From: Arbacia lixula
Taxonomy: Eukaryota; Echinodermata; Echinoidea; Arbacioida; Arbaciidae
Reading direction: 5' to 3'
NCBI GenBank assembly: GCA_963669155.1
Contig: OZ022593.1
Coordinates: forward strand, 15,229,758 to 15,293,757
DNA length: 64,000 nucleotides
Shown here: positions 1 to 64,000 of the stretch, in pieces
How the letters are laid out: every line of letters begins with the position of its first letter
Numbering within the stretch: position 1 is the first letter of the stretch
The notes under the pieces: model-generated
Databases searched by the model: none
What the model was told of the DNA's origin: nothing
The model's input: the letters and a program-made list of their open reading frames with translations, nothing else
Translations under genes and position numbers: made by a program

Positions 1-271
1 GGTATGTGTGTAAAAATGTATTTCTGATAATGTATCAAACGCACAAGTAAAAGGATGCATATCTTTGTGAGAAAATGCACATTTTCGAAAAAAAAATGTA
101 CACAACATATGGGAGAGCACCTCGCATGTGACGTCACAAAATAAACATTTTAGAATCAAATAACTTTCTTTTCCTTTGACCGATTTTCGTCAAACCTTCA
201 CTTATATGTTTCTTTCATTTGTCTCTTTTTATTGAAACCAAAATGATTTCAGGGTGAACTTCCCCTTTAAG
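1..271. repeat. probable end of a TTAA-type DNA transposon or MITE
   Basis: Non-coding AT-rich sequence that ends in GGTGAACTTCCCCTTTAA at about 254-271. Similar CCCTTTAA/TTAAAGGG termini bound the hairpin element at 61489-61848, so this may be one end of a related element whose other end lies left of the window. The assignment rests on the terminal motif only. Confidence 0.25.
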
Positions 272-740
272 GCAGGGTCACAACGCTATCAACTTAAGTG
301 GGGCAAATTGGTCTGCTGGTCTCGAGGTTACAAGAGAGTAATTACATCGCTTTTGATCAATATCTGTCACGTATGTCATTATGTCAGTCAATCGGACAAT
401 GATGATCCGTAGGCCTTACACCCATCTCGGAATCATGCCTTCTTAATCAGGGGCTTAATTTCTCCTCACTTCTTCTACTTCTTTCCGCCCTCACTCACTT
501 ACCTTCTATTGTTGTTCTTTCTTTTTCTGAAGTAAATATTTAATCCTAGTTTTGTCTTTCCGCACTTCATTAACTGTTTATGAGCTACATGTACATTTTT
601 GACAATACGCACAACTCCAATGGAGTGACAGTTTGTCGAACACACAAAAGTTTAATAGTGTTATTAATTCGATTGATGTTATTCTATTTCTTCTTCTGCT
701 TATTTATCTTGTATTTCATTTTTGTTGTCATGTTCACTAT

Positions 741-820
741 AGGTGCGTTCAGACACAATAATCATGGCCGCCATGATCGATGTTTAAATCTCACTGATTT
801 CGTTGTGTGTGAACGCCCCT
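741..820. mobile_element. 80-bp MITE-like element with 18-bp terminal inverted repeats
   Basis: The left end AGGTGCGTTCAGACACAA and the reverse complement of the right end, AGGGGCGTTCACACACAA, differ at two of 18 positions. The interior holds a small palindrome (ATCATGG-CCG-CCATGAT). There is no coding capacity. I could not define a target-site duplication, so the superfamily is left open. Confidence 0.5.
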
Positions 821-929
821 GATTGTATGATTGTATTCAATTTAAATCATAATTAATTATAATTAAGTAAAATAAATCAAATGTAATTTGTCATTCAGGT
901 AGTGAATTGCACTCCCAAACCCTGGAAGA

Positions 930-1045
930 TTGTGTGTGTATTATGTATGTGTGTGTGTGTGGGTGTGTGTGTGTGGGTGTGTGTTTGTGTGTGTGTGTGT
1001 GTGTTTGTGTGTGTTTTGTGTGTGTATGTATGTGTGTGTACATTC
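930..1045. repeat. (GT)n microsatellite
   Basis: Interrupted GT dinucleotide repeat on the plus strand. Open frames crossing it in both directions (Cys/Val or His/Thr runs) are repeat translations and not genes. Confidence 0.9.
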
Positions 1046-1757
1046 CGGAGTAAATGTATGAAAGTTTGCACAATTTCGTTCGTTCATGAATTGAAGTGAA
1101 TACAATTACACATTCAAACTAACGTAACAATACTTACATCAAATACACAAAAACATCAATGCCCTTACGATAATGTGTATTGTTTTGCTTTTTCTTTTAT
1201 TTCATACGTTTTGAATTTTGATCAACAATAAATTGTTTAACTGTTGATCTCTTTGAGCTCTCTAAAACAAATGAATAATCTAGCATGCCAGTTTCATGAC
1301 TTGAAAAAAAATCGAATTATTTGACGTTTCTTCCCTAGTGATGTACAGGCAATCAAAACCGTAAAGTTCTCAGAAATTTAGATATTCGAATTCAAATATT
1401 TTGATAATAATGATACCACATTAATGTTGGTTGTGTGGTAGAACATCGCTAAGTAGAGTTTTCGTTAAATAACACATTCGTAACAGTCGCACCGAAACAA
1501 CACATTGTGCCTCCGTTACTATTACTATTATGATACCAATTTCGATGTTAATATCGATGTGAACTAACGTTATATTCAGCTAATGTTTAAGTCGAATGAA
1601 TTTCTTTACATAGCTTTTCCGTGTTTGTGTTCTTCTTCATCACATAAATGGGACAACTATCACCAAAGTTCTATTTAAAAAACTGTATTGTTCACAATTA
1701 CCCTGTCATCGTGTAACCAACAGAAAATAGCTAAAAATGGGATGCTGTTCAAGGTCT

Positions 1758-2164
1758 GCTGGTTAAAGATTTCTAGACTTTCTTGTTTTACCGTCTTACC
1801 TCAATTCGATATAATATTCTTACTTGTTCTCAGTACATTTTAAACATCATATGCTAAATGCTATTTTCAATCAGAACTTAAAAACTGCCTTTAAGATTTG
1901 TAAAAAATAATATTATTTACACACATTTCAGTAAGTTTTTTGTAAAACGTAAACACAAATTTGCTGGTTAAAGACTTCTAGACTTTTTTGTTTTACCGTC
2001 TTAACTCAATTTGATATATTCTTACTTGTTCTCAGTACATTTTAAACATCATATGCTAAATGCTATTTTCCATCAGAACGTAAAAACTCCCTTTAAGATT
2101 TGTAAAAAATAATATTATTTACACACATTTCAGTAAGCTTTTTGTAAAACGTAAACAAAAATTT
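1758..2164. repeat. tandem duplication, two copies of about 205 bp
   Basis: GCTGGTTAAAGA begins at 1758 and again at 1963, and the two copies (1758-1962 and 1963-2164) match with only scattered substitutions and a short gap. The unit is AT-rich and non-coding. It lies downstream of the last coding exon of the GPCR gene on the minus strand, so it could be in that gene's 3' flank or 3' UTR. Confidence 0.85.
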
Positions 2165-2229
2165 GACACCGAATTAATGTGACCATTCTTTACCATATAA
2201 AGTCGGTCTTCTGTACATGTATGTATATA

Positions 2230-2560
2230 CTTCAATGGGCACATTCGGTATATGGGTGGGGGAGGGGAGCTACTGGACACAACACCCCCAAAATAAAAAG
2301 TATATATCGCTGACATCTAACCGCAAACGCTCCATAGCACTTGGTCACAACCGCGCGTCCGCAGCTTGCGTCGGGCTGCGAGCCAACTTCTGCGTCCTTC
2401 CGCGTCCTCCTGCGTTCTAGTACGTGCCTGAATAAACGCGCACCTCCTTGCGTTCGACGCAATGATTTTGTACGAAATCCGACGCAAACCATAAGCAGAG
2501 AGGTGTACGGCCGGTTGAGATTGAGGCCTTACATCCAACTAGTTTACGAGTTTATACACA
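2230..2560. repeat. GC-rich degenerate repeat with TGCGTC words
   Basis: A GC-rich island with repeated TGCGTCC/CTGCGTT/CGACGCA words, in contrast to AT-rich surroundings. Short ORFs on both strands are mutually overlapping and have no recognisable domain. It looks like part of a DNA-transposon-derived repeat next to the GPCR 3' end. Confidence 0.3.
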
Positions 2561-2678
2561 TATTGTTGCAAGTTGCAGGCATATTTTCATATAGAATCTA
2601 TGTGCGCTGTACTGCGCTGGTAATTGTCATGGTTTCTGATCTTCCTTCGCGGCGAAATATCTGTACAGTGCAAGCGGC

Positions 2679-2870
2679 TCAGAGCAGATGTTTTTCCGAG
2701 TGATCAGGCGGTTGGATCGTGTTGGTGAGTGACGTGGGATTGCCGTTCACAGTTTGGGGGTCAACACCGTTGTCATGTAGATGCATACACGTCTTCCCGA
2801 TGTCGCTTTTATTCTTGCTATCGGTAGTGGCGTCGACCTTGCGGTTGAAGTAACGCTGACATCCGAAAAG
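2679..2870 (-). CDS. GPCR exon 6: helix 8 and C-terminal tail
   Basis: Acceptor GATTTCAG|CTTTTCGG, then 63 codons and a TGA at 2681-2679. The junction gives [18 protein letters not shown], a typical helix-8 sequence with a Cys that could be acylated. The hydrophilic Ser/Thr/Asn-rich tail offers possible phosphorylation sites. No clear nearby AATAAA could be tied to the transcript end. Confidence 0.85.
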   Translation of the reverse strand, partial: LFGCQRYFNRKVDATTDSKNKSDIGKTCMHLHDNGVDPQTVNGNPTSLTNTIQPPDHSEKHLL

Positions 2871-3771
2871 CTGAAATCGACCCCGGGTTGGAAGAAAACG
2901 ATACAAAAGACGGTTTAACACGTAATAATCATCATGGTATATAATTTCATTGATTTTGATATCCAGAGTAGTAGTTCTGCCAGAAGCATCATAAATCCTT
3001 CAATTACACTGTGATCTCAGTTGTAGTGGATTAAAAGTTTTGATGCACAATATGCATTGTTGTGTTCTGAATTAATTATCTGATATACACACTCTTTTTG
3101 GTCCCGATTTGTCAAAGAGTGATAATCTCCTTAGCAAAACTCAACAAACTATTACTAATATATCAATTGATGAAATGTCACGAGACATGCTTTCCGCAAA
3201 AGTACACCTTTGGCTTGACGTTGTTTCAATTTCAGCATGATTCAATACATGATTTTTTTTGGGTCAAAAATCAAATGCGGTTGTTGTTGTTTTTTTACAC
3301 CTAGTAGCATATTCAATCATCGCTTACCTTGATCAAACCCCGTTTGAACTTCCGACTCATGAATGCATACACAACGAAGTTGAGGGCGCTTCCACCGTAA
3401 GCGATCAGGCAAGCGGTCACCTCCATCGAGGATTTCTCGGCCGGCGTCATCTCCATTGTGTACTTGAGCAGGCGGCTGATGAGGGAGGGCACCCATGAGA
3501 GCACGAACACGACCAGGACAACGATCACCATGCGGAGAGTTTTGTCGGTCCGCACTGGAAGGGAGGGGGGGGGGGGGGGGGGGGTAGAAAAGGTTTATGT
3601 AAACACACTATCCATATCTTCAGGAGTTATTTCATATAACGTATAGATGATGCATCATTATGCAATATGACATGTTTTATATGAATCATAAAATGAATTA
3701 TAATATCTTTCTTTTTTCCATTCTCCCCCTGAATCTCTCTTTCTGTCTGTCTCTTTATTTCTGTATTTCCA

Positions 3772-3807
<36 letters not shown>

Positions 3808-6800
3808 ATTTTATCTCACTCTCCTGCACATAATTATGAGCGTTATTTACAAAATTCAATCATGTTCAGGTGCTAATTGATTTATATTAATTGATATAAG
3901 CAAGTTAATAAAGGTGAATAACAGGATTTCAACAGGAAGAATCAGAAGAAGATGAAAACTACAAAGAAGAAGTATTGAAGAAGTAGGCTCTAGGAGAGAG
4001 AAGAAAATCATCATAATTAAGTGTTAGAAGAAGAGGGGGAATAAATTTATAAGTAAGTAGGAGAAGAGAAGAGAAATTTGAAAAAAACGGATGGAGAAGA
4101 AAATGTGGATGAACAAATGAAGAAAAAAGAAGAATAAATTAAATTGGAAAGGTAAAAGAAGGAGAAGGACAACGTTGAAAAATATCACGAACGAAAAGAG
4201 GTAAAGTCTTCTAGAACTTCCTTACCCGAGATCGGACTCTTGTTGGGATCACCGTTCGCTTTACGATGCACCCTGGCCGCGGCCTTGCGCGCGACCTTGA
4301 TGATGCGGCAGTAGCAGCCGACCATGAAGGCGAAGGGGACGATGAAGAAGACTGCGAGCACGCCGAACTCGAACTGTTGAGGGATGAAGTAGATGGTGAG
4401 AGCGACGGCCGTTGAGATCGCCCAGATTACGACCAGGACCTAACGGGAAACAATTTTTTAAAAAAGAATCTTAGTGGTTTTCATTTCGGACTTCACATAA
4501 CAAAGCATACACAACATGAAAAAGCAAGTAACAACTTTGGCTTTTAATTGATCAATTACTTTACAAAGAATTCACAAATGGAGACCACATACGGCATGGA
4601 AAAAAAAGAACGATGATTTGAAATCCAAGGTCTCCCACTATCCGAGGCTCGTCAAGCAAGCGTAATGATGCGTTAACGCAACCTATTGCAAAACATCAAA
4701 AGGTTTTTCATATGTAGCCGAAGTGTTGTTGGTGTTGTTTTATATGTGATTTGAATGTTTCAGACTAATGAAAGTTGTTAATATCACTGAGCTCATGATT
4801 ATAGGTATGCTTACACGGAAGCGTTTTGCCACTGCAGCTGCCACTCACCGCTTGCCGCATGCGGTTTGATACAGTAAAACGAGGAAATAGTTAAATATAT
4901 GATTTGTAAACACCAGAGTGGTATAACCTTTTGTTGGAGAGTAAAAACGCCGTGTATGGCCCGATAGAAGTGCCTTCGGTAGCGGCGGTGCACGCGCGTC
5001 TGTGGCAGCCACAATACATCGCGCAACATAGGCATACGCTTATCCACGACAACGGATGGTGCGGGTTTGACATGTTTGAAGTCATGATCGAAGGCCTACC
5101 TGCTTGGACCTGGGCATGTTGAGACGACGGCTCATTGGGTGAATGACGGCGTCGTGGCGGTCCAGGGCGATGGCCGTCAGACTCAAGATGGACGCAACTG
5201 ACGAGAAGTAGAACATCACCTGCTCCACCTGGGATCAAATCAAATCAATTCAATTCAAATCAAATTAAATCAAATCACTTCAAATTATATGATATCAAAT
5301 CAATACGAGTCACACGTGAAAGAAAGATGACATGTAGCAGTCCGACTGATGGGTCAGATCAAATGTATTTGAATTAGATTCAATCAAGTCATTTCATCAG
5401 TGAAAAGTGTAGGATTGGCCGAGACAGATCAAACCAACTTTTTAAAAAAATCAATTTGAAAGATTACATCTCACCTCATTGAATGCATGAAATCATATCA
5501 TAACCATGTCATACACCAAATCAAATTTATTCGAATCACATCGCATCAAATGTAATCATATATTATCATCATGTCATGTATCAAATCAAATAAAATCGAT
5601 TAAATTCGAATCACATTGCATCAAGTCAAATCAAGCCAATTCTAATTAATACCATTGAGAGATTAAAGTAAAACCTTAGCGAGCGCCATGTGACTTACCC
5701 ATTATAGGTTTCGCAATGGAAATATTTAAAGAACGTCTAAAACATTGTCTAGTACAGTGTTTCCTCTAAAATGTTTCAATTAAACCATGTTTTACAGACC
5801 AAACTTAACATTTCCCTTTAAGATATCAAGGAATATTAAAAAAAACTACTTCAATATACAAGTATGAAAATAAGTACAAGTATGACCAGCCATGGTGTAA
5901 TAAAGCGGTGAAGCATGTTTTTGTAACCAATCATTTCACAGCAGTTCACTTGGTACGGAATACTGTTTTAACTTTTATCATACCGTATTACCCAATTCGC
6001 TTTTAGCCTTATGATATGACCTCGCGTATGAAGGTAATCTAGATGACATTGAGATGATTTATGGCAAACATGAAACAGCGTGTACTCATAACAAAGGGAA
6101 CACTGCGATCATTTTATTTGTCTGTTATGATTGGATTCTGTTTACTTGACTGGAAAGAAATCCTGTTGAGTAATAAAATCCTTCAGTTGATCTAGACGAC
6201 TCTCCTGTTCAAACATAATCTTTTCAAGTTTATTTGAATGTTTTATACTCTCATGCATTGATTAATGCCTGTGTATATTGCTAGATGAATGTTTGTCCTT
6301 GAGAATGATAAAGTCTCTGCATGATTGTATGTGGTATAAGACTAACCAGTCGTCAATCGTTATGGCAATGAATGGTAGATCTTACGGAGTATGAAACACC
6401 GGTGTGACCTTGATGTACGGTGATGCCCACGATGATGAGGGGGGTGCAGATGACGCAGACGAAGAGATCCGCCACAGCCAGAGAGAGGAGGAAAAGCTCA
6501 GTCACTGTGCGCTCTGAGGTGTGGTGATGGTGGCGGGGTGGAGAAGAGGAGGGAGGGGCGGAGGGAGTGGGTGGGGGCGGAAGGGGTGGAGGTAGAGGGG
6601 AGAAGACGATAAGGAGAAAGTTAATACGGGGGAGAGAAGATGACCGTAGAGGGGTGGTGGGGGTGGGTGGGTGGGTGGATGGGGAGGGGGGGGGGAGATA
6701 TAGAAGGCAGAGGAAGAGAGAAGGAGGAGAGAGGAGAGAAGATGGCCGAAGAGGGGTAGTGGGGAGGGGGGGGGGGAGGGGTGGAGAGATGGAAGGGGTA

Positions 6801-9800
6801 GAAGAAGAGGGGAGAAGAGGATATGGAGATGGGACAGAACAGGGGAGAAGATGGGCAAAGTGGGATGGGTTACAAGAGGGAATCGAGGTGTGGGGAATTG
6901 AATGATAGGGAGAGAAAGGGGGGGGGGATGAGGGATGTTGAGATAGACGGGTAGAGGTGGAGAGAGGAGAAGGGTAAGGAATGGATATTGGGTAGAAAAG
7001 GGGTATACGAAGAGACGATGGGGAGGTGGATGAGAAATTAAATGAAAAACAAAAACAAAAGACAAACACAACAGGGGTCGATAAGAAAAGACCAAGAGAA
7101 AGGGCGAGAGAGAGAGTGAGAGAGGGAGAGAGAGAGAGAAGGATACGGAGGACAAAGAAAAACACTATAGTAATAAAATGATTACGTATTTATTGTCCAA
7201 ATGATTACTATTTATGAAGATATATCTATAAACATTTTATGTCAACAATGATAATGTCTTGAATAAAAGTTAAAAATAAAGTAAGATTAAAAAGAAATGA
7301 AAGCACAAATTGAAGAAACACAAAAATGATTAAAATAGCATGAATTATTTTATAAATGTAAATAAAGTGCCCTCTGAAGCAAATGTCTTACAGTCGAAAT
7401 CGTGTTCGAATAGGAAGGCCTAAAAAAACACTAAATATACGCACTTAATGAAAAAAGATTAATCAATATATATATATTGACATGTCCATCCAATGCCGTT
7501 GATCTCGTTTGTGTAATGATTTCGTTTTTGCAAGCAACGATTTAATTTCATAGGCCCGGTTTTGTTTGTTATTGGTATATGGTCAGAGGATTGTTAATCC
7601 GTATGCAATGAGTTGCTTTCCGCCAGTCACATTAGCCTAGAAAAAAGTGGTATGATGCTTAAGTTTAACAATTCAGGACAAGAAATTAGATAATTTAAGA
7701 CAACAAACCGAAAAAACGAGAAAATCATTAAAAACAAACAAGAAGACAAGATAATCATCACATCAACTTAATTTGGACAAGAAAAACAAAGAGACGTTAT
7801 ACAAGTTTACACTGAGAAATTGGCAACTACGATTATAGTGGTGACATTACTAATTCCGCTTGAAATGTCGAAGCGCAAACCATAATTGTTTACGAAAACT
7901 GGATTCACTATCTACATACCCTGTGTGCATGTTTTCACCTCATTTTACACAAATTACATAGAGCGTCAGTACAGAAAGGTTTAAATGATCAATTTGAACT
8001 CATGTGCAATTAGATTATCAAGTAACTGCATAGTGTTGTACTGACAACTTTATTTTGATCATTTACATCTAATTGACTAAATTGGTAAATTACTGTACGC
8101 AATAAGACCACTCAAGAGAGGTAAGAAATGTGGTCTTTACGAGCAGGTTTTTTTTTAATATACACATTTCTACTCAACGAGAAACGTTGTTCAAGTGAAA
8201 CAAAATTTGGGTATTTATACAAAATGATCGCAATGATTGGCGGTGCATGCCAGATTATGGAGCAAATGTAAGATTCCAGTGTTAACTTTCACATTGTGAA
8301 GCGTTCATTTGCATTTGAGATATCAACTGAGACGGAGAGGCGCGTAACAACTCAATAGGGTTGACATGCATTATTGATTCCCTCGCCGCTGCTAACCGTG
8401 TCATATTTTATGCAATTGACCTACAAATGTGGTTCATACAATGTTTTACAGGGTTCGGAAATGACTACGAAAAAGGGATATATTCATTTCAATTAACTCT
8501 GGGCTCTAAATTGCACATTTTCTAATCCAATTTGTCCGTTCAATATATTGGATTATCTACAGTCAGGGTTCCCCTTGGTAACCACGCTAAACAAATTAGA
8601 GTATAATACATGAGTAGATCCGTTTAGTAAGATGGTTTCTATTACAGTGTTTGTGTTTATAGAAGTATGAACAAGTATAATAAAGTAAAATAACGCATGG
8701 ATTGTCCACCGTCTATTCATTAAGTATTTCTGATATTACGAATATATCGTTTCAATACCTCGACGTTTACCCAGTATTTTAATCCTGAGGATAAAGTGAC
8801 CGATAATCCTATGTAATACTTTCAGTATTAATCCATCCAGGGAGAAATGGAAAAGATGGGTCACATTTTATTCACAGTTGCAATTCATTTGAATCGATGG
8901 TAGGTCTAATCTTCTATCTCTAATGTAAAGAGTTACAATTTATACAAATGGCAGGTCAAGTTGCGGTCAATCACAATTCTTTTATTAAATACGGATCTGA
9001 TGTTTGGAGAGAACTCCTCTAGAGAGTTATTAAAGTTTATTTGATGATTAATACGTTTGGACTTTATTTAATTGAAGGTGCAGTTCTTTGGAACGCCCTT
9101 CCAAACCAAGTAAAGAATGCCCAATTCAAGAACACATTTTCTGCTCTCACTACCTAAGATTTTGTGAATAATAATTGTTTAACATCTACCGGTCTAATGA
9201 GTCAGGTAAATTATCTTTCATTGCTACTTTTTGCATGACTTGTTGTTTTTATGACCACCTCTTTAGTTTTGATGATATTAAATAAAAATATCCGTAGGGT
9301 AATCATTGTAATTGATGCTCGATTACTTTTTGAGGGCAGAATGTTTTGATCAAACTGTAATGATCAAGTTGTATGTCTCCAGTCTTTATCATGATTCATG
9401 TTTCTGTGAGCTCTTTATTTTTTTGGTGAAATGCATTTTGTACTTACACTTTGAAAAGACATATTATTGATGCTCGATTACGTTTTTCTGGGAGAATGTT
9501 TGACCTAAGTGATCAAACTGTAATCAAGTTGTATGTTTACACTCTTTACCGTAATTCATGTTTCTGTGTTCTTTATTTTGGTGAAGTACAGGCATGACAG
9601 GTATACACTGCAAAAACATATTTCGTCATGATCACATTTACTGTCATTTAACTAAAGTAAAACTCAGTGTTAGATATATGGTATATGGTATGAAATGGTA
9701 TAAACTTTTATCAAGACTTGATGTTAATAGTCCTTTCGAAAGAGGACTTGTATGTATACTTTTTGTATATCATCCTACGTATTAGCGAGGCACAAATATT

Positions 9801-12800
9801 AGTATCAATCACATCATTTTTAATCAGCTATTTATAAGGTTTCGCTTGTGTGATGCATATGGAAGCATCGATCCACCTTCTTTTTGTTATGTCCCTCATC
9901 AGTTGATCTACGATGCATTTTGGTTTACAGTATTTGTTTGTGTCATCTATGTCCATGTTACTCTGTATTATTGTGTTATTTGAACACAGAGCCTTCAGTG
10001 AGAACAGTGCCAAGCTCACTGATGGGGCTACCCTGTTTATAAAAGACTTAATAAATAACTAAATAAATAAATACATTTATCACTATGCCGTCTTTTAAAG
10101 AATTGCGAATGATCTGAATTGATCTGAAGTCCAATCCCCTATCTCTAAAGGGAAGAGTTACGATTGATATCAATCACAATTATTTATTACACAGTAATCT
10201 GATGTTCGGAGAAGCCCTCTGCAGAATTATCAAGTTTGATGATCATTCAGTTCAGACTAATTGTAGTTATTATCACTCGACCTTCAGTATACCTTCAAAG
10301 GTTGGCCCAATAAGGGATTAATGAAAACAAGCAAACAAAGTTCATTACTATAACAACTCTCCCTCCTCCATATCGTCCTTGAGGCCCACCTCAGACCACG
10401 CGACCCGATCCGTCGTTCGATTCTGCGACCGGCTGAATCGCGGGACACGGTCACTTGGATTTGAGCGAGAGGATGACGTCACATATAGAGCCGTGGACCC
10501 TTACCACTGCAGAATCGAGGCAAAAATCGTTTCGCTGCGTTGGCCTTTAATGGACCTTATCCGACACACTTTGCCTACTGCATTGAAGAAGATTACATTA
10601 ATTACCTTAATTTACAGGATAATTCGCTGCCAACCCTTCCGGATGAAATACTATATGAGAGTTGCCTTTTCCGTTATTTGACTCTGTTCAATCAGTCTAA
10701 TAGCATGAGAACGATAATGTCATTATCACTATAGGAGGTGATTGTCCACGCTTGACTTCAAACGAATCAAGGGGACTTGATTGCATCCACCTCTCCCGCA
10801 AGAGAGGAAATGAGAATAGACCAGCACCAGTTAGAGAAAGTCGACAGTTACAAGTACTTGGGCCAAACCTTGAAAATGAAGGATAATACAAGAGAAGAAG
10901 TATGGACAAGGATTAAAGGAGGGTGGAGATGTTTAAATATTTACAGGGAACTTTTAACTGACATGAAAATACCACTCACAATGAGGGGAGGGATATCTGA
11001 CCAGTGCAATTTATCAACAGTGACATATGGAGCAGAAACCTGGTCTACAACTAAAGAAATGGAACATACATTGAGAATAGCACAAAGAACTATGAAAAGA
11101 AGAATGCTCAATTTAAGAATACATGTACTTGACAAAGTGAAACACACTGACATACGGCAGAAAACGAAGGTCAAAGATATCATAGTAAAAATTAAAGAGA
11201 TGAAATGGAGATGGGATGGACACTTATGTAGTGCACAATACAACAGACGGACCAAAAAACACATATAATGGCAACCAAAACAAGCAAGCAAAGAAGGGGT
11301 CAACAAAAGAGAAGGTGGAGAGACGAAATATCATCATACACACAGCAACCTGGGAAAGAATGACAGCAAATAGAAGAGAATGGAAAATGATTGAGGAGGG
11401 CTTCATCCAACAATGGTTGAACAATGAATGCCTGATGATGATGACTTCTCCTGCAGATCGCGGACAATTACTTTTTGTTCGGTTACCATGGATAATCCGC
11501 GCCAATACAGATGTGTATGTTGTCACGGTTATTATCATGCAGGTTCGTGGTTCTAAGGTTGCAGGTTGCGTTCATGCGACCATCGCCAGAATCATGATTT
11601 GAATCACAATAGCGACAGAATGAGCGTCCAGACTTCAGACGACCTTCTCTCCAATCTACTCGGATTCGGGCCGATCCAGTGCGCATCGCAGGGCGCAGTT
11701 TGACCCAGCTTTTACGCGCTCGTTTTCCGTTTTCTACGTGGGCTGCTTGACTAGCACCAGAAATAGGCCGACACAATGACATCGTAGAATCATGATTCAA
11801 AATACGGTTGCGTTCAAGCGAACTTTTTCGAACACGATTCTGCAGTAAACGCGTTTCCAAACCCCCCATTTCCCGCGTTTCAAGTCTGCGTTTTGAATCA
11901 CGTTTATATTCAAATTCGGCTGAACGCAATCGTGATTCAGCAGAAACGCGTTTTAAATCATAATTCTAATCATGATTCTAGGGCAAAAAAAAAAGTGACG
12001 CATGACGGCAACCTAAATAACATTAGGTACGTTTATGCTCAATTAGCGAAGGTAGAATCAGCGTTTCGAAACGCTGATTGTAAACGCCGTTTACGGGGGG
12101 TACTGTTTATATGCTCAATTTGCGAAGGCAGCATCAGCGTTTTGAAATGCGGATTGAAAACGCTCATCCAAAACACCATTTACGGGGGTATTGTTACTAT
12201 TGAGATGATGTCATTTAAACACATATACATCACTCTAATAAGCGTTTATGCTTCCCCGTTAAACGTGATTAGTCAGAATCGGCGATCGTAAACGCTCCTT
12301 TTTGTGCGTTTTGAAACGACGTTTTAAAATAGCATTTATATCAAAATGAGCACGAACGCAGCCGCGTTTTGAATTAAACGCGTATCAAAACGCTCATTTG
12401 GGCCTCAAAAGTTGAGCAGAAACGCATCCATTGATCAGGGAGGTGTTATGAAGGAGTAGAAACTCGAGCATAATACATTCAAACATCTGTATGGTTTCTA
12501 AAGCGTGCTAATGAGTGTCAAAAGAATTCCATAATCATGACAATGCTTTGATGTTCCATGTGCCGAGCCGACATTTAGCTGATGTCAACCTGAAAAGAAA
12601 TTTCTTTAATTTCCCATTTGTCTGTAGTCGTTTTGTTTTTGACAAATTCGTTTGCAAACTATAAGGAAGTTAACGGCGGATAATGACAGATCCTAATACT
12701 CTGCGTTTGTTTCGAAAAGTATTGAGGAATCATTAAAAATCGGACATATAAGCTATATGTATTACTTACAAAATTGACCAATTTCTTCAGTTTCCGACAA

Positions 12801-13261
12801 CTTGTGCATTGGGGAGATTCAACCACCCTCAAAAATTATATATTAAGCTGTGTATTATCATTAACGGCGTTTGTGTGTGTTTGCGTGCAGCAGAGATATT
12901 TTACTTGAAAAACTTGTTTATTTGTGTTTGCTGATACCTGTTGTGCTCATGGAAGTATTAATGCCATTAACAGAACGGGACAAGCGAAATGAGACTGTAC
13001 ATTTATTTTGTTCCCTCTGAGAAACCGTTGCCACACAATCATGTTCATAACTGTTCAAACCCCAGAACAGCACCTGCTGAGAACACCATAACTTTTCAAT
13101 GGCTTGGCACATGGGTTCAAAGAAAGAAAGTTGCTTCGTATCCTTCCATAACACATCCCTGCATTGATTATGCAAGTGCAGCTACTCCCCACAAAAAAAC
13201 ACTGAGCCTTGAAAATGTTATACCAATGTTTCGTGAAATGCACTCGTCTCTCCCTACCCCC

Positions 13262-13313
<52 letters not shown>

Positions 13314-13514
13314 TCTCTCTCATTCACTCTTTATCTCTCGTTCTCTATCTCCCTCCCTGTCTCGCTGGCTCTCTTTATCTCCTCCTCTTCCTTTTCTCTG
13401 TCTGCTCCTCTTTCTGTCTCTCCCTCTCAAACACATTAATTTTCTCTCCCTTTCAAAAAGTTTCTTCGCTATCTCTCTCATAATGTCTGTCTCCCTTTGT
13501 ATGTCTCCCCCCTC

Positions 13515-13578
<64 letters not shown>

Positions 13579-14884
13579 ATTTGCCTCTCTTCCCCTTCCT
13601 CGTTCCATCTGTCCCCCACTTTCTTCTCTACCCACATCCGTACATTCCACACGGATCTATTAATCAATGCTAACTTGCGGAGGACACCTTAAATGCAAAT
13701 CGGAAACAAACTATAACATTCAAAGGCGTCAACGAACGTGAGATACCTTCGAGAAATCAAGGGCTACCGGAAGAAAGTACGTTCGCGTCAACAACCCAAG
13801 AAAAGTGAATTTATAGCAGGTGGAAATTCACATTCATACTGATCATTGTTTAAAAAAGATTGATCTGTGATTGTTGGGATGATGCGGACTTTCAATGCCG
13901 CGACTGTATCACGCGCCTACGTTCTTTAAATATTTACGATAAACACCAGTAGCGGTGGTCGTCTTTTTTTTTAGCACACGGAATATCAATGATCGTTCGT
14001 CAATCGTCTCACCTTACGTGCCGTTTGCTAATTGGTTTGCATCTATTAAAAATGCAAACACTTCATTATTGATGGATGCCTAGACAAACCCTTACATGAC
14101 AGACTGAGTAATCAATTATTACATAATACATGGGCGAAAGAAATGAGAACAAAATGCTACTTCGTTAGGGACGCTGGCTACAAGAGCTTGTGAGCTCCAT
14201 CAGGTGTTTTCATCGACCTTACTGCAAATTTGATACGGACGTCCTTGGCATTATTTCACAAAACAATCTATTATCGAAATGTTTGCACGTCAGAATTTGA
14301 CAGAGATGTTTTCATAAAACAACGTTTTGGGATGTTAACTCGAACTGCGATGTATATTATCCGATGAACAGAATAAATACGTGACACAATACAAATACAA
14401 GTAATAGTCATTAATACAAAAAAAAAGATTGTATACATTACTGATTTCATGCAAGTAATTATTATCACCATCTTTATTTCAATACGCAGTCTGAGTTTAG
14501 CCACGATAGAGGAATCTTACCCGCTTTCATTCTGACGATAACAGCGATGACGAGCGCGTTGCCGACAGATCCGACCACGAAGATGATGGCGGCAATGATG
14601 GCGAGGATGACCTGGACGCACATACCCATCGTCGGCTCCGGTTCGGACGTGGGCTCGGCATTGAACTCGCCTATCGATTCCGGCTCAGCCGACAGTAGCC
14701 CGGTTAGGAATGACCATGGTTCGGGCTCGGCGGTACCGAGGAGCCATTCCGCCGTCGCTTCGGCTTCGGGTTCGCTGTTCGGCTCAGGTTCGGGTTCCGA
14801 TTCGGGCTCGGCCTCCGGCTCGGGTTCGGCCGTTGTGTTGAGTGTTGTCATGACAACGGAGTACAATATTGTCGTCGTAGCCAT
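2679..14884 (-). CDS. rhodopsin-family (class A) G-protein-coupled receptor, six coding exons, complete
   Basis: Six minus-strand exons (14884-14521, 6513-6386, 5228-5100, 4439-4226, 3554-3328, 2870-2679) join with GT-AG introns into one open frame of 1254 nt, 417 aa. The predicted protein is a seven-helix plasma-membrane receptor. Seen: acidic Glu-Pro-rich N-tail, GN in TM1 (N109), LAVAD in TM2 (D137), D187-R188-H189 in place of DRY, W213 in TM4, P242 in TM5, SWVP in TM6 (W299, P301), NFVVY in place of NPxxY in TM7 (N337, Y341), and helix 8 with a possible palmitoyl Cys358. TM3 lacks the usual cysteine and extracellular loop 2 is only about eight residues without cysteine, so the canonical disulfide is absent. 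The ATG at 14884 is preferred: it has A at -3 and G at +4, and no upstream in-frame ATG is apparent. Ligand unknown. The DRxD and AYG...YAF patterns faintly recall GPR22, which is inference only. Confidence 0.9.
3328..3554 (-). CDS. GPCR exon 5: TM6, TM7 and start of helix 8
   Basis: Acceptor TTCCAG|TGCGG, directly preceded by a run of about 20 C on the coding strand, and donor ATCAAG|GTAAG. Encodes [10 protein letters not shown]6 with SWVPSLI, TM7 with ALNFVVYAF and [11 protein letters not shown]. Confidence 0.93.
3562..3583. repeat. G homopolymer run (C-run on the GPCR coding strand)
   Basis: About 20 consecutive G on the plus strand. On the minus strand it forms the pyrimidine tract of the exon 5 acceptor. 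Confidence 0.85.
3775..3803. repeat. (CT)n microsatellite in a GPCR intron
   Basis: CT dinucleotide run within the intron between exons 4 and 5. The rest of that intron (to about 4225) is purine-rich low-complexity sequence with GAAGAA words and nothing coding. Confidence 0.9.
4226..4439 (-). CDS. GPCR exon 4: TM4, short ECL2, TM5
   Basis: Acceptor CGTTAG|GTCCTGG and donor ATCTCGG|GTAAG. Encodes TM4 (VLVVIWAIS), a loop of about eight residues (IPQQFEFG), TM5 with its proline, and a basic start of intracellular loop 3 ([16 protein letters not shown]). Confidence 0.92.
4803..5095. repeat. GCGG-rich interspersed repeat fragment in GPCR intron 3
   Basis: Begins near CTTACACGGAAGCGTTTTGCC, which resembles TTCACACGGAAGCGGTTTGCC at about 28906. 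It ends just before exon 3. The GC content is higher than in the rest of the intron. It is probably a fragment of the same DNA-element family. Confidence 0.35.
5100..5228 (-). CDS. GPCR exon 3: TM3 with DRH motif
   Basis: 129 nt, phase 0 on both sides, acceptor CCCAG|GTGGAG and donor AAGCAG|GTAGG. Encodes 43 residues including [19 protein letters not shown]. The cysteine usually found at the outer end of TM3 is absent. Confidence 0.92.
5231..5645. repeat. degenerate AATCA/ATCAAA pentamer-like array
   Basis: Dense ATCAAATCAA-type words, strongest at 5231-5300 and 5570-5640, immediately upstream of exon 3 on the coding strand. Diffuse simple-sequence repeat, non-coding. Confidence 0.6.
6386..6513 (-). 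CDS. GPCR exon 2: TM2
   Basis: Acceptor CCTCAG|AGCGC and donor TACTCC|GTAAG. Encodes residues 122-164, containing [13 protein letters not shown] with the conserved TM2 aspartate and a short first extracellular loop. It joins exon 1 to give [10 protein letters not shown]. Confidence 0.9.
6515..7160 (-). repeat. very long polypyrimidine tract upstream of GPCR exon 2
   Basis: About 640 bases that are almost purely C/T on the minus strand (G/A on plus) and run directly into the exon 2 acceptor. Open frames of more than 200 codons here are Ser/Pro/Leu low-complexity translations and not genes. Confidence 0.8.
7161..8880. other. intron 1 of the GPCR gene, unannotated part
   Basis: AT-rich sequence without open frames, duplications or recognisable element ends. 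I see nothing supportable here. Confidence 0.6.
8885..10270. repeat. two diverged direct copies of a dispersed repeat flanking a LINE tail
   Basis: About 8885-9060 and 10100-10270 share the order TCTATCTCTAA, GAGTTAC, TCAATCACAATT, TGATGTTYGGAGA and AAGTTTGATGAT. Related pieces (TCTCTAA, ATTGATAT) recur near 30045-30095 and 44575-44650. Together they define a dispersed non-coding repeat. The two copies bracket the LINE fragment at 9074-10077. Confidence 0.5.
9074..10077 (+). mobile_element. CR1/L2-type LINE 3' fragment
   Basis: The frame at 9074-9157 encodes [18 protein letters not shown] followed by a short tail and a stop. This is the LWNxLP...FK pattern at the C-terminus of CR1/L2 reverse-transcriptase ORFs. 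A non-coding 3' region follows, with two diverged copies of a ~170-bp unit (about 9310-9440 and 9470-9595), then GGGGCTACCCTGTTTATAAA and an (AAATA)n tail at about 10040-10077, typical of LINE 3' ends. The element is 5' truncated and inactive. Confidence 0.6.
10278..10776. other. intron 1 sequence between LINE remnants
   Basis: Contains an open frame at 10379-10681 with no recognisable domain and more GC-rich composition than its flanks. Probably repeat-derived. No gene is supported. Confidence 0.4.
10800..11446 (+). mobile_element. 5'-truncated RTE-like LINE, C-terminal part of the reverse-transcriptase ORF
   Basis: The first frame (10777-11268) carries [56 protein letters not shown] and [11 protein letters not shown]. 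After a frameshift near 11216-11270 the second frame continues with [20 protein letters not shown] and QWLNN. This YLG...TYGAETW...KWRWAGH...EEGFIQQW order is typical of RTE-type non-LTR retrotransposons downstream of the RT core. The element ends in TGATGATGATGA at 11435-11446, a typical short 3' microsatellite tail. It sits antisense to the GPCR gene in intron 1 and is defective. Confidence 0.8.
11560..12430. repeat. degenerate DNA-element-like repeat with GCGTTT/AAACGC and AATCATGATT words
   Basis: Dense repeats of AAACGC/GCGTTT and the palindrome AATCATGATT. It contains a visible tandem pair starting TATGCTCAATTAGCGAAGG (about 12033) and TATGCTCAATTTGCGAAGG (about 12110). Overlapping ORFs on both strands have no domain. 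The organisation resembles subterminal repeats of a DNA transposon, family not identified. Confidence 0.45.
12439..13170. repeat. direct duplication, copy in GPCR intron 1
   Basis: Shares long blocks with 15105-15750, for example CATTCAAACATCTGTATGG, AAAGCGTGCTAATGA, GAGATATTTTACTTG, CCGTTGCCACACAATC and ATCCTTCCATAACA, all in the same order and orientation. There is no coding capacity. Together the two copies bracket the first coding exon of the GPCR gene. Confidence 0.8.
13261..13620. repeat. (CT)n microsatellites
   Basis: Two long CT runs (about 13264-13320 and 13520-13575) joined by CT-rich sequence. All ORFs through it are low-complexity. Confidence 0.9.
13690..14510. other. intron 1 start, unannotated
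   Basis: AT-rich non-coding sequence directly downstream of the GPCR exon 1 donor. No recognisable element. Confidence 0.5.
14521..14884 (-). CDS. GPCR exon 1: Glu-Pro-rich N-terminus and TM1
   Basis: Encodes residues 1-121. The first 85 residues are an acidic low-complexity tail with repeated AEPE/SEPE units and one N-glycosylation sequon (N16-T-T). There is no clear cleavable signal peptide. TM1 spans about 90-116. The donor is AAAGCGG|GTAAG. The exon ends after the first base of a Glu codon completed by exon 2. Confidence 0.88.
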
Positions 14885-15100
14885 GTTTTTGCGTATTTGT
14901 TCCGCTCCGGGTTCTCTACGTAGAAGATACAAATGCGAGAGGACAAAAACAACAACATCATTTTAATTCTATCATTGCGGTCCCGTCTTATTCCTAAGTA
15001 AACACCAACAATATGAAAAAAACCTTGATAATCATCAGTTTGAATCGCAGAATATCCGCACATTTGTGAGTTTCAGACAACGAGTTCCAGCATTACACCA
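14885..15100 (-). promoter_or_regulatory. 5' UTR and proximal promoter interval of the GPCR gene (inferred)
   Basis: Immediately upstream of the chosen ATG. The frame stays open for only 16 codons upstream and has no earlier ATG, consistent with 5' UTR. No convincing TATA box or initiator can be singled out. The duplicated segment 15105-15750 begins just beyond. Confidence 0.3.
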
Positions 15101-15104
15101 TAAA

Positions 15105-15750
15105 GGTTTTAGGAAGGAGGGACAACTCGAGCATATTACATTATATATATATTTTATATAATATTATATATATATTATATATATTATATATAGCATAATA
15201 TATTCAAACATCTGTATGGATACTAAAGCGTGCTAATGAATGTCAAAAGCAGTCCACAATAATGCTTTGATGTCTCATGCTCAGCACCGACATTTAGCGG
15301 ATTTCAACTTGGAAAGAATTATCTTTAATTGTCCATTTTATCTCTAGGGGCTTTGTTTCTCATGACATTATTAATGAAATTGACCTCACTTTCCGGGATT
15401 TTCCGGAGTTGTGGGATTCAAACAATCATATCTTAAGCTATGTGTTATCATCAACAGTGTTTACGTGCGTTTGCGTGCCGCTGAGATATTTTACTTGGAA
15501 AAACTGTTTATTTTTGTTTGTTGATATCTGTTAAGCTTGCGCAAGCATTGATTCCATTAACAAAATTGGACATTCGAAATGACTCCTTTTTTGTTCTCTT
15601 TGACAAGCCGTTGCCACACAATCGTGTTCGTAATTGTTTAAACACGTGAACACCACATGTTGAGAACACAAAACTTTTCGGCGGCGCTGAGCATGGGTTC
15701 AGAGAAAGAAGATTGATGCATTATCCTTCCATAACAGTATCCCTGATTAC
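15105..15750. repeat. direct duplication, copy upstream of GPCR exon 1
   Basis: Partner of 12439-13170. It differs by an AT-rich (TA)n insertion at about 15139-15200 and scattered indels, so the duplication is old. It lies in the 5' flank of the GPCR gene. Confidence 0.8.
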
Positions 15751-15814
15751 ACTAACCCAATGAAAGCCCGTACTGTAGACTAGTCATTATTATTAGTAGG
15801 CTGTTAAACTTCCA

Positions 15815-15935
15815 ATTCCAATTCAATTCTTTATTCATTTAACAAACAAGAATAAACAACTTTCATGAACAATGAATATAAGGCATCACCAGAAAGCTGA
15901 TGGCTTGTGAGGTGTGATAACCTTTAACATGTGGT
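15815..15935 (-). repeat. dispersed repeat, LINE/SINE 3' end
   Basis: The reverse complement of this segment matches 31216-31325: CACCTCACAAGCCATCGGC, TTTCTGGTGATGCCTTATAT, CATTGTTCATGAAAGTTG, ending in TGAATAAAGAATTGAAT. The TTGAAT-rich tail suggests the 3' end of a retroposon. Confidence 0.6.
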
Positions 15936-16119
15936 TCAAAACACATAAGTATAAAGTCCATTACTTAAATGACATACAGTAAGATAAGCCCGAGTATACA
16001 AATTACATACAAATACATACTTACAAAAACATACATCAAAGAAAAACTTATTACAGAATACTGTTTGATATTTGCTCGGACAAACAAAATTTCACATTAA
16101 AATACACACAAGCGCACTC

Positions 16120-16299
16120 ACATGCACAACACACACACACATACTCACATACACACTCACACACTCACACACTCACACATTCACACACACATACATTTAC
16201 TCACTCACATGCACAACACACACACACTTACACACACACACTCACACACACACTCACACTCACACATTCACACACGCATACACTTACTCACACACACAT

Positions 16300-16341
<42 letters not shown>

Positions 16342-16370
16342 CCTCACATGCACACACACATACACATATA
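16120..16370. repeat. (CA)n microsatellite, interrupted
   Basis: CACACA runs with CACTCACA interruptions. His/Thr-rich ORFs across it are artefacts. Confidence 0.9.
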
Positions 16371-16379
16371 TAAATCCAC

Positions 16380-17775
16380 CACAAAACGCTTACACACACA
16401 TGTAAAGGACCCAACAAACACACGAGAAATGAGAGATGCACAACGGACTGGATGATATCTTCCAATTAGCTGGTACCCTGGTTTCGCACAAAGTGTCAAG
16501 AGACTATTGAAGCATCTAAAACTGTCATTCTGCGAGGGAAATATCAACCACTTCTATCTCATCCATGGAGCGACTGACAGTCTACATATAGTACAACTTT
16601 AAGTTCAAATTGGTAGTTTGGTATATTCGTTGTATGTTTCTGTCATACGTATGCCAGTACGTCAAACCCAATGGCGGTACTCTAAAAACGAACAAAAGTT
16701 TGGATTTAAGTTCCCTACGACCCTATAAGTGTGATTGACATCAATTGATTTTGTCAGTTTTCAGATTATTAACTGCCTTAGCTTAGATAGTTTTTTTTTG
16801 TAAATTCAATTTCCTTTAAAATACCAACCCAGTATTCTGATAGCAATGAATTTCAACTATATGGATGTCCTGAGTGTCCTATTAAGAGTAAGCAAAAAAC
16901 ATAACATGAGTAAAAAAAAAAAGTATTTACCTGATTGGAGTAATTTTTTTACTCATATAGAGCGAAATAATAATAATGAGACAAAAATCTTCATTTGAAT
17001 ACCGTTTTTAGCTAAATACTTTATTTGAGCCAAATACTAAGTATTTGTTTTCTTTTTATACTTTAGTATTGAATCAAATACCACCCCATTATTCTGATCA
17101 CAATTACAAGTACATTGCTGATAAATCATTCTTTTAGCGGCGTTTCAAGAAAATGTGAAAATGAAATCCAAATTGTTCTAGGCTCTTTGCTTGAATGTAA
17201 AACCAAACAATAATTTATCATATTTGAGAATGAAATTGAAATGAATGCTAGGCTCTTTGTTTGAATGTACAACCCAACCATATCATATCACATATGCATT
17301 GAAGGTAAATGAAAGTTAAAGCGCGCGAGTTTAAAGAAACTACTAAAGTCAAATACACCGGATGCTTCCTTCGCCTTGACGTGAAACCTGGTGATTATTA
17401 ATCATAAGTATTACTGGTAAATCAGAGTGCCATAGAGAGTTTAGTTAATATTCTCTCGGCATATGCTTCGAACATGACAATTGCCGTTTACGTTATACCG
17501 CTGGTAAATATGAAGACGACTTCCAAGAAAATCTGAAAAATTTACACAAAGTGTGGGTTCGACCGACATGATGGTATCAAATATATTACAAGAACACCCG
17601 AACTCTTCAGTTAACAAGAACTACGGTCCTCTCTCAGTTGTTTGTTGCGCATAAATTATTTCAAGTATGACTTTAATATTTCTTCATGAGGATATTCGAT
17701 AGTTTAAGCAAAATGAATGCCAACTGTCTATGCTCTAAAGACTGCGAACTTTAACAGCACGGATATTTTCCGATT
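16380..17775. other. intergenic, small local duplication
   Basis: AT-rich intergenic sequence. At about 17170-17290 the phrase CTAGGCTCTTTGYTTGAATGT occurs twice about 75 bp apart. Nothing else is supportable. Confidence 0.5.
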
Positions 17776-17834
17776 TCCGATTTTCCTATTTCCTATTTCC
17801 TATTTCCTAACCCTAACCCTAACCCTAACCCTAA
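17776..17834. repeat. interstitial telomeric repeat preceded by TATTTCC heptamers
   Basis: 17806-17834 contains about 4.8 units of the vertebrate/echinoderm-type telomere hexamer (CCCTAA)n. It is preceded by four degenerate CTATTTC heptamers. It lies far from any window edge, so it is an interstitial tract. Confidence 0.85.
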
Positions 17835-17839
17835 AATAA

Positions 17840-19240
17840 CGCTATCCACTGATGTAATGTACAATCAAGTTTTGTAAGTAACTCAACATCTTCGAGAACA
17901 AAACATATGTAGAGAAAATACTATTTTAAACATCGCAATCTGGAGAGTAATGACATTAGGCGCGTAAATGTGGGTCCCTTTAAAAGGCTCCGTAGGCGCG
18001 GAACACATTTCTCAGCATTTCTTCCATATTAAGATTGGAACTGAACAAACAACGAAAAATCACACGTGGGATTGATAACAAAACCCCACGAAATTCCGTG
18101 TGATATGTGGGTCAGAATAGCCTTCCTTGACATACGTAATTTGATATCATGTTGAACCATGCATCTGCAGATTAAAATATCAGTATGAACACTTTTACTG
18201 CAAATATTGGTATTCATGGCGGAGTGCCTTGGCTCTAAATCCAACTTTCTCTTCTTTTTATTAACTACTCTTTTTATTATTTGTATTTTTTCTCTCATCA
18301 ATCCGTTGTAGACTGCTGCTCATATGGATTTGTGTGCAATACTAGTAACAAAATGCATACTAAGGGTTAATGTCTAGGCGATAATGTTCCTCCTGAAATG
18401 AATTAATCGATATCTACCCATGTATGATAAAATACATTAAAAAATATGGTACATGGTATATCGATAGTCGAACCACGAGGGGTCGACGTCACTCATACGT
18501 GCTCTAGTATATAGGCGGTCGGTCTATATACATTGTGCTAATGTGTGTACTCCATACGACCTTCCTATATCGTGTGACATTAAACATCAAATGGGTCCCT
18601 ATTGTAAGTACACTCTCACCTTTTAGAGCGGTGTTCTGAAAACGAACTTACGTTTGGTCTTCAGCTTGGACTTAATTCCCCTAAAATTCATGATTTCGAT
18701 TGACCTATTTGGGCAGTTTTGGACTTACGTCAGTTTATGGAATCCCTACTGGCTTAGCTAACACAGTTTTTGACTGAAACTATCTTTCAGAATATCACGC
18801 CTGGGGGACCGAAATCGAAATTTCAATTTAAAAAATGCATAATTTTTTATTGGTGTGTGTGTGTGCTTCATTCACGCATATCAACTCAAACTTAATGGTA
18901 TGACGCTCCCCAGCGATATGTCGTACCTTCCAAAACCCCTTTTAAACGGGAGAACATGAGGCACTTTATTAGAATTAAAGAATATCCAATAGTAATTCGA
19001 GCCATAAATCAGAAAAATTATACGAGCGAGCTCATACTGCCAAAACTAATATAATAATTCGCTTTTCAACTTGTTCTCATTTCCCCCCGCCGGCGTTTTT
19101 TTATTTTTTATTTCTTCTCAAGAATCTGTGGACCCCTGTAGAATGAGCAAAACATTCTCGACAAATTCGGGTAGACAAGTAAATCGGAAAGAATGCGGAA
19201 GAGGAAATTAGAGACCAGGACTAAAGACAGGGAAAGAGGT
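17840..19240. other. intergenic, nothing recognisable
   Basis: AT-rich sequence without coherent ORFs. The short run GAACCACGAGGGGTCGACGTC (near 18470) is more GC-rich, but no element could be defined. Confidence 0.5.
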
Positions 19241-19249
19241 GGGAGAGAG

Positions 19250-19274
19250 AGGGATAGATAGATGTATGGCGTCT

Positions 19275-19332
<58 letters not shown>

Positions 19333-19349
19333 GGGGGTAGATAGATGTA

Positions 19350-19385
<36 letters not shown>

Positions 19386-19401
19386 GTGTGTGTGTGTGTG
19401 T

Positions 19402-19450
<49 letters not shown>
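19250..19450. repeat. compound (GT)n(GA)n microsatellite
   Basis: Two successive GT-then-GA tracts (about 19273-19340 and 19350-19448) separated by a repeated GTAGATAGATGTAT block. The whole compound unit therefore appears duplicated. Confidence 0.9.
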
Positions 19451-19451
<1 letters not shown>

Positions 19452-19459
19452 GCGAATGG

Positions 19460-20510
19460 AAAAAACGTAAAAGGGTGATCAACAAAGTGATCAACTGAAG
19501 TCATTTCCCATAACATTTCACGCCATTTTATGCCAAAGTCAGACGTCATCAACTTCATGATTTTAATCATCAAAACAGGTCATCCATAGAATTTGAAGAA
19601 AGCAAGTGGATCGAATAGATCCAGAAAATTAGCTTTTTCTTCAAGCATCTTAATCGTAATCAATAAGATATAGGTTAACGCATAAAAACGATGCGATCTT
19701 TCTCCCCATCCGATTGTTAAACTAATTTTCAATAAAAAACAAACATATAATTGCTTTCAATGATATTGTAAAGCATAAACTTAATAAAACAATAACAAAA
19801 ATGTTATTACATACTTCGAATATCATTTTATAACGCAACATAATTCAGGTACCGGGTAAAGGGACCCTCATTGAAGTAAAGCTTGTAAGAAGATATGTTT
19901 TTCATGTTTTCAGTCATAATGTACTTCGAATCGAGTGGAGGATGAGAATGATAGGTAGACAATAAAATGTTGAAGGTGTCTTGAGGAATAAAGCGTTTTT
20001 GCTTGTACATGTATCTATTTTGTTCTTACTTTGTACTCACGTATTAGAATTCAGTGCATTTTATTCTTAAAAGTTTCTCAGATTAACGAATTGTTCAGTC
20101 CTTTTAATTCATTCAGGTTAGTTTGAGTGTTAATGGTATTTGGCGTTATAGGATGAAAAAAAGGCAGAACGAATGCAATCTGACGATTTTCATAATAATC
20201 TTAATTGCAGGAAAGGCTTTTAGAGGATTGACGCAGGATAATTTGATCAAAATGATCATACGCGCGTGTGATTCGTCTTGCAGGGAGAAAATTCATATTA
20301 ATAATTTCTAATTATATAAATGACCACTGCAATTGAACCTTGATTTACTTTAACAAACATATATCATGATCAGAAAGTACCAAACAATCCTGTTAAGCCT
20401 GTCATTATGGTGCAAATTACGGTCCAATCTCTAATTATGATAATGGGTCATCAATCCATATTTTTCGAATCTCTTGACTGATTCAGAAGCACATGGATGA
20501 AAAATATGAT
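19460..20510. other. intergenic, nothing recognisable
   Basis: AT-rich, no supportable gene or repeat boundary. Short ORFs only. Confidence 0.5.
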
Positions 20511-20517
20511 TACTATG

Positions 20518-21125
20518 GGTTTGTCTGCATCGCTAACTTGATCAATACCACTGGGATGGAGTAAGGGGGTAGGAGCGGGGGTGGAGAGGTGGGTGGAAGG
20601 GGAGTGGAGAGGTGGGTGGAAGGGGGGTGGAGAGGTGAGGGAAGTGGTGGGGGGGGGGGTAGAGGGGAGGGAGGATGGTGGGGTTGGGAACTTTTGTCTG
20701 TTTCGCTATCTTGATCAATATCACTTGGATGGAGATGGGGGGGGGGGGGGTGTGGAGAGGAGGGTGGAAGGTGGGGTGGAGAGGTGGATGATGAGGAGGG
20801 GGTGGAAAGGAGAGCGGAAGGTGTGTTGGGAGGTTTTGTCTGCTTCGCTATCTTGATCTATGAGGACGGATTTGTGGATGAAAGATGGGTGTGTGATGCG
20901 GACTGGGTGGAATTAAGGGACTGGGTGGTGTCGAGTGGGAGGGTCGGATTGGGATTGGGAGGTAGGTGTGTGATGCGGATGGTGTGGAATGTGTGGGCGG
21001 GGTGGGGACGCAGATGGGGGGCGGAAGATGTGGAGGGTTAGGGAGGTGAGGGGGATACAGAGGGGGCGGAGCGTGGAATATGGGGTGGGGCTGGGAGGTG
21101 GGGTGGGGAGAGATAGGGATAGAAT
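20518..21125 (+). repeat. G-rich degenerate tandem array
   Basis: Three diverged copies of a phrase like TTGTCTGCTTCGCTATCTTGA start near 20520, 20693 and 20835. They are separated by long GGGTGG/GGAGAGGTGG tracts on the plus strand. Many runs of three or more G lie close together, so G-quadruplex formation is possible. Open frames in several registers are low-complexity. Confidence 0.65.
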
Positions 21126-21129
21126 GTGA

Positions 21130-22255
21130 GAGTAGATTTTGATCAATCATCGCCTATTTTTCATTTTCGTTTGATTCAGCATATGTCATTAGGTTTTTTT
21201 TTCCCATTTGCTATTTTGGTGTGCAAAGAACATAATGAGGGGGAGAACTGGGATTATTTGTTGTCATTCTATCTTCTGTTTGGTACACAATGCTTTTCCC
21301 CGAGTCCCTTTATGTCGTTATTTGTAATAAATCATGATTGTCTAGTGCCGTCACATATACCCGCATTTTCGTCATTTGATCGATGGAATGTGGGATATGT
21401 GATATGTAAATGAGACGAAATAAGGTTCTCGACCCCAAATGTCATGTTTGGGTCTGAACTTTTATTTTCAGTACATAACGTTTCATCTGATATGTATATC
21501 TGTATGTTGGAATTGACGAATCTATTTGCTTTAGCAAAATTATATCCGGGGTTTTGAACTTGTTTTAGCGTGTTCAGTCTCAATTCTAGTTCAATATCAA
21601 ATTTCACTTTCAATTTAAGTCAGGAAAGACTAAAAATATCTCTATTACCAGCATTTTAAAAGAAAAGGGACGCCACCGTACTCTTCCTAGCTACTATTCA
21701 AAACAGGATTTCTATAAAAGAAGAATATACATACATGTACTTTCCGTGAGTATTGACTTTTGTTCAAGTACTTTTCGTGTAAATTAGAGTTCACGGAAAA
21801 AGCATGACCCCTATTCCTTAATATCGATATCTATTTCAAGAATGAAAGGAAGATGAATAGTGTTCTTTAGCGGAATACAATCACTTACAGAGTTTTCTGA
21901 AATACGTCAGCTTAGAATTTACTGAAAGACGTATCAATTATATGATTATTTAACATATCATCGAAGGATGCTTCCTTTGACAGGCTGTAAACGATCATTT
22001 CTCGTTAAAAGATAGAATCACTTAAGCCTACAATTCGTTAAAGTTCTTGTAAAGTTATCCTTCCAATGAAGAACACAAGGATATGTTGAAATGTCCTGCT
22101 CATATTTCTTCATCTTTTCCACACACTCTGTTGGTATTTTTAAGTACAGCACATTCTTACAATGAAAAATTGTATTTGACCTTTGGTTAAAATGATTGAG
22201 CAGGTTCGCCAAAGACAGAATATCTTTGGGAGAGTGTGAGGAAAGTGTCAACAAA
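21130..22255. other. intergenic, nothing recognisable
   Basis: AT-rich, no coherent coding signal or repeat. Confidence 0.5.
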
Positions 22256-22261
22256 TATATA

Positions 22262-22279
22262 AGAGAAAGAGAGAGAGAG

Positions 22280-22350
<71 letters not shown>

Positions 22351-22545
22351 GTGTATGTGTGTGAACGTGACGGAGAGAGAGAGACAAACAGAGAGACAGA
22401 GTGAGTGAGAATGAGAAAAAAAGAGAAAGAGAGGCAGCGCACGCAAGAGAAAAACAGATAGAGAGGGGATAGGGGCGGAAGGGGGGGGGGGGCGAGAGAC
22501 AGGAGGATAAAGATAAATAGCGAGACAGATGGGGGGGGGGGGTGC
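22262..22545. repeat. compound (GA)n(GT)n and poly-G low-complexity
   Basis: GA run, about 100 bp of GT repeat, a second GA-rich run and two G homopolymers (about 22482-22492 and 22531-22542). Long overlapping ORFs on both strands are artefacts of this composition. Confidence 0.9.
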
Positions 22546-22559
22546 AGTTGCTAGGTGTT

Positions 22560-23065
22560 TAATGAATGGCACGCTATTCTCACCTCCCGACCTTGTGAAC
22601 GCCTTCAGCGAGATAATTAGCACACATGATAAATACACTTTACATGGAACGATAAGGCTATATATAAGCTATATATACTAAAACCTGAGACTTTTGGTAT
22701 TACGAAATCGGCTAGTGTACTTGTTTTCATTTCAGTTAATTTATTTAGTGTCAAATGCACAAAAACTACACTTTTCAAATAAAGATCGTAAATACACTGA
22801 GCATGAGGACCAAACAGTTAATCAACGTCTCATAACATAATTGAATACATCGTGCGAATAATGAAATGTTGACGAGATACGGTTCAAGTTTTAACCTTCC
22901 CTTGGGAAATTGAAATTTCATGTCTGATGCTTTTAAGAAATGCGAACTAGAACTTCAACAAAACGTATACAGTGTATAACGGAGAAGATGACAGCCAGAC
23001 GACGAAAAAACACACCAACGAAACAATGATATCAACAGTACCAACAACCAGAACCCAACCAGCAT
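22560..23065. other. intergenic, nothing recognisable
   Basis: AT-rich, no supportable feature. Confidence 0.5.
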
Positions 23066-23073
23066 TAATGTAC

Positions 23074-23405
23074 TTTTCCGATTGTCTGAGGAACCCATTA
23101 CTTACAAAGTCAAACAACATTTCGTGTGTGCTTTCTTCACATTAAAACGCAAAAGGATAATATTAATGAATGCACGTCGCAATGTTTGTACTTCTTTACC
23201 AACCTGCCTGTGTTATCTCCCAGACTGGCTAGGCAATGTCATTGTATATGAGAACCTAATTGTCTGAGGAACCATCACTTATTTAGTCAAAAAACATTTC
23301 GTGTGTGTTTTAATCTCATTAAAACACAATTGCATAGTTTGAATGAATGTCACGTCCAAACTTTTGTACTTCTTCATCCACGTGTCTTTAATGTGTCCCT
23401 GAATG
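23074..23405. repeat. direct duplication, two copies about 190 bp apart
   Basis: TGTCTGAGGAACC, AACATTTCGTGTGTG, CATTAAAACRCAA and TTGTACTTCTT recur in the same order at about 23074-23210 and 23263-23400. The copies have clearly diverged. Non-coding. Confidence 0.7.
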
Positions 23406-23409
23406 GAAT

Positions 23410-24930
23410 TGTATATCCAGTATCCAGTATAGGAAGGACCCAATTTATGTGAAAGGCTTCCTGGATTATTAAATTATACATTTTCAGGCATTTGGCAATT
23501 TTCATTAAATGTCATACTTTTTGATAATTGGTGCAACATTTTAGACGAGATTTTCTGTTGAGAGATAAAAGTATGTAACACATGTTGCAATGTGAGTTGT
23601 AATGCACATTTACATATTTTTTGTTTAAATTGTGACAGGTGTAATTGTCAATGCCGTCTTTTAACCAACAGTGAATAAGGAGAGGCTACGTTTATGATAA
23701 GACTTCAGCTTGGGCACATATATCAAGTCTAACTTTTAATCGTGAGAGTATCTTCAAATTTAGAAATCGATTCCATGTTTTTATACGTTTGTTCACATTC
23801 AATTCGAGTCAGTATTGAACTGTAAACTGATATCTGCATGCTATTTATGAGGGGGGGGGGGGTTAGAATGTATCGTTTTACTTGTTCTTTTAATGTTGTT
23901 TATGTGTGGAAATATATTTTTCAATGCAAAAGATGTTCTAATGCGTTTTAATATTGCACTCTAAGCGTAATATGCACGGGCATGCGGAAGATCGCCACCG
24001 GCTGAGGCAAGATCTTTTTAACCATTGGTTAATTAAGCTATGCTCCATATCAACTAGCGATCTGTGACCACTAATTTGTCTAAGTATGCTAGTCATTACA
24101 TTAATTGTTGCAGGCTGTTTATGACTGTATCGCAACAATCGGAGCGGAGAATGAGCTGATTAAACGAACATAGATGACAAGATATTTATCATAATTTTGT
24201 CCCTATTTCACTGTGGCAATAATGTTTAATCTATCATTACTTCTACAAATTCAGTGTCACATGAGACCCCGTGCCCGTATTTACCTTGAGGCCCATCCTC
24301 AAGGACCCAATAGGTGCCCATGGGCCTACATGTATTATATGAATGATTATATCCGATTTCAACACCACTGCCAAAAGAAGAACTTTTCACATTCTTTCTA
24401 TTTTACTCTGTCCTTGGCTGATTTTGCCTATTACAGAATATCACGTCCATGTCGACTATCCATCTTCCGCCACTTCTACTAATATATGGCCCATTTTATT
24501 ATCATTTCTTGTCAACTGTCCTGAGTTTCTTAAATATTTCCTTTCTTTCACAGTGACCGTGTATTGCTTCAGCAGAAAATGCAACAGTAACAGAAGGTAA
24601 ACTTCACTTTTCCACAAAAGGCACGCACATTCCTTAGAGAATAACAAAGCATAGAATTTTAAGGCAAATTGAGGTGAGAGAGCCCAGGTTTCTCTGTGCG
24701 ATACTTCATAATGCTCGCAGACGGCACCGTAACATCAAAGCCATTTCGACTATGCATGTAATGTAATGCAGGTATGGAGCTTTGCAAAATCGAGCACGCC
24801 GTAAAACGTTTTGGCGCCTCCTCTGAAGACTGCTTGACGATAATTGTACACGTGTTATATTCGCACCCTGCAGGAATATTACTGTACGCCCTGTCTGGAA
24901 CGTCACGTCATCTCCTTTTCTTCTTTCTCT
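23410..24930. other. intergenic, no supportable gene
   Basis: Includes a G run at about 23851-23862 and a more GC-rich patch at 24260-24330 with overlapping short ORFs. No domain or splice-consistent exon was found. Confidence 0.5.
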
Positions 24931-24934
24931 CTTC

Positions 24935-25114
24935 TTCTGTTATCCCCCCCCCCCCCCTCTCTCTCACACACACCCTCTATCTCTCTCCCTCTCCCTCTCC
25001 CTCTCTCTCTCCCCCTCTCTCTTCCTCTCTCTTTCTTTCTTTCTCTCTCCCTCTTTTTTCATCTCTCTCTTCCTCTCTCTTTCTTTCTTTCTCTCTCCCT
25101 CTTTTTTCATCTCT

Positions 25115-25147
<33 letters not shown>

Positions 25148-25152
25148 CCTCT

Positions 25153-25202
<50 letters not shown>

Positions 25203-25260
25203 GTCTCTCCCTCCATATATACCTCTCCCTTTCTCTCACGCTTTCGCTATTTCTCTTTGT
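24935..25260. repeat. (CT)n-rich low-complexity tract
   Basis: C homopolymer followed by CT/CTTT repeats, with a duplicated block CTCTTTCTTTCTTTCTCTC about 60 bp apart. Ser/Leu/Phe-rich and Arg/Glu-rich ORFs on the two strands are artefacts. Confidence 0.9.
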
Positions 25261-25796
25261 CTCTATTATCTGATTGAAGCAAGTGATGTGTAGCTATGTG
25301 GCATTCGTACGATGAATTTATGCTACATGTACTAATAATTATGTGTTACACATGAACAGTGCTAATATACACGTTGTTGTACTGGGCACGGTCATCATAA
25401 GCAACAGTTCTGACCAAATATCATTTATTTCTCACTGTTGTCAAATACACAGTCATTTTAATCATCTTAAATACTATTTGAACTGCAAGCCATGTAAGTG
25501 GAAAACATGCACAATGTGATTCTTTTTTAATGCAACATTTTGTCTTATACCTTAACGAATATAACCATTTATTTTCACGAGGCACGAACTTACATCAAAA
25601 GTGTGTTACATGTTATAATATGTTCCTCGTTTTGATGAAATTATACATGAATGTCTGAATTTGGTTGATATTCATGATGACAATAGACATTATGTTCACT
25701 TCTACCATGCCCGTAGTCTATTCCCCGATTACTTTTGAGTTGACATTGTCCGTTAATCTCTTCTTACCCCTTTGTCTTCCCACACCTTCCCTACCC

Positions 25797-25826
25797 CCTC
25801 CCGCCTCCCCCCCCCCCCCCCCCCCT
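25797..25826. repeat. C-rich homopolymer
   Basis: Run of about 18 C flanked by CT-rich sequence. Confidence 0.85.
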
Positions 25827-26229
25827 CTTCTCTCTTACTTTCACAGCGCCGTCCTCAGCTCACTTTGTAATGTGCTTTTTCACCTTGGGAACATAATCGA
25901 TAAGTCTACAAGGAAATGTAGTCACGAACCAGCCGTTTTCTGGCTTGTTTTGTACGCAGATCAATTTGACATGACTTAAATGCATAATGTATCGTTGCAC
26001 AGCTGATGAATACTGAAGATCTTGCCAAATGATTTGAATGTATTAAATAATCTTTCTTGTCAACCTCTTATCTCTTAATTATCACCATCTTTTCAGTCTG
26101 CCGTATCTTTCTCATCCTTCTTCTTTTAAGACTTCTTCTTTTTAAGACTAATACGCTTGTACGTGTTTCATATTTCAACAAAATTGTATTATATTCAGAT
26201 ATGAAAGTAAATTGATTTCGATCAACGAG

Positions 26230-26350
26230 CCCAACTTAATTTTCGGATTTACGAACCTGCGGAATAACGAACCGTCGATATATCTAACCTTCGGATCAGT
26301 GTAATAACTGTTCGGGTAAACGAACCCTTTTAATGTTCGGATTAACAAGC
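26230..26350. repeat. short repeat built on TTCGGATTAACGAACC words
   Basis: The near-palindromic word CGGATTTACGAACC/CGGAATAACGAACC/CGGGTAAACGAACCC recurs four to five times in 120 bp. Probably part of a small interspersed element. The ORFs to its right (26296-26545, minus) lack any domain. Confidence 0.5.
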
Positions 26351-26549
26351 CTCCGATTCAGAACAATGAACAACATCCGTTCGAATACACCCCTGGGCCT
26401 TTTGGATGTCGCTGACTTTATCCTTGATAATATTATTTGATTGCGACATTGTCCCCGAGCCTGGTGCCAATGAACCTTCATTAGGCCCACGGCAGTCAGA
26501 GAGCCGGTGACAGGTAAAATAACAGCCGGAAGCGTTGGTCAGCATAAAC

Positions 26550-28600
26550 TAGGTGGAAAGTACTATTTTACAGATCAAAGTGGTTAATCTTTTATGCAGG
26601 CCTAGAAATAAAATGCGCACTAATATACCGTTATAGGAAGGAACATACCAAGTGAAAAGTTACTTTTAGTGAAATTATAACGGCTATTACACTTGAAATG
26701 TACGTATCAGGTCGTTTTACATGCAAATGCTACATTGCCTTAAGATTATTGTCCTTGCAATTTCAAAGAGACCATCTTGTTCTAACGATACAGAGAAATT
26801 AAAGTTCTTTTTTTCGGCCACATGATGCAGTTTCTCTCAATCAATGTCGAAACAACCCAAGAAACGGGAATATCTATTGCTAGCTTTGTGACGAGATACA
26901 CCCATATAGGCAAAATGTAGAATATATCTGTTTAAATCAAATTTTCATTTGAATTTGAGAAAAGACAGAAGAGTATGACAGGCAAACTGCAAATATATAG
27001 AGTTTTTTCATGCTTTCCATGAAATCTTCATGAACTGAATATATGATGTATCACCTTGTTCATGTGGTTCATGCGATTGAAAAAATATGGTAATGAACTC
27101 AAAACGAATACGATATCTTTCACGCCAAAATGGGTTAGAATCAATCACCATTTCTGTCAGATAGATTGTGGTGCGCAAACGGAAATGAACAAAATACAAT
27201 AGCACATCAAATCGTTGAAATCAATTATTTCGACCAAACAAGGTCAAATAAGTGTATGGTGAAAGCATTTTCAACGGCATATCCACCACAATCTTTTACT
27301 TTTATTACTAATTCAATGATATCAATGTTTATTTTAGCGTTTCAAATTCAATGACATGTCTAGACCTATAGTCAAATTATCATGATTTAATTTGATTATG
27401 TCCGTGCAGTATTGAAAAACAACAATAAGCATTTGGAGGAAATAAAACTTTTAACTAGTTATTCTCCGGATGACGGACAGAGCACACTGCCCGAAACGTC
27501 GAGATTGATACTCCCTCTTTCAGATTTTGAAAGAAACCTATAGTTAGTTGCAGAACTGACTATAACTTTCCTACACTTTTCTCATTTCTTTTTCTTTCTT
27601 CTCTCTTTATCGCTACTTTTAAGACTAGTTCACAACTGTCATCAACACCCACCCTCTTCTTCTACCTCCATTCCATCCAATTTATTTTCGGTTTAAAACA
27701 CCGAAAACTAAAGCTAAAAGTAGTCTTGTGTAAGTGTTCTAAAATATAAAAAGTCACCTCTCCTTTTCTCACTTTTCATTTTCCTTTCCTTTCTTCACCC
27801 CATAAGTGGGCCAATTATCAGGAAGAATACAACTACATGGTGTTACCGAAAGTCTTACTATTTTCTAAATAATATTTATTAGTACACTCTCACCATGGAA
27901 CATTCAAAGAACAATTAAATAAAATTTTGTTCTAAATGATGCGAGCCATACTACGCCTCTTAACACCTCAAACTATGTAGGTTACTTCATTGTATAAATA
28001 TGTACTTCTTAACTTCAACATGAATGGATTAAATATTATTAGATTTTCACTGTTACTTTCCGTATGGAAATGGTTCTTCAGGAATCATGGTTTAATAGAA
28101 AGCCAGAGATGACCTAGTGGTATTAATACCGTTGTTGGATTCCCCATCTGGTCTTTTTCTTATTCGGAGAGTTACATATTTGTACTAGTTAATCGAATTA
28201 AATTTCCACAACTTTCATAAAAGGTACAAGAATATACATAAAACACATTTTTGACAAACACGTTTGACTGCATATGTATTATATTACTCGAAAAAAATAT
28301 ACAAAAAGCAATACAAGAAATGTATTAAAATGATATAACATCGGGAAAGTTGACAACTTGACATACCTCTGTAGATGAAAAGAAACCCTTCTTCAACTCA
28401 TTGTTCTATCAGGGAAGATGCTGTCCTATGGGAGTTCCGTCTACAATTGATGAAAGAGTACAACAATAGCACTCGAAGAGATGAAATTGATCACTCACAA
28501 ATTACAGCCTAGACACGAAGAGCAATAATGCTTCCGCGATGTGAAATATGATTAACTCGTCTCGGAGTATCCTCCCTTCTTTTGCTCTCTAACTTCGTAC
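26550..28600. other. intergenic, includes a GAAACGTCG-type retroelement tag
   Basis: Mostly AT-rich without features. At 27470-27510 the phrase GATGACGGACAGAGCACAC...CCGAAACGTCGAG resembles short tags often found near Penelope-like or other non-LTR retroelement ends. A second one, TGACGATGTGTTGCAGCGGT...CGAAACGTCG, is at 29740-29773. No coding part of such an element is visible. Confidence 0.35.
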
Positions 28601-28609
28601 GCACAAATG

Positions 28610-29115
28610 CGTGTGATTGAACCACACGGCTGTAAAACGGTGGATTTCCGTGAGGCTGACACTACCGCTCATTTTTCCGCAGTACCGCTTCGCTGCTATG
28701 CGTTCTTCAGAATGGTGCGCTGACGTCATTCTGCGTGCGGTAACTTTCTTCCAGGTACGTAAAGCGTATGCATCTGTCAAAGCTTTTGCGGACGGCTGGC
28801 TTTGCGAAACGAACGCGTCCCCTTTCGCTATCTCTCATGTGTCTACCAGTACGCAAATCATGTGTTATTCAATAAAGTCCCGGATGCAGATATCCTAATA
28901 CGCCGTTCACACGGAAGCGGTTTGCCGCCGGTGCCGCTCTCCACATGTAGTTGGTACTCGCGTTTCCGGCAGCGGCAAAACAAGACATAGTCTTCATGTG
29001 TATGGGGATGTTTAAATACATAATCAGTCCACCGCTTTGCCTCAGTGGAGACTTAGTGTGAACACGACCCAATCATCAATACGTACATTATGACAAGCGG
29101 TAGCGGGAAAACCAC
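28610..29115. repeat. GCGG-rich DNA-element-like repeat
   Basis: Contains CGTTCACACGGAAGCGGTTT (about 28903) and, inverted, AGTGTGAACACGACCC (about 29055), suggesting inverted ends around a GC-rich core with CCGC/GCGG words. It resembles 4803-4870. ORFs on both strands overlap and have no domain. Confidence 0.4.
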
Positions 29116-29119
29116 TTGT

Positions 29120-30280
29120 CCGTCGGCGTTTTTCAGGTGTGTTAACATGGAGCCAGTGTCTTCCATAGGTGAAATACTAGACGAAATATTACGTCCCTGG
29201 CATACGACGCCATCGTTTTGTATGTCATTTTTATGTAATTGACAACAATGAGTGGCATTCATTGTGATCAATAGGAGCGCATACTTTGACTTCCAAGTAG
29301 TTGTGAGAAAGTTTAGGAAGCAATTCAAAATCATTTCCATTTCTCATGATTTCAAAAGACATTGCTCCACAATTAGGTAATGGTGAGCGAAACAATGTGG
29401 TCACTTACAGAAATGATGTGTGTACGGAAAGGACCAATTGTTCAACAAATGAAACAGGGACATAAAAATAGAATCCACTAACGTGTTTCCTTTATGATTT
29501 CTCTGCCATTAGCGGTAGCAATGAATCGTTGAATTTGATATGATCATACACTTCAACCTACAATATAAAGTTATATTACAACTATCGGTGTCATCACAGT
29601 TTGAATCACAAGGTCATCGTGTTTCATAAGGGAGGAATGTATTACTTATTACATCATCACAGGATAACGAGGTCAATAAATAACCTAAATATATCCATAA
29701 CTGAAAATGCAACATGGTTGATATTTTTGTATCAACACCTGACGATGTGTTGCAGCGGTGCACGAAACGTCGTGATCTGTTTAGAGTTCTTGTTGACCTT
29801 ACATTGCGAGACCAACGGATACCACTAGAGATTATATCCTTAATGAGTAACATTAAGCATTCAGGCATACACTTCAATCATTTGAAGATTTGAAGATGCA
29901 ATATTTTGAAACTCTCTTATCCTATAATGATGTAGTAACCATGGCAACTGCTCATCTGACCTGTGAAGGATTTCCCTTCCACACATCTCATCCCGATCGG
30001 TTGAGGTATAGGGATAGACGTAGTAATTGGAACTGGGCTCGTAAACGTAATCCCCGATCTCTAAAGTACTGAGTTACGATTGATATTAATTGATTAAATA
30101 CTGACAAAAGACAGGGCCTTGATCTCATTTGATCACTTGATTTCAGCGATCTTATCGCTTTGAGATGATACCTTCCTGTGATCATGGTGATCCTACAATC
30201 TCATAAGAATTGGACGTGTGGTCACGGCAGAAGGACTTCCGGGATCACAGAACCCGTAATTTGTACCATTACCATTCCTT
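29120..30280. other. intergenic, dispersed-repeat fragments
   Basis: Holds the GAAACGTCG tag at 29740-29773 and, at about 30045-30095, the phrase AATCCCCGATCTCTAAAG...GAGTTACGATTGATAT shared with 10110-10170 and 44600-44650. No gene. Confidence 0.45.
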
Positions 30281-30284
30281 CTAC

Positions 30285-30380
30285 TTGTCTATTTATTTAT
30301 TTACAATTTCATTTAAGCAGGGTGGCCTCTTCAGTTATGAAACTGCTGTCACTCAGGGCCCTGATGGATAAAAAAACACA
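30285..30380 (-). repeat. inverted copy of a LINE-like 3' tail
   Basis: TATTTATTTATTTACAATTT followed by CAGGGTGGCCTCTTCAGT. This is the reverse-complement layout of the tail at 9990-10077 (CACTGATGGGGCTACCCTG...AAATAAATA). Diverged member of the same CR1/L2-type tail family. Confidence 0.5.
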
Positions 30381-31215
30381 TTACAATACATAACAACAAC
30401 AATAACAGCTCAATTATACGAAACATCAAACATTTTAACAAATTGAGTGGACAAGTCATAATACAGTAAAATCAACAGTAACCTCAACAACGTCATATCA
30501 TGTAATGAAGATTGCAGCCTAATGATAAAGTATCACACAAATTTATAGATGTAACAGAATGAAAAGGATATTGCAAAATTATAAAAATAATAGGTAATTA
30601 GGAAAGCCCCAAACTATACAGAGCTAGATACAGTATGTATGTATACTAAATACGTATGGATGCATTGTGGATAGTATACGAACATGTGTATGTAATATTT
30701 CAGACTTTCGCGGTATACAAAGTGTCATAATGCTGCGAAGGAAAGTATATGCTCAGAGAGCGATGTGAGACTGAAATGAGAATGTGGAGAAGAAAGCACG
30801 ACAATAACCCAGACCTTGGCCCATACTACCACACGGAGAACAAAAGCAGACTATTCTTTGGCGAGAAAGTTTGCTCCGAGCAGGGCTGCTTGCTCGACGT
30901 TTTGGTTAGCTGTATCGCATTTTTTTTCATGGGAGTGAAAAGGCAAAAGACTGCCAATGAGTGATAATACGGGGTAAAGAGCAATCTATTCGTTAGTGAG
31001 GGGTTATAATTCCGGTTCATAAAATAATACTCTGATCCTTCCTCCATCTTCTCATTTATCTCTCATCGCACCTTTCTCAGCAGCTCTTTAAGAGCTTTTC
31101 ATCCAGACCTGAGAGTCATTTTCAGGTTGACGAATGGTGTGCCGTGAAAGTCAACTCATCCTAACCATACAAGCACCATTATCTTCAAGGAACATGTCAT
31201 AGTATAGTTAATTTT

Positions 31216-31325
31216 AATTTATGGATATGGACACCTCACAAGCCATCGGCTTTCTGGTGATGCCTTATATCCATTGTTCATGAAAGTTGTTTATTTTTGT
31301 TTGTTAAATGAATAAAGAATTGAAT
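31216..31325 (+). repeat. dispersed repeat, LINE/SINE 3' end
   Basis: Plus-strand partner of 15815-15935, with the same block order and a GAATAAAGAATTGAATAAAA tail. Confidence 0.6.
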
Positions 31326-31329
31326 AAAA

Positions 31330-32830
31330 TAAAAGAAAATTTTAAGATGGTTCATCCTCGTAAACAGTCTCATTCAATCAAAGAATGTAATTTCCATTGT
31401 TGGAGCTTCTTTGTTGTTAATGATTATATATTTTTTTTTACATTTTACAATACATGTCGTCATATCCATTGTTTTGATGGTATAACTAAAATGAGAGTAT
31501 CGCTGGTGCTAGTGTCGGCCCGGGAGTGTCGGGCACTCCCAATGTGAGTTTCTGATGTGATCACTGCTGTTTGCTTTACCCACATAGTAAAAAACCAGTT
31601 GCCTTGACTAGATGCCCAAATAATATCACACTTCGGTATCCTATATATCATTCCTCTCAAAGTACATTTACATTGCTCTTCATTTAGTTTCCATGCTCAT
31701 AATTAGTAGTACATGCTCATTCATTAATCTCTGAGTTATTAATTACAAATAGTCGTAGCCATGCCGTTTTCAATTTCGTTAATTATTTCGTGAGTATTGA
31801 GTCGGGCAGCTGAATATAGACTGGTTCGTGTATATTCGAAATCCAATGCATCGTATTGTCATGAATATTTGATATCAACACGCGTATACATTTTGAAAAT
31901 GAATTATGGACATAAACTCTCTTGTAAGCATAGCGTATTCCATCCTTTTAATTAATTAAAACGGTTGAATGAGGTGACCCCAGATTGCCCTTTCACTAAC
32001 AACGTGTATACATTTGATGGTGTATACCAATGTTGCTTTCTACGGTAATTTCAATTTGGAAATACATTTGAGGCATGCATCTTGTACATAAATAAACAAC
32101 AAATCAGAAGGAAAATCTTGGAACCTGAGAGATCCGATCTAGTAGCTCCTGCTTACCGGGAAGCGACACTTACCTACCAGGCTATTTTTGGTCAACGGAA
32201 AAGGTACAACGATACATTAACAACTACGTCATGTGTCTGATATCAGACAATTCGGTAACATATGGTTTTCTGTGGTAATTTCGATTTGAAGATAAATTTT
32301 ACGTTTACACCCAGCAATAAGAATAGTAGACACTAACATGTAAAAATAAAAAATTAAGAAAAAAAAGTCAGAAGAGAAGAGAGGGATTCCAACCTGCTGC
32401 GACTGCTTACCGCCTATACTGCTTACCTTTTTCCTTTCATTTACAGAATGGAGCAAGCTACCATTACTCCTACAAATGATATTAAAAATGTATTTGTTTT
32501 TGTTCTTAGTATGTTATCATGTTTAGACAAATTAGACAAAGTCATGTGGGTTGTGCTCGCCATGGAGTCCGGTATTTACAACTTCGCTTGTCTATTCCTG
32601 ATAATTTTCGAGAAGACGATTGAAATGCACGCCATCATCGGCGAGGTACAGATGACAGCACAACATTGCTTTCGTCGATACGTTCAGCTGCGCATTCATT
32701 GGCTGAAAGTTTGAACTGCGTGGTGACGGGTGCAACTTCGGCGCACACATGTGGCGCGCGATTAGTTTGGGACTCGCTTGCTTTTTAAACATCTGTGTGG
32801 CAGACTAACTGCAACTCTCATGCTCCATGT
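31330..32830. other. intergenic, no supportable gene
   Basis: AT-rich. Two related phrases, GGTAATTTCRATTTGRAGATA, occur at about 32044 and 32275 inside a weak local duplication. Short ORFs only. Confidence 0.45.
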
Positions 32831-32831
32831 C

Positions 32832-32833
<2 letters not shown>

Positions 32834-32906
<73 letters not shown>

Positions 32907-32908
32907 TC
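32834..32908. repeat. (CT)n microsatellite
   Basis: About 37 CT units with one interruption. Confidence 0.95.
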
Positions 32909-33699
32909 AAAATGATTGATGGAGGCACATGACACGATTAACACGACCCTCTTCTTCTGACCACTACTTGACCCTCACCCAAGTCTCAGTTGACCATGTG
33001 ATCATACCGTTTTCAAAACGTTTACAGACACGACTTCGCATACGTAAATGGTCCCACCATACTCTTTCACTTAAAACCAAGGTAACTATGACATGCATCA
33101 TGTGTCATAATTCATCGATGAACAAATCTTTCATCGATGTGCGTGCGTTTTGTGTTATATATCATCAATGATTTATATATCCATCGAAGTGCGTGCCATT
33201 AGTCTCATATATTTTCCATGTTTAATATCAGAAGTTTTCGAACTAACAGATATCAATTGATGTTAGATCTCCCACGAAAGTTTATATGCATGTATTTCAT
33301 ACATCACAATATGCCGTTGTGTCAAATTGAGTTAACAGCACGTAATGTAAACTAGGAAGGTCATAAATCTTACTTTCCTAATCATCTACCCTAGCATTCT
33401 ATCGATGTGTTGTGTCACAATAATTGAATCATCAAAGCTTGTTTGGAAGGAAAGCAAAAACAACAACATGGGGGCCTTTCTAGTTATCTTTACTTGAGCT
33501 GTTAACTCAATTTGACACAACGGTACACTTCCATGGATGTATAGTAACCATGGTAACTATCATAGGAGATCAGGCACGCTCATCGATGGCGATGGAAGTT
33601 TTGTTAGCTGATGAAATAGGACCCATGGAGTCAATTTTGAATGAGTGCCACGTATAAACATAAAACAATTACTTTATCATATCATAATAGTTATTGCAC

Positions 33700-33952
33700 T
33701 TTGTGTAGTTGAATAAGTGATCAATTCAAACAAACGAACGTACGAAGAAGGTACTTAAGCTATTACTGATTCATCGACGCTTTCAATTCAAAGTTGTCAC
33801 CTTGAACAACCCTTAACAGTTTATGCCCCATTGAAGTAATTTTGCATCAATGATACACACCAAGGGTGTAGTTGCGCGTGAATAAGTGATCAAAAAAAGT
33901 ACTTAAGCTATTACTGGCTCATCGACGTAATCACCTTGAACAACCACTGAAG
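33700..33952. repeat. direct duplication, two partial copies
   Basis: GAATAAGTGATCAA, GTACTTAAGCTATTACTG, TCATCGACG and TCACCTTGAACAACC recur in order at about 33709-33815 and 33877-33945. Non-coding. Confidence 0.7.
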
Positions 33953-34162
33953 CTGACAAAAGGAAGCAAGTGACAAATCACTAAAATCTGGGTTATTGGT
34001 ACCCTTAGATTGTACCCAGCATTCCCTACATACGGCCAAAATCTGGGCAAGAAATATTCATCTTGCTGCGAGATATTCAATCTAACATGATGTGGTGTTG
34101 CACTGATACATTTTGCTCATTTACGAGAAAAGTCTCTTTTGTTAGTTGCTTCCTTTTGTCAG
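33953..34162. mobile_element. 210-bp MITE-like element with 24-bp terminal inverted repeats
   Basis: The left end CTGACAAAAGGAAGCAAGTG and the reverse complement of the right end, CTGACAAAAGGAAGCAACTA, agree over 24 bases with two mismatches. The interior is non-coding. No clear target-site duplication beyond a possible AG. Confidence 0.55.
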
Positions 34163-34786
34163 AGTAGGACAGAGCACGCAAAGCGATAATCATGTTAATG
34201 ATATTGACAATTACTTAATGGATTTTAGGATGGACTTTCCCTTTAAATGTAAGGGGTTTTTGGTGGTTAAGATTACTGGACCGTTACTCTTCAAATGGCT
34301 TTAAAAAGTATCATGTAATAGATAACGAAGCTTTTCGATCTGCAGCTCATCAGATTATCACGCAGATACGAACAAATGACAAGAAGAACCAACTATCTAT
34401 ACTGAAAGCTAAGGTTGACCCCTATTGGTAGAAAAGACGCAATGCCAGGACAAATTCATTTTGTCTGCACCACATAATCATCATTGCAGAGTCGATATTC
34501 TGTGACAACATGGCATATTACCTTCTGGTTTGACGTTCAAGATCACAGACCGGAATCGTCTAAACATGATAAGATCGTTAGAAGCAAGCGGGAACCAAGA
34601 TGATAATGATGGAGAATGGTTCTGCCATCATTACGGCTCCTGTAACCATTAATCAATTCTATCCATTACATTTCACTGCCACTTAGATTTTTACAATTGT
34701 ACCGGACTCCTACCCATAATACCCACACTCCCACATTCTACACGTACATCGCACCTCAAACATATACACCCACACACAAAAAAAAA

Positions 34787-34794
34787 CACACACG

Positions 34795-34825
<31 letters not shown>

Positions 34826-34931
34826 CCCTCTTTGTACCAATAATAAACATACGTCTCACTTTCTTCTCTCCCCTTTCCTCTATATCACACACAAGTACAC
34901 ACGCACACTCCTCTCTCTCTCTCCCCCCCCC

Positions 34932-34967
<36 letters not shown>

Positions 34968-35003
34968 ATATATATACTATATCTGTATCAATCTAGATAT
35001 CTA

Positions 35004-35054
<51 letters not shown>
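34787..35054. repeat. (CA)n, (CT)n and (TA)n microsatellites
   Basis: CA run at 34787-34825, CT with a C run at about 34911-34966, short TA at 34967-34975, and a CA run at about 35006-35053. Confidence 0.9.
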
Positions 35055-35055
<1 letters not shown>

Positions 35056-35059
35056 GGTG

Positions 35060-38000
35060 AATGTATGTTAATATGTCAGCCTGGTACACTGGCAACTTTT
35101 GTCCCACACCACTCGATGCATCAAGTTACGTGAGTATAGTAGACAATGACACAGATATGTTTGTTATAAAATGGAAGCATTTTATTAGAAGATATATTGC
35201 TTACATCGATTGGCCAGATTAAAACTGCATAGAATACATATCTCGCTCTTTATACTCAATGATGATCATTTTTTTCTGCAGTACACATAGTCTAGGATAA
35301 ATAAATATGTGCTAGAGCATGTCATACATGTCTTTGATTTTATGTCACTCATACAATTATTTTCACCACCTTGTTAGTCACAGAGCATGTTAAATTCGTA
35401 CATATGTGTGCAATCTTTAATCCCATCGGATGTTCCATATCTGTGACTCCAACCCTCCCCCAACCCCCCAAAAAAATATATAAAAATGCTTATGCATACC
35501 CAGTACATAAACCTTCAGTCAATCTTAAATTTTCATCCAGACTTAGGATAAATAAATGACTGTTATGACATCCCCATACAGTCCAAAAATTATGTGTATT
35601 CACAGATATACTATGCACTCATTTAATTTGTTACAAATTTTCTTTTTTGCACCTGACCAGCGTGATTTGCTACGTCCTTGAAGCAGTCTAGAATAAATCT
35701 ACTTGGATATCGAAGGAAATGCTAAGAGTTGCCACAAATATATATATCAAGATCGTACATGAATCTTACATTTTAGATATTGAACTATGAAAATATCTGC
35801 AAACGAATATTTCTATATTAATTTTCATTACAACTTGTCGTCCTCATCCATATTACAATTAGAAGCAAAGCTACAAATAATTAAATGTTAACTTGTCCCT
35901 CAATGATTTTGCTGAGTTGCACACTATTCTTTAACATCAGAGAGGCCTGTACTGAATCCCACATAAATTAACAATACAAAATGTTAAAAGTACAACATAA
36001 ATACACCTGTTGTTACTGTTCCATCATAGTCAATATTTGGGCTCCATCCTTATAATTTATGTGAAAATACACAAAATTACAATTATGCTTGTACACGAAA
36101 GAGGACGTTATAAGTACTGAGTTCTTGATACAATTTACAAGGTTACAATAATACTATGACTATAATACTTTTATGTACAAATTGTCAGGGTTACATAATA
36201 AATCTTTCATCCGAGGCAAGTTCTTGATAGAAGCCAAGTTTTTAAGAGTAAAAAATATTGATATAAAGCACATTATGTCACATAAACACAAATGAAAGAA
36301 GTTAAGGCTAAAATGCTAGAATGTACATAATAACAACTTTGATCTATTTGCAAAGAATATATATGATAGTACATGTGCAGGCATTTTTATTTTGCATAAT
36401 ATATCTTTTCAGACATGACATAAATAGCAAAAGTTAAATTGAAAGCTTTTTCTTTATACTCACAACCATAAATAAAATCATAAACATTTTTTCCCCTCTG
36501 TTCGTAGCCATGATTAGAGGCCGAAATAAGAACAACAAACAATTTCACCACAAATACAATACAGGGAAAGATGGCAACCATTGCTAATGAACCTCCAATA
36601 AAAAAAGCAAAGCATGATACGTTGAATTTAAGATTTTTTTGTTTGTTTTGAACAATAAAGTTTGACCATGAATACCTCGCATAATTAAAGATATTTAATG
36701 TGAGGTAATGGATTTAGATGGCATGATATCTCATCACAAGTGAAGTTTTCCTCTTGAATAGGTAATGTTACATTTGAATAGCAAATATTTTGTTTTGACT
36801 GTACCAAAGATTATTACAGAATGCAGAAATAGAATTATTGACTTAACATGTCTTTTTTGTTTGCAATTACACATCGAGTAACTTCCGGTATTAGTTATAT
36901 CAATATCCAATATGCAAAAATAAGACTCTTTTGAACATGTCAAAATAAACACATACCATAAATAATTTACGACGGATATGAATTGCTGACTGCTAATGTC
37001 GATTTCAACAAGATTTAAATATCATTTCTCGTCTATACAGCCACAGACATATGTATAATTCAGAGATATTGTCGTTTATATTGGCTCTGCATAACAAATA
37101 ATTTACAACAACAATGCATTTCTAGACCGTTGGTGTCATTCTACATGATTGAAATAGTAACGATATTTGTCATCTATGGAGCCATGGTTGCAATCATGGT
37201 CACATGCATAATTTAAAGCAATCATTGATTTGATAGGTTTTGACTTCAGTTACCTCACATGATAACATCTATATTTCCCGACTACATTCTATTATGCATG
37301 TCATTGTCACTCTCTATGTGATTCAGGTAATCGTCGTCATTCATCTACAGATACACATGTATACATTACATATTCATCATATCTGATGGGTTTTGCCCAT
37401 AAATACATAGCATAGTTCAAATAATTTACTGAAACAAAAGTGTATGCGTGCTTCCACACATAGTCTTTAAGTGCAGACTCAACCTAATCTACAAAGCTAT
37501 AAATAAATGTACATCGCAGAACGAAGAACCAGTAGGCAATATTTCAATATTTCATAGTATATGTAATATGATGTCATATATGAGAGTAGTCTACAATTAC
37601 AGACTCAATCGTGATTTATTTTTAAGTAGGTGTCTGTTAGATTAGACTAGCGTCTGACTAACTATCCGGCATGTGCAAACACATGAGAGTTTAGTCTTTG
37701 CAGATTCAGACTCTTTGATTCATTGACTGACTGAATGAGCATTAGTCTCTGCAGTTTCATCCTCATCGATTTATCGACTGACTGACTGATAAGGGTTTGT
37801 TCCTGCAGACTACTAGAGAGGGCACCTTCGCAGCTTTGATCGGAGCTCACATACCAGTATGTTAGTCTGTACACAAGTAGCAGCAAGAGAGTGCCCTGTG
37901 TGTAACATGATGAAGCCATTACAAAAGGTTTATATTAGCCTTACACCCAGGCTGTTGGGAATTTCGATTCCAAAAATTCAGCAATAAACGGATCCGGCTG

Positions 38001-38203
38001 CATTAGTCTAATCACCGTCTAATTCTTCTCCAGCTGGTGAGACAGACCAGGAGAAGAGTAAAATTAGTCTTGTCATACCAGACCCAAATGTATAGTTGTG
38101 GTAGTGAAGATTAAATATGTCAAAGAGCATGAAAGCCAGGCTAGGTCTATGTGTGATAAAATAACACAAAATGAAAAAAAAAGAAGCTACAAGTCATGGC
38201 CAA
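35060..38203 (-). other. probable 3' UTR and 3' flank of the cadherin gene
   Basis: AT-rich sequence downstream of the cadherin stop on the minus strand, with no other coding signal. Minus-strand AATAAA hexamers occur at 37620-37615, 36391-36386 and 35186-35181, and any could end the transcript. At about 37675-37815 a roughly 57-bp unit (TTAGTCTYTGCAG...TTCATTGACTGACTGA) is repeated two to three times. Confidence 0.4.
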
Positions 38204-38479
38204 CTAGAGAGCACTCTCTTCATCGTTATACCCATAATTCTTGTAACTTCCTCCCGACTCCGTTCCTGACGATCGTCCCACATCAACACCCGCCACTCCA
38301 GAGGATATCGTCGACGTCATTCTCTTGACCCGACTTTCTTCTACCATGTCGACGTCGTCATCGTCGTCATCGTCCATGTTGACGTTGAATGCTCCAGTGC
38401 GGCTGGCGCTGTCATCTGACTGGGTGGAGAGGGTGTGAGAAGCCACCGAGTGATTCTCTCCACCGCTGTCTCGCAACAC
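38204..38479 (-). CDS. cadherin exon: C-terminus with PDZ-ligand pattern
   Basis: Acceptor AAATGCAG|GTGTTGC, 91 codons, stop TAG at 38206-38204. It contains an acidic run (MDDDDDDDVDMVEE) and ends NYGYNDEESAL. The final S-x-L fits a class I PDZ ligand. Confidence 0.92.
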   Translation of the reverse strand: MLRDSGGENHSVASHTLSTQSDDSASRTGAFNVNMDDDDDDDVDMVEESRVKRMTSTISSGVAGVDVGRSSGTESGGSYKNYGYNDEESAL

Positions 38480-41400
38480 CTGCATTTAGATCATCACAAC
38501 AAATACATGTTTAGTTTTATAAGGCTTTTTGATCTTCTTTTACTTGACCCGATTTGTGCCTTTGTCATCATGGTTTGTTTAAATTCATGCAATGTCTCTT
38601 TATGCTATTTTAAAATCTTTGACATATGACTTGTTCAGCTCTTTGAGTACTATTTAGCACACAAAGGCTTTGTGCATAATTATTATATCATGGTTTGTTT
38701 TAAATTCTTGCCATACATTATTGTCACTGTTTGAACTACTTTACACAGGCCCTAATGAGTTTGTAATTATAGTGAATCCTTTGCACACTGAACATTATTG
38801 TTCCACTGAACTAGAAAGTGAAGCTCTGTGGATGTCTTGTTTAAGGTATGGCATACCAGAACAATGACGATTCCATACAGTCCATTATTTCAAACCAATG
38901 GAGCAATCATGATTTTAAGAAAAATCACAACTTTCATGTAACATGTCTGATTTGTCTCAAACTTTCAACAATCTGGTTTTCTGATTTTTATTTAATTCAA
39001 TTTATTTTCAGGGTTCCATTCTCCTTTAACCAGAATATATGAAGGGATGAAAGAGAACTCACCTGGTAGGTGTATTGTCTGCCCTGCGGACTTGACGAAC
39101 TGCTTTGTGAGCTGTGGTCATCTTGGATTGCCAATTTGGACTCGATGCCGCCTAGCATGTGATCTGGATTTTAAAAAGGACATGATGAAATAAAAAGGAC
39201 ATGATGAAATAAACATTATAATCACAGATAATAAAATCTAACATCACACCATTAAAATTACAATTCAATTTCTGATTCCAATGCACTATCATGATTTTAT
39301 TCTATGGTTTTCAAGATGATATACATATATTTTACCATTACAAGAAACATTTATTTTTAGAACTTCATCTTCATCTTCATCTTTACTTCAGTTTTGATTG
39401 TGCTATGAAAAACATTTTTAAACATTTTTTGGTATTCACTTACATGTGTATGACATCTCATCTTACAAACATAATGTTTCTGTTCGTATTTTGAGACATG
39501 AAGTAAATAATTATCACTTTCTGTGTCAACTTAAATTAAATCAATTGTGGAAATATGCAGTCAAATAAGAAACTAAGTAATTTGCATTGAACTAAAGTGT
39601 GAACTATGTCATATATTTATGAGGTCTTTTCCAGAGGGAAGGACATGCACTGAATAAATATCTTTACACTGCTGCATTTATCAATCAATATCACAAACTG
39701 CTTTATTGTTGAAATAATGTTTACATCAAAACATAAACAAACATAATAAGAAATCCTGATTCATCTGCAAGAAAACATTTAATCTGTGTGAGAAATTCAA
39801 ATTGCAAGGAAAAAATCAATTAAAAGGCAAAGCAATATCATTAATATATCACTCTATGAGAAAAGTGTTCATGATCTATGTCGCAATTTCAAACAAAAAT
39901 AGCATTATGTGCTGCAATGAATCACTCTGTGCGCTGAAAGTAGATACATGGAAATATAAGTATCAAACAACTTGAAGAAATTACGTTAAATAACAAATGA
40001 TTGATTTTTTCAAAGGTGAGAAAACACAAATACAATATCACACCTGCAAAAAGGGACAGACAGGGAAAATGTAAAAGTGTCAATAATTGGAAGAAAAATA
40101 ATTGGAAGAGAAAAGTGCATGTGTGTATGGGGGACACATCAACTTCAAAAAGAGAAACAAATTGAAGTGTGAACCATTGTACAGTCTGCTTAGTGTCCAC
40201 AAACAATTAGAACAGTGATCATAATGTTAATCAACATATCGCACTCTCTCGACAACATGAGAAAAAAACAATAAATATAAGCAAAAGTAAGACAAACATA
40301 AGAGAAAATATGCATGAGTCAGTAGTAAGAAGGAAAAAAGGAGAAAGTGAGGAGGAACACTTCAAAAAGAGAAGGAAATTGAAGTGCAAATTGGTGTAGA
40401 TTCTGATGTGCCCGCAAACGTTGTGTGCTGAATAAAATCAACAGACTGCTCCATTTGTGTTGCCATTTTTTGGTGTTTGGGGGCATTGGGGTTACAATCT
40501 GAACTGATACCTTCCAAAGATGAGGTGGAATGGTCACCAAATTTCATCTGGATTTCGCCAGATTCAAACATCACTATCTGGAGCTTGGCTTGGAAATTTA
40601 CAGAGAAAATGAACACGTTATCAAACAATCCACAAAACATGACAACATATCGCTTGTTACAGATAGTATGTTGCTGCACATACAATTCTTATCATTACAA
40701 CTCCTTGAAATTCAAAGTCACTATAAAATATAAAGTATATTTTACATTACTACGATCTAGAAAGATAATGTAACATCAATGAAAGACTTACAGAACATTA
40801 CAGTTTCAAACAAATCATTAACAAGTCCACACATTAATCGAAATGAATACACAAAATGGAAATTATTATGCATTTAAACCACATAACAGGCACATGAATT
40901 TAAAGATTTAATCCACACATTATGCATGAGAAAAACATTATGCATGAGAAAAAGACAATTATACAAAGTCAGACATTGGTATTTCATTAATTCATTATAT
41001 TTTGCTTACAATTACTTGATGTCACAAGTTGAAATGTTTATGAGGGGCAACTTTACTATGTCTTTAATTTATTACAATCATTTCAAAACAACTCCATACC
41101 TCTTTGATTCAGTTTGGCATCTTTGTCTTGGTCAGTGAGTTGGTGCTTTTTTCTTGACAAAATGATATCACCTGATTCCATCAAAGATATTTCTCCTACA
41201 ATCCGTGTTTGCATTAAAAAGAAAGAACATTTTGCACTGGTAAGGCAGGACATTAATACATTCATCAATGTTCTTTAATTGTTGTTGATTCAATGATTGC
41301 AAATCACAAACAAATACAAAATTCATGACAAACATTCTGAAATATGAAAAAAACATTGAATTACCATCTTAACTAAAAACTGCATTACATAAATGTAAAA

Positions 41401-44120
41401 CAAAAGAAATTACCATGGATATTTCCTTGCACAAGATGTATTAAATCAAATCAAAATGATGATAGGAGATCATTGAACAATATCTTTCTAGCAGTGTGTA
41501 TCACATTGTTCTTTTGAGCAGCAATTCAAATGGAACAATGAGAGCTGCAGTAATTCACCCATCCTAATTTGCATATCCAACGATAACCTAGTTTCTAGCT
41601 TGTGGAATACATGGACATAGCCGAGACTGTTAACAACTCTGTCTGGTAACACAGACTAAGCCCTATTGCCATTTGCTGGCCGCTCTCACATTTAACCCTT
41701 CGTGTTTCAGATACACGGCTGCTCTATGGGATTTGTGTGGATTACTTGAGTAAAGGTCCATCAAAGACACATAAGGAGTTAAGTCCTTCTGTACCAGATA
41801 AACTGCTGCTCTATGGGATTTGTGTGTATTACTTGAGTAAAGGACCATCAAAGACACATAAGGAGTTAAGTCCTTCTGTGTCAGATAAACTGCTGCTCTA
41901 TGGGATTTGTGTATATTACTTGTGGAAAAAACACATGTGGCACACAAAGAGTTAAGGCGAGTTGGGAAAGTGTGTAGTCTTTGTTACCAGACAGAGTAGT
42001 TAACAGACTCTGTTGATTCCATGCACTCTACAGCAATCAAGCTAAGCTAATCCAACGCAGATGGAAAAAATGATTCTACCTTTAGTGCTCAACGAGCTGT
42101 TTGCTGACGATTGTGACTTGTTGGCCAGTGAAAATCTGACATCACCCGACTCAAAGAAGCTAATCTCTCCTTGGGATATGAAGAGAGTTACAGGGAGAGA
42201 GCAGTAATACAAAATAGATTACAAATTGGACTATAGTAGGTAATCTCAAACTTCCCCGATCAGGGAAAATATGTGTGAATTATGAGATCAGATCTAGGAC
42301 CTCAGATACCCATAAATCATTTTGTGCATTTATACCACCTAGAAGTGAATGTGCTCAAAGTCATGATTGCTATAGTTCAATAGGATTGAAGTACTCATAG
42401 TTTGCTTTTCACACTGCAAATATCCTGCGGACTTAGAGAAAATACCAATAATTTTGAAAAAGCACCTACTAAATTACAGGTATTTTTCAGCGAGGATATT
42501 ACTAGTACTTTTGTTTCACTCAGGCAAATTTACGGGTATTTTCAGATCGGTGGAGAGTGAACGATCAGAAAATACCAAAGCCCCGTTGCATAAAGCTTAC
42601 CATTAATGCTAACTCTATCATCAATGGCAACTACCATGGTAACATTGCTTGACAGCCGATGAAATAAAAGGTTTCCAAAGAAGTTGTCATTGGTAGCAAA
42701 GGTATCAGCAATGGTAAGTTTTTTTGCAACAGGGTCCAGGTGCTTTTTTGGGGGGATTGGGAAGGTGTGAAATCACCAAGTAGAATAATAATAGTTAGGA
42801 TATAAGATGGTAAACATCTGAAATTACCACAAAGAATAACCAGTCTCCAGGTAGAGACTCTTAAAACAAATGTCTACAAGGAAAGACTAGTGTGTGACCT
42901 GCCAGTTGTGTGTCAGTAGAGGTATGTAGATAATGTGTGATAAGCAAGTCTCTGCAGTTTAATTCAATTTCATTAAATCTATTCACAGCCATGATCTACC
43001 TAAGAAATACATCAATATTGACCTGATATGACGCTTCTTGAAACAGTATATAAATCAACATTTTGAAAATAACTTCATAGTGCTATGAGGCCAAAATATG
43101 ACTTAAGACTAAATGTTCAAATATCAAACAGTTGGTTACAAATGTTTGATCATACATCCACACATACAAACATGATCATCAACTATGTACAAGAGAAAGT
43201 GTATGGGAAGCCAGTGAAACCCTACTTGCGTAAACATGATTTTCTATCAACGATGTATAGGGAAGTGCATACAAGATAATGTTTGTATTTTTTTAAAAAA
43301 ATCTTATCATGATACTAATAACAAATTAGATTCATAATGCAAAAATATCATCAAAGTACATTTAGGTTCACACTTCAAAAAAGTGTTGTGACTTGTTGGA
43401 AATGAACAAAAGATTCAAGGCTATTGACGTCAAGGTTATGCTTACAAAAATGACAATACTATTGAATATACAACAAGAATGTTTTTTTTCATGACAAAAG
43501 AGAAATGTTGCACCAAAAGCTCTCTTCATACAAAAGTACATGTGAGAGACAGATAATATTGATGGGATATGAAGCAACGTGAGGCCAGGTTTGCGTGATC
43601 GAATAACAAAAGTATTTTTTTTACAGCGTAAGGACAAAGACTTCGAACTGAAAGGCTTCACACACTATCAGATTTGTGTGATGTGAAATGGAGGCAGGGA
43701 GAGGGAATGGTGAATTAATTGAATAGGCCTTGTGTGGTAACAGTGAGCACATGACTTTGTGCATGCTCCGTATCAAATTGTATGCAATTAGCCTTTTTCT
43801 CTCTCTATCAGTCTCCCTCCCTCTCATTCAGTAACTCTTTCCTCTCTCTCTCTCTCTCTTCCTATCCACAACTTTTTTTTCTGAGCTCTTCCAATTTGTT
43901 CCCATTCTCTTGAAGTCTTTCTCTCTACCCTTAATTCTCTCTCTCTGATCTCTTTTCTTTATTTATTTCATCTTTCTCCCTTCATCTCTTCCACTGTATC
44001 AGAACTCTACCCCATCTTTAAATCTCTCCTCTCTACTCCTTTCTCTCACATCCTTCTATCTCCTTTCATCTCCGTTTCTCGTTCTCTTTCCCCTTTATCA
44101 AAACACTATCCTCCTCCCTT

Positions 44121-44152
<32 letters not shown>

Positions 44153-47100
44153 ATATCCACACAATATAATTACATCAATGGCAATTTTAAAGTTCAATAC
44201 AATGTCACACGCTTACAAAAAACAGTGCACAAAATTGCAGAAAGGTTACACTTTGAGACCTTTTGGGGGTTTCGACGTCTCACTGAAACTGTCCACTGAT
44301 GACCGTTGAGGGGGTATGTCTGCTTTACTGGCTAAGCCGACTCGTACCTCACCATTGTCTGAAATGGTGATTTCTCCTTTTGTGTGTAGGCATGCAAGGA
44401 GTAGAATGACAGAGGGGAAATACATTTTGAAAATCAGTTATGCTTAAATCATGGCAACCACATCCATGTTTATCTATGAATGTCTGTCTTGCCTACACTG
44501 CTGTACATTCACATCTAAATAAGATTACCAAATTCATATTGATATTAAATCATTCCCCGACATAAATTATGAATTGAATTGATCTGAATCAGCACGTCCA
44601 ATCCCCAATCTCTAATGCACTGAATTATGATTGATATCAGTCGCAAATGAAGTTGCGAGTACTTGCAACTCTTTATACAACAGGCCCTAAACAACTAAAA
44701 TCAATTGTTTAGCAAATGTGGTATGTACTTAATGCAATAGGTGAGGACATGCTCCCAAATGTATTACAAGTTATCAAGATGAACTTATATACGTAGTATA
44801 TAACATACAACTATCGCATCTGAGGTATGTCCATAGGGTAGTAACACATATTATTTGTGAACATTTAAGTAAAAACAATACTTGTACTCTGTATATTAAA
44901 AAGATATGTTTGAGATACATACATAATTTCACATGATGGAAACCATTAAACTTACTTTAGACCTGAACAATGCTCTTGCAAAAAAGACTCAATATGTTTA
45001 TTTATATTGTCATTGCACCATTTGTGGTCAATTAAAATCACAAATTCACAAAGAATATGTGGAGTAAATAACAAAAATAGCTGAAAAAGTTTCCCAAACA
45101 CTATATTTTGAAATACTCCAATTACATAAAATCTAAGAAACTGCTGAAATTTGTTTCTGTAAAGCACACACTTTAATATACCTGTGGGACTACATGGTCC
45201 ACTGGAACCGTGGCTTTCATTGTGACAGCTTAAAGTGACATCACCACTCCCCATCAATTTGATTTCACCTAGAAAATCAACAGAAATGTCACACAAATAG
45301 AACTGGTTTGCTTGTTTACCTCCAAAAAAACCTGGACAATTCCACAATTTTGCTTACAATCATGCATCATGAGTAATCAGCAGTATTTTTCTGCCATAGA
45401 TTTCTATGTCTTAGGAAATGAAAGATAAATTCCACATATTCCTGAAATGCAAATAAAACAGCAGCACATAGGCTTCCTTTAATAACTATGAAACAGCACT
45501 AGTTACTCACAATAAATCATCAATAATTATTCCAATTATTCCATGTAAAAAAATGACTTTTCCTCACACAGTATAATGCAAGATGTAGTTTATTTAATGA
45601 CATTGGCCTTGAAACATGTCCCCTGGAAAATTTCCTTAAAGAAGAAACTAATTTGAAGGTTTACGTGGAGTACTGAAAATGTGGATTCTAATGACAATGT
45701 GTAGAAGGCTCAAAATAATTAAAGGCATTATGGCACCAGAAATATACAAACTTCTAATTTTTATTGGGCAGAATTGATCAAATAGATTAGCCTAATGTGT
45801 ACATGTGAAGTGATTTGTGCAAGTGCTTTGAGTGAGCATGCAAACTGAACAGGAAGACTACCTGTGGGACTGGCTGACGTATAGGATGAACTTGGTCGTG
45901 GTCTGCTAGCAGGTAGAGAGAATCTGACGTCCCCTCCACTCATCAAGATAATCTGACCTTTAATTCAATGTGTGGATAATAGTGAATGATATATTTTCGG
46001 ACCTTTAATTCAATGTGTGGATAATAGTGAATGAGATATTTTTTGACCTTTAATTCAATGTGTGGATAATAATTAACTTTTTGTGCTTTCACTTCTGAAC
46101 CACGGTGTGCCGCATTGTTTTGGGAGTGCGGGGATTTCACACAAGGGTTCAATATCAGGGAAAAGAATAAGATTGATTGGAAAAATTCACAGTGAGATTG
46201 AGGAGACAGAGGGACACATATAACATATATGACGCTACATACATTAAAATACATTTTGACGGAGAGAAAGATTGGCACTGATCAAAAGATGGAGGAGACA
46301 GATCTTTGAGAGAAGAGTATCTGAAAGAATGAACGAGACAAATATAAAATTGGACATGCAAACAAGGATATGTAGGAATAAAAAAAAGGAGCTGAAGTTA
46401 GCAAACTAAAATAAGTTAAACTCCTAAAACCTAGCATTGCTTGCCGTTCAAGTTGAAACAAAAAGTCCATGCAAAAGTCAATTTTCTCTAAAAAGGCAGC
46501 AAGACTGCGATGGTAAAAAGTGCAGGGTCTCTTGCTGTACGAACAATAGGATGAACACAATCGCTGCACACACAATCTGCTTAAATTTGCATGCATAATT
46601 GACTTGCGCGTATTTGTGCTGACATGGGAAGAGAACCCATCACTAAATGTGCAAAATGGCGAACGGAATGCACAAAGAGTTCATGAGAAATTTTCTGACG
46701 TTTAAGTCAATGTTTGAATGATAGTAAAATAGATATTTTCTGAACTTTTATTTACTTGTTGGATAATCATAAATGAGCAATTTTCTGGCCCTTAATTAAA
46801 TGCTTGGGTAATAAGGAATGGGCTATTTTCTGACCATTTATTTAATGTTTAGATAATGATAAATTAGCAATTTTCATTCAATGTTTGGAAAATAATGAAA
46901 AACATATATAGCTTTAATGGCATATTTTGTCAAAATGATCTGACCCAATTCAATGTAGGATAATAATGGGATAGATATTTTTTGTGACACAATGAACAGT
47001 CAAGTAACCTGTTATAGATTGGTACAATCAATAATAACAGAAAGATTGGAAAAACATACTGGCAGAAGTTTAGAGTAGAATCAGATAAGAATTGCTTTAA

Positions 47101-50100
47101 AAAAAAAATGAAACAAGGACGTCATGTTATGGTTGAGCATTAAGCACGACTCTGCATGCATTGCGGAGCACAAATTTCATTTTTTGTAAAAACAGCTTTG
47201 TTACCTTAAGCTTTATTCAGTGTATAGGAAAGTAAGCCACCATGTTCATTTCATTATCATAACTGTGTCATTACACAGAGGGCCTGAGAGGTGTTTAACA
47301 TGAAGGATGCTATGCATATTGAGTTTGCCTATGACATTGAACACAGGTGTTGCTAATTTAAGGAGTGCTCAGATTTCAAGCAACCACAACTTCTTAATTG
47401 CTCGTCCAACTTTGCTCAAACTTCCACCGATCTGTTTCTTGAAGTTTCTGGCAGAAGAACATAGTTCAACAAAAAGTAGGAATGCAAAAGATTGAATATC
47501 TACTTAACAACAAATCAGATGACCTATTTAAAGAATGAAGGACCTTTATCTATAAATCTGTGATAAACTCCTGATATTTGCAGCGTGTACCTTTTGCAGG
47601 AGACGTGTTGGCAACTTCCTTGTCTCTCTTTGACAGAGAGAATTTGACATCGCCACCACCCGTTACCATGATTTCTCCTTCGTAGGGGAAGGGAGGATGC
47701 AAAATGGGATATGAATGGTGAAGGAAAATGTGTCTATCAAATCATATCAGCGGGGAATCCTTCCCGACAGTCTTCATCCAGACAATGAACACATGCATCA
47801 AATGCAAACTATTTTTCATCTGTCTTATGTTTCACTCAATTTATCCACTTGGTCTGAATATAAAAAAAATCAATGATTACTGATGAATCAAAGCGATAGA
47901 TTTTGTGCAAGTTCATATTGCTATTTCAACAAATGTAAAAAGATTCTTCATCATTTAACTAAATTCATTATTTCATCATTAGAAAAGAAAAATTGGTGAA
48001 GTGCAGTACATCCTAAAACTGGATATGAACCATATCACTCCCACAGGTAATGCTGCAATTGATACAGGACTGTGGCTGTTTGGTACTGATAGCTTTAAAA
48101 CCACATTTCAGTGATGAAATGTACCTTTGTTTCTTGTAAAAGATTAGGATATAAATAAGTGCAGTGCATCTTATAATTTCCTGCTAAAGTGCTCTGTACC
48201 TGTGGAGTTTGGGCTACTAGCAGCCAGCGGCGAGGCTGGCAGAGAGAATCTGATGTCTCCTGAGCTGCACAGAGTGATCTCCCCTTGAACGAGAAATCAA
48301 TATCAATGGTAATAAGACGATCAGGCTATCAAGTCATATTTTCTGCTGCAATTCATGTGATTTACAATTTTTGTTTTAATATTCAAATCTAATGCAACAA
48401 TATGTTCATCATGCATTTTTTTGTTAACCATGTAATTTCTGTTTTGATGCTTACATATCTGAAAATTTTTCACTATTTCATTAATTTGTATGAGCCTAAG
48501 GCATTGAAATAATATATTGTAAACATAACTTATGATTCTATACCTTTTCTTGACAATTTAATGACATTATTTAAAATAATACAGTACAATAATATGTTGA
48601 TTGTATCATATCCTACATTTGAAATAAAAGCTGAGAAAATCTGAGCTCTTGGCAACTAAGGGTTGTGACCCTGAAAATCATCAGTATCTACATGTATATC
48701 TAACTACACTTTATCTCTGCAAACTTTGTAAATCACAATACCATCATGTATTGCTAAGTTACCTGCAGGACTGGACAAATTTGCTGATTTCCCTCGCTGG
48801 TTTGAGATGATTGTTGGTTCTCCAGCTGGCGATACAGTTATCTCTCCTTTGATTTGCATTATTCCAAATGAAAGCATAAAGGCAGCGACCAAAACCAATG
48901 TTTGTTAGAGTTATCGATATATAACTGTTTAACATAGCGTTGCTCACAAACAAATCCTGTGTCAAACCTAATTTTATTAAGCTTTAAGATGCCCAAATGC
49001 ACTGCAACAACCTATCTAAACTGATATCAAACAAGTGAAAAGCATTTAATGTAAATCCAATGACATTAACAGCAGACACCTCACTCAAATCTTAAAAAAA
49101 AAGGTTAGCAGTAGTAGGGGAGAATTTTTATTTTTAAAATTCAAGTATCAATCATTTATTCAGATTTAAGCTGAAACAAAGGTGCTTACATTTATAAACA
49201 CTGTATAATATGTAAAACAAATGATTCATGTCTACACCTTTCATTTACATTTCCATTCATGAGGCATTTCAGTAATGATCTGTCACACATTTTCACAAAA
49301 AATGGAAAGCAATATCCTGCAAGATGTATTTAGACCCTTGAGAAACATCCATTCCTGACTCTTCAAACAACATGTATCTCTCTATTCTATCAAAAATAAA
49401 ACAAACTGTAGTACGATAAACCATACAAAACAGTCCTTTTATATCCAGGCAGTGTTAGGAAAGAGTACATCGATAGACAAAGGAGAAAATGTGAAGTGGT
49501 GCATTTCACTCGGTGCGTTTTATACCAGAGTTTGACACTTCAATGGCTGAAGTTGTCACGCTGCGTTCAACTATTATATCACCACCAGATGAAAGAGTGA
49601 TTTCTCCTTTAATCCATTGGCATGCATGCAAATCAAAAGCAAGAATAATGACATAAAATAATAGTCAATGTTTATCACAATGAAGTTAACATGTTGACTT
49701 CTCTTGCTTAATGATGAGAATGTTTTTACAAAGAAAAGATAATAAGTAATTAATACCTGTTGACCACAGCAGAATACTCCTTTGGTCACATGAACACAAA
49801 AAAATCAATAAACAGTAAAGGGTTAAAAAAAAGTCCCTGTAGCAATGATACATTAAAAGAAACAATGAAATCAATATTGTAGAAAAGTCTGAGTCTTTTC
49901 CGCTTGTTTATGACTGTTGGTATGGCTGAAATCAAAATGGAGCTATGGTATCAACATTATACAACATAAAAGAGGATTCAGAGAGTCTGTATCCAGAATT
50001 GAGATCCTATCTCTCCTCCATGAGCATATCTGAAAGAAAAGCGATGAAAGTGGTAAAACAAAAAATCGGAAGGGTAGATTTTTCTTCTTTATAACGGCGT

Positions 50101-53100
50101 ATCTTAATCACAGAAGATTGGTGTGGGAATCTTATTCCTCAACAGCAACACCTGTCCTTTAGAGAAGACCTGTAAAGCAAAAATGATTAACTCTCTCACT
50201 CCCAATGGCATGGAGATGTGTAGGAATTTTAATGGGTTTCTCAGATTGGTGAGGGCTAGTGAGGTTTAAGAGACTAAGATTCTTACCGGAGTCCAGCTCA
50301 GGAATAGGCACCATGTCCCCGCCCGCGTACACCTTGCTGGTCACCCTCCTGGCCGAGTAGGTCTTAACCGATGTCTTGGAATCCCCCTTATCAAATTCCT
50401 CCTCCTTATACTGCTCCTCCAGCGACGACTCCCCGGTAAACTTGGACATGGGATCCTGGTACTGCTTGGCGATAGAGCTCCCTCGCTTGTTGTTGCGCTC
50501 CAGGGAGTCCTGGCCACGGTAGCTGCTGCGTGTGTTCGTGGAGCGGGAGGAGATGGACTCCTCCTCTGTGATGGGGGTGAGCTCCGCCTCGTAGGCCAGC
50601 TGCTCCCGGTAGGCGGCTGCGGCCATCTCCGCCTCCTGCTCGGCCTGAGAGACAGGCATGTCTTGGAGCATCTCACGGATCTCCATTGCCGTCTGCTCCG
50701 TGAGCAGCTTCCGGTGGCGGAGCGAGTTCGGGTTCTCGTGCGTAATTGTGGTGGTACGCGTCGTTGTGTTGTACTGCGAGCCGCCGCCGCGGTGGTCGAT
50801 TTCGTCGCGGGCTGGCGGTGGGGCGGACTTCGTCATCGTCGTGGTGACAGTGGAGTAATGCTCCTCCTGCATTCCACCGCCTCCTCCTCCTCTTCCTCCC
50901 CAGGGACGGTCCATCCGAGCGGAGACGGACCCATCCATGTGGACGTCGTTCCGCAGGGACCGCGTCCCACCGTTAAGGTTCGAGGTGTCCACTCGCTTGA
51001 CCGTTGTGACTGATCCATTGGCAAAACCATTGCCGATACGGTGACCCCCGTTGGACATCTTGCTTTTGACTGAGCCATCGCTGACGAGCGACGTCATGAT
51101 GACTGCATCCTCCGCTATCTCTAGTGGTATCTCATCAGACAGGAAGTTCATTGTGGCCTCCTGCGTGAAAGGCAATCATAAAAAAATCTTACAGGGTACC
51201 ACTTGGGTATGAATAAATTCTAGGTCCCTTTCTTTATTGATTAATCGTTTGATAGCTAAATGACTCACAATGGATATAAATTGCAAGTCTCTACGTCAGA
51301 GAAAGACTTACAGAAATCGCAACTTTTTCTAAAGTAAGGCCCCAAGTCGGTTGTACACTGATATCTTTAGAAGTCCTCTTCACAAGTTAACAATTCGTTT
51401 TATTTTAGGCAACAACATAAGTTCAATATATTTGTTCACTGACACACACAAGTCCTGTTAGTGCATTTGGCAAAGAAACAAAACACAGTTTTCTGAAGAG
51501 GTGATGTGATGACTATCATTTCATCAAAAAGGCAATATAACTTTGTTCCTTGGATAACAAAAATAAACTTGACTCTGATATGTGACATCCAGAAAATAGA
51601 TCCTACAATAAAATAAAAATAACTAATATAGAATACTCAATATGAAATTGCCACTCAAAGGTGATATCAGTTATTCTAACTTGTTTGATACAATATTGAC
51701 ATAATTCATGCATTTTCATTGCATGTTATACAAGTATGAAAATCAGTTGAATAAAGATGGATATCTTAAGCACAACTGCATTATATAATCATTATTTTAG
51801 CTGAAAAAATACATGTAAGTACGTTAAAGTAAATTTCTCAAAATAGCGTTCAACACATCGCAATAACCATGATTCCTACCTGTGCTTCATAATCCTTGAC
51901 AGTTCCTCCTAGCAACGAGATGCTATCTGGCCAGTCATCTGGTTGGCTGGTGTCAGCATCCAGCCACAGAGGATTGGATCTGGAATACAGTCAGGGAGGC
52001 AATATAACAATTCAATTATCAGTATGAATTCTTTGGATTAACAATGGTAGTTTCTTCATAAACATTTGGTTTTTTTCTCTTTGTCTACTTAAATGTCTTT
52101 TCATGTTCTTTTAGTTTTCTTGTTTACTTCTTCTTCTTCTCTCTTCCATCCTTTTCTTCCTCTTCTTGTTCATATATACTTCCTCCTTCCTCTTTTTCTG
52201 CAAAGCCTCCTTCTCTTCTTCTCTGCTCCAACTATTCTACTTCTCATTTGTTTTTGTGTTGTTTGTCTTCTTCCCCTGTCTTCTTTTTGTACTCCCCCAT
52301 CTTTCTCCTTCATCATCATTTCAATAGCTTTAACCAATGTTACACAAGATACCTCTAAATCCATAACAATCCAATAGAGGTACAATGACACCTGGATATA
52401 AAGGCCGCTCAGGGGAGACAAGGAATGTGGTCTTTACAAGTAGTCTTTATGTACAGGTTATTTTAATACATGTTTCAACAAGGAACACTGATCTAGGGAT
52501 ACAACCAATGTGGTCCTTATAGGCAAGTGGTCTTTCTTTACAAAAGGTTGCTACAGCAGGTGTCACCGTAACTAGACAGTGGACCCAAAGAGTTAACCTG
52601 ATCTTTACTGAGCCTCCGTTTAGGGGGGGGGGGGGGGGGGGCTGGCAATTCTCCACTCAGATACAGACCAGCATGACTCTTGCATAATCTGCTGCACAGA
52701 CAATAGACAAGAGGCTATGAATAAGCTTCAAAATCATTATGGGGGTACAATTAAGCCATAACCCGGTAAAATATTGACATCCTATCTGGACAAGGGTTCA
52801 CGAGGCCTGAAAATCTAATCGTGGCCCCAAAGTGAACATTGCATATTTTCTCACCCCTGATAGCTGGCACTGACAGCCTTCTCCTTAGCCAAGAGATCAT
52901 CGTGGGCCTTCCCAAGTGTCACTCCTCCTCCTTGCATCTTACGCAACAATCTGAAAATTAAAAAAAAAAACATCTTAAGGATATGCGTATTCAGTTTCAA
53001 TATAATCTTTGATTTACTGTAACTCGCTGTAGTAATAAGATTGATATATCAATCTGTATAAGCAAAGGTAAATAAGACTGTGGAACCTAAACCTGCATGT

Positions 53101-56100
53101 ACTCCTTGCCAGGCAGTGACACTATCAACCAGGCTAATCACTTAGCTTATGATGATTTTAAAATGATCTATTTTTTGTACCATTCAGAATGCTTTCTTAC
53201 AGAACATATCTAGTATCAAATGTTCTTTGAATGTTTCCATGGTGAGAGCGTACAAATAAATAATTTTCCATTGTGATTGATTACAATTTTGGTAATACCC
53301 CATACAAGTTTCCTTGATTGGGTGAAGGACAAATAGATTTGAATTCAATTGAATTGAAATACTATTTAAGAGTAGAACTTTTGGTGAAAAATATGCAGAT
53401 GAGCGAGCTGAAATCTAATCAAGTAGAAAACAAAAGGAATATACGAAGCAATAGTTTGTTTTAGCTCACCGTCTGCGGAGACAGCACAGGATGATGCAGA
53501 AAATGAGAGCGCCAAGGAACAGAAGGATGCCAAATGCCAGGAGGGCCGCTTCCAGTATCCCTAAACCTCCGATACCACCTCCTCCAAACAAGGGCTAAGG
53601 GGATTGAATAGGTAGTGTTGAGACTGGTTTTAGCACTGAATTTAGAACTCTAATAGTTATTGAAATGGGGTCACTTCCAGTATAGCCAACCTACAAATAT
53701 ATCAGCTCCTCTAAACAAGTGCTAGGAGGAGGAACATAGTATCAAGACTGATATTAGCACTGAATTTAGAGTTCCAGTACTTATTTTCATTTTGCTTCTT
53801 TGGGGCACTTTCAATGTACCTAAATCTCCATGGGTAAGAAGAGTAATGTTGGGATTGATATTTACAATGAATTCAAGAGTCCTGAAATGGTAAATCTATG
53901 ATGTTTGTATCATAGTAATTACAAAATCTTAAATACCAAATGAATCGAAATTTGAATTCATTACTTTCACATTTTATAATCTACTTACATAGACCTCCAC
54001 CACATCTAGATCGTCCAGTAGTACCTCAATACTGGCCGCATGCTGATCAATTAGCCTGAAAAAAAAAATGAATAAGATGAAAAAATATTAATGCACACGA
54101 TTATTTGAGTATAAACATACATGCAGTTTACAAGACACCTACATTATGGAATAAATAGCCACTAGATATAAGGAAGGCCCCATAAGTAGAAAACTTTTAA
54201 ATCAAGACTACACTACACTTGTTCTTGTAGTATGTATACCACATTTCTGAGCTCTTGCAGCATAGTAGAATATGTATCCATATAGTTATTGCACTTAACA
54301 AGTGAATATATTATTATTACTATAGGAGACTGAAGCTTCCTGAACATGCACAGTTACATCCTGAACTGACCTGTCATATCATGGGAGCCCCTTCATAGAC
54401 ATGCAAAAAGGGGAGACCCAGTACAGGTGACTTTACAAGAATTGTACCTGCTATGCACAGCAGGACTATGCATTTGATAAATAAAAATAATAATAATATT
54501 CAATTCTTAGAGATGCATAATACCATTCAAATAGTCTCTATGCGTGTGAAAGTAAAAATTGATTATGTGCGAATTTGAAAATAACTAATACTGTAATTAT
54601 CAAACAGATGCGTCTTTAGTCTTGATTTGAATTGATCGAAGTCTGTCAATGATCTAATGCCTTGGGGGAGGTTATTCCATAATTTGGGTGCCGTATTTGC
54701 AAAAGCTCTATCACCGAATGTCTTAGATTTTACACGAATTTCAGAGAGAAGATTTTTTGATTGAGAACGAAGATTACGAGTAGGCTGGTATGGTTTGATG
54801 AGTTCAGTAAGATAGACAGGAGCATTTCCACATAAGCATTTGAATACAAGAGTGAGGATTTTAAACTGAACACGAGCCCTTATCATGCTTATCGGTAGCC
54901 AGTGGAGACTACATAGGATCGGAGTTATATGTTCAAATTTCCTTTTTCGCGTTTCGAGCCTTGCCGCTGAATTCTGTACACATTGGAGCTTATTTAGTTG
55001 AGTCTCAGAGATTCCCAGAAACAGACCATTATTGAAATCTCAGTAACAAAAAATGACAACTTACGCTGTGACAACATCTGCATCCAGCACCTCTCCTGTA
55101 GTTGCGTTGACGACATGAATCAACACTTCTGTTTGGTCAACAACAATATCTCCATTGTCATCACGATGCGATGTGATATCATCTATGTAGACAATCCCAC
55201 CCGTGATGTTCTGCAATACTCTATAGAGGGACATCAATGGAGAGCAGTAAAAGTTCAATATTTGTACATTCAAATACAAACAGTCATCCATCTCATATGC
55301 ACTAGAGGTGTATGTAATATAAAGACGTATTCAAAAACAATTAATCCAACACTAAAGAGTACATGTATATACTTCTTGTAATTATCCTACACACTAAGAT
55401 TTATGAAATATTTCATCATTGATTGTTTTTGATGACATCAAATCATGAAGTTGACTGTGGATACATTTTTTGTTGAGAATTCAGACATAATTAAAGGATC
55501 CAGGGAAATAAACAGCCTTTCTATATTTGAACTTAACAATTAAATTTAACAAGTTCTCTATTAATCAAGTTCAAGTTTCATAACACAAACTTGATACAAA
55601 CACGTAATCCCAAGAGTATGAAACAGACTGTGAAATATGTTTTTTTTTAAAAATAAATCACATCGTAAATAGGATGAAACTACTGATCCACTTAATATAG
55701 AGAAATATTTGTATGTTGTCTCAAACAAAATTTTGTTTTTATTCACTATTTTAGACAAAACAAATAAATCATCTTATACTTGTCCATTAAGAATAACAAA
55801 ATTCTTACTCAATCAAGATGTCTCGGTTGTCCCTGACAACCTGGATTCCAGCGTCGACAACCACGACCACACGCTGGTTATTGTTCAAGACACAAAGCTG
55901 CATACCAGGAAAAAAAGATAAAGGAAATATGTACAGGAATATAAAAATGATTATGTACTGTCATTGAAGATTATTAACAAGTACATCATTGCCATGATTC
56001 TTATAAATTTGGATCAGTACCAATATCAACATGATAATAATACCATCATCATCACCATCATCACCATCATCACCACCAACACCACCACCATCATCACCAC

Positions 56101-59100
56101 CACCATCATCACCACCAACACCATCACCATCATATCACCACCAACACCACCACCATCACCGTCATCACCACCATCAACACCACCACCATCATCACCACCA
56201 CCATCACCGCCATCACCACCATCATCACCACCACCACCATCATCACCACCACCACCATCATCACCACCACCACCATCATCACCACCACCACCATCAATAC
56301 CAACACCACCACCATCACCGTCATCACCACCATCAACACCACCACCATCATCACCACCACCATCACCGCCATCACCACCATCATCACCACCACCACCATC
56401 ATCACCACCACCACCATCATCACCACCACCACCATCATCACCACCACCACCATCATCACCACCACCACCATCATCACCACTACCACCACTATCTTCACCC
56501 CAACCCCATGTCACTCACCCTGATGGTGATAACGTTGCTCTCGCCTGTGGCCTCATCCCTAGCCAACACCACCAGATCAAAGTACCCGCCCAGGTACGAC
56601 TGACTCAGCTCCTGATTGGTCGTCACCTGCCCTGTTACCGGGTTAACCAAGAAGGCGGTGCTTGCATCCAGCCGCTCTCCATCCTGGTTGACAAATACGG
56701 CTGCCTGCAGGGTGTAGGTAATGTCCAAGCTGTTACCGGTGCTGCCGGTACTGGTACCAAAGAGGGAGATAGACACGGCCTGCTGCCCAATCCGGATGTC
56801 AAATGGAATGCCTGCATTGGTGAAAGGAATAGTAGCATTATCATTATTTATGATTATTTATTTGATCATAAATGGAGAAAGAAATAATATCATTATTCAA
56901 TTCGTATAATCTATTTGACAATAAATGGTGAAAGGAATTATATCATTATCATTATTTATTTGATCATAAAAATAGCATCACATACAACATTGGAACAAAG
57001 GAAAGCATGTTATAACAAAACAAAGGACACAATACAATAGAATACAAATGACAAAATGAAAGACAGAAATGGCAGAGTGTGGGGGTCAGGGTCCACAAAT
57101 GCAAAAAGTAATTCACAGTTGTTCTCAGGTTATGTGAACCCAAATATGACATATGAGGGCGATTTCACCTGGACATTTGAGGCAAAATGACACATTTATG
57201 CACAATGGTGGTTCCACTTTATACTCTTAAGAATCTCTTTGGTTAAAAACTGTGGAGATATAATCAAAATTAAAGGAAAACCAGATAAAGAAAACAAGCA
57301 AAACTTACAAGCAGATACGACTGTTAACGGCTCATTTAGTGTGATTCGGACTTCCTTCAGCGAGAAATTATCTAAGACGTTGTACGGTCCAGTGCCATTG
57401 TAGGTCGGACTGTTGGTTGCTAGCACAAGAACCGTGTGGGTGCCTACAATATCGGAGCTTGCGGTTGAGTTGATTGTTATCTTTCCTGTCGTAGAGTTGA
57501 TTATGAAGAGACCAGCACCTCCGCTGCTTTCTGTAATTGACCATTCAAGACATGATTAAACGTTTACATGCCACTTTTTGATTATTTCACAATCATTCCA
57601 CGCAAATTGCATAGAGCAGCGTTTTATCTGGAACACAAAGGATTAAAATAGGAATATGACTTTAAACTAACATACTGTAATCATAATTCTTGCAAACATA
57701 GGCTAGTCTCTTTTTCTTCTCTCAAGATTGCTGAAGGGGAGAATGAATAGGCCATGTGTCTAAACAATATTGAGGTTACAGCTTTGCACTAGGAAGAAAA
57801 TGACTTTATTAACAGGTCGGAACTTAGGTCACACATAGGCCAAAATCATTTAAATCAAGCAAAACATGTACTACTTACTATGTACTGGAAGAGAACAGAC
57901 AGAATAAAGCAATATAAGTGAAGTTACATTCTGTTTTATTGTTTATTGTTTAGAAAGTAAGCACAAATATTTCAGTTTCACATATTTCAAATAGAAACAA
58001 AGATAAGGAAAATGGATATTGCCTAAACAGAGCTAGTTTCCTTTCTCTTTCATGATTAATAATATTTTTTTCTCAAGGAGCCTACTAATAACCAGGATCT
58101 AATGCTCATTTTATAAAAACATAAAATGGCAATATACATTTTCACTTTGTTCACCCGTTGATTCATAGATTATGGCATTTCCATTCCCATAGGCTAATGA
58201 AGGAATATACTTGCCAACAATATGATAGTAGATATCTGCGTAGGGTCCAGTATCCAAGTCAATAGCTGGGGTGATGTAGCCAAGCACGTCACTAATGTTG
58301 GTGCTTCCAAATATGTTGAGCAGCATCAGGTCAGGAATGGTGTTGCCCTGGTTACCAGACAAAGTTGAGAGGCCATTGTTAATAGTTACACCCAAGTTCA
58401 AAGATATACATGTATGGAGAGAAAGAGAGAGGAGGAGATAATGCGAAAAAGAATGAGAAAGGGATAATGTGAGAAAGAATGAGAGTAAGAGAAAGAAAAA
58501 AAGGGGGGGGTAGAAATGAGGGGAGAAAAATGAGAGAGGGAGAGAGACAGACAGACAGAGAGAGAGGGGGAGATAGAAAAATAGAGAAAGAGCAAAAGAG
58601 AGAGAGAGAGAGAGCAAGAGAGAGATGGAGAGATAAAGACAAAAAAGAAGGATAGAGAAGAGGATAAATGAATACATCACATGTCAAAGAAATAGAAACT
58701 TTTCTCAAATGTGATCTCTCTCTGATTGTACTCACATCCGGTCTTTCAAAGAAGGGGTCGTTATCATTGGCATCCAGTACTCTGATCACAAAGAGCTGCT
58801 TGGTTGATAGAGCCGGGCTGCCTCGGTCAGTAGCGACAATTGTTAGCTGGAAACAAAGAGAGGAAAAGTTTGTCATTATTATTTGCAAGATCTCATAAGA
58901 AACAATAAGGGGAAACAGTGAAAATTACTTGAGTCATTTCCAAGAACGAGATAGAAAGAAACAACAGAGACGAAGAATATGATCTGCTGGTGTCATAACA
59001 TTTCAACTCGCCTTCGTACTTTGCAACGCCCCCCCCCCTCAATTAATAAATGTTTTTAGTGGAAATTGAACCAATACTGTAATGATGGCATCACACATAG

Positions 59101-62100
59101 ATCTTGTCATATGTTTTCATGAAGCGCAATAAATCAAGTTCTCTGTATTTCAAGGATGAAATATACAAAGTTAATAAATATTTTTTTTTAATATTACACT
59201 TTGCTTTAACCCTTCCTGGACCACACAAAACTACTTCTATCTGAGATTTGTGTGTAATTTGTGTGTGATTTATGTGTAATTTGTGTGTAATTTGTGAGTA
59301 AATTGTGTGTAATTTATGTGTAATTTGTGAGTAATTTGTGCGTAATTTATGTGTAATTTGTGTGTAATTTGTGAGTAACTTGTGTGTAATTTGTGAGTAA
59401 TTTGTGTGTAATTTATGTGTAATTTGTGAGTAATTTGTGTGTAATTTTTGAGTAATTTGGAGAAACAATCCACTACAAGTGGCACGTTTAGAGTTAAAGA
59501 ATGCATGAAATATAAAGTGACATACTTGATAATTTTCCCTGGTCTCCCTGTCAGCTGAGATGAGGAGGGTGATGTTGCCAGTTTGAGGATCGATACTGAA
59601 GAACTCGTAGTCGTCGATTGGCAGGATGCTGTAATCCACGATGCCGTTATCACCAAAGTCATTATCCACAGCGAAGGCATTGAGGATGATTGCTCCTGGC
59701 AAGTTGTTCTGAGAAAGGAAAAAATAGAATAAATCAAATGATAAGAATAGGAAGATTTTTGTGTATCTAAATTTGTATTAGTAAAGTTCGTATTATGCTA
59801 ATGAACTTTTCATTTTGTATTTAATGGTGCTATTTTTCATGGCCCTCCTCATTGCAAGGATAATTACTGTGCCAAGAGTTGCAAGGACAATAGCATCCTA
59901 GTGCTAAGACGCATAGTATTAAGCACGATATATGCACTATTTTCAGGCAATGTGAACACTCCTCATACCTCAACAACAGTCACCACCTGGCCCTGGGTGG
60001 GGCGCACGAACACTGGAGCAATATTGCTGCCCAGGTAGGAGATGTCTAGCCTGACCGTGGTGTTGCTTTGCAGGGAGGGGGTGCCAAGGTCCCTCGCCAG
60101 CACCACCAGGGTGTAGTTGCGCACCAGGGGCGCATCCAGGGGGTTCACTAGGGTAATCACCCCTGTCCGGTTGTCAATGGCGAAAAGGCCTAAAGGAGGG
60201 GGGAGGGGAGACAAAGATGGGGCATATTAAGTATATCTTATCAAGTGAGAAGGATTGTGAGATATCAAACTGAAAACTTTAGACTGACATGCAGTCTGGT
60301 CACTACTTTGCAACATACACAATATAACAAGAGATACAATGAGAGAGAAAGGAAGTCAGAAAGAAAGAGGGATGAAGAGAGAAAAGGTAAAATAAACATC
60401 AGTATTTGAATTTACAAACAGACTTCTGCAGATTAACATGTAGGTGTTATGATAGCACTCATCATCAAATAAACCGGCTCATTCACCATTTATTGAGTAC
60501 TCACTGTTATCATTGCCAGAGATAATCTCATAGATCACGACACCATTCTCTCCTGCATCTGCATCAGTAGCCGTTACCTCGACGACCCCCGTACTGGAGG
60601 TGACCGATGAGATGTAGGGATTCTCTTCAAAGATTGGTGTGTTGTCATTTACATCTCGGACCAAGACGTAAACCTGAAGTGGAATGGGAAGGAATGTCAT
60701 TTTCTTGTATGCAGGATTGTCCGAACAATGAGGGGAAGGGCCAGCTGTATGAGTAATATCCCAGATTAATTTGAATGAGCAAAAGTTCTCATTCTAATAT
60801 AACTCTAAGTAGAACTTGTATCTTAATCACAATCATAATCATGGAGAAAGAAGACCTAATACACCTGCCCTGAAATAAATGTTAAAATCAATCAGTCAAT
60901 AATTAATACCAACACTAACCGTGGCTTCCCCCAGGTCCCCTCCCACTGGGTTCCGTGCTCCAACAATCAGCGTATACTCGCTGATATTCTCCCTGTTCAA
61001 CGCTGTGTCGGTCGTTATGATGCCCGTCGTAACATTGATCGTGAAGTGGCCGAGGTCGTCTCCAGAGATGATGCTGTAGATGATGTCCGCGTAGCGAGGG
61101 TCTGTGTCCCCGTCTTGGGCGTTTACCACGCCGACCGTCGTCCCTGTGTTGGAGCAAACAAGTATTAAAGATAAGGGATAGCTCATTGTAAAAACAGAGT
61201 TTTAAAATTGCCGACTGTGACATGAAATCTGCATGTCCTATTGTTACATCCATGTGGATGTGATGCAGTGGCATGCATCATATTGTTGTATCTTAATCAT
61301 GATCTTAATCATGGAGAAAGAAGACCTAATACACCTGCCCTGAAATAGATGTTTAAATCAATCAGTCAATAAATAATAAAATGAACCCATTCTTTACTGA
61401 GCCCGCAGATTTGCTGGCTGGCTTTTCTCCCCTCGGATACATAATCCCTCGTAATCTGCTGCACAGACAATACATGGCAGGCTATTAAAGGGCATATACT
61501 GTACTGGGAAGACAAAAAGGGCTTCAAAAGGTGACTGTGAGCAATCTTCTTGCCAATGGTCTTAAATTCATGTTTTGTCCGTTTTAGAAACTTGGTGTTA
61601 TTTGCCCTCAAATGATCCTCATTTGGAGTAATTAGTGATTGAATCACAATTTCCTGAAATGTTCGGCCCGAACATTTTGAGGATTTGTGAATAATCACAA
61701 ATTACTCCACATGTGGATCATTTGAGGGCAAATAACTTTCACCAAGTTTCTAAAACAGACAATACATGAATTTAAGACCATTGGCAAGAAGATTGCTCAC
61801 AGTCACATTTTGAAGGCCTTTGTGTCTTCCCAGTACAGTATATGCCCTTTAATAAACTTCAAACTCCTTATAGGGGTGCAATTAAGCCACGCCTCTTTGG
61901 TTACTGCTGGTCCATATGGCCCCCGCCTTTCTTTCCATCACCCAAACATACATTCAGAGATACGGTTTGACACCATGCATACATACCTGAGGTCTCAACC
62001 ATGCACACCTGAGTTTTAAATCTCCAGTTTGAGACATTTTTTATGTCCTGTTTATGTAAGAAACTGAGCTATTTCACAGCATTTTAGGATTCCAGTCTTA

Positions 62101-63884
62101 CATTTGATCTGCTCAACATATAACAAAACTCAAGACATCATGCATGCATACCTGAGGGTTGGTTCTCCGTGACTGTAAAGCTGTAGGGATCCTGGACAAA
62201 TGTTGGGTTGTGGTCATTAGCGTCCATTACGGGCACCACAACATATGTGGTGTCGGTCTGGCCGCTGTCATCGGTCACTACGATGGTCAGGTTGTAGCTG
62301 TTGACCCCCTCGTAGTCCAGCGGCTTGATCGGCCGCAGTTCTCCACCATCGCCTGATTGTGACATTCAAAATGTTGGTTTGATTTGACTTGATTAGTTCT
62401 GTTCTAAACACTTTAATGTTACCTGAAATATTTGAATTTGATATTATGATGAAGGTTTATTCTTTTTAAGCAATAATAGTCAACATCATGATCAACTTAT
62501 AAGAAAGATTTGATTTTGATTTTGAAAGATTTTCATTTGATTTGATCCAAATCGACTGTAATCATCCATGATGGACTTACTGCTGATAATGAAGGTGTCA
62601 TTCTCTTTAAGCAATGTTAGTCAACATCATGATCAACTCACAAGAAAGATTTTGATTTGATTTGATCCAAATCAACTGTAATCATCAATGATGGACTTAC
62701 TGCTGATAATGAAGGTGTCATTCTCTTTAAGCAATCTTAGTCAACATCATGATCAACTCACAAGAAAGATTTTGATTTGATTTGATCCAAATCGACAGTA
62801 ATCATCTATGATGGACTTACTGCTGATGATGAAGGTGTCGTTGAAGTTTCCTCCTCGGATGCTGTAGGTCAGTTGGCTATCAGCGTCGGGATCAATGGCG
62901 ACAACTGTGATGATGACGTCGGTGGAAAGACCCTCAACGGTGGGGACTTCGTAGATGGGTTTCTCAAAGACCGGGGGGTTGTCGTTGAGGTCCAGAATAT
63001 AGATGATGGCCGTGGTGGGCGTGCCCAGGTTTGGGTTGCCACGGTCATAGACCTAGGGTCAAGAAGTAACGATAAAATATCTTGTCAGCGATAAAAATAA
63101 CAATGAATATTTGTAATCAAAATGTTGAACGTTCCAATCACTACAGTATGAGTGCGCCGGGCTAAGTATGACATTATCGACCATATTCCTTGGCTGCCAA
63201 TTCTAAAACACAGTCTTAATGGTTGCAGACAAAATGTCATGTTAAACTCTTGTGCACCCAGTTGTGTATTTTGGCACAGTAAGTACAATCATTTTTCATA
63301 GAGCAGAGGTGTGTATTGACACAAAGGGTTAATGAAGTGAAACAGGCATGAAGAATCAAGTAGCACAAAGATGACTTCCTCACTTTCATCTACAGACAAA
63401 AGTTATGATTCGTCACTCGAAAAAGAGCGGTTTTGAAGCAAATGATGAAGTACACACATATTGTGGTGCTTTCAAAAGACTTCTAAAGCAAAACCTAAAA
63501 GCAATTTCAAAGAATTTTTCTTTGTCTTTCAATCAATTTAAATTTGTCTCCTTGTTTTAGAATATATATATATCTATTTTTTTTTAACCTTTGTTCCATA
63601 TCTTTTGGGAGGTTCCTTATTTTTTACATCCAAATAGCATCGCATTTTCTTTTTCCCTCTCTATTACAAATGATTAATTATGTCACTTTATATATTTTCT
63701 TTTAAAGCTTTGATAAGATTAATATTAGCTCATAAACCTAATGATACTGTAGTATCAACATCCTTTCTACTCACAATCAGATCCAGATTGACTTGGCCAG
63801 GATGCGTGTTGTTATCACGCTCAAGTGGGCCCGTGATCCGGATCTCCCCAGTCGTGTCGTCAACAACAAACAGGTTGGTCCCAA
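38204..63884 (-). CDS. CDH23/PCDH15-like non-classical cadherin, 3' part of gene, 30 coding exons visible
   Basis: Thirty minus-strand exons with GT-AG introns join into one uninterrupted frame of 1647 codons including the stop. The 5' part lies beyond the right edge. In order: about six cadherin repeats with LDLNDNPP, MDANDHNP, RDVNDNTP and LDANDNDP calcium motifs; a last atypical repeat; a membrane-adjacent domain (CVLNNNQRVVVVVDAG, then NITGGIVYIDDITSHRD and TEVLIHVVN) like that of CDH23, PCDH15 and insect Cad99C; one transmembrane helix (53594-53470); and a cytoplasmic tail of about 780 residues ending in ESAL, a class I PDZ ligand pattern like the tails of CDH23 and PCDH15. In vertebrates these proteins form tip links and microvillar links and bind harmonin. 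Here the role is inferred. The tail includes ten repeated phase-1 module exons. No classical catenin-binding region is seen. Which of the two Usher cadherins it matches better cannot be settled here. Confidence 0.88.
39063..39163 (-). CDS. cadherin exon: cytoplasmic, penultimate
   Basis: 101 nt, acceptor AAATCCAG|ATCACATG (phase 1) and donor TACCAG|GTGAGT. Encodes HMLGGIESKLAIQDDHSS and ends QGRQYTYQ. Its phase-1 start can accept a join from any module or from the long exon at 50287. Confidence 0.9.
39240..40505. other. cadherin intron, nothing recognisable
   Basis: AT-rich intron. Short similar phrases (AAAGTG, TTCAAAAAGAGAA at about 40144 and 40363, within AATTGAAGTG context) suggest a weak local duplication of about 220 bp. 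No exon-like segment. Confidence 0.5.
40511..40588 (-). CDS. cadherin module exon 10 of 10
   Basis: 78 nt, phase 1 on both sides, acceptor TTTCCAAG|CCAAGC and donor TTGGAAG|GTATCA. Encodes KLQIVMFESGEIQMKFGD, the most diverged module, with two extra residues before ESG. Confidence 0.75.
41100..41195 (-). CDS. cadherin module exon 9 of 10
   Basis: 96 nt, phase 1 on both sides, acceptor ATTGTAG|GAGAAATA and donor CAAAGAG|GTATGG. Encodes GEISLMESGDIILSRKK followed by a charged spacer (TDQDKDAKLNQR), unlike the Ser/Pro spacers of most others. Confidence 0.85.
41623..42010. mobile_element. inverted-repeat element with internal 87-bp tandem repeats
   Basis: The terminal 36 bases (GAGACTGTTAACAACTCTGT... 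at 41623) match the reverse complement of the right end (GAGTCTGTTAACTACTCTGT...) with about three mismatches. The interior (about 41718-41940) holds three copies of an 87-bp unit, for example GCTGCTCTATGGGATTTGTG at 41718, 41805 and 41892. It lies in the intron between modules 8 and 9. Open frames on both strands are due to the unit length being a multiple of three. It resembles a foldback-type or MITE element. Confidence 0.7.
42080..42169 (-). CDS. cadherin module exon 8 of 10
   Basis: 90 nt, phase 1 on both sides, acceptor TCCCAAG|GAGAGATT and donor ACTAAAG|GTAGAA. Encodes GEISFFESGDVRFSLANK and a Ser-rich spacer. Confidence 0.87.
42580..42737. mobile_element. 158-bp MITE-like element with ~25-bp terminal inverted repeats
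   Basis: The left end GCCCCGTTGCATAAAGCTTA and the reverse complement of the right end (GGACCCTGTTGCAAAAAAAC...TTACCATT) correspond. The interior is non-coding with inverted ATGGTAA/TTACCAT words. A similar end fragment (TGCAACTCTTTATACAACAG) is seen near 44668. Confidence 0.55.
42740..44250. other. cadherin intron with CT-rich low-complexity
   Basis: AT-rich up to about 43780, then CT-rich with several CTCTCT runs to 44150. No exon-like segment with the module signature. Confidence 0.5.
44260..44376 (-). CDS. cadherin module exon 7 of 10
   Basis: 117 nt, the longest module, phase 1 on both sides, acceptor CACAAAAG|GAGAAATC and a weak donor CCAAAAG|GTCTCA. Encodes GEITISDNGEVRVGLASK and a longer spacer. 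A stronger internal donor (AATG|GTGAGG) would give a 24-nt micro-exon in the same phase. Confidence 0.8.
44390..45170. other. cadherin intron, dispersed-repeat fragment
   Basis: At about 44575-44650 it carries CCAATCCCCAATCTCTAATG...ATGATTGATATCAGTC, a member of the repeat also seen at 8885, 10110 and 30045. The rest is AT-rich and featureless. Confidence 0.5.
45182..45268 (-). CDS. cadherin module exon 6 of 10
   Basis: 87 nt, phase 1 on both sides, acceptor TTTTCTAG|GTGAAATC and donor CCCACAG|GTATAT. Encodes GEIKLMGSGDVTLSC and ends CSPT. It has one of the strongest acceptors in the array. Confidence 0.87.
45862..45957 (-). CDS. cadherin module exon 5 of 10
   Basis: 96 nt, phase 1 on both sides, acceptor ATTAAAG|GTCAGATT and donor CCCACAG|GTAGTC. 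Encodes GQIILMSGGDVRFSLPAS and ends SASPT. The acceptor lies in the first copy of a 45-bp tandem repeat, so it is present three times. Confidence 0.87.
45956..46078. repeat. 45-bp tandem repeat, 2.7 copies, spanning a splice acceptor
   Basis: ACCTTTAATTCAATGTGTGG begins at 45956, 46001 and 46046. On the coding strand each copy ends in GAATTAAAG|GTC, the acceptor of module exon 5. More diverged relatives continue at about 46690-46980. Confidence 0.85.
46090..47580. other. cadherin intron, degenerate minisatellite relatives
   Basis: 46690-46980 has diverged TTTAATTCAATGTTTGGATAATRATAAA-like units spaced about 55-60 bp. No further module exon found. Confidence 0.5.
47591..47677 (-). CDS. cadherin module exon 4 of 10
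   Basis: 87 nt, phase 1 on both sides, acceptor CTACGAAG|GAGAAATC and donor GCAAAAG|GTACAC. Encodes GEIMVTGGGDVKFSLSKRD and ends NTSPAK. Confidence 0.87.
48200..48283 (-). CDS. cadherin module exon 3 of 10
   Basis: 84 nt, phase 1 on both sides, acceptor GTTCAAG|GGGAGATC and donor TCCACAG|GTACAG. Encodes GEITLCSSGDIRFSLPAS and a Ser/Pro spacer. Confidence 0.87.
48763..48846 (-). CDS. cadherin module exon 2 of 10
   Basis: 84 nt, phase 1 on both sides, acceptor ATCAAAG|GAGAGATA and donor CCTGCAG|GTAACT. Encodes GEITVSPAGEPTIISN and ends LSSPA. The second half of the motif is degenerate (GEPTII for GDVRFS). Confidence 0.83.
49526..49606 (-). CDS. cadherin module exon 1 of 10
   Basis: 81 nt, phase 1 on both sides, acceptor TTAAAG|GAGAAATC and donor AACTCTG|GTATAA. 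Encodes GEITLSSGGDIIVERS plus a spacer. TGCATGCATGC lies about 20 nt upstream of the acceptor. Confidence 0.85.
50013..50031 (-). other. candidate alternative terminal exon (short C-terminus)
   Basis: On the minus strand CGCTTTTCTTTCAG|ATATGC is a strong acceptor in the first intron after the long cytoplasmic exon. In phase 1 it reads D-M-L-M-E-E-R followed by TAG. It would end the protein before all modules. No AATAAA is close by, so this is only a candidate. Confidence 0.25.
50287..51160 (-). CDS. cadherin exon: long cytoplasmic exon
   Basis: 874 nt, acceptor CACGCAG|GAGGCC and donor GACTCCG|GTAAGA (phase 1). Low-complexity Ser/Thr/Gly-rich first half ([18 protein letters not shown]), a probable helical segment (LTEQTAMEIREML through QAEQEAEMAAAAYREQLAYE), then Ser/Glu/Lys-rich sequence ending VYAGGDMVPIPELDS. 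Higher GC than other exons. Plus-strand ORFs over it are shadows. Confidence 0.92.
51880..51979 (-). CDS. cadherin exon: cytoplasmic, NPLWLD
   Basis: Acceptor TTCCAG|ATCCAATC and donor GCACAG|GTAGG. Encodes SNPLWLDADTSQPDDWPD and SLLGGTVKDYEAQ. Continues in phase with the long cytoplasmic exon. Confidence 0.92.
52090..52340. repeat. pyrimidine-rich low-complexity in a cadherin intron
   Basis: CTTCTT/TCCTCTT-rich sequence on the plus strand. ORFs over it are low-complexity. Confidence 0.6.
52560..52780. repeat. dispersed repeat, uninterrupted copy
   Basis: Shares TCTTTACTGAGCC, AATCTGCTGCACAGACAATA, AGCTTCAAA and GGGGTACAATTAAGCCA with 61390-61900. It contains a run of about 20 G at 52622-52641. 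It gives the empty-site version of the insertion at 61489. Confidence 0.7.
52855..52950 (-). CDS. cadherin exon: cytoplasmic, juxtamembrane
   Basis: Acceptor TTTTCAG|ATTGTTGC and donor CAGGG|GTGAGA. Encodes LLRKMQGGGVTLGKAHDDL and AKEKAVSASYQ. Confidence 0.9.
53470..53594 (-). CDS. cadherin exon: transmembrane helix
   Basis: Acceptor CCTTAG|CCCTTG and donor AGACG|GTGAGC. Encodes a Gly-rich juxtamembrane stretch (PLFGGGGIGGLG), the helix ALLAFGILLFLGALIFCIIL and a basic stop-transfer CCLRRR. Confidence 0.93.
53989..54055 (-). CDS. cadherin exon: membrane-adjacent domain, part 3
   Basis: 67 nt, acceptor TTTTTCAG|GCTAATTG and donor GTCTAT|GTAAGT. Encodes LIDQHAASIEVLLDDLDVV, the final helix/strand before the membrane. 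Confidence 0.9.
54480..55045 (-). mobile_element. CR1/L2-type LINE, 5'-truncated 3' end
   Basis: The minus-strand frame, ending in a stop at 54563, encodes LNKLQCVQNSAARL, HITPILCSLHWLPIS, FKILTLVFKCLCGNAPVYL, FGDRAFANTAPKLWNNLPQG and FKSRLKTHLF. This is the conserved C-terminal region of CR1/L2-clade reverse-transcriptase ORFs. The 3' end carries an (ATT)n tail at about 54486-54500. It is inserted in a cadherin intron in the same orientation as the gene. Confidence 0.88.
55065..55220 (-). CDS. cadherin exon: membrane-adjacent domain, part 2
   Basis: Acceptor CTATAG|AGTATTG and donor ACAGC|GTAAGTT. Encodes VLQNITGGIVYIDDITSHRD, GDIVVDQTEVLIHVVNATTG and EVLDADVVTA. A LINE fragment starts about 20 bp beyond the donor. 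Confidence 0.92.
55809..55897 (-). CDS. cadherin exon: membrane-adjacent domain, part 1
   Basis: Acceptor TATGCAG|CTTTGTG and donor TTGA|GTAAGAAT. Encodes CVLNNNQRVVVVVDAGIQVV and RDNRDILIE. The xQRVxxxxxxxxxxVR pattern directly after the last repeat is typical of the CDH23/PCDH15 membrane-adjacent domain. Confidence 0.88.
56032..56490. repeat. (ATC/ACC)n trinucleotide array
   Basis: About 460 bp of CATCATCACCACCACC-type repeats, with a duplicated block of roughly 130 bp (around 56150-56280 and 56310-56420). All frames on both strands stay open across it, producing false His-, Ser/Pro-, Gly/Asp- and Val/Met-rich ORFs. Confidence 0.95.
56519..56811 (-). CDS. cadherin exon: last, atypical extracellular repeat
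   Basis: Acceptor AATGCAG|GCATTCC and donor ATCAGG|GTGAGT. Encodes about 97 residues including QAVSISLFGTST, FLVNPVTGQVTTNQ and YFDLVVLARDEATGESNVIT. A large ATC/ACC repeat fills the downstream intron. Confidence 0.9.
57309..57530 (-). CDS. cadherin exon: FIINSTTGKITI repeat end
   Basis: Acceptor AATTACAG|AAAGCAGC and donor TCTGCTT|GTAAGT. Encodes SSGGAGLFIINSTTGKITI, VLVLATNSPTY and a linker without a canonical DxNDN motif. Confidence 0.88.
57535..58110. other. cadherin intron, nothing recognisable
   Basis: AT-rich intron between the exons at 57309-57530 and 58155-58347. No features. Confidence 0.5.
58155..58347 (-). CDS. cadherin exon: divergent repeat, start uncertain
   Basis: Donor ACGG|GTGAACA; the first available AG acceptor is GTAACCAG|GGCAAC. 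Encodes GNTIPDLMLLNIFG, AIDLDTGPYADIYYHIVG and NAIIYEST. The frame is open further upstream and there reads NLGVTINNGLSTLSGNQ, which looks like the missing first strand of the repeat, so the true start may be 51 bp earlier (58398). Confidence 0.75.
58400..58680 (-). repeat. polypyrimidine tract with no AG dinucleotide upstream of a cadherin exon
   Basis: CT-rich on the coding strand. From just above the exon at 58155-58347 to about 58690 there is no AG on the minus strand, so the only canonical acceptor is the one at 58349-58348. Confidence 0.8.
58736..58846 (-). CDS. cadherin exon: LDANDNDP linker
   Basis: 111 nt, phase 0 on both sides, acceptor TTTCCAG|CTAACA and donor CCGGAT|GTGAGT. Encodes LTIVATDRGSPALS and RVLDANDNDPFFERPD. 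Confidence 0.92.
59245..59460. repeat. period-11 minisatellite
   Basis: About 19 units of TAATTTGTGTG and close variants (TAATTTATGTG, TAATTTGTGAG) in a cadherin intron. On the minus strand it translates as THKLHTNYSQI-like repeats, which are not coding. Confidence 0.9.
59526..59708 (-). CDS. cadherin exon: AVDNDFGDNG to DRETRENYQ
   Basis: 183 nt, phase 0 on both sides, acceptor TTCTCAG|AACAAC and donor TATCAA|GTATGT. Encodes NNLPGAIILNAFAVDNDFGD, FFSIDPQTGNITL and ADRETRENYQ. The intron after it contains a period-11 tandem repeat. Confidence 0.92.
59969..60189 (-). CDS. cadherin exon: FAIDNRTG to degenerate linker
   Basis: Acceptor CCTTTAG|GCCTTTTC and donor GTTGAG|GTATGAG. Encodes SLFAIDNRTGVITLVNPLDA, VLARDLGTPSL and an inter-repeat linker reading LDISYLGSNIAPVF, in which the usual DxNDN calcium motif is lost. 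Confidence 0.9.
60505..60673 (-). CDS. cadherin exon: RDVNDNTP linker and next repeat start
   Basis: Acceptor CACTTCAG|GTTTACG and donor GATAACA|GTGAGT. Encodes VYVLVRDVNDNTPIFEENPY, ATDADAGENG and YEIISGNDN. Confidence 0.92.
60816..61378. repeat. direct repeat pair (~85 bp) flanking one cadherin exon
   Basis: 60816-60900 and 61288-61375 share ATCATGGAGAAAGAAGACCT, AATACACCTGCCCTGAAAT and AAATCAATCAGTCAATAA almost without change. The exon 60920-61143 lies between the copies. Confidence 0.88.
60920..61143 (-). CDS. cadherin exon: NAQDGD to start of linker
   Basis: Acceptor CAACACAG|GGACGACG and donor GCCACG|GTTAGT. Encodes GTTVGVVNAQDGDTD, YSIISGDDLGHFTIN and LNRENISEYTLIVGARN. The exon is flanked on both sides by near-identical copies of a ~90-bp intronic segment. 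Confidence 0.92.
61385..61925. repeat. dispersed repeat copy interrupted by a hairpin element
   Basis: The left part (61390-61484) and right part (61853-61900) together match the uninterrupted copy at 52590-52770. The interruption is the palindromic element at 61489-61848. Confidence 0.75.
61489..61848. mobile_element. 360-bp near-palindromic TTAA-flanked MITE
   Basis: The left arm (AGGGCATATACTGTACTGGG, GAGCAATCTTCTTGCCAATG, ATTTGCCCTCAAATGATCC) is repeated inverted in the right arm over roughly 155 bp, with a short central loop. It is flanked by TTAA on both sides (61485-61488 and 61849-61852). The related empty site at 52714 reads ggctaTGAAtaagc, supporting a TTAA target duplication as made by piggyBac or Kolobok-type transposases. 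Non-autonomous, no ORF. Confidence 0.85.
62152..62352 (-). CDS. cadherin exon: LDYE to MDANDHNP
   Basis: Acceptor CAATCAG|GCGATGG and donor CCCTCAG|GTATGC. Encodes KPLDYEGVNSYNLTIVVTD, the linker MDANDHNPTF and the start of the next repeat (YSFTVTENQPS). Confidence 0.92.
62440..62846. repeat. 120-bp tandem array copying an exon end and its splice donor
   Basis: ATGATGGACTTACTGCTGAT recurs every 120 bp, with TTACTGC at 62577, 62697 and 62817. The copy at 62817 is the real donor of exon 62821-63052. The next two are near-perfect copies, followed by a diverged one at 62440-62575. Each unit contains ACACCTTCATTATCAGCA|GTAAG on the coding strand. Confidence 0.9.
62821..63052 (-). CDS. cadherin exon: repeat boundary with LDLNDNPPVF
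   Basis: Acceptor ACCCTAG|GTCTATG and donor ATCAGCA|GTAAGTCC. Encodes VYDRGNPNLGTP, the calcium linker LDLNDNPPVFEKPIYEV and IDPDADSQLTYSI. The last 30 bp or so and the donor are copied in a 120-bp tandem array just downstream. Confidence 0.92.
63070..63770. other. cadherin intron, nothing recognisable
   Basis: AT-rich intron between the two right-most visible exons. No features. Confidence 0.5.
63775..63884 (-). CDS. cadherin exon: end of a repeat (first exon in window)
   Basis: Acceptor TTCTAG|TTGGGACC and donor CTGATT|GTGAGT. Encodes GTNLFVVDDTTGEIRI and LERDNN, the F-strand region and E/D base of a cadherin repeat. It begins two bases into a codon, so an upstream exon exists outside the window. 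Confidence 0.88.
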
Positions 63885-64000
63885 CTAGAATAGAGAGAAA
63901 CCAGATAACAGCACTAAAACAAAGATTTAGATTAGGAAATTGACGTCAGTTCCTAATCTTGTGTACTGGTTACTTTTTTAATTTCTGTAATTTTCGTGTT

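Follow-up and report, generated by a model that had tools for sequence, protein, structure and literature searches.

The window, a stretch of 64,000 nucleotides of Arbacia lixula DNA, encodes on its minus strand the tail of what is read here as an echinoid cadherin-23 (CDH23), interrupted by an array of ten duplicated, frame-neutral cassette exons. Probably a variable subset of these cassettes is spliced into the tail, and the choice of subset may set the valency and reach with which the cadherin is anchored.

The ten module exons (M1 to M10, Table 1) measure 78-117 bp and are flanked by a strong upstream donor and an average downstream acceptor. All ten are preceded by AG and followed by GT, have a length divisible by three, and are in phase 1 on both sides. 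The first-pass annotation had described ten such exons on the minus strand, with an upstream exon (51160-50287) ending in phase 1 and a downstream exon (39163-39063) starting in phase 1, and each of these elements was recovered at its position. The further proposal that any order-preserving subset remains in frame, giving up to 2^10 possible tails, was borne out when the 874-bp upstream exon, each ordered subset of modules, the 101-bp exon and the terminal exon were joined by script: 1,024 of 1,024 combinations read open to one common stop, with predicted tails of 416 to 716 residues, counted from the 874-bp exon. The last base of a module is G, and the next exon completes a Gly, Ala or Asp codon; therefore, the junctions are free of stops. 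In respect to the proposed motif, the GEI start holds for most modules but not for M5 (GQI) and M10 (AKLQI), and the SP-T or SP-A ending is found, at the donor or one residue earlier, in four of the ten (M2, M4, M5, M6). The acceptor of M5 lies on the margin of a 45-bp tandem repeat.

Table 1. Exons of the cytoplasmic end of the gene, with the L. pictus counterparts of the modules.
Feature	Position	Length (bp)	Strand	Remarks
Transmembrane-segment exon	53470..53594		-	95% identical block to L. pictus P0001
Juxtamembrane exon	51880..51979		-	contains SNPLWLDAD
Large cytoplasmic exon upstream of array	50287..51160	874	-	donor CCG/gtaaga, phase 1
M1 module exon	49526..49606	81	-	counterpart L1, by position
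M2 module exon	48763..48846	84	-	counterpart L2
M3 module exon	48200..48283	84	-	counterpart L3
M4 module exon	47591..47677	87	-	counterpart L4
M5 module exon	45862..45957	96	-	without L. pictus counterpart
M6 module exon	45182..45268	87	-	counterpart L5
M7 module exon	44260..44376	117	-	counterpart L6, by position
M8 module exon	42080..42169	90	-	counterpart L8
M9 module exon	41100..41195	96	-	counterpart L9
M10 module exon, most divergent	40511..40588	78	-	counterpart L10
Exon after array	39063..39163	101	-	starts in phase 1, ends in phase 0; block 77% identical to P0001
Terminal coding exon	38204..38479		-	ends -ESAL, then stop

The gene is read as the echinoid CDH23 orthologue from its best hits and the names of the matching records. 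In the first protein search the query was an approximate stitched model, of which the cytoplasmic part was scored against the 2,543 candidates with the most words in common. The matches were cadherin-23-like of L. pictus, cadherin-23 isoform X4 of S. purpuratus and cadherin-23-like of Diadema antillarum, all three thus named cadherin-23 or cadherin-23-like. The second search used as query the membrane-flanking region of the S. purpuratus protein and gave the same three urchin proteins, two sea star proteins (46-47% identity) and one fish CDH23 (34% identity over 72% of that region). By tblastn of the L. pictus orthologue P0001, 48 of 56 chained blocks span the locus through the large cytoplasmic exon; P0001 itself contains 24 Pfam Cadherin stretches and, for the membrane-adjacent domain of PCDH15/CDH23 type, a PCDH15_12th match of 22.3 bits, under the cut-off of 27 for that family. 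The juxtamembrane NPxWLD block reads SNPLWLDAD in A. lixula and ANPVWLDPF in the fish CDH23 P0006, and the C-termini resemble PDZ ligands (-ESAL in A. lixula, -ESRL in the two sea stars, -ITEL in P0006), the -ESAL type of ending having a pattern that we take to be a predicted class I PDZ ligand. The CDH23 reading is made because of the best hits, the common NPxWLD block and the PDZ-ligand-like C-terminus, and the cadherin cytoplasmic tail proposed in the first-pass annotation is upheld by the cadherin-23 matches and narrowed to a putative CDH23 orthologue.

At the level of sequence, comparison among urchins establishes the module exons as conserved coding sequence. L. pictus P0001 contains ten modules in a row, and in the best order-preserving pairing nine modules of each species find a partner, with M5 and L7 left over. 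The pairing score is 611, as against a shuffle mean of 419 and a shuffle maximum of 560.5 (0 of 2,000 shuffles reached it). Reciprocal best hits account for seven of these nine pairs, while M1 and M7 were placed by order and score higher with other modules. The mean score of the in-order pairs is 67.9, compared with 29.9 between the A. lixula module paralogues. Over the nine pairs the identity is 65% in the core (89/137) and 44% in the spacer (54/122). The isoleucine at position 3 and the glycine at position 9 are invariant across 26 modules of four species, in an alignment in which the register of M10 and L10 was set manually. The modules are thus sequence-related and frame-neutral, as had been claimed for them, and they occur also in other urchins; lack of conservation in a related species, named at the outset as evidence against the array, is not what the nine ordered pairs with L. 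pictus indicate. For A. lixula, the span over which the module order is conserved between urchin lineages would be about 179 million years (PMC11310861).

A profile built from the 16 urchin modules of species other than A. lixula was run over six frames of 123 kb, and its top eight matches (15.2-27.8 bits; the next match has 5.7 bits) are eight of the ten exons, with M2 (4.9 bits) and M10 (4.7 bits) lying within the background. No eleventh module rose above background in the profile searches of the six frames of these 123 kb. In the whole-genome search (606,990,701 bases in 590 contigs, ~607 Mb; E<=10, best candidates scored) the ten matches are the ten module exons, and no second array was found elsewhere in the genome among the best candidates scored.

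The splice sites of the cassettes are weak compared with the rest of the gene. The comparison set comprises 54 junctions of the same gene inferred from urchin proteins, of which 48 with a score margin >= 9 were kept and 6 were dropped. A G at donor position +5 is present in 1/10 cassettes and in 42/48 other junctions (46/54 with none dropped), whereas the AAG acceptor shows the reverse distribution, with 8/10 and 2/48 (2/54 with none dropped), respectively. The median donor score is 3.9 for the cassettes and 7.9 elsewhere (p 0.0001) and the median acceptor score 2.8 and 7.0 (p 0.006), p values that overstate independence, since the cassettes are duplicates of each other. The donor of M2 and the acceptors of M4, M6 and M8 are exceptions, near or above the constitutive median, and in pyrimidine content alone the cassettes show no significant reduction (p 0.07). 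At the borders of the array, the preceding donor has a score of 10.2, and the following exon has an acceptor of 7.7, which is about average, and a donor of 11.4. Among splicing-factor motifs, TGCATG occurs 5 times within 120 nt upstream of the cassettes (0.9 expected; nominal p 0.0026, with 16 motifs and two sides examined), and the hexamer GATTTG is found upstream of 5/10 cassettes (p 3e-5, not corrected for the testing of all hexamers); no claim is made for either enrichment. No structured RNA was detected at Rfam gathering scores in positions 38000-52000.

Variable inclusion of modules between transcripts is supported by annotation, the evidence being gene models. The annotated models contain ten modules in L. 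pictus (P0001) and one in D. antillarum (P0003), while those of S. purpuratus contain five in isoform X3 (P0010), none in X5 (P0008) and none in the newer X4 (P0002), X3 and X5 being predicted isoforms of LOC100889964. In X4 and X5 the exons that flank the array are joined directly. The X3 model is a fragment, stopping shortly beyond module five; by best hit its five modules correspond, in sequence along the tail, to L1-L5 of L. pictus, and to M1, M2, M3, M4 and M6 of A. lixula, the first of them scoring slightly higher with M2 than with M1. In two further records (P0007 and P0009) the upstream exon is read on into its intron, which makes them uninformative on modules. The urchin protein records stand for 90% clusters, so that other isoforms may exist.

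The strongest competing explanation is a constitutive long tail, with all ten modules normally included and the models with fewer modules being annotation gaps. It draws on the single L. pictus record, which has all ten, and on the conservation of the modules as protein, and we give it a minor but real chance. The first-pass annotation had set constitutive inclusion against its own proposal, and the models with 0, 1 and 5 modules, namely the direct joining of the flanks in S. purpuratus X4 and X5 and the lone module of Diadema, speak against it, as do the weak splice sites of the A. lixula cassettes, but the sole L. pictus record is as a constitutive tail would have it.

Each module consists of a core of 15-17 residues followed by a spacer, in which Ser, Thr and Pro make up 43% of the residues in A. 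lixula and 46% in L. pictus. Modelling of a single module gives a beta-hairpin followed by a less ordered spacer rich in Ser, Thr and Pro: in the M5 model, made with its nine paralogues, the strands are at residues 2-4 and 10-12, and the mean pLDDT is 92 for residues 1-10, 82 for residues 11-20 and 67 for residues 21-30. The hairpin predicted for each module in the first-pass annotation is what the single-module model folds into. Hydrophobic residues prevail at positions 3, 5, 11 and 13, and less at 15, a pattern that would put one greasy face on the hairpin. For joined modules, which had been suggested to stack, the five-module protein was modelled whole with a mean pLDDT of 45 and is not interpreted, so that stacking is neither supported nor excluded. 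No Pfam family was found at E<=1 in the five-module protein P0010. Among solved structures, three matches fell within E<=10, the best having an E of 0.48; two are OspA chains (E 1.1 and 4.9), and all are taken as chance.

The composition of the spacers bears on a second alternative, in which the modules control length only, as optional spacers that alter the reach of the PDZ ligand while the hairpin core binds nothing. The Ser/Thr/Pro-rich spacers and the long tail of variable length would suit such a role; the conservation of the core above the spacer, for which pure length has no need, argues against it, and we regard it as improbable. Even less probable is it that the modules are seldom-used exons, either decoys or in decay, since the weak splice sites that would favor this are met by ten open frames, by the core identity to L. 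pictus and by the conserved order. Mutually exclusive splicing of the Dscam kind, with one module per transcript, can practically be set aside, as the exactly one module of the Diadema model is outweighed by the five that occur together in S. purpuratus X3 and the ten of the L. pictus record, and frame-neutral exons leave the inclusion of zero or many unpunished.

In the preferred reading, that of a variably spliced CDH23 tail, splicing would include a variable, order-preserving subset of modules, and the tail between the juxtamembrane part and the C-terminal PDZ-type ligand would consist of a variable number of beta-hairpin units on flexible spacers. Each hairpin might then be a weak docking or self-association site, a step taken by analogy with exon 68 of mammalian CDH23, and the number of modules included could determine the valency, and also the reach, with which tails assemble with each other or with scaffolds. 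The valency of assembly could, in turn, govern how firmly the cadherin is anchored. Orthologous urchin tails with 0, 1, 5 and 10 modules would form a natural series on which valency can be tested directly, and the array would illustrate cleanly how exon duplication builds a graded tail, the order of the copies being maintained between urchin lineages.

Runs of small in-frame exons, of which a variable number is spliced, are present in titin PEVK and among the CD44 variant exons, although these proteins and their motifs are unrelated to the urchin modules. The exon clusters of Dscam are mainly extracellular. As described in passages of PMC4835542 and PMC5465998, the alternative-exon arrays of Dscam multiply the isoforms of an adhesion protein, as the urchin array would, but splicing in fly Dscam1 is mutually exclusive, whereas the urchin models carry several modules together. 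PCDH15, like the urchin gene, is a tip-link cadherin whose cytoplasmic end is varied by splicing, but the relevant part of PMC10018040 describes four cytoplasmic-domain classes and not a duplicated array of small cassettes.

The closest known system is mouse CDH23, for which a passage of PMC7397384 describes one alternatively spliced cytoplasmic exon, exon 68, of 105 bp. Effects of this exon on harmonin binding and self-association are reported in parts of PMC7397384 and PMC10018040. The role of peptide 68 is disputed in the corresponding section of the latter: it is reported as an inhibitor of harmonin binding, whereas another group finds that it binds the harmonin N-terminal domain or its own copy, promoting large complexes (PMC10018040). 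Exon 68 and the urchin array share a putatively orthologous gene and an in-frame optional cassette of the cytoplasmic tail near the C-terminal exon, and the peptides are alike in size (35 aa for exon 68, 26-39 for the urchin modules); mammalian CDH23 has one such exon and the urchin array ten. Exon 68 is itself penultimate, according to a passage of PMC3441156, while the urchin array is in the intron before the penultimate exon, and the modules are placed between membrane and PDZ ligand, a stretch comparable to the location of exon 68. The core profile gave no match above 3 bits in the fish CDH23 P0006, in which the exon 68 peptide is presumed to be present, and the module profile gave none above 3 bits in the upstream exon or in the sea star records P0004 and P0005, an absence that refers to two records, P0005 being one isoform that stands for a 16-member cluster. 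Exon 68 is taken as a functional analogy only, because the module profile has no match in this fish CDH23 record or the two sea star ones.

By this analogy the function of the array may be that of exon 68 in multiple copies. A more specific form, which we put forward tentatively and consider rather unlikely as it stands, is that splicing fixes how strongly a tip-link-type cadherin is anchored in sea urchins: ten optional hairpin stickers, of which up to 1,024 ordered subsets can be formed, would give a self-assembling or harmonin-binding tail its valency, as an independent ten-fold elaboration of the single mammalian exon 68 with its order largely kept between urchin lineages. The open-licence literature searched yielded no ten-exon array in a cadherin tail, in agreement with the initial impression that no such cadherin had been described; that impression does not extend to the principle, as a cassette in the CDH23 tail was already known in exon 68. 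Cassette control of the CDH23 tail is known, and the ten-exon array is, as far as the searched literature shows, new.

The fifth of the ten frame-neutral cassette exons in the cytoplasmic-tail part of this cadherin-23 (CDH23) gene, M5, is the single module that has no counterpart in L. pictus. A tandem repeat with a 45-bp unit adjoins this exon, its end holding the M5 acceptor together with the first bases of the module, and the acceptor stretch, TTGAATTAAAG, is found in two further copies, 45 and 90 bp upstream. Degenerate copies of the same repeat also occur separately (see the table).

Repeats and open frames (window positions)
Feature	Position	Strand	Location
45-bp tandem repeat	45955-46071		M5 acceptor
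Degenerate copies of the 45-bp repeat	46683-46875		
Tandem repeat, 87-bp unit, 2.5 copies	41708-41922		intron between modules M8 and M9
Long microsatellite, GAT/GGT-rich	56030-56495		just past the donor site of an exon whose end is at 56519
Open frame	54563-55039	minus	CDH23 intron flanked by one exon that ends at 55065 and one that starts at 54055
Open frame	10756-11268	plus	

Judged by eye, the minus-strand open frame resembles the terminal part of a LINE reverse transcriptase, and the plus-strand one a fragment of a retrotransposon reverse transcriptase.

In the 120 nt upstream of the modules, TGCATG, an RBFOX-type motif, occurs 5 times (at M1, M4, M6, and M7) versus 0.9 expected, with a nominal p of 0.0026, uncorrected for the number of motifs tried.

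With respect to the exon that follows the array, two S. purpuratus isoforms without modules, X4 (P0002) and X5 (P0008), differ by one Ala at its start, which suggests a tandem (NAGNAG) acceptor at the S. purpuratus counterpart of position 39163.
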